From positions 1 through 53,864 of the forward strand of contig CANRIF010000004.1 in assembly GCA_947630645.1 (NCBI GenBank): 53,864 nucleotides of DNA, written 5' to 3'. Made by a program: the position numbers and the translations under genes. Source of the DNA: an uncultured Oscillospiraceae bacterium (GTDB lineage: Bacteria > Bacillota > Clostridia > Oscillospirales > Oscillospiraceae). The notes under the pieces were generated by a model that was given only the letters and a program-made list of their open reading frames with translations, ran no database searches and was not told the origin of the DNA. Below, piece after piece: positions 1-53,864 of this stretch. Within the stretch, counting starts at the first letter, position 1; every line of letters begins with the position of its first letter.

Positions 1-34
1 CCCGCTGGGCCTCGTTGAGTTTGTCCAGTATCAT
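1..34 (-). CDS. UvrD/PcrA-like DNA helicase, N-terminal fragment (cut by window edge)
   Basis: Only the first 11 codons are in the window. They read MILDKLNEAQR, which resembles the start of UvrD/PcrA superfamily 1 helicases (a short helix followed by the LN-x-x-Q-R Q-motif). A strong ribosome binding site, GGGAGGG, lies about 8 bases before the ATG. The rest of the gene lies beyond base 1. The call rests on the Q-motif-like start alone, so the exact family member is uncertain. Confidence 0.5.
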   Translation of the reverse strand, partial: MILDKLNEAQR

Positions 35-98
35 GCAAACGCCCTCCCAAGTATGGATATGGCCAGTATCCGCGCCTCTATGTCCGATAAAAAGGACA

Positions 99-914
99 TC
101 AACGCGCCCGCAGCTGCCAGAATGCCACCGCTCCCGCCGCGGCCACGTTCAGCGAGTCCACCCCGTTTTTCATGGGGATGCGGGCCGTCCAGTCGCAGGC
201 GGCCACGGTCCGGGGCGAGAGCCCGTCCCCCTCCGTTCCCAGCACCACGGCGAGACGCTCCGCCGCCGCGAGCCGCCCGTCGTCGATGTCCAGCGCGTCC
301 TCGTCCAGCGCCAGTGCGGCGGTGGCAAACCCCATAGCCCGCAGCCTTTCGATGCCGCCCTCCGGCCAGTCCGGTATATACGCCCATGGCACTTGCAGCA
401 CTGTCCCCATGCTGACCCGTACCGTCCGGCGGTTCAGCGGGTCGCAGCAACTCTCCGTGAGCAGCACGCCGTCCATCCCCAGCGCCGCCGCCGAGCGGAA
501 TATGGCGCCCACGTTGGTGCTGTCCACGATGTTCTCCAGCACCGCGATCCGCCGCGCCCCGGCGCACACCGCCGCCGGGTCATGGGCCGCCGGGCGGCGC
601 ATGGCGCACAATATGCCCCGGTTCACCGTGTACCCGGTGAGCGCCGCCAGCACATCCCTATCCGCTGTATAGACCGGCACGTTCCCGCACCGGGCCATGA
701 GCGCCCCGCCCTGTCCGGCCAGGTGCCGCCTCTCCATGAGCAGGGACACAGGTTCATATCCCATCCGCAGGGCCACGTCGATGACCTTGGCGCTCTCGGC
801 GATGAAGACGCCCCTCTCCGGCTCCAGCCGGCAGCGCAGCTGCGCCTCCGTCAGCCGGGCGTACACGTCCAGCGCCGGGTCGGAAAGGTCCCGTATCTCG
901 ATGATCTCGGCCAT
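99..914 (-). CDS. TrmH/SpoU-family RNA 2'-O-methyltransferase
   Basis: A 271-residue SAM-dependent RNA ribose methyltransferase of the SPOUT (trefoil knot) class, acting on rRNA or tRNA. The three SpoU motifs are visible: NVGAIFRSA in the middle, VLGTEGDGLS near the C-terminus, and IPMKNGVDSLNVAAA just after it, which forms the knot and SAM pocket. An N-terminal substrate-binding part of about 100 residues precedes them, as usual in the family. The start is supported by GGGGGGAG a few bases before the ATG. It lies upstream of, and on the same strand as, the helicase fragment. The target nucleotide cannot be told from sequence. Confidence 0.9.
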   Translation of the reverse strand: MAEIIEIRDLSDPALDVYARLTEAQLRCRLEPERGVFIAESAKVIDVALRMGYEPVSLLMERRHLAGQGGALMARCGNVPVYTADRDVLAALTGYTVNRGILCAMRRPAAHDPAAVCAGARRIAVLENIVDSTNVGAIFRSAAALGMDGVLLTESCCDPLNRRTVRVSMGTVLQVPWAYIPDWPEGGIERLRAMGFATAALALDEDALDIDDGRLAAAERLAVVLGTEGDGLSPRTVAACDWTARIPMKNGVDSLNVAAAGAVAFWQLRAR

Positions 915-974
915 AGGCGCTCCCCCCTTCTGCTGATCAGTTTACCATATCCCGCGAAAAAATGGGAGAATAAG

Positions 975-1003
975 TTGCCTCGGCGGGAAAAAGTATGTAT
1001 ACT
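975..1003 (+). promoter_or_regulatory. Sigma-A promoter of the barnase-barstar operon
   Basis: TTGCCT at 975-980 and TATACT at 998-1003 are separated by exactly 17 bases. The inferred start of transcription is about 15 bases before the ribosome binding site GGTGGAG (1009-1015), which lies 9 bases from the ATG at 1024. Confidence 0.7.
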
Positions 1004-1023
1004 TATCCGGTGGAGATGATGAC

Positions 1024-1536
1024 ATGAGAGCAAAACGCATCCTGGCCCTGCTGCTGGCGCTGCTGACGCTGCTGACCTTGGCCGCCTGCGGCGGCGCTGT
1101 CGAAGAGGCCGTCAATGTTCTGGATGAGGTCCTGGAGGAGAGCCAGACGCTCCCAGCGGACGACCGCCTGCCGGAATACGGCGAATACTATTACGATGTG
1201 GAGAACGTGGTCCTCTACCTGGAGGCCTACGGCGAACTGCCGCCCAACTACATCACCAAGAGCGAGGCCCGCAAGCTGGGCTGGGAGGGCGGCTCCGTGG
1301 AGAAATACCAGGAGGGCGCGGCCATTGGCGGCGACACGTTCGGCAACCGGGAGGGCCTGCTGCCGGAGGCGTCCAGCCGGCGCTATGCCGAGTGCGACAT
1401 CGACACGGACGGCTACGGCTCCCGGGGCGCCCGGCGGCTGGTCTTTTCCAACGACGGGCTGTACTTTTACAGCGACGATCACTACGAGACCTTCTCCCCG
1501 GTGACCGTGACGGACGAGTATGAGGTGATATGGTGA
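1024..1536 (+). CDS. Barnase-type ribonuclease with a lipoprotein signal peptide
   Basis: A 170-residue protein whose residues from about 60 to the end match the barnase/microbial RNase fold: LPPNYITKSEARKLGW, IGGDTFGNREG, then the catalytic segment. The barnase catalytic set is present: Glu123 (barnase Glu73), the SRGARR arginines (Arg83/Arg87) and His153 (His102) in DDHYETF. It should therefore be an active guanyl-preferring endoribonuclease. The N-terminus is a signal peptide ending in the lipobox LAAC with Cys22, so the enzyme is predicted to be exported and tethered to the outer membrane face, with a linker of about 40 residues. Classical barnase is secreted free. The barstar-like inhibitor gene overlaps its last 7 bases. 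Confidence 0.88.
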   Translation: MRAKRILALLLALLTLLTLAACGGAVEEAVNVLDEVLEESQTLPADDRLPEYGEYYYDVENVVLYLEAYGELPPNYITKSEARKLGWEGGSVEKYQEGAAIGGDTFGNREGLLPEASSRRYAECDIDTDGYGSRGARRLVFSNDGLYFYSDDHYETFSPVTVTDEYEVIW

Positions 1537-1817
1537 AGGAATTTTATTTGGACTGCGCCTATCTGGCAGAGCGGGACAGCGCCCACGGGTATCTGGCGGA
1601 GGTGTTCGGCTTTCCTCCCTACTACGGGCGGAACCTGGACGCGCTGTACGATTGTCTCACGGAACTGGGGCCCTGCCGCGTCGTGCTGACCGGCGCCGCA
1701 GACACGCTGCGCCAGTGGGGCGGCTACGGCGCCCGCATCCTGGATACGCTGGAGGCCGCCGCGGTGGATGATCCCCGCATCCAGCTGATTTTTAGCGCAC
1801 CCACATCAGAGGAATAA
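1530..1817 (+). CDS. Barstar-family ribonuclease inhibitor
   Basis: A 95-residue cytoplasmic inhibitor of the barnase-like enzyme encoded just upstream. The signature YYGRNLDALYDCLTE matches the barstar helix that plugs the RNase active site; Tyr31, Asp37 and Asp41 correspond to barstar Tyr29, Asp35 and Asp39. Length is normal for the family (about 90). The ATG lies inside the end of the RNase gene (ATGGTGA overlap), so the two are translationally coupled, as expected for a toxin and its protector. It has no signal peptide, so it would neutralise any enzyme that fails to be exported. Confidence 0.9.
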   Translation: MVKEFYLDCAYLAERDSAHGYLAEVFGFPPYYGRNLDALYDCLTELGPCRVVLTGAADTLRQWGGYGARILDTLEAAAVDDPRIQLIFSAPTSEE

Positions 1818-1829
1818 CGCCTGCGGCAG

Positions 1830-1862
1830 AAAACCGCCCCCGGCCGTACCGGGGGCGGTTTT
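1830..1862. terminator. Bidirectional intrinsic terminator
   Basis: A 14-bp perfect stem (AAAACCGCCCCCGG paired with its complement) with a 5-base loop. It starts with four A and ends with four T, so it can stop transcription from both the barstar side and the convergent surface-protein operon. Confidence 0.9.
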
Positions 1863-1875
1863 GCCATATCTTTGT

Positions 1876-2982
1876 TCAGCTGTGGCTGCGGCAGCGGCGG
1901 GCAATGACAGCCAGCAGCGCGGCGGACAGGACCAGCAGCGCCGCCCAGGGCAGCAGAGCCGCCTCGTCGCCGGTGTTGGGCGCGCCGTTCGACGCATCCG
2001 GGGTGGCCGTGGGAACAGGCGTGGCCGTTGCGTCCGGGGCGTCGTCGCCGTCATCCCCCTCGTCACCATCGCCGCCGGGGTCCCGGGGATCGTCGTAGAC
2101 CCCGCCGTTGGGATCGGCGCTCTGCAGTTCGATCAGGCCCTGCAGGGCCGCCCGCAGTTCCTGGACTGCCACGGCGATCCGCTCCACGTCCTCGGTCTCG
2201 GCCGCGTCTCGCGCCTCCTGGATGGCAGACGCCAGCAGCGCGTAGCTATCCGGGGTAAAGTCGGACGCCTGGAGTTCTTCGGCGTCCTCAAGCAGCGCCA
2301 AGAGATCGGTCTTGCCGGCCAGCTGAAGGGAATTCTTCGCCGCGTTATAGGCGGCGATGGCGGCGTCCACATCCTGCTGGGTCAGGTCATCCCGCTCCCG
2401 CAGCTGTTCGATCTGGTCGATGGCGGCGTTCAGCTTGCTCCAGCTGTCGTCGGAATACTTGTGGGCCGTGCCGAACTCGGTGTTGGCGCTGTCCAGCACC
2501 TGGACGAGCTGCTCCCACAGGCTGTCCACCCGGACCGTCTCCGGCGCATTCTGGGCGACAGTGCGCCGGCCGTAGACGTAGGCCAGGGACTCGGGGATGG
2601 GTTCCACGCTCTCCACGTCGCCGGTCAGATAGCCCACCACGACGCTTGTGACGCCCTCGCCCATCAGCGGCTCCGTTCCGGCGATATACACGCCCAGGGT
2701 GCCGTCGGCCTCCGTGGCGCACCAGGTCAGCCGATCCCCAAGGCCGGCGAACGAGAACTCTGCCTCGCCGCCCACGCGGAGTTTGAACTGCACGGAGCAG
2801 ATCTTCTCCGCGGCCATGTGGCCGGAGACCAGGGTGACGGTCCCGTTCTCGGAGATCACGATCTCGTCCGTCCCGGCGTCCCCGCCCGCGTCCGCCAGGG
2901 CGGCGGGCGCGGCGAGAAGCACCAGCGTCAACACGGTCAGCAGGGCGAGCGCCTTCCGGACCGATCTTAAAATACGTTCCAT
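1876..2982 (-). CDS. Sortase-anchored surface protein with cohesin-like and FIVAR domains
   Basis: A 368-residue exported protein. The ATG at 2982 is preferred because AAGGAG lies 9 bases upstream; the longer reading would begin at a TTG. Order: signal peptide (cleavage after about residue 30), a beta-rich domain at about 40-122 (SVQFKLRV..., then a GVYIAGTEPLMGEGVTSVV stretch) that resembles a cohesin, two alpha-helical FIVAR repeats (about 155-220 and 225-285, the second with the typical SDFTPDSYALL), an Asp/Pro/Thr linker, then the anchor APNTG (334-338), a hydrophobic segment and RRCR. It is the second gene of an operon behind the dockerin-bearing protease. FIVAR and anchor are clear; the cohesin call is inference from pattern only. 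Confidence 0.75.
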   Translation of the reverse strand: MERILRSVRKALALLTVLTLVLLAAPAALADAGGDAGTDEIVISENGTVTLVSGHMAAEKICSVQFKLRVGGEAEFSFAGLGDRLTWCATEADGTLGVYIAGTEPLMGEGVTSVVVGYLTGDVESVEPIPESLAYVYGRRTVAQNAPETVRVDSLWEQLVQVLDSANTEFGTAHKYSDDSWSKLNAAIDQIEQLRERDDLTQQDVDAAIAAYNAAKNSLQLAGKTDLLALLEDAEELQASDFTPDSYALLASAIQEARDAAETEDVERIAVAVQELRAALQGLIELQSADPNGGVYDDPRDPGGDGDEGDDGDDAPDATATPVPTATPDASNGAPNTGDEAALLPWAALLVLSAALLAVIARRCRSHS

Positions 2983-3006
2983 CCTATCCAACTCCTTCCT
3001 CTCCGT

Positions 3007-6000
3007 TCAGCCCACGCTGGCGCTCTGCAAGGTGACCGTGCCCAGCGGCGACGGCACATCCACGAACAGGCTGTCGCTCACCAGCCGGTGGCCCTCATTG
3101 GTGATGGCGTCGTTCACGCGGTAGAGTTCCGCGCGGACCTTGCGCGGCGGGACGTAGCCCTCCGGCATATCCTCGGGCTGGATCCAGCAGATCCAGACGC
3201 CGTCGTTCACGTCCTCGATCTTCCCCGTGTCGGGCAGATCGGCCATGATGGTCTGATAGACCCGCTGGGTGCCGTCGGCGGCCGTGCCGGCCACCATCTT
3301 GCCGTCCTGGTCGTAAAGCACCACCACGTTGTAGGCCGCGTTGCCCTTGTAGGCCCCGGTGAACACCAGGGACCCGGCGGGGATCACGTCGTCCGGCGCG
3401 TCGCCGTACTTGAACGCCGCGCTCAAATAGCCGATGGCGGGCTGGCCGGAATCGTCGGTGCGTCTAAACTCCACGTTGTCGCCGGAGAGGCCCAGCGCAC
3501 CCAGTTCGGCCACGGAGATCATCTGCCCCGCCTGGCCCGTGAGCGCGAGACGCATACCGTCTGCGCTGTATGTGCTGACATACCTGCCGTCCGCGTTGGA
3601 GAAGTACACGGTCTTGTCGCCGTCCAGCGTCCCCTCGGCGGCGCGGACCCACTGGCCGTTCTGATGCACGTCCACGGCGTACCCTGCGATGGCCGTACCG
3701 GACCCGGCGGTGTAGCGGAAGCCGGTAATCACCTGGGTCTGGCCGAAGCCGATCTCGATGCAGGCGCCCTCGCCCACGGTGGCGCGGTACACGGTGTCGC
3801 TCTTGCCGTCCGCTATCCGCTGGGCCACGTCCTCGGGGATCACCTCGGGCATATCCTCGTCGCCGCCGGTGGAACCGATGTCATTGGGATCGGCCGTGAG
3901 GCCGGTAGTGGTCACGGTCCAGCCGTTCTTGTCCAGATCGCCCTCATGGCGGATCTTCACCGTCCCAGTGACCACGGCGGCAGAGCGGTTCAGATACTGG
4001 TCCACCAGCGTGATCTCATAGTAGACGGCCCGGTTGTTCATGGCGTACACCACGTCCGAGAAGCTGTCTCCCGTGGCAAAGCCCACGGTCCGTTTCTCTA
4101 CCTTCCCGGCGGCGACGGTGCAGCGCACGATCTCGTAGCCCAGCACCTCCTCGTCGCTGACCGCGCCGTTATGCCCCAAGGTGATGTTCACCCGGTTGGC
4201 CTGGTCGGGGTCGGCCGCCACGGTGACGGTGCCCACGGCGTTAGTGGTGCCGTCGGCGGCCAGGTGGCTGCCGGAGGGATGCTCCATGGTATAGCGGCGG
4301 GAATCGTCGCACACATAGCAGATGGCGCGGCTCTCCGCCTTGAACTGCCCGGCGTAGGCCAGGGTAGTCTCGTCCGGGGTCATGCCCCAGCGCAGGAAGA
4401 AATCCGTCAGATCGCGCTCCGCCGCGGCGCAGGCCAGACGCATGATGGTCTGATCCACGCCGGCGCCGTCCAGGGTCAGGGCCACGCCGCCCGGCGCGGG
4501 GGCCTTCTTGGGCGTGCGGGCGTAGGTGTCCACCCGGGCGTAGAACAGGTTCGCCAGCTGCTGCTTGTAGTCGGGGTAGGTCTTGAAGTTGTACCCGCTG
4601 TCGTAGGCCAGGTGCAGCTGCCAGTACATCGCCAGCTGGGTGAACACGTCGCTGGCCCTGCCCCTGGTGCCGCTGGTGACCTTCTCGTATACCTTGGGAT
4701 ACTGGAAACGGACGCTGTCGTTGCTGTCCTTGGCCTGGGCCAGGACGGCGAAGTAGTTGTTGGTGATCTCGGCGATGGCGTAGGAGCCCTGGTTGATGTC
4801 GTGGCCGATCTCATGGGCCACGCCCCAGCCGAAGTAATTGCCGGACTGGTAGAGGCCATTGCCGTCATAGACCACGCCGCCGCAGCCGGCCATGCCAGCC
4901 GTCTCGTTCCACTCGATGCCGATGTGGTCGCCGGAGGCGTACATGAACGCGCCGGAGAACATCCGCTGGTAGCGGATATTCAGATGGCGGTTGGGGATGC
5001 GGTCCGCCGCGTCGGGGGCGGAGGCGTTCAGGCCCTTGTGCTGGTAGAAGAGATACATCATGTTCTCCATGGCGTCCAGGGAGCCAAGCAGCGTCTGGGC
5101 GCTGCCGCCGCAGCCCTTGACCACCTGCTGCGCGGGCAGGGAGAGCATCATGGTATCCAGCATGATATCCGTGGCGCCCAGGATGCAGTTGGCCGCGTCG
5201 TAGGGATAATCCACCTCGGTGCTGACGGCGTTCTCGCCCTGATGGACCGCCTCATGGGCCGCCTGGATGCCGCCGACGTAGCTTTGCAGCGCGGTGAGGT
5301 AATCCGCCACACGCTGGGACCGCTCGCAGCTGTCTGTCACATGGTACAGGTCCAGCACGGGCACTTCCGTGCCGCCGCTGACGCGCACGGCGTAGCTGTC
5401 GCTGGCACTGGCGCCGCCGGTGTACTGCACATACAGCGCCCCGCCGGACTCCATGCCGGTGTTGGTCCAGATCTTAGGCAGCTTGATCTCATTGGCGCCG
5501 ATACGCAGCGTGACCAGGACCTTGCTCATGGCGCTGGACTCGGCGTGGTACTGGGTGGCCACCAGCTGGAGGTTGGTGAGCGCGCCGGTCTTCATGGAAC
5601 TGTTGCCCACATAGATGGTGACGCTCTCGCCGGCCGCCGCCGTGACGCCCAAAGGCTGCCAGGCGTTCAGGCCGCCGAAGCCGTGGTCGTCGCCGCTGGC
5701 GGTGATGCCGGTGTGGATGCGGATGACCCGGCCCAGGAACTGGTCGTTATAAATGAGCCGCGCCGTCTCCAACTCCCGGAGCAGCAGCGTCCGGTCCGGG
5801 TTCACCTCGCCGAACTCGTCCACAGAGGCGTTGATCGCCTCCTCCAGGGCATCCAGCTGCTCGGCGGTGACGGTGTCCTTCAGCGTGGTGTGCAGATCGT
5901 CCGCGTACAGGTCACGCAGCTGCTGCTTGAGGGTGTCGTATTTATAGAAGTAGACCTCGGAGACGTTGACCCGGTTGTTGCCGGCCCAGTAGCGGGCCAC

Positions 6001-8451
6001 GCCGATCTGCACCTTCTTGGCCTCCACCGGCTCGGGCAGGCGCAGGAAGAAGTATGTGCGCCCGCTGCTGTCGGTCCGGCGCTCGGAGGACATCTCATTG
6101 CGGTCGATGTAGTGTTCCGTCCCGGCCTCGTCCCACCAGCGCAGCTTGATATAGGTGTAGTCCATAGCACTGTCCACGGCGGACATCATGCCGATGGTGT
6201 CCATCTTGTAGGGCGCGTCGAAAGTGTATATCAGGCCCACGGAGGCGGACAGGTTGTTGTACCCGCCGTCGTCCCAGGTCTTGCGGTCGTAGTAGGACGC
6301 GCCGTCGCCATCCACCGTGCCCCAGGCCGTGCCTGTCTCTGTGTCCAGCGGGCTGCTGTTCATCACGCCGCCGCTGCTGCCCATGACGGCAGACTGGATG
6401 TGATCCCGGCCGGGCTTACCGGCGCTGTCCCGGTTGATAAGGTTGAAGCGCGGCATCTCCGGCGGGTCCAGGGTGACCGTGAGGGCGCTGGCGTGCATGG
6501 ACGGGGCGCTCTCGCCAAATTCGTTCTTGCCCACCACATAGACCTCGTACTTCGTCGCCTTGGTGCTGTCCAGGCCGGTGATGGCGTAGGAGTTGGCCGT
6601 GAGGTCGGCGATCTTGATGAACTCCGCCGCGCCGTCCTGTTTATAATAGAGGTCGTAGCTGGTGGTGTCCTTCATCCGCTTCCAGCTGACGTTGACGGTC
6701 TGATAGGCGCCCGTGGCCTTCACGTTGTCCGGCTTGTCCGGCGCGGAGGTGGGCTTGGGCGTCACGGAGACGGCCTTGGACCAGCCGCTGGACCAGGAGC
6801 CGTTGACGGAACGCACCCGGACCGTATAGGTGGTGTAGTTGAGTACCTCGTCGTTGCCAAAGCGGGTCACCGTCAGGGACTTGCCAGTGAGGGAATAGGT
6901 CTCCGGCGCGCAGTCCTGGGCGCTGACCTCGGCCTCATAGCCGGTGATGTTGACGCACTCCGACCAGGAGACCGTGAACTGACGGCTCCCCTCCACGGCG
7001 ATCACGTTCAGAGGGATGTCCGGCGCGGGCTCGGGGATGCGCTCGTCCATGTCGTTGACGAACTCCACCTGGGATATCTCCGCCAGATTCAATGTATCGG
7101 AGGTGCCGGTGATGGTGAGGGTCACCTTCTTGACCGCCTTCTGGGTCCCCAGGTCCACGACGATGTCGCCGCCCTTTTGGGTGACGGTGACCTCCGCCAC
7201 GGCCACGGGCATATCGATGGCCGTGAACGCGGCGATGGTGGCGATCTCGGAGACCGGCTGCGCCTCGCCGATGGTCCCCACGGCGGTGGTGCCGTCCTCG
7301 TATTCGATAAGCACCGAGCCGGAGGCGATGTTGGTCTGTTCAATGAGGATCGCGCCCGCCTGCGCGCCCTCGGGCAAGCCGAAAGCCACCTCAACAGGGG
7401 TCTCCGGGGAGATGGGTGTCTCGCCCTCCGCCCGGGCGATCTGCACGCTCTGGCCGTTGTCCTCAAAGAGGTTCTCCATGCCAGTGACCTCGGTGTCCTC
7501 GCCTACGGCGGACTCGATGGCCTCGGCGGGGACAAAATGTTCCACCGTGGCCTCCTGCTGGCCCACGGCCTGCCCCTTGGCGAGGTACTCCGCGTCGGCC
7601 AGAGTGGTGACGCCGTCGTGGTTCAGGTCGGTGAAGCCAGCGTCGGACTGGCCGGACACAGCCTGCATCATGGCGACGCGGTCCGCCTCGTCCACATCGC
7701 CGTCGCCGTCCACATCGCCGATCTGCAGCACGCCGGGGTGCGCCCCGGCGTCGTACCCGGCCAGCCGGCCAGCCGTCAGCTGCACGGTCATCCCGTCGCT
7801 CTTGCCGACCTGGATGCTCTGGCTGAACGTGGCGAAGCCCTGCCCCGTCACGGTCAGCGTATACGCGCCCTCCTCCAAACCGGAGAACCGGACCGCGCTG
7901 CCGTCGGCGGGCACCTCATGCCGTCCCGCCTCCGCGCCGTCCCGGGTCAGCACCGCGGTGAACACGGGCGTGAAGTCGCCCAGGTCCAGCGCCTTGCGGA
8001 TGCTCACGTCCATCCGGCCCGCGGCCTCCGGCAGATAGGCGAGCCACTGGGTATCGTAAAGCCCGTCCTCCTCCGGCTCCGGCGATGCGGAGGGTTCCGG
8101 CGACGTGGACGGCTCCGGTTCTTCGGACGCCTCCGGCGACGGTTCCGGAGACGTTTCCGGCTCCGGCGTCGCGGACGGTTCCGGTTCTTCGGACGCCTCC
8201 GGCGTCGGTTCCGGAGACACTTCCGGCTCCGGCGTGGCGGACGCCTCCGGCTCCGGCGTCGGGACCTCGGTGGCCTCCGGCGCGGGGTCGGCATTCGTCT
8301 GTGTGTCCAGTCCGCCCTGTTCGTCCAAGTGGGCGTCCGGCTCGGCAGACGCCTCCGGCGACGGGATCAGCGGGTCCTCCTCCGCGTAGACGGGACCCGC
8401 TATGCTGAACATCATGACCAATGCCAGCAGCAATGCAAGCTTCCTCTTCAT
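3007..8451 (-). CDS. Secreted multidomain M60-type (mucinase) metalloprotease with dockerin
   Basis: A 1,814-residue exported zinc protease. Signal peptide 1-23; Pro/Glu/Ser-rich linker to about 130; a beta-sandwich at about 150-230; a dockerin with two complete calcium loops (DVDGDGDVDEAD at 246-257, DLNHDGVTTLAD at 275-286); two fibronectin III domains (about 476-660); a discoidin-like domain (670-840); a FIVAR-like helix pair; then the M60/enhancin-like catalytic region (about 905-1400). Its HEIGH at 1213-1217 and Glu1228 fit the HExxH(8-28)E zinc motif. Further beta domains follow, including a second discoidin-like one near 1525-1680. M60 enzymes cleave glycosylated host proteins such as mucins. 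The start has GAGGTG upstream. It shares an operon (24-bp gap) with the anchored protein. Confidence 0.9.
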   Translation of the reverse strand: MKRKLALLLALVMMFSIAGPVYAEEDPLIPSPEASAEPDAHLDEQGGLDTQTNADPAPEATEVPTPEPEASATPEPEVSPEPTPEASEEPEPSATPEPETSPEPSPEASEEPEPSTSPEPSASPEPEEDGLYDTQWLAYLPEAAGRMDVSIRKALDLGDFTPVFTAVLTRDGAEAGRHEVPADGSAVRFSGLEEGAYTLTVTGQGFATFSQSIQVGKSDGMTVQLTAGRLAGYDAGAHPGVLQIGDVDGDGDVDEADRVAMMQAVSGQSDAGFTDLNHDGVTTLADAEYLAKGQAVGQQEATVEHFVPAEAIESAVGEDTEVTGMENLFEDNGQSVQIARAEGETPISPETPVEVAFGLPEGAQAGAILIEQTNIASGSVLIEYEDGTTAVGTIGEAQPVSEIATIAAFTAIDMPVAVAEVTVTQKGGDIVVDLGTQKAVKKVTLTITGTSDTLNLAEISQVEFVNDMDERIPEPAPDIPLNVIAVEGSRQFTVSWSECVNITGYEAEVSAQDCAPETYSLTGKSLTVTRFGNDEVLNYTTYTVRVRSVNGSWSSGWSKAVSVTPKPTSAPDKPDNVKATGAYQTVNVSWKRMKDTTSYDLYYKQDGAAEFIKIADLTANSYAITGLDSTKATKYEVYVVGKNEFGESAPSMHASALTVTLDPPEMPRFNLINRDSAGKPGRDHIQSAVMGSSGGVMNSSPLDTETGTAWGTVDGDGASYYDRKTWDDGGYNNLSASVGLIYTFDAPYKMDTIGMMSAVDSAMDYTYIKLRWWDEAGTEHYIDRNEMSSERRTDSSGRTYFFLRLPEPVEAKKVQIGVARYWAGNNRVNVSEVYFYKYDTLKQQLRDLYADDLHTTLKDTVTAEQLDALEEAINASVDEFGEVNPDRTLLLRELETARLIYNDQFLGRVIRIHTGITASGDDHGFGGLNAWQPLGVTAAAGESVTIYVGNSSMKTGALTNLQLVATQYHAESSAMSKVLVTLRIGANEIKLPKIWTNTGMESGGALYVQYTGGASASDSYAVRVSGGTEVPVLDLYHVTDSCERSQRVADYLTALQSYVGGIQAAHEAVHQGENAVSTEVDYPYDAANCILGATDIMLDTMMLSLPAQQVVKGCGGSAQTLLGSLDAMENMMYLFYQHKGLNASAPDAADRIPNRHLNIRYQRMFSGAFMYASGDHIGIEWNETAGMAGCGGVVYDGNGLYQSGNYFGWGVAHEIGHDINQGSYAIAEITNNYFAVLAQAKDSNDSVRFQYPKVYEKVTSGTRGRASDVFTQLAMYWQLHLAYDSGYNFKTYPDYKQQLANLFYARVDTYARTPKKAPAPGGVALTLDGAGVDQTIMRLACAAAERDLTDFFLRWGMTPDETTLAYAGQFKAESRAICYVCDDSRRYTMEHPSGSHLAADGTTNAVGTVTVAADPDQANRVNITLGHNGAVSDEEVLGYEIVRCTVAAGKVEKRTVGFATGDSFSDVVYAMNNRAVYYEITLVDQYLNRSAAVVTGTVKIRHEGDLDKNGWTVTTTGLTADPNDIGSTGGDEDMPEVIPEDVAQRIADGKSDTVYRATVGEGACIEIGFGQTQVITGFRYTAGSGTAIAGYAVDVHQNGQWVRAAEGTLDGDKTVYFSNADGRYVSTYSADGMRLALTGQAGQMISVAELGALGLSGDNVEFRRTDDSGQPAIGYLSAAFKYGDAPDDVIPAGSLVFTGAYKGNAAYNVVVLYDQDGKMVAGTAADGTQRVYQTIMADLPDTGKIEDVNDGVWICWIQPEDMPEGYVPPRKVRAELYRVNDAITNEGHRLVSDSLFVDVPSPLGTVTLQSASVG
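8079..8270 (-). repeat. Tandem repeat encoding the Pro/Glu/Ser linker of the M60 protease
   Basis: Near-identical units of about 66 bases encode EASEEPEPS...PEPETSPEP stretches in residues about 60-125. The units differ by a few bases only, so recent duplication or slippage is likely. The linker probably spans the cell wall or separates the dockerin from the surface. Confidence 0.7.
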
Positions 8452-8479
8452 GACTGCACCTCAAATTCTGGAACTGACA

Positions 8480-8501
8480 AAACCAGACCATATTCTGGTT
8501 T
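8480..8501. promoter_or_regulatory. Inverted repeat at the M60 operon transcription start (operator or leader hairpin)
   Basis: AAACCAGA and TCTGGTTT are perfect 8-bp arms with a 6-base spacer, directly downstream of the -10 box on the minus strand. The position suits a repressor site. A short leader hairpin is the alternative. Confidence 0.45.
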
Positions 8502-8530
8502 ATTCTAGCAGATTTACAGAAAGAGTGCAA
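8502..8530 (-). promoter_or_regulatory. Sigma-A promoter of the M60 protease operon
   Basis: On the minus strand TTGCAC (8525-8530) and TAGAAT (8502-8507) are 17 bases apart, and TGC just before the -10 gives an extended -10. The surrounding 60 bases are AT-rich, unlike the rest of the window. Confidence 0.7.
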
Positions 8531-8584
8531 TATCAATATTACGTAAACTGAAAATTTTTTATCCTGCAAAAAGCAAAGATGATG

Positions 8585-8618
8585 GACCGCCCATGCAATT
8601 TTCTCTGCATGGGCGGTC
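8585..8618 (-). terminator. Hairpin terminator after the GH29 gene
   Basis: A perfect 13-bp stem (GACCGCCCATGCA and complement) with an 8-base loop lies between the fucosidase stop codon and the M60 promoter. On the minus strand the following T-run is weak and interrupted; on the plus strand three T follow. The stem is strong, the direction less certain. Confidence 0.6.
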
Positions 8619-8641
8619 TTTCCGAAAATGCGATGTGTGAT

Positions 8642-9946
8642 TCAAGCCAGCTCGATCCGCAGCACGGTGTCCGTCTCGTCGGGCAGGACCGGGTCGGGCC
8701 CCAGGTCCAAAAAGCACACGTCCGGCCAGTCGCTGTGGACCCAGCTGGTGGAGATCGGTATCTCCCGCCCGTCGGCCAGGCAGGTCACCGATCGTATCTG
8801 CTCCTTTTTCAGGCCCGGCACCGGCAGCGGGCCAAGGGCGTTTTCGTATATGTGCAGGTAGAGCGTATCGCCCCGGCGGGTAAAGCGGCCGCAGTCCGGC
8901 TTTGGCAGGTCCGCCTTCCCGCAGCCGTAGATGCTCTCGCCGTTACGCTCCATCCAGCGGCCGATGCCCTCCAGGATCTCCAGGGACCGGCGCGGGAACG
9001 CGCCCGTCTCCGTGGGGCCTACGTTCAGGATCATGTTCCCGCCCCGGCTGACGCACTCCACCAGCTTCTTCACTAGGAAGCCGGCGGGTTTATAATAGTC
9101 ATCGTTCCGGCAGTAGCCCCAGCTGTTGTTCATGGTGACGCAGCTCTCCCAGGCCAAGTCTCTCCCCTCCCGATCCCGCAGGCCCTCCGGTGGGATGGTC
9201 TGCTCCGGGGTGATAAAGTCCCCGTGCCAGGGTGTGGGCCGGCACTCGTACAGGGACCCGAAGCCCTCGCCGCTGGCCTCCAGGCGGTTGTTGAGGACGA
9301 TCCCCGGCTGGAGGGAGCGCACCATGTCCGCCAGCTCCGCCGCCCGCCATTTGGCCCCAGTCATCTCGCCGTAGCTGAAGTCGAACCACATCAGGTCCAG
9401 CTTCCCGTAATTCGTACACAGCTCCCGCACCTGCCCGTGCATATAGGCCAGATACCGCTCCCAGTCCCGGCCCTCGTTTCCCGCGGCGGGGTCGTCCCGC
9501 AGGGGGTGGTGCCAGTCGCCATAGTGTGGGTAGTCGGAGTGGTGCCAATCCAGCAGCGAGTAATATAGCCCCACCCGCAGCCCCTCGGCCCGGAACGCGT
9601 CCAGAAACTCCCGCACGATGTCCCGGCCGAAGGGTGTGTTGGTGGACTTATAGTCCGTCAGGGCCGAGTCGAAGAGGCAAAATCCGTCGTGGTGCTTGGC
9701 CGTCAGGACGGCGTAGCGCATCCCCGCCCGCTTGGCGGCTCTGGCCCAGGCGCGGGCGTCCAATTCCGTCGGGTCGAACCCGTCGAAATAGGGCCGGTAC
9801 GCCTCCTCCGGCATCCGTTCCGCGTTGCGTACCCACTCGCCCCGGGCCGGCAGCGCGTACAGCCCGAAGTGGATGAAGAGGCCGAACCGGGCCTCCCGGA
9901 ACCAGGCCATGCGCCGCTCATAGTCCTCCCGCACAAAGCGATACAT
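8642..9946 (-). CDS. GH29 alpha-L-fucosidase
   Basis: A 434-residue glycoside hydrolase removing alpha-linked L-fucose from host-type glycans (core alpha-1,6 or outer-arm fucose; specificity not readable). Family signatures: WFREARFGLFIHFGLYA at the N-terminus, YAVLTAKHHDGFCLFDS, and LDLMWFDFSYGE with the nucleophile Asp189. Length fits the catalytic domain plus a small beta domain. No signal peptide, so it is predicted to be cytoplasmic. It follows the beta-galactosidase by 12 bases in one operon, with GGGAGGAAGG before the ATG. Fucose catabolic genes are not in this window. Confidence 0.93.
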   Translation of the reverse strand: MYRFVREDYERRMAWFREARFGLFIHFGLYALPARGEWVRNAERMPEEAYRPYFDGFDPTELDARAWARAAKRAGMRYAVLTAKHHDGFCLFDSALTDYKSTNTPFGRDIVREFLDAFRAEGLRVGLYYSLLDWHHSDYPHYGDWHHPLRDDPAAGNEGRDWERYLAYMHGQVRELCTNYGKLDLMWFDFSYGEMTGAKWRAAELADMVRSLQPGIVLNNRLEASGEGFGSLYECRPTPWHGDFITPEQTIPPEGLRDREGRDLAWESCVTMNNSWGYCRNDDYYKPAGFLVKKLVECVSRGGNMILNVGPTETGAFPRRSLEILEGIGRWMERNGESIYGCGKADLPKPDCGRFTRRGDTLYLHIYENALGPLPVPGLKKEQIRSVTCLADGREIPISTSWVHSDWPDVCFLDLGPDPVLPDETDTVLRIELA

Positions 9947-9958
9947 ATCCTTCCTCCC

Positions 9959-12088
9959 TTACCGCCGCACGGTGAAGCGCACCTCCACCGGCTCCGTCTG
10001 CGCCGTGGTGATGGTCAGTCTGATGGTCCCGGCCTCGCCGGTGGTCCGCACGAACGTGCCGCCGCAGCCGCCCTCCAGCACCGCCGTCTCCGGTCCGGCC
10101 AGCGCGCCCGGTCCCTCCAGAGCGAAGCGCACCGGCAGCGGGGCGTAGCTTGCCAGGGAGCCGTGTTCGTCCAGCAGCCGCAGCCGCACCGCGGCCATGT
10201 CGTACACCTCGCCCTCTGTAAGTTCCGTGTGGCTCACCCGTGCCTCCAGGTGCAGCCTGGCCGAGGGTCCCTTCGTCACGGAGGCCACGGTCCGGCCGCC
10301 CTTGCGGGCGTCGAAGCGCCAGGCCACGGTCTGGCCGCCCCACCAGGGCACCGCCGCGCCCGTCACCGCCATGGGGCCGTGGGGCAGTGCCTGCCAGTTC
10401 TCATCATGAATGGTGGTCACATATTCGCCGTCCTTGTAGATCGCCACCTCCTCCGCGTTGGTGAAGACCCACACCGTCCCCACATTGCCGCCGGGGTAGT
10501 CCCCGATGTCCAGAGACGAGCCTATCTCCAGCACCGTGGCCTCCTCCCCCTGGCTGGCGTACAGCGCCGCCGCCAGCTTGGGGTTGCGGAAGCTGTCCAT
10601 CACCCCATGGTAACAGATGCGGTCGCCGGAGCCGAAGTCCTTGTGGGTGGCATAGTCGAACATACACCAGCTGAAAAAGCCCGCGTGGCCGCCGCTGGCC
10701 ATGGCGCCGTCCATCACCCGGGCGTGGCGCAAGGCGTGTTCCTGCCGGTGGGCCCAGGTGTCGGCGGGTTTGGTGGGATACATATGGCCGTTGTTCTCGG
10801 TGACGATGAACGCCTTGTCCGGGGCGGCGCACACCTGGTCCCGGGGCCGGACGCCGGCGTTGTTGCCCGTGTGGGAGAAGTCGTTGAAGGCGAACACGTC
10901 CTCCTGGGTGTCCCCCAGCTCCACATACCGGATGCCGGTGGTGGCCCGGCTGGGGTCCAGCTCGTGGGCGATGGCGTTGGTGCGATCATAAAAGGGCGTG
11001 TCGTCCAGGCTCTCGTTGATCCGCACGCCCCAGAGGATCACGCTGGGGTGGTTGCGGTTTTGCAGCACCATCTCCCGGACGTTCTGGCAGGCCTGGTCCT
11101 TCCAGGCGTCATCGCCGATGTGCTGCCAGCCGGGTATCTCCGTCAGCACCAGCAGCCCCTCCCGGTCGCACTCGTCCAAAAAGTACGGGCTCTGGGGGTA
11201 GTGGCTGGTCCGCACGATGTTGCAGGCCAGCTCCTGGCGCAGGATGCGGGCATCCTCCCGCTGGAGCCGCTCGGGGGCAGCATAGCCGATGTAGGGGAAG
11301 GACTGGTGGCGGTTCAGGCCCCGGAGGAACAGTTTTTTCCCGTTGAGGTAAAACCCGTCCGCCTGGAACCGGGCCGTCCGGAAGCCAAAGGCCGTCTCCT
11401 GCATGTCCCCGGAGGCGGGCAGCACGGCCCGCAGGGTGTAGAGCGCGGGGCTGTCGATATCCCAGGGCGCCGCGTCCGGCACCGGGATGTCCACCGTCCC
11501 GCTCCCATGGGCCTCGGCGGCCAGGGTCCCGTCGGGGGCGAATATCGCATACCGCACCGGCCCCGGCGCCGTGCAGCTGACCCGGGCGGTGGTAAGGTCC
11601 GGCGTGTAGATGAAGAGGTCCTCGATGATCTGGCCCGGCCGCGTGTCCAGCCACACGTCCCGGTAAAGGCCGCCGTAGGTGAGATAATCCACCACGTAGC
11701 CGAAGGGCGGGATGGAGGGGTTTTCCGTGCAGTCCAGCTTCACGCTCACCAGCGCCTCCTCGCCGGGGGTGACCGCGTCGGTGATCTCCACGCGAAAGGC
11801 GGTGTAGCCGCAGTGGTGGGAGCCCATCTCCCGGCCGTTGACGTATACCGTGGCGATGTGGGCCGCGCCGTCGAACTGGAGGAAAAAGCGCCTGTCCGCC
11901 CCGTCCGCGGGGATGGGGATGCGCCGGCGGTAGCCGCACACCGTCTCGTACATGGACGGGTCCGCGTAGTGCAGCGGCACCTCGGCCACATTGTGGGGCA
12001 GGCGCACCGGCTCCGCCCCGCCCTCGCCCCGGCCGAAGGCGTCCGTCCACTTGAAGATGAATTCCCAGCCGTTATCCAGTCTCTGCAT
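9959..12088 (-). CDS. GH2 beta-galactosidase
   Basis: A 709-residue GH2 enzyme: sugar-binding jelly-roll domain (about 1-180), immunoglobulin-like domain (about 180-265), TIM barrel, then a C-terminal beta domain. The acid/base is Glu359 in ILWGVRINES and the nucleophile Glu431 in IVTENNGHMYPTK, a pattern of GH2 beta-galactosidases. It lacks a signal peptide, so it should remove terminal galactose from imported oligosaccharides in the cytoplasm. It is the first gene of the galactosidase-fucosidase operon and is divergent from the isomerase operon. The ribosome binding site is GGGAGG. A related GH2 activity (for example beta-glucuronidase) is less likely. Confidence 0.85.
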   Translation of the reverse strand: MQRLDNGWEFIFKWTDAFGRGEGGAEPVRLPHNVAEVPLHYADPSMYETVCGYRRRIPIPADGADRRFFLQFDGAAHIATVYVNGREMGSHHCGYTAFRVEITDAVTPGEEALVSVKLDCTENPSIPPFGYVVDYLTYGGLYRDVWLDTRPGQIIEDLFIYTPDLTTARVSCTAPGPVRYAIFAPDGTLAAEAHGSGTVDIPVPDAAPWDIDSPALYTLRAVLPASGDMQETAFGFRTARFQADGFYLNGKKLFLRGLNRHQSFPYIGYAAPERLQREDARILRQELACNIVRTSHYPQSPYFLDECDREGLLVLTEIPGWQHIGDDAWKDQACQNVREMVLQNRNHPSVILWGVRINESLDDTPFYDRTNAIAHELDPSRATTGIRYVELGDTQEDVFAFNDFSHTGNNAGVRPRDQVCAAPDKAFIVTENNGHMYPTKPADTWAHRQEHALRHARVMDGAMASGGHAGFFSWCMFDYATHKDFGSGDRICYHGVMDSFRNPKLAAALYASQGEEATVLEIGSSLDIGDYPGGNVGTVWVFTNAEEVAIYKDGEYVTTIHDENWQALPHGPMAVTGAAVPWWGGQTVAWRFDARKGGRTVASVTKGPSARLHLEARVSHTELTEGEVYDMAAVRLRLLDEHGSLASYAPLPVRFALEGPGALAGPETAVLEGGCGGTFVRTTGEAGTIRLTITTAQTEPVEVRFTVRR

Positions 12089-12127
12089 GGTCGTTCCTCC
12101 CAGAAAGCGGTAAATATTTCCGTCCCC

Positions 12128-12156
12128 ATTATGCCCTATTCCCGGCCATCATGCAA
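12128..12156 (-). promoter_or_regulatory. Sigma-A promoter of the beta-galactosidase/fucosidase operon
   Basis: On the minus strand TTGCAT (12151-12156) and CATAAT (12128-12133) are 17 bases apart, about 40 bases before the ATG at 12088. Confidence 0.6.
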
Positions 12157-12171
12157 GCGGGAATTTGATGG

Positions 12172-12201
12172 TTGCACAGGACCGCGGCGAAGTGTTATAA
12201 T
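12172..12201 (+). promoter_or_regulatory. Sigma-A promoter of the isomerase-fructokinase-mannosidase operon
   Basis: TTGCAC (12172-12177) and a perfect TATAAT (12196-12201) are 18 bases apart. It runs back to back with the beta-galactosidase promoter, so both may share regulation. Confidence 0.75.
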
Positions 12202-12226
12202 CAAAATATAAAATAAGTATATTTTG
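12202..12226. promoter_or_regulatory. Inverted repeat over the transcription start of the isomerase operon (operator candidate)
   Basis: CAAAATATA and TATATTTTG are perfect 9-bp arms around a 7-base spacer, beginning one base after the -10 box. This is the classic position for a repressor. The sequence is too AT-rich to be a useful RNA hairpin. Confidence 0.5.
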
Positions 12227-12252
12227 CGCTCTGCGCCGAAAGGAGACATACC

Positions 12253-12939
12253 ATGAAGCGTTCCGAGATCAACGAAGCCCTGAAGGAGCTGGAGGCCATG
12301 TGCCAGAAGTACAGCTGCTTCCTGCCCCCCTTCTGCCACTTCACCCCCGATGAGTGGCAGAGCGTCGGCCACGACTACGACGAGGTCCGCGACTGTATGC
12401 TGGGCTGGGACATCACCGACTACGGCCTGGGCGATTTCAACAAGGTGGGCTTGAGCCTGATCACCATCCGCAACGGCAACCGGGCCATGGCGGACAAGTA
12501 CCCCAAGGTCTACGCGGAGAAGCTATTGTACCTGCGGGAGGGCCAGTACTCCCCCAACCACTTCCACTGGTACAAGACCGAGGACATCATCAACCGGGGC
12601 GGCGGGAACATCCTGATCCGGGTGTACAACAGCCTGCCGGACGAGAGCATCGACTACGCCTCCGACGTGACCGTACATACCGACGGCCGGACCTACACCG
12701 TCCCCGCCGGGACCCAGATCCGCCTGACCCCGGGCGAGAGTATCCACATCCAGCAGTATATGTACCACGACTTCAACGTGGAGCCCGGCACCGGCCCGGT
12801 GCTGATGGGCGAGGTCAGCCAGTGCAACGACGACAACACCGACAACCGCTTCAATCCCCCCGTGGGCCGCTTCCCCACCATCGAAGAGGACGAGCCGGCG
12901 TACCGGCTGCTGTGCAACGAATACCCCGCCGCGAAGTGA
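12253..12939 (+). CDS. D-lyxose ketol-isomerase family protein (probable D-mannose isomerase)
   Basis: A 228-residue cupin-fold sugar isomerase of the D-lyxose isomerase family, which interconverts D-lyxose/D-xylulose and often D-mannose/D-fructose. The metal-binding signature is visible as NHFHWYKTED plus a later His in YMYHDF. The gene next to it is a fructokinase and the third gene a beta-mannosidase, so the likely physiological substrate is mannose released from glycans. The start follows GAAAGGAG. It is the first gene of a five-gene plus-strand operon ending at 17805. Confidence 0.85.
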   Translation: MKRSEINEALKELEAMCQKYSCFLPPFCHFTPDEWQSVGHDYDEVRDCMLGWDITDYGLGDFNKVGLSLITIRNGNRAMADKYPKVYAEKLLYLREGQYSPNHFHWYKTEDIINRGGGNILIRVYNSLPDESIDYASDVTVHTDGRTYTVPAGTQIRLTPGESIHIQQYMYHDFNVEPGTGPVLMGEVSQCNDDNTDNRFNPPVGRFPTIEEDEPAYRLLCNEYPAAK

Positions 12940-12949
12940 GGAGGACGAC

Positions 12950-13909
12950 ATGCTGGACGTGGTAGCATTGGGCGAGTTGCTCATCGACTTCACCTATCAG
13001 AGCGCGGACGGGGATGGCTACCCCCTCATGGCCGCCCATCCCGGCGGCGCGCCCGCCAACTTCCTGGCCGCGCTGGCCAAATTCGGCGCCAAGACGGCCC
13101 TGCTGGGCAAGGTGGGCACCGACGCCTTCGGCAAACTCCTCACTGGCACGCTCCACCAGGCCGGGATCGAGACACGCGGCCTGGTGGCGGCGGACGACGT
13201 ATTCACCACTCTCGCCTTCGTCACCCTGGACGGCCAGGGCGACCGTACCTTCTCCTTCGCCCGCAAGCCCGGCGCGGACATGGCGCTGCGCTTCGACGAG
13301 CTGGACCTGGGTCTGATCGACGAGGCCCGCGTGTTTCACTTCGGCACCCTCTCCCTCACCGACGAGCCGGCCCGCACCACCACGAAAAAGGCGGTGGCCT
13401 ACGCCCGGGAGCGTGGCAAACTTATCACCTACGACCCCAATCTGCGGGTGCCGCTGTGGAAGAGCCTGGACGAGGCCCGGGAGCAGATGCTCTGGGGGCT
13501 GGGTCAGGCGGACGTGGTGAAGGTCAGCGACGAGGAGGCCCGGTTCCTCTTCGACCTGGACCCGGAGCCCGCCGCGAAGCACATCCTGGACCATTACGGC
13601 GTCAAGCTGGTATTCGTCACCTGCGGGCCGGACGGCTGCGTATACCGCAGCGCCCGCGCCGCGGGACACGTCCCGGGCCTGGCCGGGCTGCAGGTAGCCG
13701 ACACCACCGGCGCCGGGGACATCTTCGGCGGCAGCGCGGTGTGGAAGCTGCTGTCCTATGATAAGGCGCCCGACGCGCTCACGGAGGCGGAGATCGCAGG
13801 CGCGGTCCGCTTTGCCTGCGCCAGCGCCGGCCTGTCCACCACCCGCCCCGGCGGCATCTCCAGCGTCCCGTCCTATGACGAGGTGCTGGCCCGCCTGGGG
13901 GCAGAATAA
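12950..13909 (+). CDS. PfkB-family fructokinase
   Basis: A 319-residue ribokinase-fold sugar kinase. The N-terminal GAPANFLAALAKFGAKTALLGKVG is the substrate-side PfkB signature, and DTTGAGDIFGG near residue 250 carries the catalytic Asp and anion hole. Similarity of pattern is closest to bacterial fructokinases (ATP + fructose to fructose 6-phosphate). It starts 10 bases after the isomerase with GAGGAGG as ribosome binding site. Together they would convert mannose to fructose 6-phosphate without mannose 6-phosphate. Confidence 0.88.
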   Translation: MLDVVALGELLIDFTYQSADGDGYPLMAAHPGGAPANFLAALAKFGAKTALLGKVGTDAFGKLLTGTLHQAGIETRGLVAADDVFTTLAFVTLDGQGDRTFSFARKPGADMALRFDELDLGLIDEARVFHFGTLSLTDEPARTTTKKAVAYARERGKLITYDPNLRVPLWKSLDEAREQMLWGLGQADVVKVSDEEARFLFDLDPEPAAKHILDHYGVKLVFVTCGPDGCVYRSARAAGHVPGLAGLQVADTTGAGDIFGGSAVWKLLSYDKAPDALTEAEIAGAVRFACASAGLSTTRPGGISSVPSYDEVLARLGAE

Positions 13910-13922
13910 GAGAGGATATAGT

Positions 13923-16316
13923 ATGTTCATCCAGGACTGGACCCTGCATTTCGACGGCTTCGACCCCATCTCCTGCCAGGCCCCCTGTTCGCTGTACAGC
14001 GTCCTTTCCGGCGCGGGAAAGATCCCCGACCCCTTTTACGGTCTGAACGAGCGGGAACTGACCGCGTTGAGCGAGAAGGACTGCGCCTTCACCGCCCGCT
14101 TCGGGGCGGACGGCGACCTGCTGGCCCGGGAACACGTCCTGCTCACCTTCTATGGGCTGGACACTCTCTGCCGCATCCGGCTCAACGGCGTGGAGCTGGG
14201 ACGGGTGAAAAATATGCACCGGTCCTATACCTATGAGGTGAAGGGCCTGCTCCGCCAGGACGGGAACGAACTGCGGCTGGACTTTTCCTCCCCCATGCGC
14301 TATTTCAGCGAGCAGAACGCCCGGCACTACCTCTATACCAACGACGGGGACACCCTCCCCGGCGCGGCCCATCTACGCAAGGCGCTGTATATGTCCGGCT
14401 GGGACTGGGGCCCCACCCTGCCCGACATGGGCATCTGGCGGCCCGTGGAACTGACCGGCTGCGGCGCGGACCAGATCACGGACATGGCCGTGACCCAGCA
14501 TCACCGCCCCGGCGCGGTGGACGTGGAACTGGCCGTGGAGACGGCCTATGATGCCGGATGCGAGGCATACGCCTCCCTGGACGGGCAGCGGGTCCGGCTG
14601 GAGAACGGACGCGGCACGATCACCGTAAACTCCCCCCGCCTCTGGTGGGCCAGAGGCTACGGCGGCCAGCCCCTCTACGACCTGGACGTGGAACTGGTGC
14701 AAAACGGCCAGGTCATCGACCGGGACCATCGGCGCGTCGGCCTGCGGACCCTCACCGTCAGCACCCAGCCCGACCCGGACGGCAAGGGCAGCGAGTTCTG
14801 CCTCGTACTCAACGGGGTCAAGATATTCGCCATGGGCGCCAACTATGTGCCCCATGACAGCCTGATCCACAGGACCGCCGGCCGGCTGGACGAGCTGATG
14901 GGCTGGTGCCTGGACGCCAACTTCAACTGCCTGCGCGTCTGGGGCGGCGGCGTGTACCCCAGCGACCGTTTTTTTGAACTGTGCGACGAAAACGGCATCC
15001 TGGTCTGGCAGGACTTCATGATCGCCTGCGCCAACGTGCGCCTGACGCCGGAGTTCGAGGCCGAATTCATGGCGGAGGCGGAGGAGAACCTGCGGCGGCT
15101 GCGCCACCATGCCAGCCTCGCCATCATCTGCGGCAACAACGAGATGGAACTGGCCGTGAAGGAGTGGGCGGGCGTTGGTGACAGCCAGCTGGTGCGTGAG
15201 GACTACATCCAGCTTTACGAGCGGCTGCTGCCGGCCATGTGCGCCCGGGTGGCGCCCCAGGTCTTCTACTGGCCCTCCAGTCCCTCCGCGGGCGGCGGCT
15301 TCAAGGACACCGGGGACCCGGCCCGGGGCGACAGCCACTACTGGGCCGTTTGGCACGGGAGCCTGCCCTTCACCGCCTACCGGGAGCTGGACTTCCGCTT
15401 CTGCTCCGAGTACGGCTTTGAGAGTTTCCCCTCCATGAAGACCGTCCGCAGCTTCTGCCCGGAGGAGGAGATGAACTGCTTCTCCCGGGTGATGGAGGGC
15501 CACCAGAAGTGCAAGGGCGGCAACGGCAAGATCCTCCGCTATCTGGCGGACACCTATCTCTATCCCTCCCACTTTGACGATCTCGTCTACGCCTCCCAGC
15601 TGCTCCAGGCGGACGCCATCCGCTACGGCGTGGAGCATTTCCGCCGGCGCCGGGGCCGGTGCATGGGCTCGATCTACTGGCAATTCAACGACTGCTGGCC
15701 GGTGGCCTCCTGGTCCAGCGTGGACTACTACGGCCGCTATAAGCTGCTGCATTACGCGGCAAAGCGGTTTTACGCGCCGGTGGCCATGGGCCTGATCCTG
15801 GAGGACGGGCGTCTCACCGTGAACATCGTCAACGAGACGCGGGAGCATTTTGAGGGCAGCGTTCGCATCACTGTTCGCCGGGGGGATATGACCGCGCTGG
15901 CGGATCGCACGGTCCAGGTCCGGACGGACCCCCTCTCCTCCGCCGATGTCATCTCGTTCCCGGTGGAGGCGCCGGACCCTTACGACGCCTATATCTGCGC
16001 GGACCTATACGACGAGAGCGGCGCGTTCCTCACCCGGCGGACGGAGCTGTTCGTCCCGCCCAAGCACTTCGCCTGGCGCAAGCCCGCCATCACCGCGGAC
16101 TTTGCCGACACGGCGGAGGGCGTTACCCTCTCTCTGCGCTCGGACGTGTTCGCCAAGGGCGTGTACGTCGATTTTGACGGCATGGACTGCGCGCTTAGCG
16201 ACAATGGCTTCGATCTGACGGACCCGGAGCCATACCGCATCTCGGTCCGCACGGACCGCCCCGCCGCCGACCTGGCCCGGGCGTTCACGGTCAAGTCCGT
16301 CTGGGATATCCGCTGA
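13923..16316 (+). CDS. GH2 beta-mannosidase
   Basis: A 797-residue GH2 exo-beta-mannosidase. The ATG at 13923 (MFIQDWTLHFDGF) follows AGAGAGGA just after the kinase stop; the longer open frame overlaps the kinase and is not used. The N-terminal domain has WDWGPTLPDMGIWRPVEL; the barrel has WGGGVYPSDRFFELCDENGILVWQDF, acid/base Glu407 in GNNEM and nucleophile Glu496 in CSEYGFESFPS, as in beta-mannosidases. No signal peptide. It would release the core beta-mannose of N-glycans or of mannans. Confidence 0.92.
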   Translation: MFIQDWTLHFDGFDPISCQAPCSLYSVLSGAGKIPDPFYGLNERELTALSEKDCAFTARFGADGDLLAREHVLLTFYGLDTLCRIRLNGVELGRVKNMHRSYTYEVKGLLRQDGNELRLDFSSPMRYFSEQNARHYLYTNDGDTLPGAAHLRKALYMSGWDWGPTLPDMGIWRPVELTGCGADQITDMAVTQHHRPGAVDVELAVETAYDAGCEAYASLDGQRVRLENGRGTITVNSPRLWWARGYGGQPLYDLDVELVQNGQVIDRDHRRVGLRTLTVSTQPDPDGKGSEFCLVLNGVKIFAMGANYVPHDSLIHRTAGRLDELMGWCLDANFNCLRVWGGGVYPSDRFFELCDENGILVWQDFMIACANVRLTPEFEAEFMAEAEENLRRLRHHASLAIICGNNEMELAVKEWAGVGDSQLVREDYIQLYERLLPAMCARVAPQVFYWPSSPSAGGGFKDTGDPARGDSHYWAVWHGSLPFTAYRELDFRFCSEYGFESFPSMKTVRSFCPEEEMNCFSRVMEGHQKCKGGNGKILRYLADTYLYPSHFDDLVYASQLLQADAIRYGVEHFRRRRGRCMGSIYWQFNDCWPVASWSSVDYYGRYKLLHYAAKRFYAPVAMGLILEDGRLTVNIVNETREHFEGSVRITVRRGDMTALADRTVQVRTDPLSSADVISFPVEAPDPYDAYICADLYDESGAFLTRRTELFVPPKHFAWRKPAITADFADTAEGVTLSLRSDVFAKGVYVDFDGMDCALSDNGFDLTDPEPYRISVRTDRPAADLARAFTVKSVWDIR

Positions 16317-16348
16317 AGCGGAGACTTTGAAAAGGCAGGTGAGAGCGT

Positions 16349-17146
16349 ATGTACCGGCTCCTGATCGCGGATGACGACGATTCCGTCCGGGAGGACGTGC
16401 GTACCCTTCTCCCCTGGGCCGACTACGGATTCGACACGCTGGCCGAGGCGGACAGCTACGTGACGGCGATGGACCGGGCAATGGACGTGCGGCCACATGC
16501 CGCGCTGGTTTCGGTGCGGCTGGGCGTTCGGTGGGGCGCCGACCTCATAGAGCAGCTTCGCGCCGCGGGCCTGCGGACGGCCTTTTGCGTCATCTCCGAC
16601 TACGACGAGCCGGAGCATATCCGCCGGGCCATGCGGGCCGGCGCCAAGGACTTCCTGCTCAAACCGCTGGACCCCACGGAGGTGCTGACCTTTCTGAAGC
16701 GATGTCTGCCGCCGGGCGTCAGCGGCGCGCGGCTGGACCTGTTCGCCGCCCGGTCCGGGATGGACCCCATCCTGGGCGTGGACCGCAGGACCCTCTCCCC
16801 GCTGACCAACAAGATCCTGCTCATGGCCAACAATGGCCTGGACTACCCCCCCGCCACGCTCATTTCCATCGCGGAGAGCCTGCACATGAACAGCAAGTAC
16901 CTGGGCCGGGTCTTCCTGCGTGAAACGGGCATGAAGCTCTCGGAGTACATGACCGCCTGCCGGATGGAGCGGGCGCGGCGGCTGGTCACCGGCACCCAGG
17001 AGAAGATATCCGTGATCGCCAACATGGTCGGTTACAGCCAGCTCAATCGGTTCTACGTCCATTTCAGAAATTATTTCGGCATCTCGCCCGGCGCGCTCCG
17101 CAGCGTCGCGCCGCCGCCGGAGATCAGGGAGGATACCACATCATGA
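16349..17146 (+). CDS. AraC-type regulator with a degenerate receiver domain (YesN-like)
   Basis: A 265-residue protein with an N-terminal CheY-like receiver (1-120) and a C-terminal AraC double helix-turn-helix (about 155-258, ISVIANMVGYSQLNRFYVHFRNYFGISPGALR). The receiver keeps the acidic cluster (Asp8-Asp11), Ser83 and Lys105, but the phospho-acceptor Asp of the usual TDIRMP motif is Ser55 in ALVSVRLG. It is therefore probably not phosphorylated. No histidine kinase lies nearby, although YesN relatives normally pair with YesM. It likely controls the neighbouring glycan genes. Confidence 0.88.
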   Translation: MYRLLIADDDDSVREDVRTLLPWADYGFDTLAEADSYVTAMDRAMDVRPHAALVSVRLGVRWGADLIEQLRAAGLRTAFCVISDYDEPEHIRRAMRAGAKDFLLKPLDPTEVLTFLKRCLPPGVSGARLDLFAARSGMDPILGVDRRTLSPLTNKILLMANNGLDYPPATLISIAESLHMNSKYLGRVFLRETGMKLSEYMTACRMERARRLVTGTQEKISVIANMVGYSQLNRFYVHFRNYFGISPGALRSVAPPPEIREDTTS

Positions 17147-17805
17147 GACAAAAACTCTTCACGGAATCGCCCATCTTTCAGTTTTTGAGCCGGGTGGCGG
17201 ACATGATGATCGTGAACGTGTTGTTTATTGTCTGCTGCCTCCCGGTGGTGACGGTGGGCGCGTCCCTGGCTGGGCTGACCAAGGTGACGCAAAACATCTC
17301 CCTTGGCAAGGCGCCCAGCGTCATCAAGACCTTTTTCCGCGCCTTCCGCGGCAATTTCAAGCAGGCCACCATCACCTGGCTGGCCCTCGCCCTGATCGCC
17401 GCCTCCCTGGTCTGCGACCTGCTGCTCATCGACACCTTCCTCCCCGGCACCACCGTCGCCGCGGTGCTGCGGGGGCTGGTGCTGGTGGTGGCGCTGGCGT
17501 GTCTGGCCGTGGCGTCCTATCTCTTCCCCCTGATCGTCCGCTACGACAACGGGCTGAAGCAGCACCTCCAGAACGCCATGATCCTGACCATCTACAAGCT
17601 GCCCCGCACCATCGCCATGGTGGCGCTCAACGCGGTGCCGTTCGTGCTGCTTTGGCTCTCCGTCATCTCGTTTTTGAAGTCCCTGGCCTTCTGGTTCGTC
17701 ATCGGCTTCGGCGTGATCAGCTATCTGGATAACGCGCTGCTCTCCTCGGTCCTGGCCCAGCTGGAGAAGCGGGACAAGGACGAGCCAGTGGACGAGCCGG
17801 ACTGA
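17143..17805 (+). CDS. YesL-family (DUF624) membrane protein
   Basis: A 220-residue integral membrane protein with about five hydrophobic segments and the DUF624 start FLSRVADMMIVNVLFIVCCLPVVTVG. YesL proteins occur with YesM/YesN regulators and sugar ABC transporters in Firmicutes; their molecular role is not established. The start codon overlaps the regulator stop (ATGA), and an intrinsic terminator follows, so this is the last gene of the operon. Confidence 0.88.
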   Translation: MRQKLFTESPIFQFLSRVADMMIVNVLFIVCCLPVVTVGASLAGLTKVTQNISLGKAPSVIKTFFRAFRGNFKQATITWLALALIAASLVCDLLLIDTFLPGTTVAAVLRGLVLVVALACLAVASYLFPLIVRYDNGLKQHLQNAMILTIYKLPRTIAMVALNAVPFVLLWLSVISFLKSLAFWFVIGFGVISYLDNALLSSVLAQLEKRDKDEPVDEPD

Positions 17806-17821
17806 CTGGCCCCACAGCAAA

Positions 17822-17854
17822 AGGGTGTGCCGTTTTTCGCGGCACACCCTCTTT
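17822..17854. terminator. Intrinsic terminator between convergent operons
   Basis: An 11-bp stem (AGGGTGTGCCG and complement) with a TTTTTCG loop, followed by CTTTCT on the plus side and by TTTGCTG on the minus side. It separates yesL from the GH38 gene and probably serves both. Confidence 0.8.
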
Positions 17855-17864
17855 CTATGTTCTC

Positions 17865-20800
17865 TTATTTGAACAGGATGGACTTGATCTCGAAAGGCTG
17901 CATGGTGAACGTCACCCTGCCGTCCACGATGGGCAGCTCCTCCTCGACCTGCTCCAGCAGGTCGACGCTGTACGCCCGGGCAAAGCCATCCGGCGCGGTC
18001 AGCTGGGTCTTCGTGCGGGCGTTCTCGCTCTCGTACAGCCGCATCACCACGCCGTCCCCGTCCTCGGCCTGCTTCACCGTCTCCAGGATGACGTTGGCCG
18101 GGCTGACGGACGTGTAGCTGAAGCGGGTCCCCGGCGCGCCGTGGGCCACGGCGTAGGCGGGCAGGTTGAACTTATAGGCCTCCCGCACCGTCCCGGCCTC
18201 CTGCCAGGAGCCGCCATGGGGATAGAGGGCGTAGGTGAAGGTATGCTCCTCCACGTCGGCGTTGGGGTTGGGCTCCACGCCGCACTTGATAAGGGTCAGG
18301 GCCACGGTCCCGTCCAGGACGGAGTGGCCATACTTGCAGTCGTTGAGCAGGCTCACGCCGTAGTGGCCCTCGGAATAGTCCATCCACTTCTGGGCGCAGC
18401 TCTCGAAGCGGGCCTTTTCCCAGGAGGTGTTGGTATGTACCTTGCGCTTGACGGAGCCGAACTGCACCTCGAAGGTGGCCTCGTCGGTGTGGATGTCCAG
18501 GGGGAACTCCGCCTTGAGCAGGTGCTGGTGTTCCCTCCAGTCGGCCCAGGTCTCAAAGTCGATGCGGCGGCTGTCGGCGTAAAAATGCACCTTCTGGCGG
18601 ATGACGCTGCGGCTGCACCGATACTCCATCTCCACCGTCGCCCGCACCGGCCCCATCTCCGTCCAGCGCATCTCCGCCAGATCGTCCACGGGCCAGCTCT
18701 TCTCCGTGTAGAACATATCGATGTCCCAGTTATCGTAGTAGATGGGCTTATCCTCAAATAGCCGCAGCTGGTTGAGGGCCTTCCCCGCCCGGGCCAGTTC
18801 CCGCTCATGCTCCTTGTCGTAGAGGGACGCGATGTGGCCATGTTCGTCCAGGACCACCTTATAAAACGGCGTCTCCAGATGATGCTCGTCCGTCCGGACG
18901 AAGGGCGCTGCCTCCGCCGGGGCCTCCGCCGCCGTCAGGGTCACCCAGCCCTTGGCGGGCAGTCCCTTCAACCAGGCCACCGCGCCGTCCGCCGTCTGCT
19001 GCACGGGCCAGACGTTCCCATCCGGGTCACGCAGCGCCGGGGCCTTCACGTCCCCCAGGCACACCGCGTCGTCCCGGGCAAAGCCCAGGGTGTTGAACAC
19101 CGTGACCCCCTCGCCGGGTCCGGCCAGCTTTTCCAGCCGGTCGCGGATGATATGGCCCGTCTCCGCCAGCAGGGCCTCATACTCGGCCTTAGTGACCTCG
19201 TACACCTCGGCGATGGAGCTGCCGGGCAGGATGTCGTGGAACTGGTTGAGCAGCACCACGTCCCGCCACAGCCGGGTATCCGCCTCGGCGGGATAGTCGC
19301 CGGACAGCACCCCCAGCAGTTCCATGTCCATCAGCGCCAACTCGCTCTTGCGGTTGCCACGCTTGTTCCGGGCCATGGAGGTATAGGTCCCCCGGTGATA
19401 CTCGAAGTAGAACTCCCCCTCCCAGGTCTCCAGACGCTTGTTGCCCCGCACCCGCTCCGCCAGCTGGTCGAAGTAGGTCCGGGCCGTCTCCTGGCGCACC
19501 TTGGGGATGCCCCGCAGGCCCTTTTCCATCCGCACGGAAGTCTCCAGCATCCCCCGGGTGGGACCGCCGCCGCCGTCGCCGTAGCCATAGGAGATAAGGA
19601 TATCGTTGTTGATCTCCTTGTTCTGGTACCGTTCCCAGCCTCCCATGATGGCGTCGGGATGGAGAAAGCCGTTGTAGGTGGTAAAGAAACTCACCTTGGG
19701 GTCCTGGCCCACGCCCAGGGTGGTGATCAGGTGGGCCAGCACCTCGGAGCCGTCGATGCCCCGCCAGATAAAGGTGTCGTTGGGGATCTTGTTCAGCTGG
19801 TTCCAGGCAAGCTTCGTGGTCATGAAGTAGTCCACCCCGGCCTTTTTCATAATCTGGGGCAGGGCGCCGGAATAGCCGAACACGTCCGGCAGCCAGAGGA
19901 TCTTGCAGTCATAGCCGAACTCCTCCCGGAAGAACCGCTTGCCATAGAGGAACTGCCGCACCAGGCTCTCGCCGGAGGTCAGGTTGGTGTCCATCTCCAG
20001 CCAGGTGGACCCCTCCACCTCCCAGCGGCCCTCGGCCACCCGCTCCTGGATGCGCCGGAACAGTTCCGGATACCGCTGTTTGAGGAAGTAATACAGCACC
20101 GGCTGGCTGGACATGAATTTATAGCTGGGGTACTCCTCCATCAGCTTCAGCACCGTGGCGAAGGAGCGGACCACCTTTTCCCGGGTCTGGGCCACGGTCC
20201 ACCACCAGGCCACGTCGATGTGGGTATGGCCGATGCAGGTGGCGATCACCTCGTCGTGGCCGCCCATCTTCTCGTAAAGTTCCCGGCCGATGTGTTCCTG
20301 GGCCGCCGCCACCGAGGCGTAAAAGGCCGCCGAATAGGGCTGGCGCATATCCAGCAGGTTGATGGTGTCGTTCAAGACGGTCTGGATATCCAGCCTATCC
20401 TTGCTGTCCGCGCCCATGCGGGCGAAGGCCTGGAGCGGCACCTGGATGTCCCAATAGAGCCGGTTTATGTCCTCGTCCAGGGTGTACAGTTCCGCCACGA
20501 AGCAGAACTCCCGGTGGAGGGTCCCGGTATAGGCCTGCACGTCCACGGTCATGGTCCGGCCGCCCTTGGCATGGCGGTCCAGCAGCACCTCCCGGTGGTT
20601 CATATCCGCCCCTTGGACCACCTTGCCGTCCAAGAAGATAAGGAACTGGGGATTTTTCCCGTCGTCCCACTCCTCGATCTGGGTCTTGATGCGGAGCCAC
20701 ACGCTTTTGCCGTCGTACTTCTCTGGGATGGTGACCCTTCCCCGGAACCAGTAGTGTTCCCCGGGGATGCCCTTGAAGTCGCCGCCGTGGCCCTTGAACT

Positions 20801-21014
20801 TGCCCTCGAACTGGTCCGTCCCGGCGTAGGCGGCGTACCAGCGCATGGTGGCGCTGTCGAAGGGCTCCCAGGCGGGGCCGTTTTCGTCCGCCTCCTCCGG
20901 GCGGAAATAGAGCCCGTGCTTATACTGCCAGTCCGTCAACGGGGTGCTGTCCAGAAACCGCAGCCGCTCCAACTGGTTGCAGATGACCTGGATACGCTGG
21001 TCGATGAAATACAT
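17865..21014 (-). CDS. GH38 alpha-mannosidase
   Basis: A 1,049-residue class II alpha-mannosidase. The ATG at 21014 (MYFIDQRIQVICNQLERL) has GAGG 8 bases upstream and sits behind a clear promoter; the longer frame runs through the promoter itself. Zinc and catalytic features: GHTHIDVAWWW (His-x-Asp zinc ligands), EGSTWLEMDTNL, and nucleophile Asp377 in LWLPDVFGYSGALPQI, followed by the large C-terminal beta domains. No signal peptide. Cytoplasmic GH38 enzymes trim alpha-linked mannose from imported high-mannose or core N-glycan fragments. Transcribed alone, towards yesL. Confidence 0.95.
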   Translation of the reverse strand: MYFIDQRIQVICNQLERLRFLDSTPLTDWQYKHGLYFRPEEADENGPAWEPFDSATMRWYAAYAGTDQFEGKFKGHGGDFKGIPGEHYWFRGRVTIPEKYDGKSVWLRIKTQIEEWDDGKNPQFLIFLDGKVVQGADMNHREVLLDRHAKGGRTMTVDVQAYTGTLHREFCFVAELYTLDEDINRLYWDIQVPLQAFARMGADSKDRLDIQTVLNDTINLLDMRQPYSAAFYASVAAAQEHIGRELYEKMGGHDEVIATCIGHTHIDVAWWWTVAQTREKVVRSFATVLKLMEEYPSYKFMSSQPVLYYFLKQRYPELFRRIQERVAEGRWEVEGSTWLEMDTNLTSGESLVRQFLYGKRFFREEFGYDCKILWLPDVFGYSGALPQIMKKAGVDYFMTTKLAWNQLNKIPNDTFIWRGIDGSEVLAHLITTLGVGQDPKVSFFTTYNGFLHPDAIMGGWERYQNKEINNDILISYGYGDGGGGPTRGMLETSVRMEKGLRGIPKVRQETARTYFDQLAERVRGNKRLETWEGEFYFEYHRGTYTSMARNKRGNRKSELALMDMELLGVLSGDYPAEADTRLWRDVVLLNQFHDILPGSSIAEVYEVTKAEYEALLAETGHIIRDRLEKLAGPGEGVTVFNTLGFARDDAVCLGDVKAPALRDPDGNVWPVQQTADGAVAWLKGLPAKGWVTLTAAEAPAEAAPFVRTDEHHLETPFYKVVLDEHGHIASLYDKEHERELARAGKALNQLRLFEDKPIYYDNWDIDMFYTEKSWPVDDLAEMRWTEMGPVRATVEMEYRCSRSVIRQKVHFYADSRRIDFETWADWREHQHLLKAEFPLDIHTDEATFEVQFGSVKRKVHTNTSWEKARFESCAQKWMDYSEGHYGVSLLNDCKYGHSVLDGTVALTLIKCGVEPNPNADVEEHTFTYALYPHGGSWQEAGTVREAYKFNLPAYAVAHGAPGTRFSYTSVSPANVILETVKQAEDGDGVVMRLYESENARTKTQLTAPDGFARAYSVDLLEQVEEELPIVDGRVTFTMQPFEIKSILFK

Positions 21015-21101
21015 AGAAAATACCTCACAATCGTTTTCGTAGGTCCTGTCCGCAAGCCGCTGGCGGGAGCGGCCCATGGACAAGGCCCACAGGGCGAGGC
21101 C

Positions 21102-21130
21102 ATTATACATGACTAGGAACGAGTACGCAA
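21102..21130 (-). promoter_or_regulatory. Sigma-A promoter of the GH38 alpha-mannosidase gene
   Basis: On the minus strand TTGCGT (21125-21130) and a perfect TATAAT (21102-21107) are 17 bases apart, giving a leader of about 80 bases. Confidence 0.75.
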
Positions 21131-21243
21131 GGGGTCCCCACAGGGAACCAACGAAGTGTTCCCTGTGGGGAGAGGAGGGACAGCGGAATGGACGAACTTT
21201 GGCGCTTGCGCCGAAGTTCGGGATGTGGAGCTTGTCCCGACGA
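21131..21243 (+). repeat. Structured intergenic element, copy 1
   Basis: Opens with GGGGTCCCC and forms a 14-bp hairpin (21135-21148 with 21158-21171). Then comes GAGAGGAGG, a spacer with GCGG, a second hairpin of about 13 bp with one mismatch capped by CGCTTGCG (21193-21220), and a CGACGA end. The same order recurs on the minus strand at 44622-44735 with different but still paired stems. Function unknown; possibly a small mobile repeat or RNA element. Confidence 0.6.
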
Positions 21244-21276
21244 AAAAAGTGGGGCCATTGAACCCAATGGCCCCAC
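21242..21276 (-). terminator. Intrinsic terminator of the ABC importer operon
   Basis: A perfect 12-bp stem (GTGGGGCCATTG and complement) with a 4-base loop; on the minus strand it is followed directly by TTTTTT. It lies 39 bases after the binding-protein stop. Confidence 0.92.
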
Positions 21277-21314
21277 CGGGTCTTACTTCACTCTTTCAGC
21301 CGCAGCGCGGAAAC

Positions 21315-22754
21315 TCACTCCTGCGCCTGCAGCCAGGCGTCGAACTGGCTCTGCAGCTCCGCCTGGATGTCGTCGAAGCCGTCGGCGCGCATGGCCTCCA
21401 TCATCTCGGGCACATACACGTCAGGATCGCCGGCTCCGGTCTGGATCAGGCCCTTGTACTCGGCGAAGGTGGCCTGGCAGGCGGCCAGCTGGTCGGCCAC
21501 GGGGGTGGAATCGAAGATGAAGCCCAGCGCCGGGGAGGCGATGGCGTTCTCGTTCTGGACCTTGACCTCGTCCACATAGTAGTTGCCAGCCACGCCGGTG
21601 TCAGCCTCGGCCTCCAGGGTCATGTCGAAGAAGGTGCCCTGGGTGTAGCCAGCCAGCGTCCAGTCGGTGTTCAGCTTGTGGACGCGCTGCTCGCCGTTCT
21701 CCTCGACGTACTCGAAGTTCACGCCCTCTTCGCCATAGGCCAGAGCGTCACGGAGCCAGGAATCGGTGTTGACCAGCTCCAGAAGCTTCAGGGCCTCCAG
21801 CTGATGCTCGGAGGAGGCGGAGATGCAGGCCATGGAGCCCTGCACGGTGTCGTTGGACAGCACGGTGTCCTCGAACTGGCTGACAACAACGGGAGTGCCG
21901 CGGCCATCGCCCCAGCCCTTGGCAGCGGCAGGCCAGCCCTGGGCCACGCCCAGCGCGCACATACCGGTGGCCTCGGTGGCGGTGGCAGCATCCTGGTTGA
22001 TCAGGCCCTCGTTGAAGTACTCATGCATCAGGCGCAGGTCGGCCAGCACGTCCTCCTGCTCGAAGACGGGGACGATCTCATTGGTGCCGGCGGTGTAGCT
22101 GATGCCGATGGTGGGCAGGCCGGTGCCGATGTTGTCGTACTTGTTGCCGATGATGGCGGAGATGCCGTCCTTGTTCATCAGGAACACCTCGCCGGTCTCC
22201 GCATAGACATCGCGCAGGATGGGCCCGATGTCAGCGATGGTGTGGGCGTCGGCATACTCGGGATGATCCTCCACATACTCCTTCGTCCAGATGAAGAACT
22301 GGGTCATGGAGGAGTCCTTGTAAGCGGGGATGGCGTACAGCTTGCCGTCGATCTCGCAGGCCTGCAGGTACGCGGCCGGGATCAGGTCGGTCAGGCCCGG
22401 GGTCTCCTTGATCAGGTCGGTCAGATCGGCGAAAGCGCCCATCCGCACGTCGTTGACATAGGAGCCGGAGTCGGTGAACATGATGTCATAGGGCTCGTTG
22501 ACGGTGACGATGTTGGTGCGCCGGTCGCCCCAGTCGCCCCAGGTGATGCACTGGACATCCAGATGGACGCCGATCTTCTCCTCCAGGTAGGCGTCGACCT
22601 TGGCCTTCCAGGAGTCGTAGTTGGACGGCATACCGCCGCCGACCATGTACCAGACGATCTCGGGCACATCGTCAGCCAGGGCGCTCCCGCCGATGAAGGC
22701 GAACATGGAAACGACCATCACGACGGCCAGGAGCATGGACAGGAACTTCTTCAT
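21315..22754 (-). CDS. Carbohydrate ABC transporter substrate-binding protein, no lipobox
   Basis: A 479-residue extracellular solute-binding protein of the oligosaccharide (LplA-like, DUF3502-type C-terminus) group. The ATG at 22754 is fixed by AGGAGG 7 bases upstream. The N-terminus is a signal peptide (MKKFLSMLLAVVMVVSMFAF...SALADD) with a Sec-type AxA cleavage site but no cysteine, although such proteins in Gram-positives are normally lipoproteins. The ligand is probably a glycan oligosaccharide, from its neighbours. It is the last of three ABC genes; an 81-base gap containing a small GC hairpin separates it from the permease. Confidence 0.9.
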   Translation of the reverse strand: MKKFLSMLLAVVMVVSMFAFIGGSALADDVPEIVWYMVGGGMPSNYDSWKAKVDAYLEEKIGVHLDVQCITWGDWGDRRTNIVTVNEPYDIMFTDSGSYVNDVRMGAFADLTDLIKETPGLTDLIPAAYLQACEIDGKLYAIPAYKDSSMTQFFIWTKEYVEDHPEYADAHTIADIGPILRDVYAETGEVFLMNKDGISAIIGNKYDNIGTGLPTIGISYTAGTNEIVPVFEQEDVLADLRLMHEYFNEGLINQDAATATEATGMCALGVAQGWPAAAKGWGDGRGTPVVVSQFEDTVLSNDTVQGSMACISASSEHQLEALKLLELVNTDSWLRDALAYGEEGVNFEYVEENGEQRVHKLNTDWTLAGYTQGTFFDMTLEAEADTGVAGNYYVDEVKVQNENAIASPALGFIFDSTPVADQLAACQATFAEYKGLIQTGAGDPDVYVPEMMEAMRADGFDDIQAELQSQFDAWLQAQE

Positions 22755-22801
22755 GTGATTTCCTCCTAATAAAATATTTTTTCGCTGGTTATCTATTGAC
22801 A

Positions 22802-22815
22802 CGGCCCGTGGGCCG
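22802..22815. other. Short intergenic hairpin between permease and binding-protein genes
   Basis: CGGCCC and GGGCCG arms around GT form a 6-bp stem just before the strong ribosome binding site of the binding-protein gene. Such hairpins can protect or partition a polycistronic message; no T-run follows, so it is not an obvious terminator. Confidence 0.35.
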
Positions 22816-22835
22816 CAGCAATACGGAATATGGTA

Positions 22836-23792
22836 TCAGCCCTTCACCGCGCCCACCGTCAGGCCGGAGATGAAGTACTTCTGGAAGAACGGGTAGATGC
22901 AGGCGATGGGCACGGCCACCACGAAGGCGATGGCCATCCGGACGCTCTCCTGAGGCATATTCTTCTTCAGGTCGCTGGCGGTGCTGAGCAGAGCCGTGGG
23001 GTTCTTGGTCAGGTAGTCCAGGTTGTTCTGCATGGCGTTCAGCATGGCCTGCAGGGAGCGCAGGTTATCGTCGTTGATGTACAGCTGGGCCTGGAACCAG
23101 TCGTTCCAGTAGCCGAAGGCCAGGAACAGTCCGATGGTGGCCAGCACCGGCTTGGAGATGGGCAGCACGATCCGGGCGAAGATGGTCAGCTGGCTTGCCC
23201 CGTCGATCTTGGCCGACTCGATGACCTCGTCCGGTATGGTCGTTCTGAAGAACGTCCGGGCGATGGTCACGTTGAAGCTGGACACCGCCAGGGGCACGAT
23301 CAAGATCCACGGGGTATCCCGCAGATGCAGGATCTGGGTGTTGACCATGTAGGACGCCGCCATGCCGCCGCCGAAGATCATGGGGATGAACACCACGATG
23401 GCCATGAAGCCGTTGAGCTTATACTCCCGCCGGGACAGCACATAGCCCATCAGGGAGGTGAGGATCACGCCCAGCACCGTGCCGATGGCGGTGACGTACA
23501 CCGACACCCACAGGGCGTGGAGGATGGTCTGCCGCTGGCCCCAGAGGTATTTGTACGCGTCGGCGGAGAAGGTCTCCGCGGTGACGAATATCTGGTAGCC
23601 CTGGCGGCGAATCACGTCGTTGTTGGTGATGGAGATGATGAAGATGAATACGATGGGCAGGAAGCACGCCAGCGCCAGGATCAGGAAGAAGATATTGAAG
23701 ATGACGTTGGTGGCGGGCTTGATGCGGTTGAGGCGGGTGACGCCCTCGTTGAACTTGGACTTCTGTTCTTTTTCCTTTGCCATGTGACCCAC
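22836..23792 (-). CDS. Carbohydrate ABC transporter permease (LplC/MalG-like)
   Basis: A 318-residue inner-membrane permease with about six transmembrane segments. The conserved cytoplasmic EAA-type loop reads VIESAKIDGASQLTIFARIVLPISKPVLATIG, the docking site for the ATPase subunit. The N-terminal helix region (NVIFNIFFLILALACFLPIVFIFIIS) is typical of LplC-like subunits. It begins 4 bases after the partner permease. No ATPase gene is in the window, so a shared MsmX-type ATPase encoded elsewhere is likely. Confidence 0.93.
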   Translation of the reverse strand: MGHMAKEKEQKSKFNEGVTRLNRIKPATNVIFNIFFLILALACFLPIVFIFIISITNNDVIRRQGYQIFVTAETFSADAYKYLWGQRQTILHALWVSVYVTAIGTVLGVILTSLMGYVLSRREYKLNGFMAIVVFIPMIFGGGMAASYMVNTQILHLRDTPWILIVPLAVSSFNVTIARTFFRTTIPDEVIESAKIDGASQLTIFARIVLPISKPVLATIGLFLAFGYWNDWFQAQLYINDDNLRSLQAMLNAMQNNLDYLTKNPTALLSTASDLKKNMPQESVRMAIAFVVAVPIACIYPFFQKYFISGLTVGAVKG

Positions 23793-23796
23793 CTCC

Positions 23797-24777
23797 TCAG
23801 ATAAGCGCGCTGGCCTTGTCGACCTTACGCACGATGCCGTTGGCGATCAGGATGGTGATGCAGCCGATCACGCTCTGGAACAGGCTGGCCGCCGCCGTCT
23901 TGCCAAGGCTGGTGGAGCCGTTGACCAGCATCTGGTATATCTTCACGTCGAAAGTGGCCACTACAGGCGTCAGGGGCTGGTTAGCGCCCCGGGACACCTG
24001 GTAGAACAGGCCGAAGTCCGAGGAGAAGATGTGGCCCACCGCCAGGATGAACATCATGATGATGATGGGACGCAGACTGGGAAGGGTGATGTATCGGCCC
24101 TGCTGGAACTTGTTGGCCCCGTCCAGCACCGCCGCCTCGTACAGCGTGGAGTCGATGCCCGTGATGCTGGCCAGGTACACCACCATGCTGTATCCGATGG
24201 ATTTCCAGACGTGCATGATGACCAGTATGTAGGGCCAGTATTTCGCCGTGCCGTACCAGTTGATGTTTTTCCCGCCGAACGCCCGGATCAGGGAGTTGAG
24301 CAGGCCCTTGTCGGTGATCAGGAAGGCATATACGAAGTAGGTGACCACGACCCAGCTCATGAAGTGGGGCATGAACATCAGGGTCTGGTAGGTCTTCGAC
24401 TTGCGCTTGGAGTAGATGTTGCTGATCATGATGGCCAGCGTCACCGGCAGCACGATGTCCAGGACGATGAACACCACGTTGTACAGGATCGTGTTGCGGA
24501 ATATCTGTGGGAAGTCCCGCAGCCCGAAGAAGTACTCGAAGTTGTCCAGGCCGATCCAGCCGCTGTTCAGCAGGCTGGTGATGAAGCCCGCGCCCGGGGT
24601 GATCTTGTAGTCCTTGAATGCGATGATCACGCCGAACATGGGCAGGTAGCAGAACAGCGCGTACCACACGAAGGTGGGCAGCGCCAGCAGGCTCAATTCC
24701 GAGTCATCCTTGCTCCAGCGCCGCTTCTTCGGCTTTTTCGGCTGTTCCAATGGTTTTTTGACCTCGATCTCCGTCAT
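23797..24777 (-). CDS. Carbohydrate ABC transporter permease (LplB-like)
   Basis: A 326-residue permease, first gene of the importer operon. The ATG at 24777 (MTEIEVKKPLEQ) follows GAGGAGGGAG; the upstream extension is in an AT-rich leader and is not used. After a charged N-terminus of about 40 residues come about six transmembrane segments and the EAA loop (LYEAAVLDGANKFQQGRYITLPSLRP). LplB-like subunits pair with LplC-like subunits for import of oligosaccharides, here presumably trimmed host glycans. Confidence 0.93.
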   Translation of the reverse strand: MTEIEVKKPLEQPKKPKKRRWSKDDSELSLLALPTFVWYALFCYLPMFGVIIAFKDYKITPGAGFITSLLNSGWIGLDNFEYFFGLRDFPQIFRNTILYNVVFIVLDIVLPVTLAIMISNIYSKRKSKTYQTLMFMPHFMSWVVVTYFVYAFLITDKGLLNSLIRAFGGKNINWYGTAKYWPYILVIMHVWKSIGYSMVVYLASITGIDSTLYEAAVLDGANKFQQGRYITLPSLRPIIIMMFILAVGHIFSSDFGLFYQVSRGANQPLTPVVATFDVKIYQMLVNGSTSLGKTAAASLFQSVIGCITILIANGIVRKVDKASALI

Positions 24778-24907
24778 TGAAATGCGTCTCCCTCCTCTTG
24801 TTGACAAAATAGACAATTCCTTGCGCCAGCTTGTCATGTCGATTATACATTTTTTCCTGTGCGCGATATAGTTGCCAAAGGGCATTTCGTAGTGTCAAAA
24901 GGATACC

Positions 24908-25012
24908 TTTCCAAAAATTTTGTTAAAATGTTTTTCAGACGGCCCGTCCCGGGCGCGGCAAACTACACAAAACGGGCCTCGCCCGTATGTGTGAAATGCC
25001 GATTTTTGGAAA
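24908..25012. promoter_or_regulatory. Paired 11-bp inverted sites in the divergent control region
   Basis: TTTCCAAAAAT at 24908-24918 recurs as its exact complement at 25002-25012, 83 bases apart. This arrangement fits two regulator sites in opposite orientation, one for each divergent promoter; the AraC-type protein in the same region is a candidate binder. Confidence 0.35.
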
Positions 25013-25075
25013 TTCCTCGATCTCCCACTTCCTCTTGACCCCGTTTCCCTGTTAATATGGACGGAGAAACAGCGC

Positions 25076-25097
25076 GGGACCGCCCGCATGCGGTCCC
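25076..25097 (+). other. Leader hairpin before the GH20 gene
   Basis: GGGACCGC and GCGGTCCC form an 8-bp stem around CCGCAT, about 28 bases before the GH20 start codon. No T-run follows, so it is more likely an RNA-stabilising or translational element than a terminator. Confidence 0.35.
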
Positions 25098-25124
25098 GAA
25101 CACGAAAAAGGAGTTATATTATTT

Positions 25125-26990
25125 ATGGAGACGAAGATCCACTTGACCGGCACACTGCCGGAGCATTGGCAGGAGGCGCTGGCGGAGCTGGCGCCGGACC
25201 TGGGCTTTGTCCCGGCGGAAAAGGGGCTGGAGATCGCCTGCGAGAAGGGCGATGCCCTCGCCGTGGAGAGCGACGGCAAGTCCGTTTGCCTCACCTGGGC
25301 GGAGCCCATCCAGTTCTACCGCGCCTTGAGCCTGATCCCCTGCCCCCTCGCGGCCTGCGCCATCCGGGAGCAGCCCCGGTTCGGCAGCGCGGGCGTGATG
25401 TTCGACTGCTCCCGCAACGCGGTGCTGAAGCCGGACGCGGTGCGCTTCTTCATCCGGAAGATGGCGCTGATGGGACTGAACCTGGGGATGCTGTACACCG
25501 AGGACACCTACGAGATACCGGAGCAGCCCTTCTTCGGCTACAAGCGGGGGCGGTATACCTACGACGAACTGAAGGCCCTGGACGATTACGCGGCGCTGTT
25601 CGGCGTGGAGCTGTGCGCCTGCATTCAGGTGCTGGGCCATCTGAAGCGGGCGCTGCACTGGCCCGCGTTCCACCACCTGCGGGACAACGACGAGGTGCTG
25701 CTGGCGGACCTGGACGAGACGTATGAGCTGATCGAGCAGATGATCCGGGCGGCCAGCGCCCCCTTCCGCTCCCGCCGCATCCACATCGGCATGGACGAGG
25801 CCTACGGCGTGGGCCTGGGCGCCCACCTGGCGAAGTACGGCTACGAGGACCCCCGGTCGGTGATCGGGCGGCATTTGAGCCGGGTGCTGGACATCACGGA
25901 CAAGTACGGCCTTGAACCTATGATGTGGAGCGATATGTACTTCCACCTGGACGGCCACGACTACCACAGCGGCGGGATGCCCTCGGAAAAGGCCATCGCC
26001 GCCGTGGACCGGCGGGTGAGCCTGGTCTACTGGGACTATTACCACGCCAAGGAGGAGCAGTACGCCCAGGCGCTGGAAAAGCACGCGGCCTTCAAGGTCC
26101 CCACGGTGTTCGCCGGCGGGCTGTGGACCTGGCCCGGTCCCGCCCCCGCCTATCCCCTGGCCGTGGAGAACACCGTCGCGGGCCTTACCGCCTGCATGAA
26201 GGCGGACGTGGACACGGTGATCGCCACCGCCTGGGGCGATAACGGCGCGGAGACCAATATGCTCACCGCCCTGCTGGGGATGCAGCTGTACGGCGAGATG
26301 ACCTACACCGGCGTATATGACGAAAAGGCGCTGGCGGCCCGATTCCGCCGCTGCTGTGACGCCGACGCCCAAGCGTTTTTGGACTTGAGCCGGATGAACT
26401 ACACCCCGGAGATGACGAACCGCCCCGCCGACCCGGCCAATGTCTGCAAGTTCATGCTCTACCAGGACCCGCTGGTGGAACTGTTCGAGGCGGACACGGA
26501 GGGCTTCGCCCTGGCGGAACACTTTGACGCGCTGGTGCCGCTATACGCCCGGTACGCGAAGGAGAACCCCGCCTACGGGCTGCTATTTGAACATTACGCG
26601 GTCATGGCCCACGCCCTGGCGCTGAAATGCGCCTGGCATGAGCGGGCCGCCAAGGCGGTCCGTGCCGGCGACCGGGAGATGGCGTCGGAACTGGCCGCCG
26701 GCATCCCGGACACCATCGAGGCGCTGGAGGTGCTGCGCCGTATCTGGCGGCGGCTGTGGGAGTCCACCAACAAGCCCAACGGCTTTGAGGTGATCGAGGT
26801 CCGGCTGGGCGGCGTCATCGCCCGGCTGGACACCGCCCAGGAGAAGATGGCCGACTTCGCCGCCGGGGTGACGGACGACATCCCGGAGCTGACCGAGCCG
26901 TCCCTTATCTGCAAGCGCCGGCCGGACAACTCCATCGGCTGCACCAACACCATGGACGAGATCGCCACCCCCAGCCGCATCGACTACTGA
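25125..26990 (+). CDS. GH20 beta-N-acetylhexosaminidase
   Basis: A 621-residue glycoside hydrolase removing terminal beta-linked GlcNAc or GalNAc. A non-catalytic N-terminal domain (about 1-85) precedes the TIM barrel. The catalytic Asp-Glu pair is Asp224-Glu225 in RIHIGMDEAYGVG; the Glu is the acid and the Asp orients the substrate acetamido group. Further family signs are QVLGHLKRALHW and the Trp-rich GGLWTWPGP. No signal peptide. AAGGAG lies 11 bases before the ATG. It runs divergently from the ABC importer, which suggests that it acts on the imported glycan. Confidence 0.92.
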   Translation: METKIHLTGTLPEHWQEALAELAPDLGFVPAEKGLEIACEKGDALAVESDGKSVCLTWAEPIQFYRALSLIPCPLAACAIREQPRFGSAGVMFDCSRNAVLKPDAVRFFIRKMALMGLNLGMLYTEDTYEIPEQPFFGYKRGRYTYDELKALDDYAALFGVELCACIQVLGHLKRALHWPAFHHLRDNDEVLLADLDETYELIEQMIRAASAPFRSRRIHIGMDEAYGVGLGAHLAKYGYEDPRSVIGRHLSRVLDITDKYGLEPMMWSDMYFHLDGHDYHSGGMPSEKAIAAVDRRVSLVYWDYYHAKEEQYAQALEKHAAFKVPTVFAGGLWTWPGPAPAYPLAVENTVAGLTACMKADVDTVIATAWGDNGAETNMLTALLGMQLYGEMTYTGVYDEKALAARFRRCCDADAQAFLDLSRMNYTPEMTNRPADPANVCKFMLYQDPLVELFEADTEGFALAEHFDALVPLYARYAKENPAYGLLFEHYAVMAHALALKCAWHERAAKAVRAGDREMASELAAGIPDTIEALEVLRRIWRRLWESTNKPNGFEVIEVRLGGVIARLDTAQEKMADFAAGVTDDIPELTEPSLICKRRPDNSIGCTNTMDEIATPSRIDY

Positions 26991-27000
26991 AAAAGGTACA

Positions 27001-27036
27001 AAAAAAGAAGCGGGCAGGATTGCTCGCTTCTTTTTT
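27001..27036. terminator. Intrinsic terminator between GH20 and ispH-rpsA
   Basis: AAAAAAGAAGCG pairs with CGCTTCTTTTTT (12 bp, 12-base loop). With A-run and T-run on opposite sides it can act for both convergent genes. Confidence 0.9.
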
Positions 27037-27056
27037 GTGCTTTGTTATGCCGGGAC

Positions 27057-29306
27057 TTACGCTTCCTCGGAGGGCTCGTCCACTTCCGGAGCCACGCCGG
27101 AGGCCTCGCCGGTAGCGGAGACCTCATAGACCAGCGCGTCGCCCTCCGGCTCGGGATCTGCCTCGGGGGCCTTGGGCGCGCGGGGACGGGCCGGTTCCGG
27201 CTCGATCAGGGCGCGGATGGACAGGCTGATCTTCTGCTTGTCCTCGTCGATGGCCGTGATCTTGGCATCCACTTCCTGCCCCACGGACAGGACCTCGTCG
27301 GGCTTGCCGATGCGCCGGTTGGCGATCTGGGAGATGTGGATCAGGCCGTCCACGCCCGGCACCACCTCGGCAAACGCGCCGAAGGGCATCAGCTTGACCA
27401 CCTTCACGCTGGCCACGTCGCCGACCTTGTAGGCGCCGGTGAACTTCAGCCAGGGGTTATCCTCCGCCTTGCGGTAGCCCAGGGAGATCTTCTTCTTCTC
27501 CGGATCGAAGCTGATGACGTGGACCTCCACCTGCTGGCCGACGGACAGCACGTCCTCCGGCTTGCGGATGCGGTCCCAGCTGATCTCGGAGACATGGACC
27601 ATGCCGTCCACGCCGCCGATGTCCACGAACGCGCCATAAGAGGTCATGCTCTTGACGGTGCCCTGGTAGACCTTGCCGTTTTCGATCTCGGCCCACAGCT
27701 TCTCGCTCTTCTCCCGGCGCTCACGGGCAGCGACGCTGCGGATGGAGCCGACCACGCGCTTGCGGGAGCGGTTGACCTCGGTGATGCGGAAGCGGACCGT
27801 CTGGCCCACCAGCGTACTCATGGGCTCCTCCCGGCCCAGGCCGGTCTGGGAGGCGGGGATGAACACGCGGATGCCCTTGATGTTGATGACAACGCCGCCC
27901 TTATTTTCCTCGGAGACCTTGCCCTCCAGAACGGTGCCGTCCTCATAGGCGGCCTCCACGTCGGTCCAGCTCTTGGCCGCGTCCAGACGCCGCTTGGACA
28001 GCTGCACCGTGCCCTCCACGTCGTTGACGCGGACCACGGAAGCCTGGATCTCGTCGCCGACCTTCACCAGGTCGTTGATATCCACGCCGGGCTTATCGTT
28101 GGTAAACTCGGATACGGATATGTATCCGGAGTGCTTGGTGGGCAGATCGACGGTGATCTCGGTAGAGCCAATGGCCGCTACGGTGCCGGTGACGGTGTCG
28201 CCGTTGTGGATGGTGCGGATGGAATCCTCCAGCAGCTGGTCGAAGCTCTTCTCCCCGCTCTCGGGAGCCGCCTCCGCCGCGGGCGCTTCCTCCGCTGCGG
28301 GAGCCTCTTCCGCCACAGGCGCTTCCTCCGCCGCAGGCATCTCCTCCGCCGCAGGCATCTCCTCCGCCGGGACCGTCTCTGCCGCGGGCGCCGCCTCCTC
28401 CACAGGAGTCTCCTCCGCCGCAGGGGCCTCCTCAGCAACAGGTTCCTCTTTGATGATCTCGGACTCGTTCATTTTGCTTACAACCTCCTTAATTATCCAC
28501 GAGGGCGTTGAAGCGCCGGCTGTCACACCGACGGATTCGCACCCAGATAAGACATTCATGTCCAGCTCGCCCGCGTTTTCCACGAACAGCACCTTCCCGC
28601 AGCACGCGGCGCATATCTCCGCCAAGTGTATGCTGTTGGCGCTGTGCCTGCCCCCGACCACCACCATGGCGTCGCAGGACGCGGCAAGCTGTCTGGCTTC
28701 TTTCTGCCTAGTACTCGTAGTATCGCATATTGTATCAAATAACTTGGAATTTGTACACTGTTTTTTTAAGGAATTAATACTTTGTTCACTATTTTCTTTG
28801 TTGGAGGTGGTCTGAAAAACCACCGTGAGAGGCGTATTTGGGGGAATTTGGTTGCGATCCATCCAATTTTGGAAGTCCGCCATGTCCCGGACCACCGCCG
28901 CGCCGCTGCACCAGCCGCAGATACCCTGGACCTCCGGGTGGTCCGGTTCGCCGAACACCACCACCTGCCGGCCCTCTTCCGACGCCTGCTCCACGATCAG
29001 GTGGATGCGGGACACCTTGGGGCAGGTGGCGTCCACCACCCGGCAGTTTTTCCCCTCCAGCAGCCGCAACGCGGCCCTGGCCACGCCGTGGGCACGGATG
29101 AGGACCGTGGCGCCGTCCGGCACTTCCTCCGGCGAGGCTGCCGTGGACAGGCCCATTTTCTCCAGCCGGCCCACCACGTCCCGGTTGTGGGTCAGCTCCC
29201 CCAGGCTCCAGCAGCCGCCGCCGGAGGAGAGCGTCTCCTCCGCCATACGCACCGCCCGGTCCACGCCGAAGCAGAATCCGGCGCTGGCCGCCACCGTCAC
29301 CTTCAT
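27057..29306 (-). CDS. ispH-rpsA: Fused IspH (HMBPP reductase) and ribosomal protein S1
   Basis: A 749-residue fusion known from Clostridia. Residues 1-278 are IspH, the last enzyme of the MEP isoprenoid pathway, with the three [4Fe-4S] ligands Cys12 (GFCFGV), Cys95 (DATCPKV) and Cys194 (FDTICDTT). An Ala/Glu-rich repeat linker (about 285-350) leads to four S1 RNA-binding domains (about 350-700). The start at 29306 overlaps the cmk stop; the longer frame runs through cmk and is not real. Met279 has its own AAGGAGG 11 bases upstream, so a free S1 could also be made. Bases about 28693-28875 are markedly AT-rich. Confidence 0.95.
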   Translation of the reverse strand: MKVTVAASAGFCFGVDRAVRMAEETLSSGGGCWSLGELTHNRDVVGRLEKMGLSTAASPEEVPDGATVLIRAHGVARAALRLLEGKNCRVVDATCPKVSRIHLIVEQASEEGRQVVVFGEPDHPEVQGICGWCSGAAVVRDMADFQNWMDRNQIPPNTPLTVVFQTTSNKENSEQSINSLKKQCTNSKLFDTICDTTSTRQKEARQLAASCDAMVVVGGRHSANSIHLAEICAACCGKVLFVENAGELDMNVLSGCESVGVTAGASTPSWIIKEVVSKMNESEIIKEEPVAEEAPAAEETPVEEAAPAAETVPAEEMPAAEEMPAAEEAPVAEEAPAAEEAPAAEAAPESGEKSFDQLLEDSIRTIHNGDTVTGTVAAIGSTEITVDLPTKHSGYISVSEFTNDKPGVDINDLVKVGDEIQASVVRVNDVEGTVQLSKRRLDAAKSWTDVEAAYEDGTVLEGKVSEENKGGVVINIKGIRVFIPASQTGLGREEPMSTLVGQTVRFRITEVNRSRKRVVGSIRSVAARERREKSEKLWAEIENGKVYQGTVKSMTSYGAFVDIGGVDGMVHVSEISWDRIRKPEDVLSVGQQVEVHVISFDPEKKKISLGYRKAEDNPWLKFTGAYKVGDVASVKVVKLMPFGAFAEVVPGVDGLIHISQIANRRIGKPDEVLSVGQEVDAKITAIDEDKQKISLSIRALIEPEPARPRAPKAPEADPEPEGDALVYEVSATGEASGVAPEVDEPSEEA
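28255..28440 (-). repeat. Ala/Glu/Pro repeat linker in ispH-rpsA
   Basis: Repeated 18-base units encode six-residue EEAPAA/EEMPAA stretches between the IspH and S1 parts. It is probably an unstructured acidic tether; copy number may vary between strains. Confidence 0.7.
28470..28490 (-). promoter_or_regulatory. Internal ribosome binding site and start codon for S1
   Basis: On the minus strand AAGGAGG (28484-28490) precedes ATG (28470-28472) by 11 bases, in frame, exactly where the S1 part begins (MNESEII). Its AT-rich codons differ from the GC-rich codon use around it. Confidence 0.5.
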
Positions 29307-29998
29307 CGGCCTGCCTCCCCGCCGAAACGCTCCGCGATCAGCGCGCACACGGCGTCGATGCTCTCCTCCAGCGTCATGTCCGACGTGTCCAGGATCACCG
29401 CGTCCTCCGCCGCCTTCAATGGCGCGGCGGCGCGGTGAGAGTCCTGCTCGTCCCGGCGGGCCATGTCCGCTGTCACCTCGGCGAGGGCGCTTTTGTCGCC
29501 CTTGGCGGCCAGTTCCGCCAGCCGCCGGGCGGCGCGGGCTTGCAGCGACGCGGTCAGAAATATCTTCAGCCCCGCCTGGGGCAGCACCACCGTGCCGATG
29601 TCGCGCCCGTCCATGATCACGCTCTGGGTCCGGGCCGTGTCCCGCTGCATATCCAGCAGAAACGCCCGCACGGCGGGGATGGCGGACACCGCCGAGGCGT
29701 ACATGGACGCCTCCGGGGTCCGGATGGGACCGGACACGTCCTCCCCGTTCAAAAACATCCGCTGGGTCCCGTCGGGGCCGTAGTCGAAGCGGATGTCCAG
29801 CCCCGGCAGCAGCGCGGCCACATCGTCGGCGCTGTGGGGGTCTGCCTCCGCCCGGCGTGCGGCCAGGCCCACGGTGCGGTAGATGGCGCCCGTGTCCACA
29901 TAGAGGAAGCCGCACCGGGCTGCCGCAGCCTTGGCGATGGTGCTTTTGCCCGCCCCGGAGGGGCCGTCGATGGCGACAGAGCGCAGTTTTTCAGTCAT
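29303..29998 (-). CDS. cmk: Cytidylate kinase
   Basis: A 231-residue NMP kinase converting CMP/dCMP to the diphosphates. It shows the P-loop GPSGAGKSTIAKA, DTGAIYRTVGL, the (D)GRDIGTVV motif and the LID-type segment RLAELAAKGD...RDEQDSHR. The ATG at 29998 begins inside the end of the flavoprotein gene (8-base overlap), and its stop overlaps the ispH-rpsA start (ATGA-type, 4 bases). The cmk to ispH-rpsA order is common in Clostridia. Confidence 0.96.
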   Translation of the reverse strand: MTEKLRSVAIDGPSGAGKSTIAKAAAARCGFLYVDTGAIYRTVGLAARRAEADPHSADDVAALLPGLDIRFDYGPDGTQRMFLNGEDVSGPIRTPEASMYASAVSAIPAVRAFLLDMQRDTARTQSVIMDGRDIGTVVLPQAGLKIFLTASLQARAARRLAELAAKGDKSALAEVTADMARRDEQDSHRAAAPLKAAEDAVILDTSDMTLEESIDAVCALIAERFGGEAGR

Positions 29999-31247
29999 GA
30001 TGTATGTCCTTTCCCACGGCCAGTCCGGCGCAGCGGCCGGTGGCCCATGCGATCTGTAAGTTGAAGCCGCCTGTGTAGGCGTCCAGGTCCAGCACCTCTC
30101 CGGCCAGATACAGCCCGCGGACCAGCTTGGAGGCCATGGTCCGGGGGTCCACCTGGCGCACATCCACGCCTCCGCCGGTGACGATGGCCTCCGCCACGGG
30201 CCGGGGACCGCTCAACGGCACGGGGAACGCCTTGATCACGCCCCCCAGCGCCCGGCGCTTCTCCCGCGTCAGGTCGTGGGCCTTCGTCTCCGGTGGGATA
30301 TCAGCCAGCCGCAATACCACGGGGATCAGGCTCCGGGGCAGCAGCTCCGTCAGGGCGTTGGCCATGTCCCGGTTGTGGAACTTCTCCAGGTCCCGCAATA
30401 TACGCCCGTCCAGCCGCTCGGCGTTCAGGGCGGGCTTGAAGTCGATACGCAGCGCGTACTGCCTCTCCCCCCACCGGCGCATATGGGCGCTGGCGGACAG
30501 CACCAGCGGCCCGGACACGCCGAAGTGGGTGAACAGCATCTCCCCCCGCTCGGTGTAGAGGGCCTTCCCGTCCTCCAGCACCGTCACGTCCACGTTCCGG
30601 GGCGCGAAGCCGGCCATCTGGCCGCAGTAGGCCTCGGGGCTGGCCAGCGGCACCAGGGACGCCCGGGCAGGGACGACGCTGTGGCCCAGGGCGGAGGCCA
30701 TGGCGTACCCGTCCCCGGTGGAGCCGGTGGCGGGATAGGACAGCCCGCCGGTGCAAAGTACGGCCCCGCGGCAGGGTATCTCCCCTTCCGCCGTGGCCAC
30801 GGCCCGCACCGCGCCGTCCTCCGTCACGATGGCCGAGGCCTTTTCCCGCACATGGCGCACGCCCAGGCCCTTCACCCAGCGGACCAGCGCGCCGGCGATG
30901 TCGTTGGCGTCATCGCTCACGGGGAACACCCGGCCGCCCCGCTCCGTCTTCAGCGGCACACCCAGCTTTTCCGAGAAAAAGGCCATGACCGCCTCCGGCG
31001 GGAACGCGGTGAAGGCGCTGTACAGGAATTTTGGGTTGGTGGGCACGTTGGCCAGCGCCGTCCTCACGTCGCAGTGGTTCGTCAGGTTGCACCGGCCCTT
31101 TCCCGTGATCCGCAGCTTCCGGCCCAGGACCGCGCCCGGCTCCAGCAGCGTCACGGCAAGGCCCTGCTCCGCCGCGGTCCCGGCAGCCATCAGTCCGGCG
31201 GCGCCCCCGCCGATCACCACTGCGTCAACTCTCTGTGAATACCCCAT
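29991..31247 (-). CDS. FAD-dependent oxidoreductase, HI0933/BaiN-like
   Basis: A 418-residue flavoprotein with an N-terminal dinucleotide-binding motif (DAVVIGGGAAGLMAAGTAAEQG), the family signature GRKLRITGKGRCNLTN, and a C-terminal FAD segment (GLYLAGEVLDLDAYTGGFNLQIAWATGR). The family includes BaiN, reported in bile-acid reduction, but most members sit beside cmk or ispH genes with no known substrate, as here. The start at 31247 (MGYSQRVDAVVIGGG) overlaps the rpiR-like gene by 23 bases. Confidence 0.88.
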   Translation of the reverse strand: MGYSQRVDAVVIGGGAAGLMAAGTAAEQGLAVTLLEPGAVLGRKLRITGKGRCNLTNHCDVRTALANVPTNPKFLYSAFTAFPPEAVMAFFSEKLGVPLKTERGGRVFPVSDDANDIAGALVRWVKGLGVRHVREKASAIVTEDGAVRAVATAEGEIPCRGAVLCTGGLSYPATGSTGDGYAMASALGHSVVPARASLVPLASPEAYCGQMAGFAPRNVDVTVLEDGKALYTERGEMLFTHFGVSGPLVLSASAHMRRWGERQYALRIDFKPALNAERLDGRILRDLEKFHNRDMANALTELLPRSLIPVVLRLADIPPETKAHDLTREKRRALGGVIKAFPVPLSGPRPVAEAIVTGGGVDVRQVDPRTMASKLVRGLYLAGEVLDLDAYTGGFNLQIAWATGRCAGLAVGKDIHHD

Positions 31248-32082
31248 ATTCGCTCCACAGCTTCTCCAGATAGCCGAAGGTGTCGTCCAGGGAATCCCGC
31301 CGCCGGTTGGCAACCGCCACGATCAGGGCGTTGATAAGGCTCATGGGCGCCACCAGCGAGTCCAGGAAGGACACCATGTCGCTCTTGGCGTAGAGCTTCA
31401 CGTCCGCCAGCCGCGCCGACGGCGAGCGCTCGTTGTCGGTCAGGGCGATGACCGTGGCCCCCTGGCGCTTGGCAAATTCCATGGCCTTGAGGGAGTTGGC
31501 CGAATAGCGGGGGTAGCTGATGCCCACGTACACGTCCCCCGGGCCGATGTGCATGATCTGCTCGTAGACCTCGTTGGCGGTGGTGTCATGGACCAGGCGC
31601 ACGTCCTCCACCAGCAGATTCATATAAAATCCCATGAAGCTGGCCAGGGACGCGGACGAGCGCATCCCCACGATGTACAGGTGCTTCGCCCCGCCGATGG
31701 CCTCCACCGCCCGGTCAAAGTCGGCCCGGTCCAGCTTCTCCATGGAGGATTGCAGGTTCTCCTCATCGGAGGTCATCACGGCCTTCAGCACGTCCGCGCC
31801 GTCCAGCATATCCTTTGCCACCGCGATGCGCTGCACGCTGGTCAGGCGGCTGCGGACCATCTCCTGCATGGCCCGGCGCATACCGGGGTAGCCGTCGAAG
31901 CCCAGTTCCGTGGCGAAGCGGACCACCGTGGACTCGCTCACGCCCACAGTCCGGCCCAATTTCCCGGCGGTCATGAAGGCCGCTTTGTCGTAATTTTCGG
32001 TGATATACCGGGCGATCAGGCGCTGGCCCTTGCTGAACCGGCGCTCTCCGGACCCCAGCAGCGAAAGTATATCCTTCTCCAT
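31225..32082 (-). CDS. RpiR/MurR-family transcription regulator (HTH-SIS)
   Basis: A 285-residue regulator with an N-terminal winged HTH (about 1-80; TAGKLGRTVGVSESTVVRFATELGFDGY) and a C-terminal SIS sugar-phosphate-binding domain (about 120-260; YIVGMRSSASLA, YVGISYPRYSANSL). Family members sense phosphosugars such as GlcNAc 6-phosphate or MurNAc 6-phosphate. Its promoter lies inside a perfect 30-bp palindrome, which suggests autoregulation. It overlaps the flavoprotein gene, so cmk and ispH-rpsA may share its transcript. Confidence 0.92.
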   Translation of the reverse strand: MEKDILSLLGSGERRFSKGQRLIARYITENYDKAAFMTAGKLGRTVGVSESTVVRFATELGFDGYPGMRRAMQEMVRSRLTSVQRIAVAKDMLDGADVLKAVMTSDEENLQSSMEKLDRADFDRAVEAIGGAKHLYIVGMRSSASLASFMGFYMNLLVEDVRLVHDTTANEVYEQIMHIGPGDVYVGISYPRYSANSLKAMEFAKRQGATVIALTDNERSPSARLADVKLYAKSDMVSFLDSLVAPMSLINALIVAVANRRRDSLDDTFGYLEKLWSEYGVFTES

Positions 32083-32121
32083 ATCCCTCTCCCGTTCTGT
32101 GCATTACCGCGCACAGTGACT

Positions 32122-32150
32122 ATGATACTTGCATTTTTGCAAAAATGCAA
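32122..32150 (-). promoter_or_regulatory. Sigma-A promoter of rpiR embedded in a palindrome
   Basis: On the minus strand TTGCAT (32145-32150) and TATCAT (32122-32127) are 17 bases apart. The palindrome at 32125-32154 covers the -35 box, the spacer and half of the -10 box. Confidence 0.7.
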
Positions 32151-32154
32151 GTAT
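32125..32154. promoter_or_regulatory. Perfect 30-bp palindrome, probable RpiR operator
   Basis: Each 15-base arm reads ATACTTGCATTTTTG or its exact complement, with no mismatch and no spacer. It overlaps the rpiR promoter, so binding would block RNA polymerase. With no T-run and an AT-rich centre, a terminator is unlikely. Confidence 0.75.
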
Positions 32155-32216
32155 TCCGCGCAAATTTTCACTGTTCCTGCAAACAGCGGCCGATTTTCCG
32201 GCAGGGATAGGCGATT

Positions 32217-32927
32217 TTAAAGGTTTTTGAGGTAGGAAATTTCATCCGCCGTCATGTTCCGCCACTTCCCGGCGGGCAGGGAGCCCAGGGTGACCGCGCC
32301 CTCCGCCACCCGGATCAGCCGCGTCACCTCTAGGCCGCAGGCGGCGCACATCCGGCGCACCTGGCGGTTTTTCCCCTCATGGATGACGATCTGGACCTCC
32401 GCGGCGGGCCCCTTCCGCTCCACCAGCGTCACGGCGGGCCGGGCGATCGGTTCCCCCTCCAGGCGGTCCATGGCCCGCATCGCCGCCAGGCTCCCGGGGA
32501 TGTCCTCCCCCCGGACAAAAACGGTGTACACCTTGTCTACCCGGTGGGACGGGTGCATCAGACGGTTGGCCGCCTCGCCGTCGTCGGTGAGGATCAGCAG
32601 CCCCTCCGAGTCCATGTCCAACCGCCCCACGGGGTACAGCCGCCCCCCGGCCCCGGCGGTGAGGTCCGCCACGGTGGGCCGGCCATGCTCGTCGTGCATG
32701 GTGGTGACGGTCCCCTTTGGCTTGTGCAGCACTATGTACCGCCGGCGCTCCGGCAGGCGCAGAGGCTTGCCGTCCACCCGCACGTTGTCCGTGTCCGGGT
32801 CCGCGCCGTCGCCCAGCGACGCCGCCGCGCCGTTCACCGTCACCCGCCCGGCGCGGATCATCTCCTCCGCCGCCCGGCGGGAGGCCAGTCCCGCCGACGA
32901 TATGAGTTTTTGCAGCCTCTCCTTCAC
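32217..32927 (-). CDS. rluB: RluB-like 23S rRNA pseudouridine synthase
   Basis: A 236-residue RsuA/RluB-family enzyme with an N-terminal S4 RNA-binding domain (RLQKLISSAGLASRRAAEEM) and the catalytic motif GRLDMDSEGLLILTDDG with its Asp nucleophile. The GTG start at 32927 is chosen because GGAGGAGG lies a few bases upstream and the S4 domain begins immediately. It is the last gene of the housekeeping run, 25 bases after the carboxypeptidase. RluB rather than RsuA is suggested by the scpA-scpB neighbourhood. Confidence 0.88.
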   Translation of the reverse strand: MKERLQKLISSAGLASRRAAEEMIRAGRVTVNGAAASLGDGADPDTDNVRVDGKPLRLPERRRYIVLHKPKGTVTTMHDEHGRPTVADLTAGAGGRLYPVGRLDMDSEGLLILTDDGEAANRLMHPSHRVDKVYTVFVRGEDIPGSLAAMRAMDRLEGEPIARPAVTLVERKGPAAEVQIVIHEGKNRQVRRMCAACGLEVTRLIRVAEGAVTLGSLPAGKWRNMTADEISYLKNL

Positions 32928-32952
32928 CTGACCTCCTCCACGATATCGAACT

Positions 32953-34047
32953 CTACTCGAATATCTCCATGACCCGCTCCCAGAAGGTCGGCTCGTCCGC
33001 CGGGACCTGGGCCACGTCCTGGGCGTACAGCAGCGCCGCGCGCCCCGCCTCCGCGCCGTCCACATAGACCACCGCCTCGCCGGCCGGGGTCCCCGCGGCC
33101 ACGTCCGCGTACACGAACGCCGGCAGCCGGTACTCCACCCGCAGTTCTTCGTCCCGCCGGTGCAGCACGGACAGCGGCCCCTCCGCCGCCACTGCCACCG
33201 CGTCGGCCTCGCCGCCGATCACCGGCACGGACCAGCTGGCGCCCGCCAGCGCGTCGTCCCAGCCGTACAGCCCGTAAGCCCAGTCGTAGAGCGCCTTGTG
33301 GTCAGCCCAGTCGTCCGGGTCGGATAGGGTCACGCAGATAAGGGTGAGCCCGTCCCGCTCACAGGCCGTCACCAGGGTCCGCCCGGCGGCCTGGGTGTAG
33401 CCCGTCTTGACGCCGAACACGCCCTCGCACTCCCGCAGCAGCCGGTTGTGGTTCTCAAAGGTCCTCTCCCCGACGGTCCGCTCCGCCGTGGAGACGATCT
33501 GGCGGAAATCCTCGTGCCGCAGCGCCTCCCGGGTGATAAGAGCCAGGTCCCGGGCGCTGGCATAATGGTCCTCGGCGTCCAGGCCATTGGCGTTGGCGAA
33601 ATGGGTGTTGGCGCAGCCCAGCGCCTGGGCCTTTTCGTTCATCAGCGCCGCGAACGCCTCCACGCTGCCCGCCGAATAGCAGGCCAGCGCCACCGCCGCG
33701 TCGTTGCCGGACGCCAGCATCAGCCCGTACAGCAGGTCCCGCACGGTGATGCGCTGGCCGGGGGTCAGATACATGGACGAGCCCTCGATCCCCGTCCACG
33801 CCGGGTCGATCACCACCAGGCCGTTGAGGTCGCACCGCTCCAATATGAGCAGCGCCGTCATGATCTTGGTGGTGGAGGCGATGAGCATCCGCTCGTCCGC
33901 CGCCTGTTCGTACAGCACCTGGCCGGTCCCGGCCTCCATGACGAGCGCCGCGTGGGCCGAGAGTTCCGGCTCCTCCGCCGCCCGGGCGGAAACCGGAACG
34001 CCCAGCGCCAGCGCGAAGGCCAGCAGCACCGCCGCTATATATCTCAT
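32953..34047 (-). CDS. D-alanyl-D-alanine carboxypeptidase (DacF/PBP5-type)
   Basis: A 364-residue penicillin-binding protein trimming the terminal D-Ala of peptidoglycan pentapeptides. Signal peptide 1-24; catalytic SxxK as STTK, SxN as SGN (LASGNDAA) and KTG as VKTGYTQAAG. The ATG at 34047 is preferred, with AAGGCGG as ribosome binding site; a GTG nine bases earlier is possible. The sporulation gene gerW lies directly upstream, so a DacF-like role in the spore cortex is plausible. Confidence 0.9.
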   Translation of the reverse strand: MRYIAAVLLAFALALGVPVSARAAEEPELSAHAALVMEAGTGQVLYEQAADERMLIASTTKIMTALLILERCDLNGLVVIDPAWTGIEGSSMYLTPGQRITVRDLLYGLMLASGNDAAVALACYSAGSVEAFAALMNEKAQALGCANTHFANANGLDAEDHYASARDLALITREALRHEDFRQIVSTAERTVGERTFENHNRLLRECEGVFGVKTGYTQAAGRTLVTACERDGLTLICVTLSDPDDWADHKALYDWAYGLYGWDDALAGASWSVPVIGGEADAVAVAAEGPLSVLHRRDEELRVEYRLPAFVYADVAAGTPAGEAVVYVDGAEAGRAALLYAQDVAQVPADEPTFWERVMEIFE

Positions 34048-34077
34048 AATAAGCACCGCCTTTCAGCAGTGCTTATT
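34048..34077. other. Inverted repeat just before the carboxypeptidase gene
   Basis: AATAAGCAC and GTGCTTATT are 9-bp arms 12 bases apart; one arm abuts the start codon and overlaps its ribosome binding region. As RNA it could partly hide the ribosome binding site; as DNA it could be a regulator site. Confidence 0.35.
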
Positions 34078-34096
34078 ATTACCCTCTTTGGCTTTT

Positions 34097-34489
34097 TTAG
34101 CCTTGGCCGCCGCCGCTTTTCTCCCGCTTGGCGAGAAACCGCTCCAGCCGCTCCAACAGCTCCGGCACCATGTCCAGCAGCCGGTCCGCCGTGGAGAACG
34201 CCGGCGCCTGCACGGCCAACATCCGTGCCCCGCCGTCCTTCGCCAGCAAAAACCCCACCGGCTCCAGCTTTACCGCCGCGCCGCCGCCGCCCCAGATACC
34301 GGGCTTGGCAGGGGCCGCCGACTTGTCGCTGCCGCCGGAGGCGAAGCCGAAGCTCAACCGGGACACGGGCAGCAGCGTCGCCCCGTCCGGCGTGGTGATG
34401 GGCGTGCCCACCACGGCGTCCGGATCGACCATGGCCTTGATCTTCTCCATGGCCCCCTCCATCAGTTCGCTCACCGCCTGATCCGCCAT
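34097..34489 (-). CDS. GerW/YtfJ-family sporulation protein
   Basis: A 130-residue protein with the GerW signature: an N-terminal helix (AVSELMEGAMEKIKAMVDPDAVVGTPI) followed by LLPVSRLSFGFASGGS and GGGGAAVKLEPVGFLL. Family members are made in the forespore and needed for normal germination in Bacillus, which suggests that this organism forms spores. The ATG at 34489 (MADQAV) follows AAGGGA. The upstream neighbour is DUF2953, as in the ytfI-ytfJ pair. Confidence 0.88.
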   Translation of the reverse strand: MADQAVSELMEGAMEKIKAMVDPDAVVGTPITTPDGATLLPVSRLSFGFASGGSDKSAAPAKPGIWGGGGAAVKLEPVGFLLAKDGGARMLAVQAPAFSTADRLLDMVPELLERLERFLAKREKSGGGQG

Positions 34490-34496
34490 AAAAACA

Positions 34497-35054
34497 TCAT
34501 TCCCTTTCGCGTTGATACCGAAAGTATTCCCGCAAAAGGGCCGTTCCAAAACACACCGCCGCGGCCAAGAGCGTCCCCAGCCGGGCTTTTACCGCCACCG
34601 CGCCGTCCAGCACGGTGGGGCCGCCGGAAAAGTCCGCCCCGGCGTAGAGATCCACGCTGCCGACGCGCTCCCCGATCATGCCCCGGATGCCCTCCATCGC
34701 CGCCCCCGCCCGGGCGTAGGCCATGGCGGTGCGGAAGGGGTCGCCGCCCCCGGCGATGAAGTGCAGCCGCAGCGCGTCCAGACGCACCCGCCGGATGGTC
34801 TTTCCCGCCCTTTTCCGGCAGCGCAGCGCCGCCCGGGACAGCACCGCCGGCGGTATCCGCCGGGATACGCGTTTTCTGCCGCCGCGGATCTTATCCTGCC
34901 GCCGCCTCTCCCCCGGCAGGCGCCGGACCGGAACGGGGCCGGCCGTCACCGTGAGGGAAAAGGCGCCCGCGGCGTACCGGGCGCGAAGGCCCACCGGCAT
35001 GAGCAGCAAAAGTGCCGCTACTGTCGGTGCGGCCAGGATGACGAGGATGGTCAA
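34497..35054 (-). CDS. DUF2953 (YtfI-like) membrane-linked protein
   Basis: A 185-residue protein with an N-terminal transmembrane helix (ILVILAAPTVAALLLLMPVGL), an Arg-rich segment of about 40 residues, and a beta-rich C-terminal part with a hydrophobic stretch near residue 160. It matches the DUF2953/YtfI pattern and sits next to gerW as in Bacillus. Its function is unknown, but the pairing points to sporulation. It overlaps scpB by 4 bases. Confidence 0.75.
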   Translation of the reverse strand: MTILVILAAPTVAALLLLMPVGLRARYAAGAFSLTVTAGPVPVRRLPGERRRQDKIRGGRKRVSRRIPPAVLSRAALRCRKRAGKTIRRVRLDALRLHFIAGGGDPFRTAMAYARAGAAMEGIRGMIGERVGSVDLYAGADFSGGPTVLDGAVAVKARLGTLLAAAVCFGTALLREYFRYQRERE

Positions 35055-35698
35055 GGGGTCACAGGCTCCTCCTTTTCAGGGGTATGTACATCCTCCGCCG
35101 ACGCCTGCTCCATCTCCCTGGCGGCTTCCTCCGCCGCCCGCAGCTGGTCCACCTTCTTTTGCAGCTGCACCGCCGCGTCGCTTCCGCTCATCTCCGGCAG
35201 GGGCGGCAGTTCGTCCAGTCCCGACACGCCCACCGTCCGCAGAAAGAGGTCCGTGGTCCTATACAGGGTGGGCCGGCCCACCGCCTCCAGGTGGCCGCAA
35301 GGCTCGATCATGCCCCGCTCCGTCAGCACGCCCACGGTGTAGGAACTGTCCACGCCCCGCATCTGCTCGATGTAGGCCCGGGTCACCGGCTGGAAGTAGG
35401 CCACGATAGCCAGCACCTCCAGGGACGCGGGGGACAGCTTGGGCGGCCGGCGCTGCTCCAGGGCGCGGGTGATGGCGGCGGCGTGTTCCGGGGCGCTGTG
35501 CATCTGCAAAGCGTCGTTGAGCCGCACGATGCGGATGCCCCGGCCGGCGGCCTCGTATTCCTCCGCCAGTTCCGCCCCGGCGGCCAGCACCGCCTCCTCA
35601 TCCGCGTCCAGCACCAGCGCGATGCGCTCGGCCCGCACCGGTTCGCCGGAGGCGAACAGGATGGCCTCGATGCCGCTTTTCAGTTCTATTTTATCCAT
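35051..35698 (-). CDS. scpB: Segregation and condensation protein B
   Basis: A 215-residue kleisin-partner (kite) subunit of the SMC-ScpAB condensin, built of two winged-helix domains (MDKIELKSGIEAILFASGEPV; LSPASLEVLAIVAYFQPVTRAYIEQMRGVDS). It helps segregate the origin. The start overlaps the end of scpA by 8 bases. A charged C-terminal tail of about 40 residues is not conserved in the family. Confidence 0.95.
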   Translation of the reverse strand: MDKIELKSGIEAILFASGEPVRAERIALVLDADEEAVLAAGAELAEEYEAAGRGIRIVRLNDALQMHSAPEHAAAITRALEQRRPPKLSPASLEVLAIVAYFQPVTRAYIEQMRGVDSSYTVGVLTERGMIEPCGHLEAVGRPTLYRTTDLFLRTVGVSGLDELPPLPEMSGSDAAVQLQKKVDQLRAAEEAAREMEQASAEDVHTPEKEEPVTP

Positions 35699-36473
35699 AA
35701 TCGATGTTCTCCAAAATGGCCTCGGTGTCGCCGCCGGTGAAGCGCACGGCGTAATCGTCCCCGTCCCGGTCGATGGTCACGCTGCCCATGGAACACATGG
35801 TCAGCAGGGACAAAAACGTGGCCACCACCTCCGAGCGGCTGGACGCCATGGCGTACAGCGTCCGCAGCGAGGAGCTTCCCTTTCCCCGCAGGTACTCGAT
35901 CAGCTGCCGGCTCTTATCCTGCACCGAGTAGACGATGGGCCGCGGCACAGGCACCCGCGCCTCCTGCTCCGGCGCCGGCACGCCCTTTTGCAGCATCCCG
36001 GCCAGGGCCGCCAGCAGCTCCCAGCCCTCGTGGCGGTAATCATACTCCCCGTACCGGGGCAGCGGCTCCCCCGGCGTGGAGAAGAGCAGCGCCCCCTGTT
36101 CCAGCGCCGCACCCAGGCCGGGGATGCGCTCTTTCACCGCGGCGAAGGCGTCCCGGCTTTGCAGCTGCTCCAGGCTGGTCATCAGCAGCTCCAATTCGGA
36201 GACCTCCTCCGTGCCGGCCAGGAGCGTTTTGGTCTTGATGTACACCAGATGGGACGCCATCTGCACGAACTCGCTGGCCACCTCCAGGTCCATGCTCTGC
36301 ATCCGGGCCAGCCACGCCAGGTACTGGTCCAGGATGTCCGCGATCTTGATGTCCCGGATCTCTATTTTGTTTTTCGCCAGGAGCATCAGAATGAGGGTCA
36401 GCGGGCCTTCAAAGTCCTGCATCTCCTCCTTCGTCCTGATGACGCCCTCCAGGTGAAAGGTGGGGTTTTCCAT
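35691..36473 (-). CDS. scpA: Segregation and condensation protein A
   Basis: A 260-residue kleisin that bridges the SMC heads. It starts with FHLEGVIRTKEEMQDFEGPLTLILMLLAKNKIEIRDI and has the ASEFVQMASHLVYIKTKTLL segment typical of ScpA. The C-terminal winged helix binds the SMC cap. It lies 3 bases after the M50 protease gene in the same run. Confidence 0.95.
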   Translation of the reverse strand: MENPTFHLEGVIRTKEEMQDFEGPLTLILMLLAKNKIEIRDIKIADILDQYLAWLARMQSMDLEVASEFVQMASHLVYIKTKTLLAGTEEVSELELLMTSLEQLQSRDAFAAVKERIPGLGAALEQGALLFSTPGEPLPRYGEYDYRHEGWELLAALAGMLQKGVPAPEQEARVPVPRPIVYSVQDKSRQLIEYLRGKGSSSLRTLYAMASSRSEVVATFLSLLTMCSMGSVTIDRDGDDYAVRFTGGDTEAILENIDYG

Positions 36474-36476
36474 GTG

Positions 36477-37160
36477 TCAGCTCACCAATTTGAATCCATA
36501 TTCCGCGAGGAAAAAGAGCTTGTCGTATACCCAGCCCGTGACCGAGCCAAGCACACCGGAGACGCTGCCCGTGGCCACCAGCAGCATCAGCACGATCATG
36601 CCGTACCGCTCGTAGCGCATCAGCTTTGCGTAGGCGCTGTCGCTCAAAAAGGAGAACAGCACCTTGGACCCGTCCAGGGGCGAGATGGGCAGCAGGTTGA
36701 ATATCGCCAGGGAGAGGGAGAGATACGCGGTGGTCCACACCGTCTCCAGCACCGCCCGGGCCGCGGCGCTGTCCGTCTCCAGATAGAGCGGCCTGTACAG
36801 CAGCCCGTATAAAAACAGGAACACGGCGGCGATGACAAGATTGCTCACCGGCCCGGCCAGGGCGGTGAGGGCCATCCCCTGCCGGGGCTTTTTGAAGTTG
36901 TACATATTCACCGGCACGGGCTTGGCCCACCCGAAGCGGAACAGCACCATCATCACCAGGCCCCAGGGGTCGATGTGCCGGATGGGGTTCAATGTCAGCC
37001 GCCCGGCGTCCTTGGCCGTGCGGTCGCCCAGGGCGTAGGCCACCGCCCCGTGGCTCAACTCGTGGAGCGTGATGCACAGCAGGGCCGGGATCACGGCCAT
37101 GAGCATATCCGTCAGCACCGACCAGTCCAGGTTCCGGAATACGTTCGCAAATGACGCCAT
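36477..37160 (-). CDS. Site-2 protease-family membrane metalloprotease (M50)
   Basis: A 227-residue integral membrane protein with the zinc motif HELSH (TLHELSHGAVAYALGD) in the first membrane segment and the distal NLLPISPLDG motif carrying the third ligand. This is the short, PDZ-less YwhC-like subgroup of site-2 proteases; substrates are unknown. It is placed between engB and scpA, as in many Clostridia. Confidence 0.9.
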   Translation of the reverse strand: MASFANVFRNLDWSVLTDMLMAVIPALLCITLHELSHGAVAYALGDRTAKDAGRLTLNPIRHIDPWGLVMMVLFRFGWAKPVPVNMYNFKKPRQGMALTALAGPVSNLVIAAVFLFLYGLLYRPLYLETDSAAARAVLETVWTTAYLSLSLAIFNLLPISPLDGSKVLFSFLSDSAYAKLMRYERYGMIVLMLLVATGSVSGVLGSVTGWVYDKLFFLAEYGFKLVS

Positions 37161-37161
37161 A

Positions 37162-37746
37162 TCACACCCAGGCGGATATCGCCGCCAGCAGTTCCTGGCG
37201 GCCGGTGCGCTTCTCCGCCGAAAACGGCAGCAGCGGCACGTCCTCCCCCAGGTCCAGTGTCTCGCGGATCAGGGCCAGATTTGGCTCCATCTCCGACTTT
37301 TTCAGCTTGTCCCACTTATTGGCCGCCACCGCGAAGGGACAGCCGCACCCGGCGAACAGCGCGTGCATATCCCGGTCCAGCGCCGTGGGCGCGTGGCGTC
37401 CGTCCACGATCTGCACGCCGAAGCGGATGCGTTCGCTCTCGGCGAAAAAGTCCTCCATCAGCGCGCCCCACCGCTCCCGCTCCGCCTGGGACACACGGGC
37501 GTAGCCGTAGCCGGGCAGGTCCACGAACCAGACCCGGTCCCCCACGAGGAAGTAGTTGATGTTGGTGGTCTTGCCGGGGCTGGCCCCCACCCGGGCCAGG
37601 TTCTTCCGCCCCAGCAGGCAGTTGACGACGGAACTCTTTCCCACGTTGGACTTGCCCGCGAACACCACCAGGGGCCGGTCGTCCCGGATAAAGTCCCGCT
37701 TGCGTCCGGCGGACTTTACGAACACCGCCGGCTCAAGGCGCAGCAT
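37162..37746 (-). CDS. engB: Ribosome biogenesis GTPase EngB (YsxC)
   Basis: A 194-residue TRAFAC GTPase needed for 50S assembly. G motifs: P-loop [15 protein letters not shown]3 as VDLPGYGYA, and G4 as NKWDKL. Length is typical. Its start overlaps the end of lon by 14 bases, suggesting translational coupling, a common lon-engB arrangement in Firmicutes. Confidence 0.96.
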
Positions 37747-40096
37747 TTTCTTCCTCCCGGCAGAGGGCGGCGTCCAGCACCGTCTCCACCCGGCTGGCGG
37801 TGATGAAGTTCAGCGCCGCCCGGACGGTCTGGTCGATCTCGGCAAGGTCCGGCTCGTTCTCCGCGGGGATGATGACCGTGTGGATGCCGGCCCGCAGGGC
37901 GGCCATGGTCTTTTCCCGCAGGCCCCCGATGGGCAGCACCCGGCCCCGGAGGGTGATCTCCCCGGTCATGGCCACGTCCTGCCGCACCGGGACGCCCGCC
38001 AGGGCGGACACCAGGCCCGTGCAGATGGTGACCCCCGCCGACGGCCCGTCCTTGGGCACGGCCCCCTCGGGGAAGTGGATGTGGATATCCTTATTCTTGT
38101 AGAAATCCGGGTCCACGCCCAGCGCCGCGGCGTTGGCGCGGATATAGGTCAGCGCCGCCCGGGCGGACTCCTTCATCACGTCGCCCAGGTTCCCGGTCAT
38201 CTCCAGCTTCCCGGCGCCGTCCATGACGCCCACCTCGGCGTCCAGCATCTCGCCGCCGGCGCTGGTCCAGGCAAGGCCGTGAACAAGGCCCACCTCCGCC
38301 GTACCGCCGGCACGGGTGTCCCGATACTTGGCCGGGCCAAGGAACTCCTCCAGGGAGCCTGCCCGCAGGTACTTTGTCTTGAACCTGCCCGCCACGATAC
38401 CGGCCGCCGTCTTGCGGCACACCGCTGCCAGCTGCTGCTCCAGACGGCGCACGCCGCTCTCCCGGGTATAGCGGGCAACTATTTCCCGCATGGCCCCGTC
38501 GTTGATGCGAAGCTGGTTGCCGTTGAGCCCGTGCTTTTTCCGCTGCTTTGGCAGCAGGTGATCCCGGGCGATGGCTAGCTTCTCCTCGTCGGTGTATCCG
38601 GCGAACTCCACCACCTCCATCCGGTCCAGCAGTGCCGGCGGGATGGTATCGGCGGTGTTGGCGGTGGTGATGAAAAACACGTTGCTCAAGTCAAAGGGCA
38701 GTTCCAGAAAGTGATCTCTGAACTGGCTGTTCTGCTCCGGGTCCAGCGCCTCCAGCAGCGCCGCGGAGGGGTCGCCCCGGTAGTCGGAACCCAGCTTGTC
38801 GATCTCGTCCAGCACCATCACCGGGTTGCGGCTGCCGGCCTGCTGGATGCCCGCCATGATCCGGCCGGGCATGGCGCCCACATAGGTCTTGCGGTGGCCC
38901 CGTATCTCCGCCTCGTCGTGGATGCCGCCCAGGGAGATGCGGCACAGCTTCCGGCCCATGGCCCGGGCGACGGACAGGGCCACGCTGGTCTTGCCGGTCC
39001 CCGGAGGCCCCAGCAGGCACAGGATGGAGCCCTTCTGATCCGGCGCCAGACGGCGCACAGAGACATATTCCACGATCCGGTCCTTGATCTTCTCCAGGCC
39101 GAAGTGGTCCGCGTCCAGCGCCCGGCGCACCGCCGCCGGGTCCAGATCGTCCTCCGTCTCCTTCGTCCAGGGTATCTCCAGGCACACGTCCAGATAGCTG
39201 CGGATGACCGCGGCCTCGGCGCTGCCGAAAGGCTGCTTTGCCAGGCGGCCGATCTCCTTGTATAGCTTGGCCTCTACCTCATGGGGCAGCTTGGCGGCGG
39301 CCACGGCGTTGCGGTACTCCTCCAGATCGTCGGAGCCGCTGTCCTCCTCCCCCAGCTCGGCCTGGATGGTACGCAGCTGCTCCCGCAGGAACATCTCCCG
39401 CTGGACCTGCTTCATCCGCTTGGCGGCCTCCTCGTGGATGGACTGCTCCATGTCCAGGATGTCCAGCTCCCAGCGGATAAGGCGGTTCACCAGCGCCAGC
39501 CGGCGCATGGGGCGCAGTTCCTCCAGCACCATCTGCTTCTGGTCGGCCCGCATATAGATGTTCTGGGTCACATAGTCGGCCACATACCCGGCGTCGGTGC
39601 TGTGCAGGATGTCCCGCAGGATGTCCGTCAGGTCCAGGCCGGAATTCTGGGCATACTTCTCCAGCAGCCCGTAGCACTGGCGGATCAGCGCCTCGCTCTT
39701 CACGGCGGTGCGGCTGCCCGGCTCCTCGGCCAGCAGCTCCACCCGGGCGGTAAAGTAGGGCTTCGTGCCGGTGATGCGGCTCAAATACCCCCGGGAAGTC
39801 CCCTCCACCATCACCTTCGCGCCCTCCTCGTCCGGCACGCGCAGCACTTGCAGCACGCGGCAGACGGTGCCCACGTTGAACAGTCCGTCCGCGCCGGTGA
39901 CCGTCTCGGCGGAGGCGTCCCGCTGGGCGGTGAGATACACCGTCTGGTCGGTCTCCATGGCCGCGTCCAGCGCCGCCAGGGATTCCGCCCTCTCCACGTC
40001 GAATATGAGCCTCATGCCCGGGAACACGCAGATGCCCCGCAGCGGTATGAGGGGATAGACCCGATAACGGGAAACAGTCGCAGCTTCAGTATCCAT
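37733..40096 (-). CDS. lon: ATP-dependent protease Lon
   Basis: A 787-residue LonA: N-terminal LAN domain ([15 protein letters not shown]), coiled-coil region (about 190-290), AAA+ module with Walker [10 protein letters not shown] and Walker B MVLDEIDK, and the C-terminal protease domain with the Ser686 (KDGPSAG) and Lys729 dyad. It degrades misfolded and short-lived proteins. It follows clpX after a 42-base gap with a GC hairpin. Confidence 0.97.
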
Positions 40097-40109
40097 ATAA
40101 TAACCTCAT

Positions 40110-40132
40110 GGGCCGCACAGAACGTGCGGCCC
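40110..40132. other. Hairpin between clpX and lon
   Basis: GGGCCGCAC and its complement form a 9-bp stem around AGAAC. No T-run follows on the minus strand, so it is more likely to moderate or process the transcript than to end it. Confidence 0.4.
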
Positions 40133-40138
40133 GGTGTT

Positions 40139-41422
40139 TCATGATGCGTCTTGCGTCAGGCGGCGTCTTCTGTAAATGACCGGCCGGGAGCCGTTTTTGA
40201 CGCTGTCGGCGGTGATGATGACCGTCTCGATGGTGTTGTCCGACGGCACCTCGAACATCAACTCCGTCATCAGCCCCTCCATGATGCTCCGCAGGCCCCG
40301 GGCGCCGATGTCCATGTCGATGGCCTTGTCGGCGATGGCCTCCAGGGCCTTGGGGTCGAACTCCAGCTTCACGTCGTCGTAGGCCATCAGCGCCTGGTAC
40401 TGCTTCACCAGGGCGTTTTTCGGCTCGGTGAGGATGCGGACCAGGTCCGCCCGCGTCAGGCTGTCCAGGGTGGTGATCACGGGGAGCCGGCCGATCAACT
40501 CCGGGATGATGCCGAATTTCAGCAAATCGTGGCTCTGCACATGGCGCAGCACCTCGCCCACGTCCTTCTCCTTCCGGCTGGACACCTCCGCGCCGAAGCC
40601 CATGCTCTTGCGGTCCAGGCGGTTCTCGATGATCTTCTCCAGCCCGTCGAAGGCCCCGCCGCAGATGAACAGGATGTTGCTGGTGTCGATGTGGATGAAC
40701 TCCTGGTGGGGGTGCTTGCGCCCGCCCTGGGGCGGCACGGCGGCCACGGTCCCCTCCAGGATCTTCAGCAGCGCCTGTTGTACGCCCTCGCCGGACACGT
40801 CCCGGGTGATGGAGGTGTTCTCGCTCTTGCGGGAGATCTTATCGATCTCGTCGATGTAGATGATGCCCTGCTGGGCACGCTCCACGTCAAAATCCGCCGC
40901 TTGCAGCAGCCGCAGGAGGATGTTCTCCACGTCCTCGCCCACATAGCCGGCCTCCGTCAGGGTGGTGGCGTCGGCGATGGCGAAGGGGACGTTGAGCATC
41001 CGGGCCAGGGTCTGGGCGAACAGGGTCTTGCCGCTGCCCGTAGGCCCCACCAGCAGGATGTTGGACTTTTGCAGGTCCACGTCGTTCCCGCCCCGGCGGA
41101 GGACGCGCTTATAGTGGTTGTATACCGCCACGGCCAGGGACACCTTGGCCCGGTCCTGGCCGATCACATAATCGTCCAGGGCCTTCTTGATCTCCCTTGG
41201 CACAGGCACGTCCTTCAGTTCGACGGCCGGCTCCTTATGCCCGTCCTCCCTGGTGAATTCGGTGAATTCCTCCTCGAACTCGTCCCCCAGGATGCTCATG
41301 CACAGATGCACGCACTCGTCACAGATATAGGCGTCGTTGCCCGCGATCAGCCTGCGGTCCTGGCTCTGGGGCTTGCCGCAGAAGCTGCATCGGATCGTTT
41401 TCTTATCGCCCTCTCTCGGCAT
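40139..41422 (-). CDS. clpX: ClpX, ATPase of the ClpXP protease
   Basis: A 427-residue AAA+ unfoldase. The N-terminal zinc-binding domain has [26 protein letters not shown]; Walker A is GPTGSGKT; the ClpP-docking loop IGF appears as LIAG-independent FGAEV-adjacent sequence and was not resolved with certainty. The sensor regions and C-terminal domain are complete. It lies 6 bases after clpP. Confidence 0.97.
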
Positions 41423-41428
41423 GGGCCG

Positions 41429-42010
41429 TCACCTCTTCGTGATGATCTTGTCAATAAGGCCGAAGGCCTGGGCCTCCTCCGGGCTCATGAAGTGGTCCCG
41501 CTCACAGGCGGCGACGATCTCTTCATAACTCTTGCCGGTCTGTTCGGCCATGATCCTGTTCAGCCGCTCCTTGATGGACTCGAAGTGCTTCAGGTGGATG
41601 GCCATATCGGTGACCTGGCCCTGGGTGCCGGCGGAAGGCTGGTGGATCATGATCTCGGCGTTGGGAAGGGCGATGCGCTTGCCCTTGGCGCCGCTGGAGA
41701 GCAGGAACGCGCCCATGCTGGCGGCCATGCCGATGCAGATGGTGGACACGTCGCACTTGATATACTGCATGGTGTCATAGATAGCCAGGCCCGCCGTCAC
41801 GCTGCCGCCGGGGCTGTTGATGTAAAACTGGATGTCCTTGTCCGGGTCCTGGGCCTCCAGGTACAAAAGCTGGGCCACGATCAGCGAGGCGGTGGTGTCG
41901 TTCACCTCCTCCGACAGCATCACGATGCGGTCGTTGAGCAGCCGGGAAAAAATGTCGTAAGACCGCTCGCCGCGGGAGGTCTGCTCTACTACATACGGTA
42001 CTAAGCTCAT
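41429..42010 (-). CDS. clpP: ClpP, serine protease subunit
   Basis: A 193-residue tetradecameric serine protease. The catalytic Ser98 is in [10 protein letters not shown], His123 is in MIHQPSAG, and the Asp is in the C-terminal part. [17 protein letters not shown] is the family signature. The chain starts [20 protein letters not shown] with little or no propeptide. It follows tig after about 50 bases. Confidence 0.98.
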
Positions 42011-42060
42011 GGTTCTCGCTCCTTTCCAAGCACAGAGATACTATCCAGTTCCCGCCCGGC

Positions 42061-43557
42061 TTATTCCGCCTTGGCCTCGTCCTTCTCGCCGCCGTCCTCG
42101 TCCTTCTTCGCGGTCTTTTTGGGAGCGCGCTTCTTGGGCGCGGGCTTCTTCTCCTCCGCCGGCTCCGCAGACGCCTCCGCCGGGGCATCCGTCGGGGCCT
42201 CCGCGGCCTTTTCCGTCTTCTTCTTCGCCGGGGCCTTCTTGGCGGCGGGCTTCTTGGCGGGCTTCTTCTCCTCCGCCGGCTCGGTGGCCACGCCGTTGGC
42301 GTAGATGAACTCGGCGGCTTTGCGGGTCTTCAGGTCGCCCTCCACGATCTCTCTGCCAAGGGCGGCCTTCACCTTGTCGATCTCCATGCCGTACTGCTCG
42401 GCCAGCTTGCCGTACTCCTCCTCGACCTCCTCGTCGGTCACAGTAAGAGCCTCGGTCTCGGCGATCTTATCCAGCACCAGATCGGTCTTCACCCGGCGGT
42501 CCGCCGTGGGACGCAGCTGCTCCCGGAACGCCTTCACGTCCTGGCCCAGGTACTTCAGGTACAACTCCAGGTTCAGCCCGTTCATCTGCAGGTTCTGGTC
42601 GTACTCCCGGGTCATGTTGTCCAGCTGCTCCTCCACCATGGCGTCGGGGATCTCGGCGGTCATGTTGTCGCCGGCCTGCTCGATCAGGGCGGAGCGCCAG
42701 GCGCTGTCGGCCTCGGCCTCGGCGGACTTGACCAGCCGCTCCCGGACGGACGCCTTGTACTCGTCCAGGGTGTCGAACTCGCTGACATCCTTGGCGAACT
42801 CGTCGTCCAGGTCGGGCATCTGGTTCTCCTTGACCTCGTTGCACTTGACATGGAACACGGCGGCCTTGCCCGCCAGGGACTTCTCATGGTAATCCTCGGG
42901 GAAGGTGACGTTCACGTCCTTCTCCTCGCCGGCGCTCATGCCCACCACCTGGTCCTCGAACCCGGGGATGAACATACCAGAACCCAGGACCAGGTTGTGG
43001 CCCTCGGCCTTGCCGCCGTCGAATGGCACGCCGTCCACGGTGCCCGCATAGTCGATGACCGCGGTGTCCTCCAGCTTGGCCGGGCGTTCCACGGTGACGA
43101 TGCGGCTGTTGCGCTTGCGGATCTTCTCCAGCTCCGCGTCCACCTGCTCGTCGGTGACCTCGGCCTTGGCCTTGGGAGCCTCCAGGCCCTTGTACTGGCC
43201 CAGGGTGACCTCCGGCCACACGGCGGTGACGAAGGAGAGCGTCAACTCCTTGGCGTCGGACACGTCCACGCCCTTGACGGCGGGGTTGCCCACGGTACGC
43301 AGCTTCTCCTGCTCCGCGGCGAAGCGGAACGCCTCGGGCGCCAGCGCGTCGGCCGCGTCGTCATAGAACACGTCCTTGCCGTACATCCCCTCGATGACCA
43401 TCCGGGGCGCCTTGCCCTTGCGGAAGCCCGGCACGAAGATCTTGCCCTTGTTCTTCAGGTAAGCGCCGTTCACGGCCTTCTCGAACTCGGCGGCGTCGCA
43501 CAGCACGTCAAAACTCACCGTGCTTTTTTCCTGTTTTTCTACGTTCTTTACGATCAT
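42061..43557 (-). CDS. tig: Trigger factor with Lys/Ala-rich tail
   Basis: A 498-residue ribosome-bound chaperone: N-terminal ribosome-binding domain with the signature GFRKGKAPR, FKBP-type prolyl isomerase domain (VIDYAGTVDGVPFDGGKAEGHNLVLGSG), and helical C-terminal domain. The ATG at 43557 is preferred, since AAGGAG lies 9 bases upstream; the earlier TTG includes that site. Residues from about 430 on form a Lys/Ala/Glu/Pro-rich extension resembling histone H1 tails, absent from most trigger factors. First gene of the tig-clpP-clpX-lon run. Confidence 0.96.
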   Translation of the reverse strand: MIVKNVEKQEKSTVSFDVLCDAAEFEKAVNGAYLKNKGKIFVPGFRKGKAPRMVIEGMYGKDVFYDDAADALAPEAFRFAAEQEKLRTVGNPAVKGVDVSDAKELTLSFVTAVWPEVTLGQYKGLEAPKAKAEVTDEQVDAELEKIRKRNSRIVTVERPAKLEDTAVIDYAGTVDGVPFDGGKAEGHNLVLGSGMFIPGFEDQVVGMSAGEEKDVNVTFPEDYHEKSLAGKAAVFHVKCNEVKENQMPDLDDEFAKDVSEFDTLDEYKASVRERLVKSAEAEADSAWRSALIEQAGDNMTAEIPDAMVEEQLDNMTREYDQNLQMNGLNLELYLKYLGQDVKAFREQLRPTADRRVKTDLVLDKIAETEALTVTDEEVEEEYGKLAEQYGMEIDKVKAALGREIVEGDLKTRKAAEFIYANGVATEPAEEKKPAKKPAAKKAPAKKKTEKAAEAPTDAPAEASAEPAEEKKPAPKKRAPKKTAKKDEDGGEKDEAKAE

Positions 43558-43629
43558 GGGTTGCTTCTCCTTCAAAATATTACGCGGGAAATATTGTTAA
43601 TAAAATATCGCAAAATGACACAGTATCAT

Positions 43630-43658
43630 ATTTTACCAAATTTCAGACGATCTTGCAA
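43630..43658 (-). promoter_or_regulatory. Sigma-A promoter of the tig-clpP-clpX-lon run
   Basis: On the minus strand TTGCAA (43653-43658) and TAAAAT (43630-43635) are 17 bases apart. The -35 box lies inside the last codons of the metallophosphoesterase gene. The leader is AT-rich; no CtsR or CIRCE site was recognised. Confidence 0.7.
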
Positions 43659-44332
43659 GGTCTAAAATCGATCCTGTCGGCAGAAACGCAAATATGGCGG
43701 GTATTCTCCCAAAAACCGTCAAAGGCCAGCCGCAGGCTGTCCGCGTGCAGATGCCCGCTGCAACACGCCCTCACCTCATATCGCCGCAGCAGTTCCAGGA
43801 TGGGCTGGCAGGCATAGGCGCCGTATTTGGGCGGGTAGTGGAGAAAGACATACTTCTCCCGGTCCCCCGCCGCCTTCAGCGACGCCTCCAGCCGCAGGAT
43901 CTCCCGGTCGATCAGCTTCTTGTCATGCTCCGTGCCGCGGCTGTCCTCGTAAAACCAGCCCTTCGTGCCGCACACGGCGGCATTTTCGCCGTAGGGGTAG
44001 AAGTTATTGTGGAGGATGGACACGGTGGAGATGGAATTTTTTTCAAAAAAAGCGTTCATCTTCGCCCCGGAGGTCCACCAATAGTCGTGGTTTCCCTTGA
44101 GAACGATCTTCCGGCCGGGCAGCGCGTCGATGAAGCGGAAGTCCTCCAGCGCGCCGTCCAGGTCCATGGCCCAGCTGGTGTCCCCGCACAGCACGCACAC
44201 GTCCTCGTCCGTCAGCGCGGAAAAGCCGTCCCGCAGCTTCTGCACATGGTCCTTCCACTTGGGCCCGAAAACGTCCATGGGCTTGTCCGTCCCCAGGGCG
44301 AGATGCAGATCGCCTATGGCAAAAAGAGACAT
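43643..44332 (-). CDS. Calcineurin-like metallophosphoesterase
   Basis: A 229-residue two-metal phosphoesterase with all family motifs: AIGDLHL, LCGDTSWAMD, LKGNHDYWW, a histidine in FLHYPPKYG, and CSGHLHADS. The exact substrate is unknown. Its start is preceded by AAAGGTG. It is divergent from the DUF1540 gene with a 50-base gap. Confidence 0.9.
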   Translation of the reverse strand: MSLFAIGDLHLALGTDKPMDVFGPKWKDHVQKLRDGFSALTDEDVCVLCGDTSWAMDLDGALEDFRFIDALPGRKIVLKGNHDYWWTSGAKMNAFFEKNSISTVSILHNNFYPYGENAAVCGTKGWFYEDSRGTEHDKKLIDREILRLEASLKAAGDREKYVFLHYPPKYGAYACQPILELLRRYEVRACCSGHLHADSLRLAFDGFWENTRHICVSADRIDFRPCKIV

Positions 44333-44382
44333 CGAATAAACACCTTTCGGCCCGCAGATACTATCCGCGAGGTGAGATAGAG

Positions 44383-44577
44383 ATGGACGAGAAGAAGAAC
44401 TGCGGCGGCCGGGACTGCATCAGCGGCGTCTGCTGCACTGTGACCAACTGCAAGCATCACACGCTCAGCGACCAGTGTACCGCGACGCACATCAACGTCA
44501 AGAGCGAGGAGGCCACCAAGAAGGCGGATACCTTCTGCGGTACCTTCGCGCCTGTGGACACCTGGCAGTATGTGTAA
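44383..44577 (+). CDS. DUF1540 small cysteine-rich protein
   Basis: A 64-residue protein with seven Cys in the DUF1540 pattern: CCTVTNCKHHTLSDQCTATHINV, then AxxADTFCGTFAP. The spacing suggests metal binding or disulfides. Members are common in spore-forming Firmicutes and have no assigned function. GAGGTGAGA lies before the ATG. Confidence 0.88.
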   Translation: MDEKKNCGGRDCISGVCCTVTNCKHHTLSDQCTATHINVKSEEATKKADTFCGTFAPVDTWQYV

Positions 44578-44584
44578 CCTCAGG

Positions 44585-44602
44585 GGCGGTCATCAGACCG
44601 CC
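44585..44602 (+). terminator. Weak terminator after the DUF1540 gene
   Basis: GGCGGTC and GACCGCC form a 7-bp stem around ATCA, 8 bases after the stop codon. The following TCTACATATTT is only partly T-rich. Confidence 0.5.
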
Positions 44603-44621
44603 TCTACATATTTGGCCCCCT

Positions 44622-44735
44622 TGTGTCGTCGGAGTACGCGCAGCCGGGTCTCCCCATGCCGCAAGCGGCATGGCTCGAACGGCCCGCGGCTCCTCCTCTC
44701 CCCAAAAGGCAAGCGTGCCTTTTGGGGACCCCGGG
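44622..44735 (-). repeat. Structured intergenic element, copy 2
   Basis: Read on the minus strand it has the layout of the element at 21131-21243: GGGGTCCCC, a 12-bp hairpin (44700-44711 with 44716-44727), GAGAGGAGG, GCGG, a second hairpin capped by CGCTTGCG (44654-44673) and CCGACGACA. Both stems differ from copy 1 yet are fully paired. Function unknown. Confidence 0.6.
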
Positions 44736-44739
44736 GGCT

Positions 44740-44760
44740 GTCAGCGCCATTGGCGCTGAC
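44740..44760. repeat. Perfect 10-bp hairpin next to the structured element
   Basis: GTCAGCGCCA and its complement flank a single T. It has no counterpart beside copy 1. With the element and the following GC hairpin it makes this 280-bp intergenic region almost entirely self-complementary. Confidence 0.5.
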
Positions 44761-44814
44761 TGGGGGATTGTTCTCCCGGGTACGACAACCCCTCCGCCTC
44801 GCTGCCGCTCGGCA

Positions 44815-44840
44815 CCTCCCCTTGCACAGGGGAGGCTTTT
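44815..44840 (+). terminator. Hairpin of the CCTCCCC...GGGGAGG type followed by CTTTT
   Basis: CCTCCCCT and AGGGGAGG form an 8-bp stem followed by CTTTTCG. It can stop plus-strand transcription before the convergent thrC. It resembles repeats I recall from intergenic regions of Oscillospirales, which needs a genome check. Confidence 0.55.
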
Positions 44841-44857
44841 CGCTGTGTCAGGCCCCG

Positions 44858-46339
44858 TTAAGAGAGAAACGCGGACACGGCCTTTTCCATATCGGCCACG
44901 GCCACCCACTCGGTGAACCGGACCTGCTTCTTCCCCAGGCCGGCCAGGGGCGCCGGCGCGCCGATCCCGGTGAGGGCCGCCAGCTCGTCCACCAGGGCCG
45001 GGCCCGTCTCGTCGGTGACCACGCCCAGGGCCGACAGCACCGCCCCGCCGAACTTGAAGGGGCTGGCGGTGGACAGCACCACGCAGGGCCGGCGCACGCC
45101 CTCCCGCGCCCGCAGGTCATCCAGCACCCGGCTGGCCACGGCGGTGTGGGTATCCATGAGATACCCCTGCTCCTGCCAGAGCCGGCCGATCTCCTCCCGG
45201 CAGGCCCGGTCAGAACACCAGCCGCCGGTGAATTCCGCCTGCACCGCCCGGCGCAGGTCCTCCCCCACGTCGTAGCGGCCGGAGGAGGTGAGCGCCCGCA
45301 TATACCCGCGCACCCGCGCCCCGTCCCCGGTGAGGCAGAAGAGCAGCCGCTCCAGGTTGGAGGACACCAGGATGTCCATGGAGGGCGAACTGGTCAGATG
45401 GAAGGGGCGGTTTTTGTCGTACACGCCCTCGGCGATAAAATCGGCCAGCACGTTGTTCTCATTGGACGCGCATATGAGCCGCCCCACGGGCAGGCCCATG
45501 CGCTTGGCGTACCACCCGGCCAGGATGTCGCCGAAATTCCCGGTGGGCACGCAGAAGTCCACGCTCTCCCCCATCTGCACCAGGCCGGCGTTGACCCAGT
45601 CGCAATAGGCGGAAAAGTAGTAGGCGATCTGGGGCGCGAGACGGCCCCAGTTGATAGAGTTGGCGCTGCTCAAAAAGTACCCGCGCCCGTCCAGCACCTT
45701 CTCAAAGTCCCGGTCGGCAAAGATCCGCTTCACCCCGGTCTGGGCGTCGTCGAAATTGCCATCCACGGCCGTCACGTTGACGTTGGCCCCCTCCTGGGTG
45801 GCCATTTGCAGCTTCTGCACCTGGCTGACCCCGTCCCGGGGGTAGAACACCATGATCCGCGTACCGGGCACGTCCCGGAACCCCTCCAGGGCAGCCTTGC
45901 CCGTGTCGCCGCTGGTGGCCACCAGGATGCTGACGGTGCGCTCCTCCCCGTTTTTCCGCAGGCTGGCGGTGAGCAGCCGGGGCATGATCTGCAGCGCCAT
46001 ATCCTTGAACGCGCAGGTAGGCCCGTGCCACAGTTCCAGCACGGCGGTGTCGTCGTCCAGGATGTGCAGGGGCGCCACGGCGGGGCTGTCGAAATTGGCG
46101 GCATAGCTGGCCGCCGTGATGCCGTCCAGCTCCTCCTCGGAGAATTCGTCCAGATACAGGCCCAGCACCGCCGCCGCTCTATGCCGGTAGTCCATACCGC
46201 ACAGGGCGCGGATGAACGCCACGTCCACGGCGGGGATGCTCTCCGGCACATACAGCCCTCCGTCGGGCGCGATGCCGTATATGATGGCCTGGGAGCCGGT
46301 GACGGACGGGCTCTGCTGGCGTGTGCTGACGTATCTCAT
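44858..46339 (-). CDS. thrC: Threonine synthase
   Basis: A 493-residue PLP enzyme converting O-phosphohomoserine to threonine. It starts MRYVSTRQQSPSVTGSQAIIYGIAPDGGLYVPE, typical of the long form. The PLP lysine is in GPTCAFKDMALQ, and ATSGDTGKAALEG is the phosphate-binding loop. The ATG at 46339 has AAAGGGG upstream and overlaps the yraN stop by 4 bases. Last gene of the lepB operon. Confidence 0.96.
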   Translation of the reverse strand: MRYVSTRQQSPSVTGSQAIIYGIAPDGGLYVPESIPAVDVAFIRALCGMDYRHRAAAVLGLYLDEFSEEELDGITAASYAANFDSPAVAPLHILDDDTAVLELWHGPTCAFKDMALQIMPRLLTASLRKNGEERTVSILVATSGDTGKAALEGFRDVPGTRIMVFYPRDGVSQVQKLQMATQEGANVNVTAVDGNFDDAQTGVKRIFADRDFEKVLDGRGYFLSSANSINWGRLAPQIAYYFSAYCDWVNAGLVQMGESVDFCVPTGNFGDILAGWYAKRMGLPVGRLICASNENNVLADFIAEGVYDKNRPFHLTSSPSMDILVSSNLERLLFCLTGDGARVRGYMRALTSSGRYDVGEDLRRAVQAEFTGGWCSDRACREEIGRLWQEQGYLMDTHTAVASRVLDDLRAREGVRRPCVVLSTASPFKFGGAVLSALGVVTDETGPALVDELAALTGIGAPAPLAGLGKKQVRFTEWVAVADMEKAVSAFLS

Positions 46340-46707
46340 GTCTCGAATGCCCCTTTCAAGTGGTGTATCTCCGGCCGCCTCGTGTCCAGCCCCTCCGGGG
46401 CGTAGACCTCGATCACGTCGAACCGGGGCTGCAGGTCCGTGGGATTCTGCTGCAGCCACCGCTCCGCCGCGGCGATGACGCGCCGCTGCTTGGCGGGCGT
46501 GACGAACTCCGCCGCCGCGCCATGGCCGTCGTCCCGGCGCAACTTGACCTCCGCGAACACCACATACCGCCCGCTGCGGGCGATGATGTCGATCTCCCCG
46601 AACCGGCAGGAATAATTGCGGCCCAATATGCGGTAACCCCGGCGCCTCAAATAGCGGCAGGCCGCGTCCTCTCCGAAGGCGCCCAGCAGCTTCTTATCGC
46701 TTGGCAT
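46336..46707 (-). CDS. YraN/UPF0102-family nuclease-fold protein
   Basis: A 123-residue protein of the UPF0102 family with a restriction-endonuclease-like fold: GEDAACRYLRRRGYRILGRNY, FGEIDIIA and VVFAEVK, which supply the Asp/Glu-x-Lys set. The role is unproven; DNA processing is inferred. It overlaps rnhB by 14 bases, the common rnhB-yraN order. Confidence 0.9.
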   Translation of the reverse strand: MPSDKKLLGAFGEDAACRYLRRRGYRILGRNYSCRFGEIDIIARSGRYVVFAEVKLRRDDGHGAAAEFVTPAKQRRVIAAAERWLQQNPTDLQPRFDVIEVYAPEGLDTRRPEIHHLKGAFET

Positions 46708-47308
46708 AGAACTTCTTTAAAAACGACGGCCGGTGTACCGGGCTGGGGCCGTACTTTTCCAGGGCCGCGTAGTGTTCCTTCGTGCCGTAACCCTTATGCC
46801 TGTCAAAGCCGTACTGGGGGTACTGCTCCGCCAGCGTCAGCATAAGCCGGTCCCGGGTCACCTTGGCCAGCACCGATGCCGCCGCGATGGCGGCCACCTT
46901 CCCGTCGCCCCCCACAACGCTGCGGGCAGGCAGGGAGATGCCCTTCACCGTGTTGCCGTCGATGAGCGCCAGTTCCGGCGCAGGGGAAAGCTGCCCGATG
47001 GCCCGGTCCATGGCCAGCAGCGCCGCGGCCAGGATGTTCATCTTTTCGATCTCCTCCACGCTGGCGAAGGCGATGCCGTAGGCGACGGCCCGCTCCTGGA
47101 TCAGGGGGAACAGCGCCTCCCGCTTTTTCTCCGTGAGTTTTTTGGAGTCGTTTAGCCCCGGCAGGTCCACGCCCTCGGGCAAGATCACCGCCGCGGCGCA
47201 CACCGGCCCCGCCAGCGGCCCGCGGCCGGCCTCGTCCGCACCGCACACCAGCGCGTATCCCTCCCGGTGGAGGGCGCGCTCATATTCCCACAGGTCAGGG
47301 CCGTTCAA
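46694..47308 (-). CDS. rnhB: Ribonuclease HII
   Basis: A 204-residue enzyme cutting RNA in RNA-DNA hybrids and single ribonucleotides in DNA. Active-site motifs: VCGADEAGRGPLAGPV at the N-terminus, LIDGN, and the distal HKGYGTKEHYAAL. It overlaps both rbgA and yraN by 14 bases, so these genes are translationally coupled. Confidence 0.96.
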   Translation of the reverse strand: MNGPDLWEYERALHREGYALVCGADEAGRGPLAGPVCAAAVILPEGVDLPGLNDSKKLTEKKREALFPLIQERAVAYGIAFASVEEIEKMNILAAALLAMDRAIGQLSPAPELALIDGNTVKGISLPARSVVGGDGKVAAIAAASVLAKVTRDRLMLTLAEQYPQYGFDRHKGYGTKEHYAALEKYGPSPVHRPSFLKKFYAKR

Positions 47309-48113
47309 GACTGATCCTCCCCAGCTTTCCGCCCCGGAACTCGTCCAGCAGCACCGCCGCCATCCGCTCGGTATCCACCGCGCCGCCCGCCATAAGAAAG
47401 CCCCGCTTCCTCGCGCAGGCCTCCAGCAGCTCCCAGCCCTGGGCGTCGGGGGAAAGTTCGATCTTATACCGCTCCGTCAGGGCCTTGGGATAGGCCGCCC
47501 GGAGCGTCACCAGCAGCTTCGCCGCCAGGTCGGCGGTGTCCAGCACGTCGTCCTTCACCGCGCCGGTATAGGCCAGCCGCTCCCCCACCGTGGGGTCGTC
47601 GAATTTGGGCCAGAGGATGCCGGGGGTGTCCAGCAGTTCAAGCTGGCTGTCCACGGCGATCCACTGTTTGCCCCGGGTGACGCCTGGCCGGTCGGACACG
47701 GCGGCAGTCTTTCGCCCGCAGACCTTGTTGATGAAGGTGGACTTTCCCACGTTTGGCACGCCCACCACCATGGCGCGCATGGGGCCGGGCTTAGGCCGCA
47801 GCGCCCGCAGCGCCCGGGGCAGTTCCTTCACGCCCCGGCCGGACAGCGCGTCGCACTCCAGAAAGGCCACGCCGTTCTCCTTATAATACCGCCGCCACAT
47901 CGCCGTCACGTTGGGGTCCGCCTGGTCCGCCCGGTTGAAAATGAGCAGCCGGGGCCGGCGTCCCGCCACGATGGCGTCCAGGTCCGGGTTCCGGCTGGAC
48001 CGGGGGATGCGCCCGTCCGCCACCTCGCACACCACGTCCACCAGCTTCAGGCTGTCCTGCATCATCCGCTCGGCCTTTTTCATGTGGCCGGGGAACCACT
48101 GCACGTCAGCCAT
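47295..48113 (-). CDS. rbgA: Ribosome biogenesis GTPase RbgA (YlqF)
   Basis: A 272-residue circularly permuted GTPase needed for late 50S assembly. The permuted order is visible: G4 (FNRADQAD) precedes G1 (VVGVPNVGKSTFINK) and G3 (DTPGILWP). WFPGHMKKAERMM is the family N-terminus. It overlaps lepB by 8 bases. Confidence 0.95.
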   Translation of the reverse strand: MADVQWFPGHMKKAERMMQDSLKLVDVVCEVADGRIPRSSRNPDLDAIVAGRRPRLLIFNRADQADPNVTAMWRRYYKENGVAFLECDALSGRGVKELPRALRALRPKPGPMRAMVVGVPNVGKSTFINKVCGRKTAAVSDRPGVTRGKQWIAVDSQLELLDTPGILWPKFDDPTVGERLAYTGAVKDDVLDTADLAAKLLVTLRAAYPKALTERYKIELSPDAQGWELLEACARKRGFLMAGGAVDTERMAAVLLDEFRGGKLGRISLERP

Positions 48114-48804
48114 CGCTCTGTTTCGGGGCGTAAATGGCGCCGATGCGGTCGAAGGGATAGATGCGGAACACCGCCTTGCCCATGATGTCCCGGGTGTCCA
48201 CGAAGTTGACGCCCGCGTGGCGGCTGTCGTTGGAGTTGTTGCGGTTGTCGCCCATGACGAACACGCACCCCTCCGGCACCGTGACGGTCACGGCGTCGGC
48301 GGTGACGTCCTTTTTGGGGTCGATGCCATAGATCTCATAGTTGGCCGGATCCATGATCTGGGACCGCTGGTAGGTGAGTTCCATGATGTACGGCTCGTCC
48401 AGCACCCGTCCGTCCACCGTCACCGTGCCCTCGGCAAAGTTGAGGGTGACGGTCTGGCCCTCCGTGGCGATGACCCGCTTGACGATGGGCTCCGGCTTGA
48501 AGCTGTCCTTTTGCAGCACCACGATGTCGCCGTACTCATACCCGCCCGCCAGACGGGTGATGATCAGCTTGTCCCCCTGATAGAGCGTCGGCTCCATGGA
48601 GCGGCCCTCCACGTCGATGACCCTGGCCACCAGCACGAACAGCAGCACACACACCACCACGGCCATCACGATGCAGCGGATCCACTCGTAATTCTCCCGC
48701 TGGGGGTCGTAGTCGTCGGCCTCCTGTTCGACCGGCTCGGCCATATCCTCCGCCGGCTCCGCATGGCGCGGCGCCGGATCGATATGCCGTCCCACTCTCC
48801 GCAT
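48106..48804 (-). CDS. lepB: Signal peptidase I
   Basis: A 232-residue membrane protease removing Sec signal peptides. The ATG at 48804 follows GAGGAGGTG. An acidic cytoplasmic tail of about 45 residues leads to one transmembrane helix (IVMAVVVCVLLFVLVARVI), then the catalytic Ser in GRSMEPTLYQGD, Lys in IVKRVIA and the box E GDNRNNSNDSR. First gene of the lepB-rbgA-rnhB-yraN-thrC operon. Confidence 0.95.
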   Translation of the reverse strand: MRRVGRHIDPAPRHAEPAEDMAEPVEQEADDYDPQRENYEWIRCIVMAVVVCVLLFVLVARVIDVEGRSMEPTLYQGDKLIITRLAGGYEYGDIVVLQKDSFKPEPIVKRVIATEGQTVTLNFAEGTVTVDGRVLDEPYIMELTYQRSQIMDPANYEIYGIDPKKDVTADAVTVTVPEGCVFVMGDNRNNSNDSRHAGVNFVDTRDIMGKAVFRIYPFDRIGAIYAPKQSDG

Positions 48805-48873
48805 ATCGGCGCACCTCCTCGTTGTCAGCTTCGCCCGCGCCGCGGGCAGAGAGCCCATAAGGCCCAATAAGTT

Positions 48874-48903
48874 ATTATACTATGATTTCCTCTCTAAACG
48901 CAA
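48874..48903 (-). promoter_or_regulatory. Sigma-A promoter of the lepB operon
   Basis: On the minus strand TTGCGT (48898-48903) and a perfect TATAAT (48874-48879) are 18 bases apart, just beyond the rplS terminator. The leader is about 65 bases. Confidence 0.72.
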
Positions 48904-48904
48904 C

Positions 48905-48931
48905 AAAAAAGAGGCTCACCGCCTCTTTTTT
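48905..48931. terminator. Intrinsic terminator of rplS
   Basis: AAAAAAGAGGC and GCCTCTTTTTT form an 11-bp stem around a 5-base loop. On the minus strand it follows the rplS stop codon closely and is followed by GTTG after its T-run. Confidence 0.93.
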
Positions 48932-48948
48932 GCTGATTTTTGGAGCTG

Positions 48949-49290
48949 TTACAGCTTCTCCCGGATCTTGGCGGCCTTGCCCACGCGGTCGCGCAGGTAG
49001 TACAGCTTGGCGCGGCGGACCTTGCCCCTGCGGACGGTGTCCACGCTCACGATGGTGGGAGAGTGTACCGGGAAGACCTTCTCACAGCCCACGCCGTAGG
49101 AGATACGGCGCACGGTGATGGTCTCGTTGATGCCGCCGTGCTTCTTGGCGATCAGGGTGCCCTCGAACGCCTGGTTGCGCTCGCGGTTGCCCTCCTTGAT
49201 CCGGACGGTGACGCGGACGGTGTCGCCCACGTTCATCTCGGGAAGCTCCGGCTTCATGTACTGCTGGGTCAGCGCATTGATGAGATCCAT
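48949..49290 (-). CDS. rplS: 50S ribosomal protein L19
   Basis: A 113-residue ribosomal protein at the 30S-50S interface. It begins [27 protein letters not shown] and ends with the family signature [23 protein letters not shown]. The ATG at 49290 has AAGGAAGG upstream; the longer frame enters the leader. It is a single-gene unit with its own promoter and terminator. Confidence 0.97.
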
Positions 49291-49375
49291 AACGATATCC
49301 TTCCTTGCATAGACGTTCATGCCGGGAATATCGCTCGTCCGGCAGCGGACCGCCTTATTGGGCGCATTACACGCT
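49291..49375 (-). promoter_or_regulatory. rplS leader, possible L19 autoregulatory RNA
   Basis: The leader of about 85 bases contains GTCCG-CTGC-CGGAC and other short pairings and ends in a GCAAGGAAGG ribosome binding site. L19 leaders that bind L19 are known in Firmicutes; assignment here is by position and folding potential only. Confidence 0.4.
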
Positions 49376-49380
49376 CGGGT

Positions 49381-49409
49381 ATCATAGCACAGTTCCCAGA
49401 TATTTGCAA
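49381..49409 (-). promoter_or_regulatory. Sigma-A promoter of rplS
   Basis: On the minus strand TTGCAA (49404-49409) and TATGAT (49381-49386) are exactly 17 bases apart. Confidence 0.78.
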
Positions 49410-49447
49410 GCTTTTTTGCAAAAATTTTCTCCCGGCCACCCCGCTCG

Positions 49448-51163
49448 TCACTGGGCCACGGTATAGAGCGCGTAGAAATAGCCTTTTCGCTCCATCAGTT
49501 CGTCGAAGGTCCCCGTCTCTGTGATCCGCCCATCCTTCAGCACCACGATCCCGTCGAACCGGCCTAAGAGCGGGCCTATCAGCGAGTGGGTGACGACGAT
49601 GCGGGTCACGCCGTCCTGCTTCAAGATATCGCTGGTCACCTGAAAAGCCGTCTCGGCGTCCAGCGCCGCGGTCACCTCGTCGGCCAGCAGGACAGACGAG
49701 TGCTGCAAGAGGCTCCGGGCGATGGAGATGCGCTGCCTCTCCCCGCCGGACAGGTTCCGGCCGTTCTCGCCGCAGAGGCAGCCGGCGCCGTGCTGTTCGA
49801 TGAACGGCGCCAGTCCGGCCAGTTCGATCGCCCGGTCCACCTCCGCCGCCGGGAAGGGGCGGAACATGGTGATATTATCGCGGACGGAGGCGTCGAACAC
49901 GAACACGTTCTGGTCGATCATGGACACCGTCCCATACAGGGACTTTCCGCTGACCCGCCGCAGCTCCGTGCCGTCATAGCATATCGTCCCCTCGTAGTCG
50001 TGGCTGGACGCCAACAGCAGTTTTAAGAGCGTGGACTTGCCGCTGCCGGAAGCCCCCACGACAGCGTAACTCTTTCCAGCCGCGAAATCTATGTCGATGT
50101 CATGCAGCACCTCTCTGCCCGGCTCGTAGCCGAAGCACAGCGCGCGGACGGAGATGCCCTTTTCCAGGGGTCCCAGGACGGCCTCCCCCTCGTCCCGGAC
50201 GTTGGACTCCAGCGCCTGGGCCATTTTATCCACCAGCCCCAGCGCCGCCCGGCGGCCGGCCAGAAGCTCCGGCATCTCCCGCACCGTGGTGATCACCGCC
50301 CCGGTCAGGTCCATAAAGACGAACAGGACCCCCGGCGTGACGCTGCCGCCGCTCTGTGCCAGCCAGGCGCCGAAGAGAAATGTGCCAAGCTGGGCGGCCA
50401 GGCCCGCGATCCCTCCGATCGCGCCTAGGATCACGCTGACCCCTCTCTTCCGGCATTTGGCGTCTTCCACCGCCGCGCTGCTCTTTTCCAGCAGGCCGAC
50501 GGCGGCGCTTTCGGCCTGAAAATTCTTGATGACGCTGAAGCCCCCGAGGATGTCCTTGAGAGATGCGGTAAATTCGCCGTTCTTCTCCGATACAGCTTTC
50601 TCCACTTTCTCCATACGCGCTCCCTCCCGCATGGAGGCGAGGAACGGCAGAGCGCACAGCGCGATGGCGGCGGCAGCCAGGACCGGACTATACAGGAGCA
50701 TCAGCACCACCGCCCCGGCAGCCCAGAGCGCGTTGAATACCAGCTCATACTGTCTTTCCAGGTAACTCGTCTCGATGGATATCAGGTCGTTGGAAAACGC
50801 GGACAGATACGCGCTGGTATCCTCGCTCTGAAAGGACGCGATGCTCTTTCGCATGAGCCTGCCGAACGCATAGCTTTTGAACTGCGTCATCGCCTTTTGC
50901 ATGAAGCGCGGCTGCGCCCAGTACTGGACCGCTTTGAGCGGCACGATCAGCAGGATGATCCCGGCCGCCAGCAGCGCCAGCTGACCGATGGAAAGCGCCC
51001 CTTTCTGGCCGGATACGTTGTCGATGATCTGCTGGATGAGCCATACGACGGCCAGGTTCAGCGCGCTGAACAGCGCGGCGGCCAGCAGCATGGCGAGATA
51101 GGCCCTCCCGTTTCCCTGGAAAAACCGCGAGGTATACGCCCGCCGCCGTGTCTCAATCCTCAC
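49448..51163 (-). CDS. ABC exporter half-transporter (membrane and ATPase fused)
   Basis: A 571-residue protein with an N-terminal six-helix membrane domain (about 1-300) and a C-terminal ATPase: Walker [16 protein letters not shown], signature [16 protein letters not shown], Walker [14 protein letters not shown] and the H-loop VVTHS. This is an MsbA/peptide-exporter-type half transporter that would act as a dimer. The GTG at 51163 is preferred; it overlaps the end of the regulator gene by 11 bases, so the pair is translationally coupled. The substrate is unknown; a peptide or drug is likely. Confidence 0.9.
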
Positions 51164-52226
51164 GGTCCACCTCTTCCCACATTTTCGCCAGCGCCTCGCT
51201 GTCCATATCGTGTACGGCCTTGAGAAGGCTATCTCTTGCCGTCTGGCCCAGATCGTCAAAGGCGGTGTACTCCTTCCCGCCCCACACGAACCGCATCCCC
51301 TCCGCCGAGTAGGACGGTGCCTGGTCGAACCGCCGGGCCAGTTCCTTCGCCCGCCGCAGCTCCGTCCAGGCCCGTTCCCCGCCGCCCGTCATCAGTTCGG
51401 CGTAGGCCAGGCTGACCCGCAGCGCCACGCAGGGCTTGTCCAGCAGATCGCACCGATCCGGCTCCCGGAACCCCTCGAAAAAGTCCAGCGCCAGGCGGAT
51501 CAGGTCCCTGCCGGAGGCGAAGTCGCCCTGCTTGAAAAAGACGTTCTCATACCCCATCACGATGCGGATGAAGCGGGCCAGCGTCCCCACCAGGGCCGAG
51601 GAGAGGTACCCCTTGGCCTCCTCGGGCCTGTCCAGCGCCCCGGCCAGGCACAGGCCGATCATGTCGTCGTTTATCCCCCTGGGGTCGTCCTTTTTCAATA
51701 TCTCCAGCATCTTCTCGTCGTCGCCCATGCTGGACCACGCGTTGGCCATGTCCACGTGGATGGAAAGCGCGCTGATCTTCGGGTCGGCGTTCTGCTCCAG
51801 CAGCAGGAGCGATCGCTCCATCAGGCCGACAGCCCGCCGCAAAAGGGCCTCGTCCCGGGCCATGAGGCCGAAATTATAATAGAGTTCCGCGCTCTCATGG
51901 ACGATATCGAAGCTGTTGGGATAGCGCAAAAGCGCCTTTTCCGCCTCGGCCAGACCTGCCATGTCCCGGCCGCGCAGATACGCCTTGAGCCGGGCCGCCG
52001 TATCCGCCTGTCCGCTGCTGTGCATCTCGTAGCCCAGGAGCGCGTCCACCGACGTGCCGAAGAGGTCCGCCAGCTCCACCAGCAGCCCCAGGTCCGGCGC
52101 GGTCAGCCCGGCCTCCCACTTATAGACGGCCCCCGGCGTGACGCCCAGGGCATCCGCCACCCGCTGCTGGGTCAGGCCGTGGTCCTTGCGATATCTGCGG
52201 ATGTTCTCCGCCAAAGCCAATTGCAT
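51153..52226 (-). CDS. XRE-family regulator with TPR-like C-terminus
   Basis: A 357-residue protein with an N-terminal XRE helix-turn-helix (about 5-60; ENIRRYRKDHGLTQQRVADALGVTPGAVYKWEAG) followed by about 290 residues of helical repeats with TPR-like pairs, such as SIHVDMANAWSSMGDDEKMLEILKK. This layout recalls peptide-sensing regulators of the Rgg/PlcR kind, but no signal-peptide gene was found. The ATG at 52226 has GGAGGG upstream. It is coupled to the ABC exporter and probably controls it. Confidence 0.85.
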   Translation of the reverse strand: MQLALAENIRRYRKDHGLTQQRVADALGVTPGAVYKWEAGLTAPDLGLLVELADLFGTSVDALLGYEMHSSGQADTAARLKAYLRGRDMAGLAEAEKALLRYPNSFDIVHESAELYYNFGLMARDEALLRRAVGLMERSLLLLEQNADPKISALSIHVDMANAWSSMGDDEKMLEILKKDDPRGINDDMIGLCLAGALDRPEEAKGYLSSALVGTLARFIRIVMGYENVFFKQGDFASGRDLIRLALDFFEGFREPDRCDLLDKPCVALRVSLAYAELMTGGGERAWTELRRAKELARRFDQAPSYSAEGMRFVWGGKEYTAFDDLGQTARDSLLKAVHDMDSEALAKMWEEVDRED

Positions 52227-52258
52227 CGCTGGTCCCTCCTTCGTTCGTTCCTGCTGTA

Positions 52259-52267
52259 AGTATAGCA
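52259..52267 (-). promoter_or_regulatory. Extended -10 promoter of the XRE-ABC operon
   Basis: TGC-TATACT on the minus strand is a full extended -10; no good -35 box is seen at the usual distance, which is acceptable for extended -10 promoters. It is about 35 bases before the start codon. Confidence 0.5.
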
Positions 52268-52350
52268 ATTCTCGCCCCCATTTTGACCGCACCATCCGTA
52301 TAGTCAGGACAAAAATTTTTATACCTTTCGTATGGGTCCTCCCGGACAGA

Positions 52351-52380
52351 AAAAGGCGGCGGACGCCTGCGCGTCCGCCG
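52351..52380 (-). terminator. Intrinsic terminator of the radical SAM operon
   Basis: CGGCGGACGC and its complement form a 10-bp stem around CTGC. On the minus strand it is followed by CTTTTTC, right after the DUF2344 gene. Confidence 0.88.
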
Positions 52381-52396
52381 TCTTATGCTGTCGCTC

Positions 52397-53029
52397 TCAC
52401 CGGAACGGGGTCATGTCCTCCTTGTAGGCCTCCAGGCGGGTGAAGCGGAAATAGGCCGGAGCATCCTCCCCCAGCGCCGCCATCATCAGTTCCGGGCTGA
52501 CCGTTGGCTCCTGGGCGTGGAGGATAAGTTCCGCCTCCGCCCCGCCATCGGCGTCCGTGAACCGGGCCAGTTTGATGGCCAGGGCGATGTCGTCGGTCCG
52601 CAGGCCCCGCTTGGCCCGATGCTCCACCAAAATGGACTTCTGGGCGAAGAACTCGTTATAAAACGCCGCGTCCCGGCCACCCTTCACGATGCCCTCCAGC
52701 CGCAGCCATTTCAGCTCCGCGCCCTTGCCGGGGGCCTCATATGCCTCCAGGGCCCGGATGCCCTCGGGCATATAGGGGTCCAGCGCCGCGGGCAGCGCCG
52801 CCAGGTCCCGGTCCTCGGTCAGGGCGAAGTCCATGTACTCGCACAGGCTGGCCGTGCCCACGGAGAGCGGCAGGATGATGGATATCTTCGCGTGGGGGTT
52901 GAAGCCCTCGCTGTATTTCAGCGGCACCCCCGCCCGGGAGAACACCCGCTGCATGGTACGCATCAGATCCAGGTGGGAGATGTACACCGCCCGGCCCGTC
53001 TTGGCAAATCTCAATCGCAGCTTATCCAC
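52397..53029 (-). CDS. TIGR03936-family (DUF2344) radical SAM-associated protein
   Basis: A 210-residue protein with the family start LRLRFAKTGRAVYISHLDLMRTMQRVFSRAG, then YSEGFNPHAKISIILPLSVG. Members are encoded next to, or fused with, TIGR03960 radical SAM proteins; the target of the pair is unknown. Its start overlaps the end of the radical SAM gene by 8 bases. Confidence 0.88.
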   Translation of the reverse strand: MDKLRLRFAKTGRAVYISHLDLMRTMQRVFSRAGVPLKYSEGFNPHAKISIILPLSVGTASLCEYMDFALTEDRDLAALPAALDPYMPEGIRALEAYEAPGKGAELKWLRLEGIVKGGRDAAFYNEFFAQKSILVEHRAKRGLRTDDIALAIKLARFTDADGGAEAELILHAQEPTVSPELMMAALGEDAPAYFRFTRLEAYKEDMTPFR

Positions 53030-53864
53030 GGCACACGCCCTCCTTCAAGAGGCTGGCCGCCCCGCATCCGGCGCAGCCCGCCCGGCAGTCCGGGGTCAGC
53101 ACGCCCTCGTAGGCCCGCTCCCGCTCCCGTTCCAGATGCCGGCGGGATACGGCGCAGTCCATATGCTCCCAGGGCAGCAACTCGTCCACCGGCCGCTCCC
53201 GGGTGCCGTAAAAGTCGATGTCCAGCCCGCAGGCGGGGAACGCCTCCAGCCAGCGGTCCAGGGAAAAGTACTCGCTCCAGCTCTCCAGCCGGCCGCCACG
53301 GCGCCAGACCTCCTCGATCACCGCGCCCACCCGCCGGTCGCCCCGGGCCAGCGCCGCCTCCACCAGGCTCATTTCGGCGTCGTGCCAGTTATAGGTGATG
53401 CTCTTGGCCTTCGCCAGCGCGTCGGTGAGCAGGCCCACCCGGCGCATATACTCCGCCCGGCTGATCTGCGCCTCCCACTGGAAGGGGGTGTGGGGCTTGG
53501 GGATGAATTCCGAAGTGCTGACCGTGACCCGCACGCCCCGGCTCTTGTTGGCCGCGTGCTGCTTCCAGGTCCAAAAGACCTTTTTCGCCAGCTCCGCGAT
53601 GCCCAGCACGTCCTCGTCCGTCTCGGTGGGCAGGCCCAGCATGAAGTAGAGCTTCACGTTGTTCCACCCGCCCTCGAAGGCGATGCGGCAGGAATTGAGA
53701 AGGTCCTCCTCGGTGACGTTTTTATTGATCACGTCCCGCAGCCGCTGGGTCCCCGCCTCTGGGGCGAAGGTGAGGCCGCTCTTACGTACCTGCTGGACCC
53801 GCTGCATGATGTCCATGGAGAAGTTGTCCGCCCGCAGGGACGGCAGGCTCAAGCTGACGCCCCG
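53022..53864 (-). CDS. TIGR03960-family radical SAM protein, C-terminal part
   Basis: The frame is open to the window end, so 281 codons of the C-terminal part are present and the CxxxCxxC cluster motif lies outside. Visible features are LPSLRADNF, SGLTFAPEAGTQRLRDVINKNVTEEDLL and KLYFMLGLPTETDEDV, typical of B12-type-like radical SAM enzymes of this family. A Cys-rich end (CRAGCAGCG) may bind a metal. It pairs with the DUF2344 gene that overlaps it. Confidence 0.9.
   Translation of the reverse strand, partial: RGVSLSLPSLRADNFSMDIMQRVQQVRKSGLTFAPEAGTQRLRDVINKNVTEEDLLNSCRIAFEGGWNNVKLYFMLGLPTETDEDVLGIAELAKKVFWTWKQHAANKSRGVRVTVSTSEFIPKPHTPFQWEAQISRAEYMRRVGLLTDALAKAKSITYNWHDAEMSLVEAALARGDRRVGAVIEEVWRRGGRLESWSEYFSLDRWLEAFPACGLDIDFYGTRERPVDELLPWEHMDCAVSRRHLERERERAYEGVLTPDCRAGCAGCGAASLLKEGVCRG

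Follow-up and report, generated by a model that had tools for sequence, protein, structure and literature searches.

Two adjacent minus-strand genes of an uncultured Oscillospiraceae bacterium, one encoding an M60 protease with an internal dockerin and the other a smaller protein with a predicted cohesin fold, are likely to constitute a private display unit of one dockerin and one cohesin. Given that related bacteria keep both genes together, we regard the pair as a minimal device that would hold a single enzyme at the cell surface. The stretch of DNA analysed here (the window; 53,864 nt) is part of a 1.87-Mb MAG that is 73.4% complete. Six relatives that a scan of GTDB contigs turned up presumably came from the rabbit gut, judging from the isolate name 'Lapin-...'. 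A preliminary description had interpreted the two genes as a two-gene surface complex with a possible cohesin, and this interpretation was supported, its cohesin part through structural modelling. The coordinates of all features are listed in Table 1.

Table 1. Features of the M60 protease gene and its downstream partner gene (window coordinates).
Feature	Position	Strand	Basis or remark
M60 (PF13402) protease gene, 1814 aa	3007..8451	minus	ORF; Pfam and PDB profile matches
Dockerin_1 (PF00404), internal, residues about 245-291	7579..7719	minus	Pfam; alignment of 22 orthologs
Calcium loop 1, DVDGDGDVDEAD, residues 246-257	7681..7716	minus	sequence
Calcium loop 2, DLNHDGVTTLAD, residues 275-286	7594..7629	minus	sequence
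M60 catalytic domain match, residues 1096-1356	4384..5166	minus	mean pairwise identity 0.81 in genus
Partner gene, 368 aa from ATG	1876..2982	minus	ORF; mechanically assigned start, TTG at 2991
N-terminal beta domain, predicted cohesin fold, model residues 8-106	2569..2865	minus	predicted structure
FIVAR-like helical domain	2326..2502	minus	Pfam, 26.7 bits (cut-off 29.2)
LPXTG-like sorting tail, APNTGDE-hydrophobic-RR	1879..1983	minus	sequence; TIGR01167

From its N- to its C-terminus, the protease comprises a signal-like start, a P/E-rich linker, a PEGA-like domain, the dockerin, a beta region, two fn3 domains (Pfam matches), the M60 domain, and an F5/8-like region near the C-terminus. PF13402 matched at 46.7 bits (E 4e-12; cut-off 25.8), and the HExxH motif was present as HEIGH, of which HEI was aligned in 22/22 genus orthologs; the profile match and the motif together place the protein in the M60 family. 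Among the structure matches of the catalytic region were 7jfs, 5kdn, 6xsz, and 9pks. Because M60 relatives of solved structure include the glycopeptidase ZmpC and the O-glycopeptidases BcM60, mucin-type O-glycoproteins are the likely substrate. No anchor was found on the protease within the window. Directly upstream, on the same strand, lie genes for an alpha-L-fucosidase (PF01120; 8645-9946) and a GH2 enzyme (9962-12088). These neighbours are in keeping with glycan use and possibly form one glycan-use operon with the M60 gene.

Two intact dockerin calcium loops had been reported in the protease before; their positions proved exact, and each of the two 12-residue loops is complete. Dockerin_1 scored 25.6 bits as a genome match (cut-off 22.9) and 18.2 bits, under the cut-off, when the whole protein was scanned. 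The arrangement of a type I dockerin, two 12-residue Ca2+ loops plus helices, was found, the helices being seen only in a low-confidence model. The AlphaFold2 model of residues 141-400 had a pLDDT of 55.3 (about 50 in the dockerin part) and was not used; its poor quality around the dockerin was counted against the display unit. The dockerin matched 5lxv_B (E 0.0095), the dockerin chain in the structure of a cohesin-dockerin complex from Ruminococcus flavefaciens. The M60 dockerin has dissimilar halves, whereas near-symmetric dockerins occur elsewhere in the same genome, and from this we infer that it may have a single binding mode. Both loops could be aligned in 22/22 genus orthologs, with a few of them degenerate (e.g., in G026 and G014). 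When conservation in the genus was measured as mean pairwise identity, loop 2 with its helix (residues 274-292) reached 0.72 and the first half 0.56; the whole dockerin (0.56) exceeded its flanking regions (0.44 and 0.45), but was not better conserved than the fn3 regions (0.64 and 0.66), or than the fn3 and C-terminal regions taken together (0.57-0.66). This level of conservation and the degenerate copies were counted against the display unit. The degenerate copies, the internal rather than terminal position of the dockerin, and the dissimilarity of its halves would also suit a different and highly unlikely explanation, namely that the EF-hand pair is a calcium-stabilised spacer that binds no partner, and that the downstream protein contacts the M60 protein elsewhere or shares only its regulation; the better conservation of the second half relative to the flanks speaks against this.

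Since the TTG directly adjoins a GGAAGGAG-like ribosome site, the ATG of the partner gene, 24 nt past the M60 stop, makes a better start. The encoded protein has a signal-like start, a beta domain (hereafter the N-domain), FIVAR-like helices, and the APNTGDE tail. FIVAR domains occur in the cohesin-dockerin system of Clostridium perfringens. As to the earlier description of the partner as sortase-anchored, the APNTGDE motif, the hydrophobic stretch, and the basic end all agree with it, but TIGR01167 matched the tail at 14.5 bits, below the curated cut-off of 15.9; from the tail sequence, we consider sortase anchoring likely. A sortase above the cut-off was found in 32 of the 35 genus genomes; in the MAG of the window, there was one match (23.7 bits, below the cut-off), which counts against the display unit. 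The possibility that the two genes are one broken gene was rejected: a ribosome site, a start, and a signal-like N-terminus all belong to the partner itself, and 21/22 genomes show the gap. Convergent with the partner gene are two small overlapping plus-strand genes (1024-1536 and 1530-1817), whose products look like a secreted RNase of the barnase type and an inhibitor of the barstar type.

The structure of the N-domain was predicted with block-mean pLDDT values of 88-95 across model residues 11-100; the extent given in Table 1 is the part of the model before pLDDT drops below 50. When the model was compared with known structures by VIA-align, which re-ranks Foldseek's own candidates, rows 1-24 were all cohesin entries, and 2jh2, 2vo8, and 2w1n of the C. 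perfringens system were among the VIA rows. The N-terminal cohesin suspected earlier was thus supported by structure prediction, and the N-domain is predicted to have the cohesin jelly-roll fold. Foldseek alone, run on the same model, gave nothing at E<=0.001; its best row was a non-cohesin and its TM-scores were 0.50 or less. A profile-profile link between the N-domain and cohesins, which the preliminary description had proposed to seek, was not obtained: alignments of N-domains against alignments of cohesins yielded only 14.5%, 1.2%, and 2.3% in hhalign, and an iterated profile remained under 2%. PF00963 was absent from the matches of 22/22 genus N-domains (Pfam, E<=10, HMMER filters on), and hmmsearch with N-domain profiles across the PDB returned no cohesin, only unrelated rows. 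These sequence results and the Foldseek outcome were counted against the display unit. As a positive control, the companions downstream of other, non-M60 dockerin genes (see below) gave 99.2% against cohesins in hhalign, with one sequence common to both alignments, and 95.8% after this sequence and the PF00963-positive members were removed. On the basis of the model, the best reading is that the N-domain would be a cohesin that current profiles miss.

Conservation of the pair was then assessed within the genus. Full-length M60 proteins were present in 22 of 35 genomes and N-domain proteins in the same 22, the two genes being adjacent and always on the same strand. An ATG lay 14-26 nt past the M60 stop in 21 of the 22 (G025 was not resolved by the filter), and all 22 partners carried an xPxTGD-like tail, which reads VPHTAD in G007. 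For 16 of these 22 genomes, the M60 dockerin was the sole dockerin match and PF00963 detected no cohesin, so the neighbour is the only visible partner there, with the caveat that PF00963 can overlook cohesin-like proteins, as those on C12 and C6 (see below) demonstrate, and that MAGs are incomplete. In mirror-tree analysis, N-domain distances correlated at 0.57 with those of the dockerin, compared with 0.63-0.81 for the other M60 regions tested and only 0.24 for the M60 signal peptide. Dockerin-specific co-variation with the N-domain was therefore not found by mirror-tree, a result that counts against the display unit and fits the calcium-stabilised spacer.

The wider order was also searched. 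A first profile, A1, matched in 8 of 394 genomes, comprising the genome of the window, six genomes with a match directly downstream of an M60 protein, and G278, where a 94-aa frame with a stop was seen and no partner was found. PF13402 was detected at 32 places in 29 of 388 genomes, corresponding to 31 genes because the two places in G288 are pieces of one gene. When a profile built from the genus only was run on 1402 frames from 27 fetched loci, the 20 best-ranked frames were downstream partners, with E values reaching 0.067, and the best non-partner had an E of 0.91; iteration was needed to recover the partners of G366 and G396. An enlarged N-domain profile then matched 24 places in 23 of 388 genomes, all 24 directly downstream of an M60 gene; the known partners match this profile by construction, but the absence of other matches at E<=1e-4 does not follow from it. 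With PF13402 confined to 29 of the 388 genomes and the N-domain beside M60 in every case, chance co-occurrence was rejected.

Dockerin_1 was found by Pfam in 23 of the 24 partner-linked M60 proteins, over the cut-off in 18 and under it in five (G271, 21.9 bits; G245, 21.7; G350, 21.6; G195, 16.9; G367, 11.3). In the remaining protein, from G143, no dockerin was found in the 625-aa frame, the only one seen. These counts rest on Pfam because a looser two-loop motif also matched the dockerin-free M60 proteins of G343 and G150. For the other seven M60 genes, no separate partner could be seen; the genomes that hold them lie outside the 23 with an N-domain match. Five of them, two in G082 and one each in G150, G209, and G147, lacked a Dockerin_1 match by Pfam and had visible downstream DNA; the M60 gene of G343, also without a Dockerin_1 match, was not included because its frame runs into a contig end, which hides the downstream gene. 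In G338 (locus L164, C17:1-12000), a single 2246-aa protein combines M60 with three SLH repeats and also shows a dockerin match, though a weak one (12.4 bits). The stretch before its SLH repeats resembles the N-domain by eye, and with a profile E of 0.22 it was not counted as an N-domain fusion.

The occurrence of Dockerin_1 in 23 of 24 partner-linked proteins, across families of the order, argues against a partnerless spacer. It also bears on another, unlikely, explanation, in which the N-domain has a cohesin-like jelly-roll fold but recognises a glycan or host ligand, the M60 dockerin binds a different cohesin, and adjacency reflects a joint role at the mucus surface. Against it stand the confinement of the N-domain to the neighbourhood of M60 genes in 388 genomes, the dockerin matches of nearly all linked proteases, and the lack of an N-domain partner for the five dockerin-free M60 proteins with visible downstream DNA.

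The partners differ in how they appear to be anchored. Among nine separate partners from other genera (Pfam), five have three SLH repeats and three have a hydrophobic stretch followed by a basic tail (L144-L146). The ninth, in G402 (L167), has neither SLH repeats nor a hydrophobic/basic tail and no recognised anchor, which was counted against the display unit. Beyond these nine, tails are SLH-like by eye or lost at contig ends. Surface anchoring of cellulosomes and amylosomes uses both sortase and SLH anchors.

That there was no other cellulosome sign had been stated for the window, and this is true of the window, but the genome holds two more dockerin proteins, on contigs C12 (L126) and C6 (L127), for a total of three. 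Each of these dockerin genes is directly followed by a gene encoding a signal-like start and a cohesin-like domain, and both partners end in SPETGDE tails. PF00963 had no matches in the genome (73.4% complete). When the C12 partner was scanned alone, PF00963 matched at 16.5 bits over nearly the whole profile, with NPCBM_assoc (23.0) and DUF11 (22.2) slightly above it and all three below their own cut-offs; the C6 partner alone gave no cohesin match, its best match being DUF11 (18.0). Another, genuine cohesin encoded at some other place in the genome had been named as a finding that would undo the proposed pairing, and this objection holds in part: the two cohesin-like proteins could compete for the M60 dockerin, but each lies beside its own dockerin gene. 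Loop positions 10-11 are EA/LA in the M60 dockerin, GD/GD in C12, and VL/VL in C6. As far as sequence can tell, these differences fit private specificities, and together with the positions of the two genes they weigh against the M60 dockerin binding another cohesin while the N-domain serves a glycan or host ligand.

In the genus as a whole, cohesin-like downstream partners were present at 9 of 21 non-M60 dockerin places, eight of the nine with a TGD-type tail. Five of the nine had no PF00963 genome match; aligned against 19 cohesins from relatives, these five gave 95.8%. The cargo proteins at these places match InlB-like or leucine-rich repeats, or dockerin/EF-hand models only, which shows that pairing of this kind is not tied to enzymes. 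The other 12 places had no downstream partner (two in G027, four in G024, two in G023, one in G004, and the weak matches G003:C22, G019:C237, and G015:C68), and this was counted against the display unit. G024 (L120, L121) and G027 (L119) have several dockerins and Pfam-level cohesins without the M60 pair; one contig of G027 holds two cohesin matches together with two dockerin genes.

The pair is not a cellulosome. The earlier phrase 'minimal cellulosome-like unit' fits only loosely: there are one cohesin and one dockerin, but no scaffoldin was seen, and in place of the multi-cohesin scaffoldin and many dockerin enzymes of a cellulosome or mucinolysome the genome (73.4% complete) showed 0 PF00963 matches and three dockerins, and each partner in the order had one N-domain match. 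As in the anchoring of cellulosomes and amylosomes, the dockerin is on the enzyme and the cohesin on a surface-anchored protein; unlike them, the arrangement here has one enzyme with one private single-cohesin anchor, a protease as cargo, and a cohesin that profiles do not recognise. Surface display through cohesin and dockerin is already known, including versions directed at mucin (PMC12997984). The Limousia mucinolysome described there is built on 3-6 scaffoldins bearing as many as 12 cohesins, and its dockerin CAZymes number up to 22; it also has dockerin peptidases and cSca5, a cohesin protein anchored by sortase. It resembles the present system as a cohesin-dockerin assembly of gut bacteria against mucin and differs in that the M60 pair is 1:1; a word search of the main text of PMC12997984 gave 0 occurrences of 'M60'. 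The cohesin-bearing glycoside hydrolases of C. perfringens likewise show non-cellulosomal cohesin-dockerin pairing on mucin-active enzymes, but there both cohesin and dockerin are on enzymes (PMC12997984), whereas here the cohesin-fold domain is on a dedicated anchor. The M60 catalytic region is shared with other M60 glycopeptidases (ZmpC, BcM60, and F5/8-type M60 proteins), but in this subfamily a dockerin sits inside the protein, behind a PEGA-like domain, and the anchor has a gene of its own. Two dockerin proteins were counted among M60 proteins in 2012 (PMC3267712). An M60-dockerin protein with an adjacent private cohesin anchor was not found in the literature searched (open-licence PMC papers).

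In the proposed display unit, both proteins would be secreted, and the partner would be fixed at the surface by its tail, of the sortase type in the genus and with SLH repeats in several other genera. A FIVAR-like or other spacer would keep the single N-terminal cohesin-fold domain off the surface, where the internal M60 dockerin would bind it in a Ca2+-dependent manner and so capture the protease. The M60, fn3, and F5/8-like domains would then be displayed outward, probably against mucin-type O-glycoproteins. A broader proposal, to which we give an even chance, is that dockerins and cohesins in these bacteria operate as mutually exclusive private pairs, each cargo encoded beside its own anchor, and that the cohesin of the M60 pair, invisible to profiles, has been kept across families while sortase and SLH anchors were exchanged.

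The combination of a putative private 1:1 gene pair, a predicted cohesin that profiles do not see, and an exchangeable anchor was likewise not found in the open-licence PMC literature searched. If the proposal is true, many 'orphan' dockerins of gut bacteria without a scaffoldin would gain a partner that annotation has missed, and a simple rule would be available for finding it, which is to check the next gene. Cohesin-dockerin display, a feature of multi-enzyme machines for carbohydrates, would extend to individual proteases at the cell surface, whose likely targets are host mucin glycoproteins. Should the pairs exclude one another, they would represent a natural set of orthogonal binding pairs.
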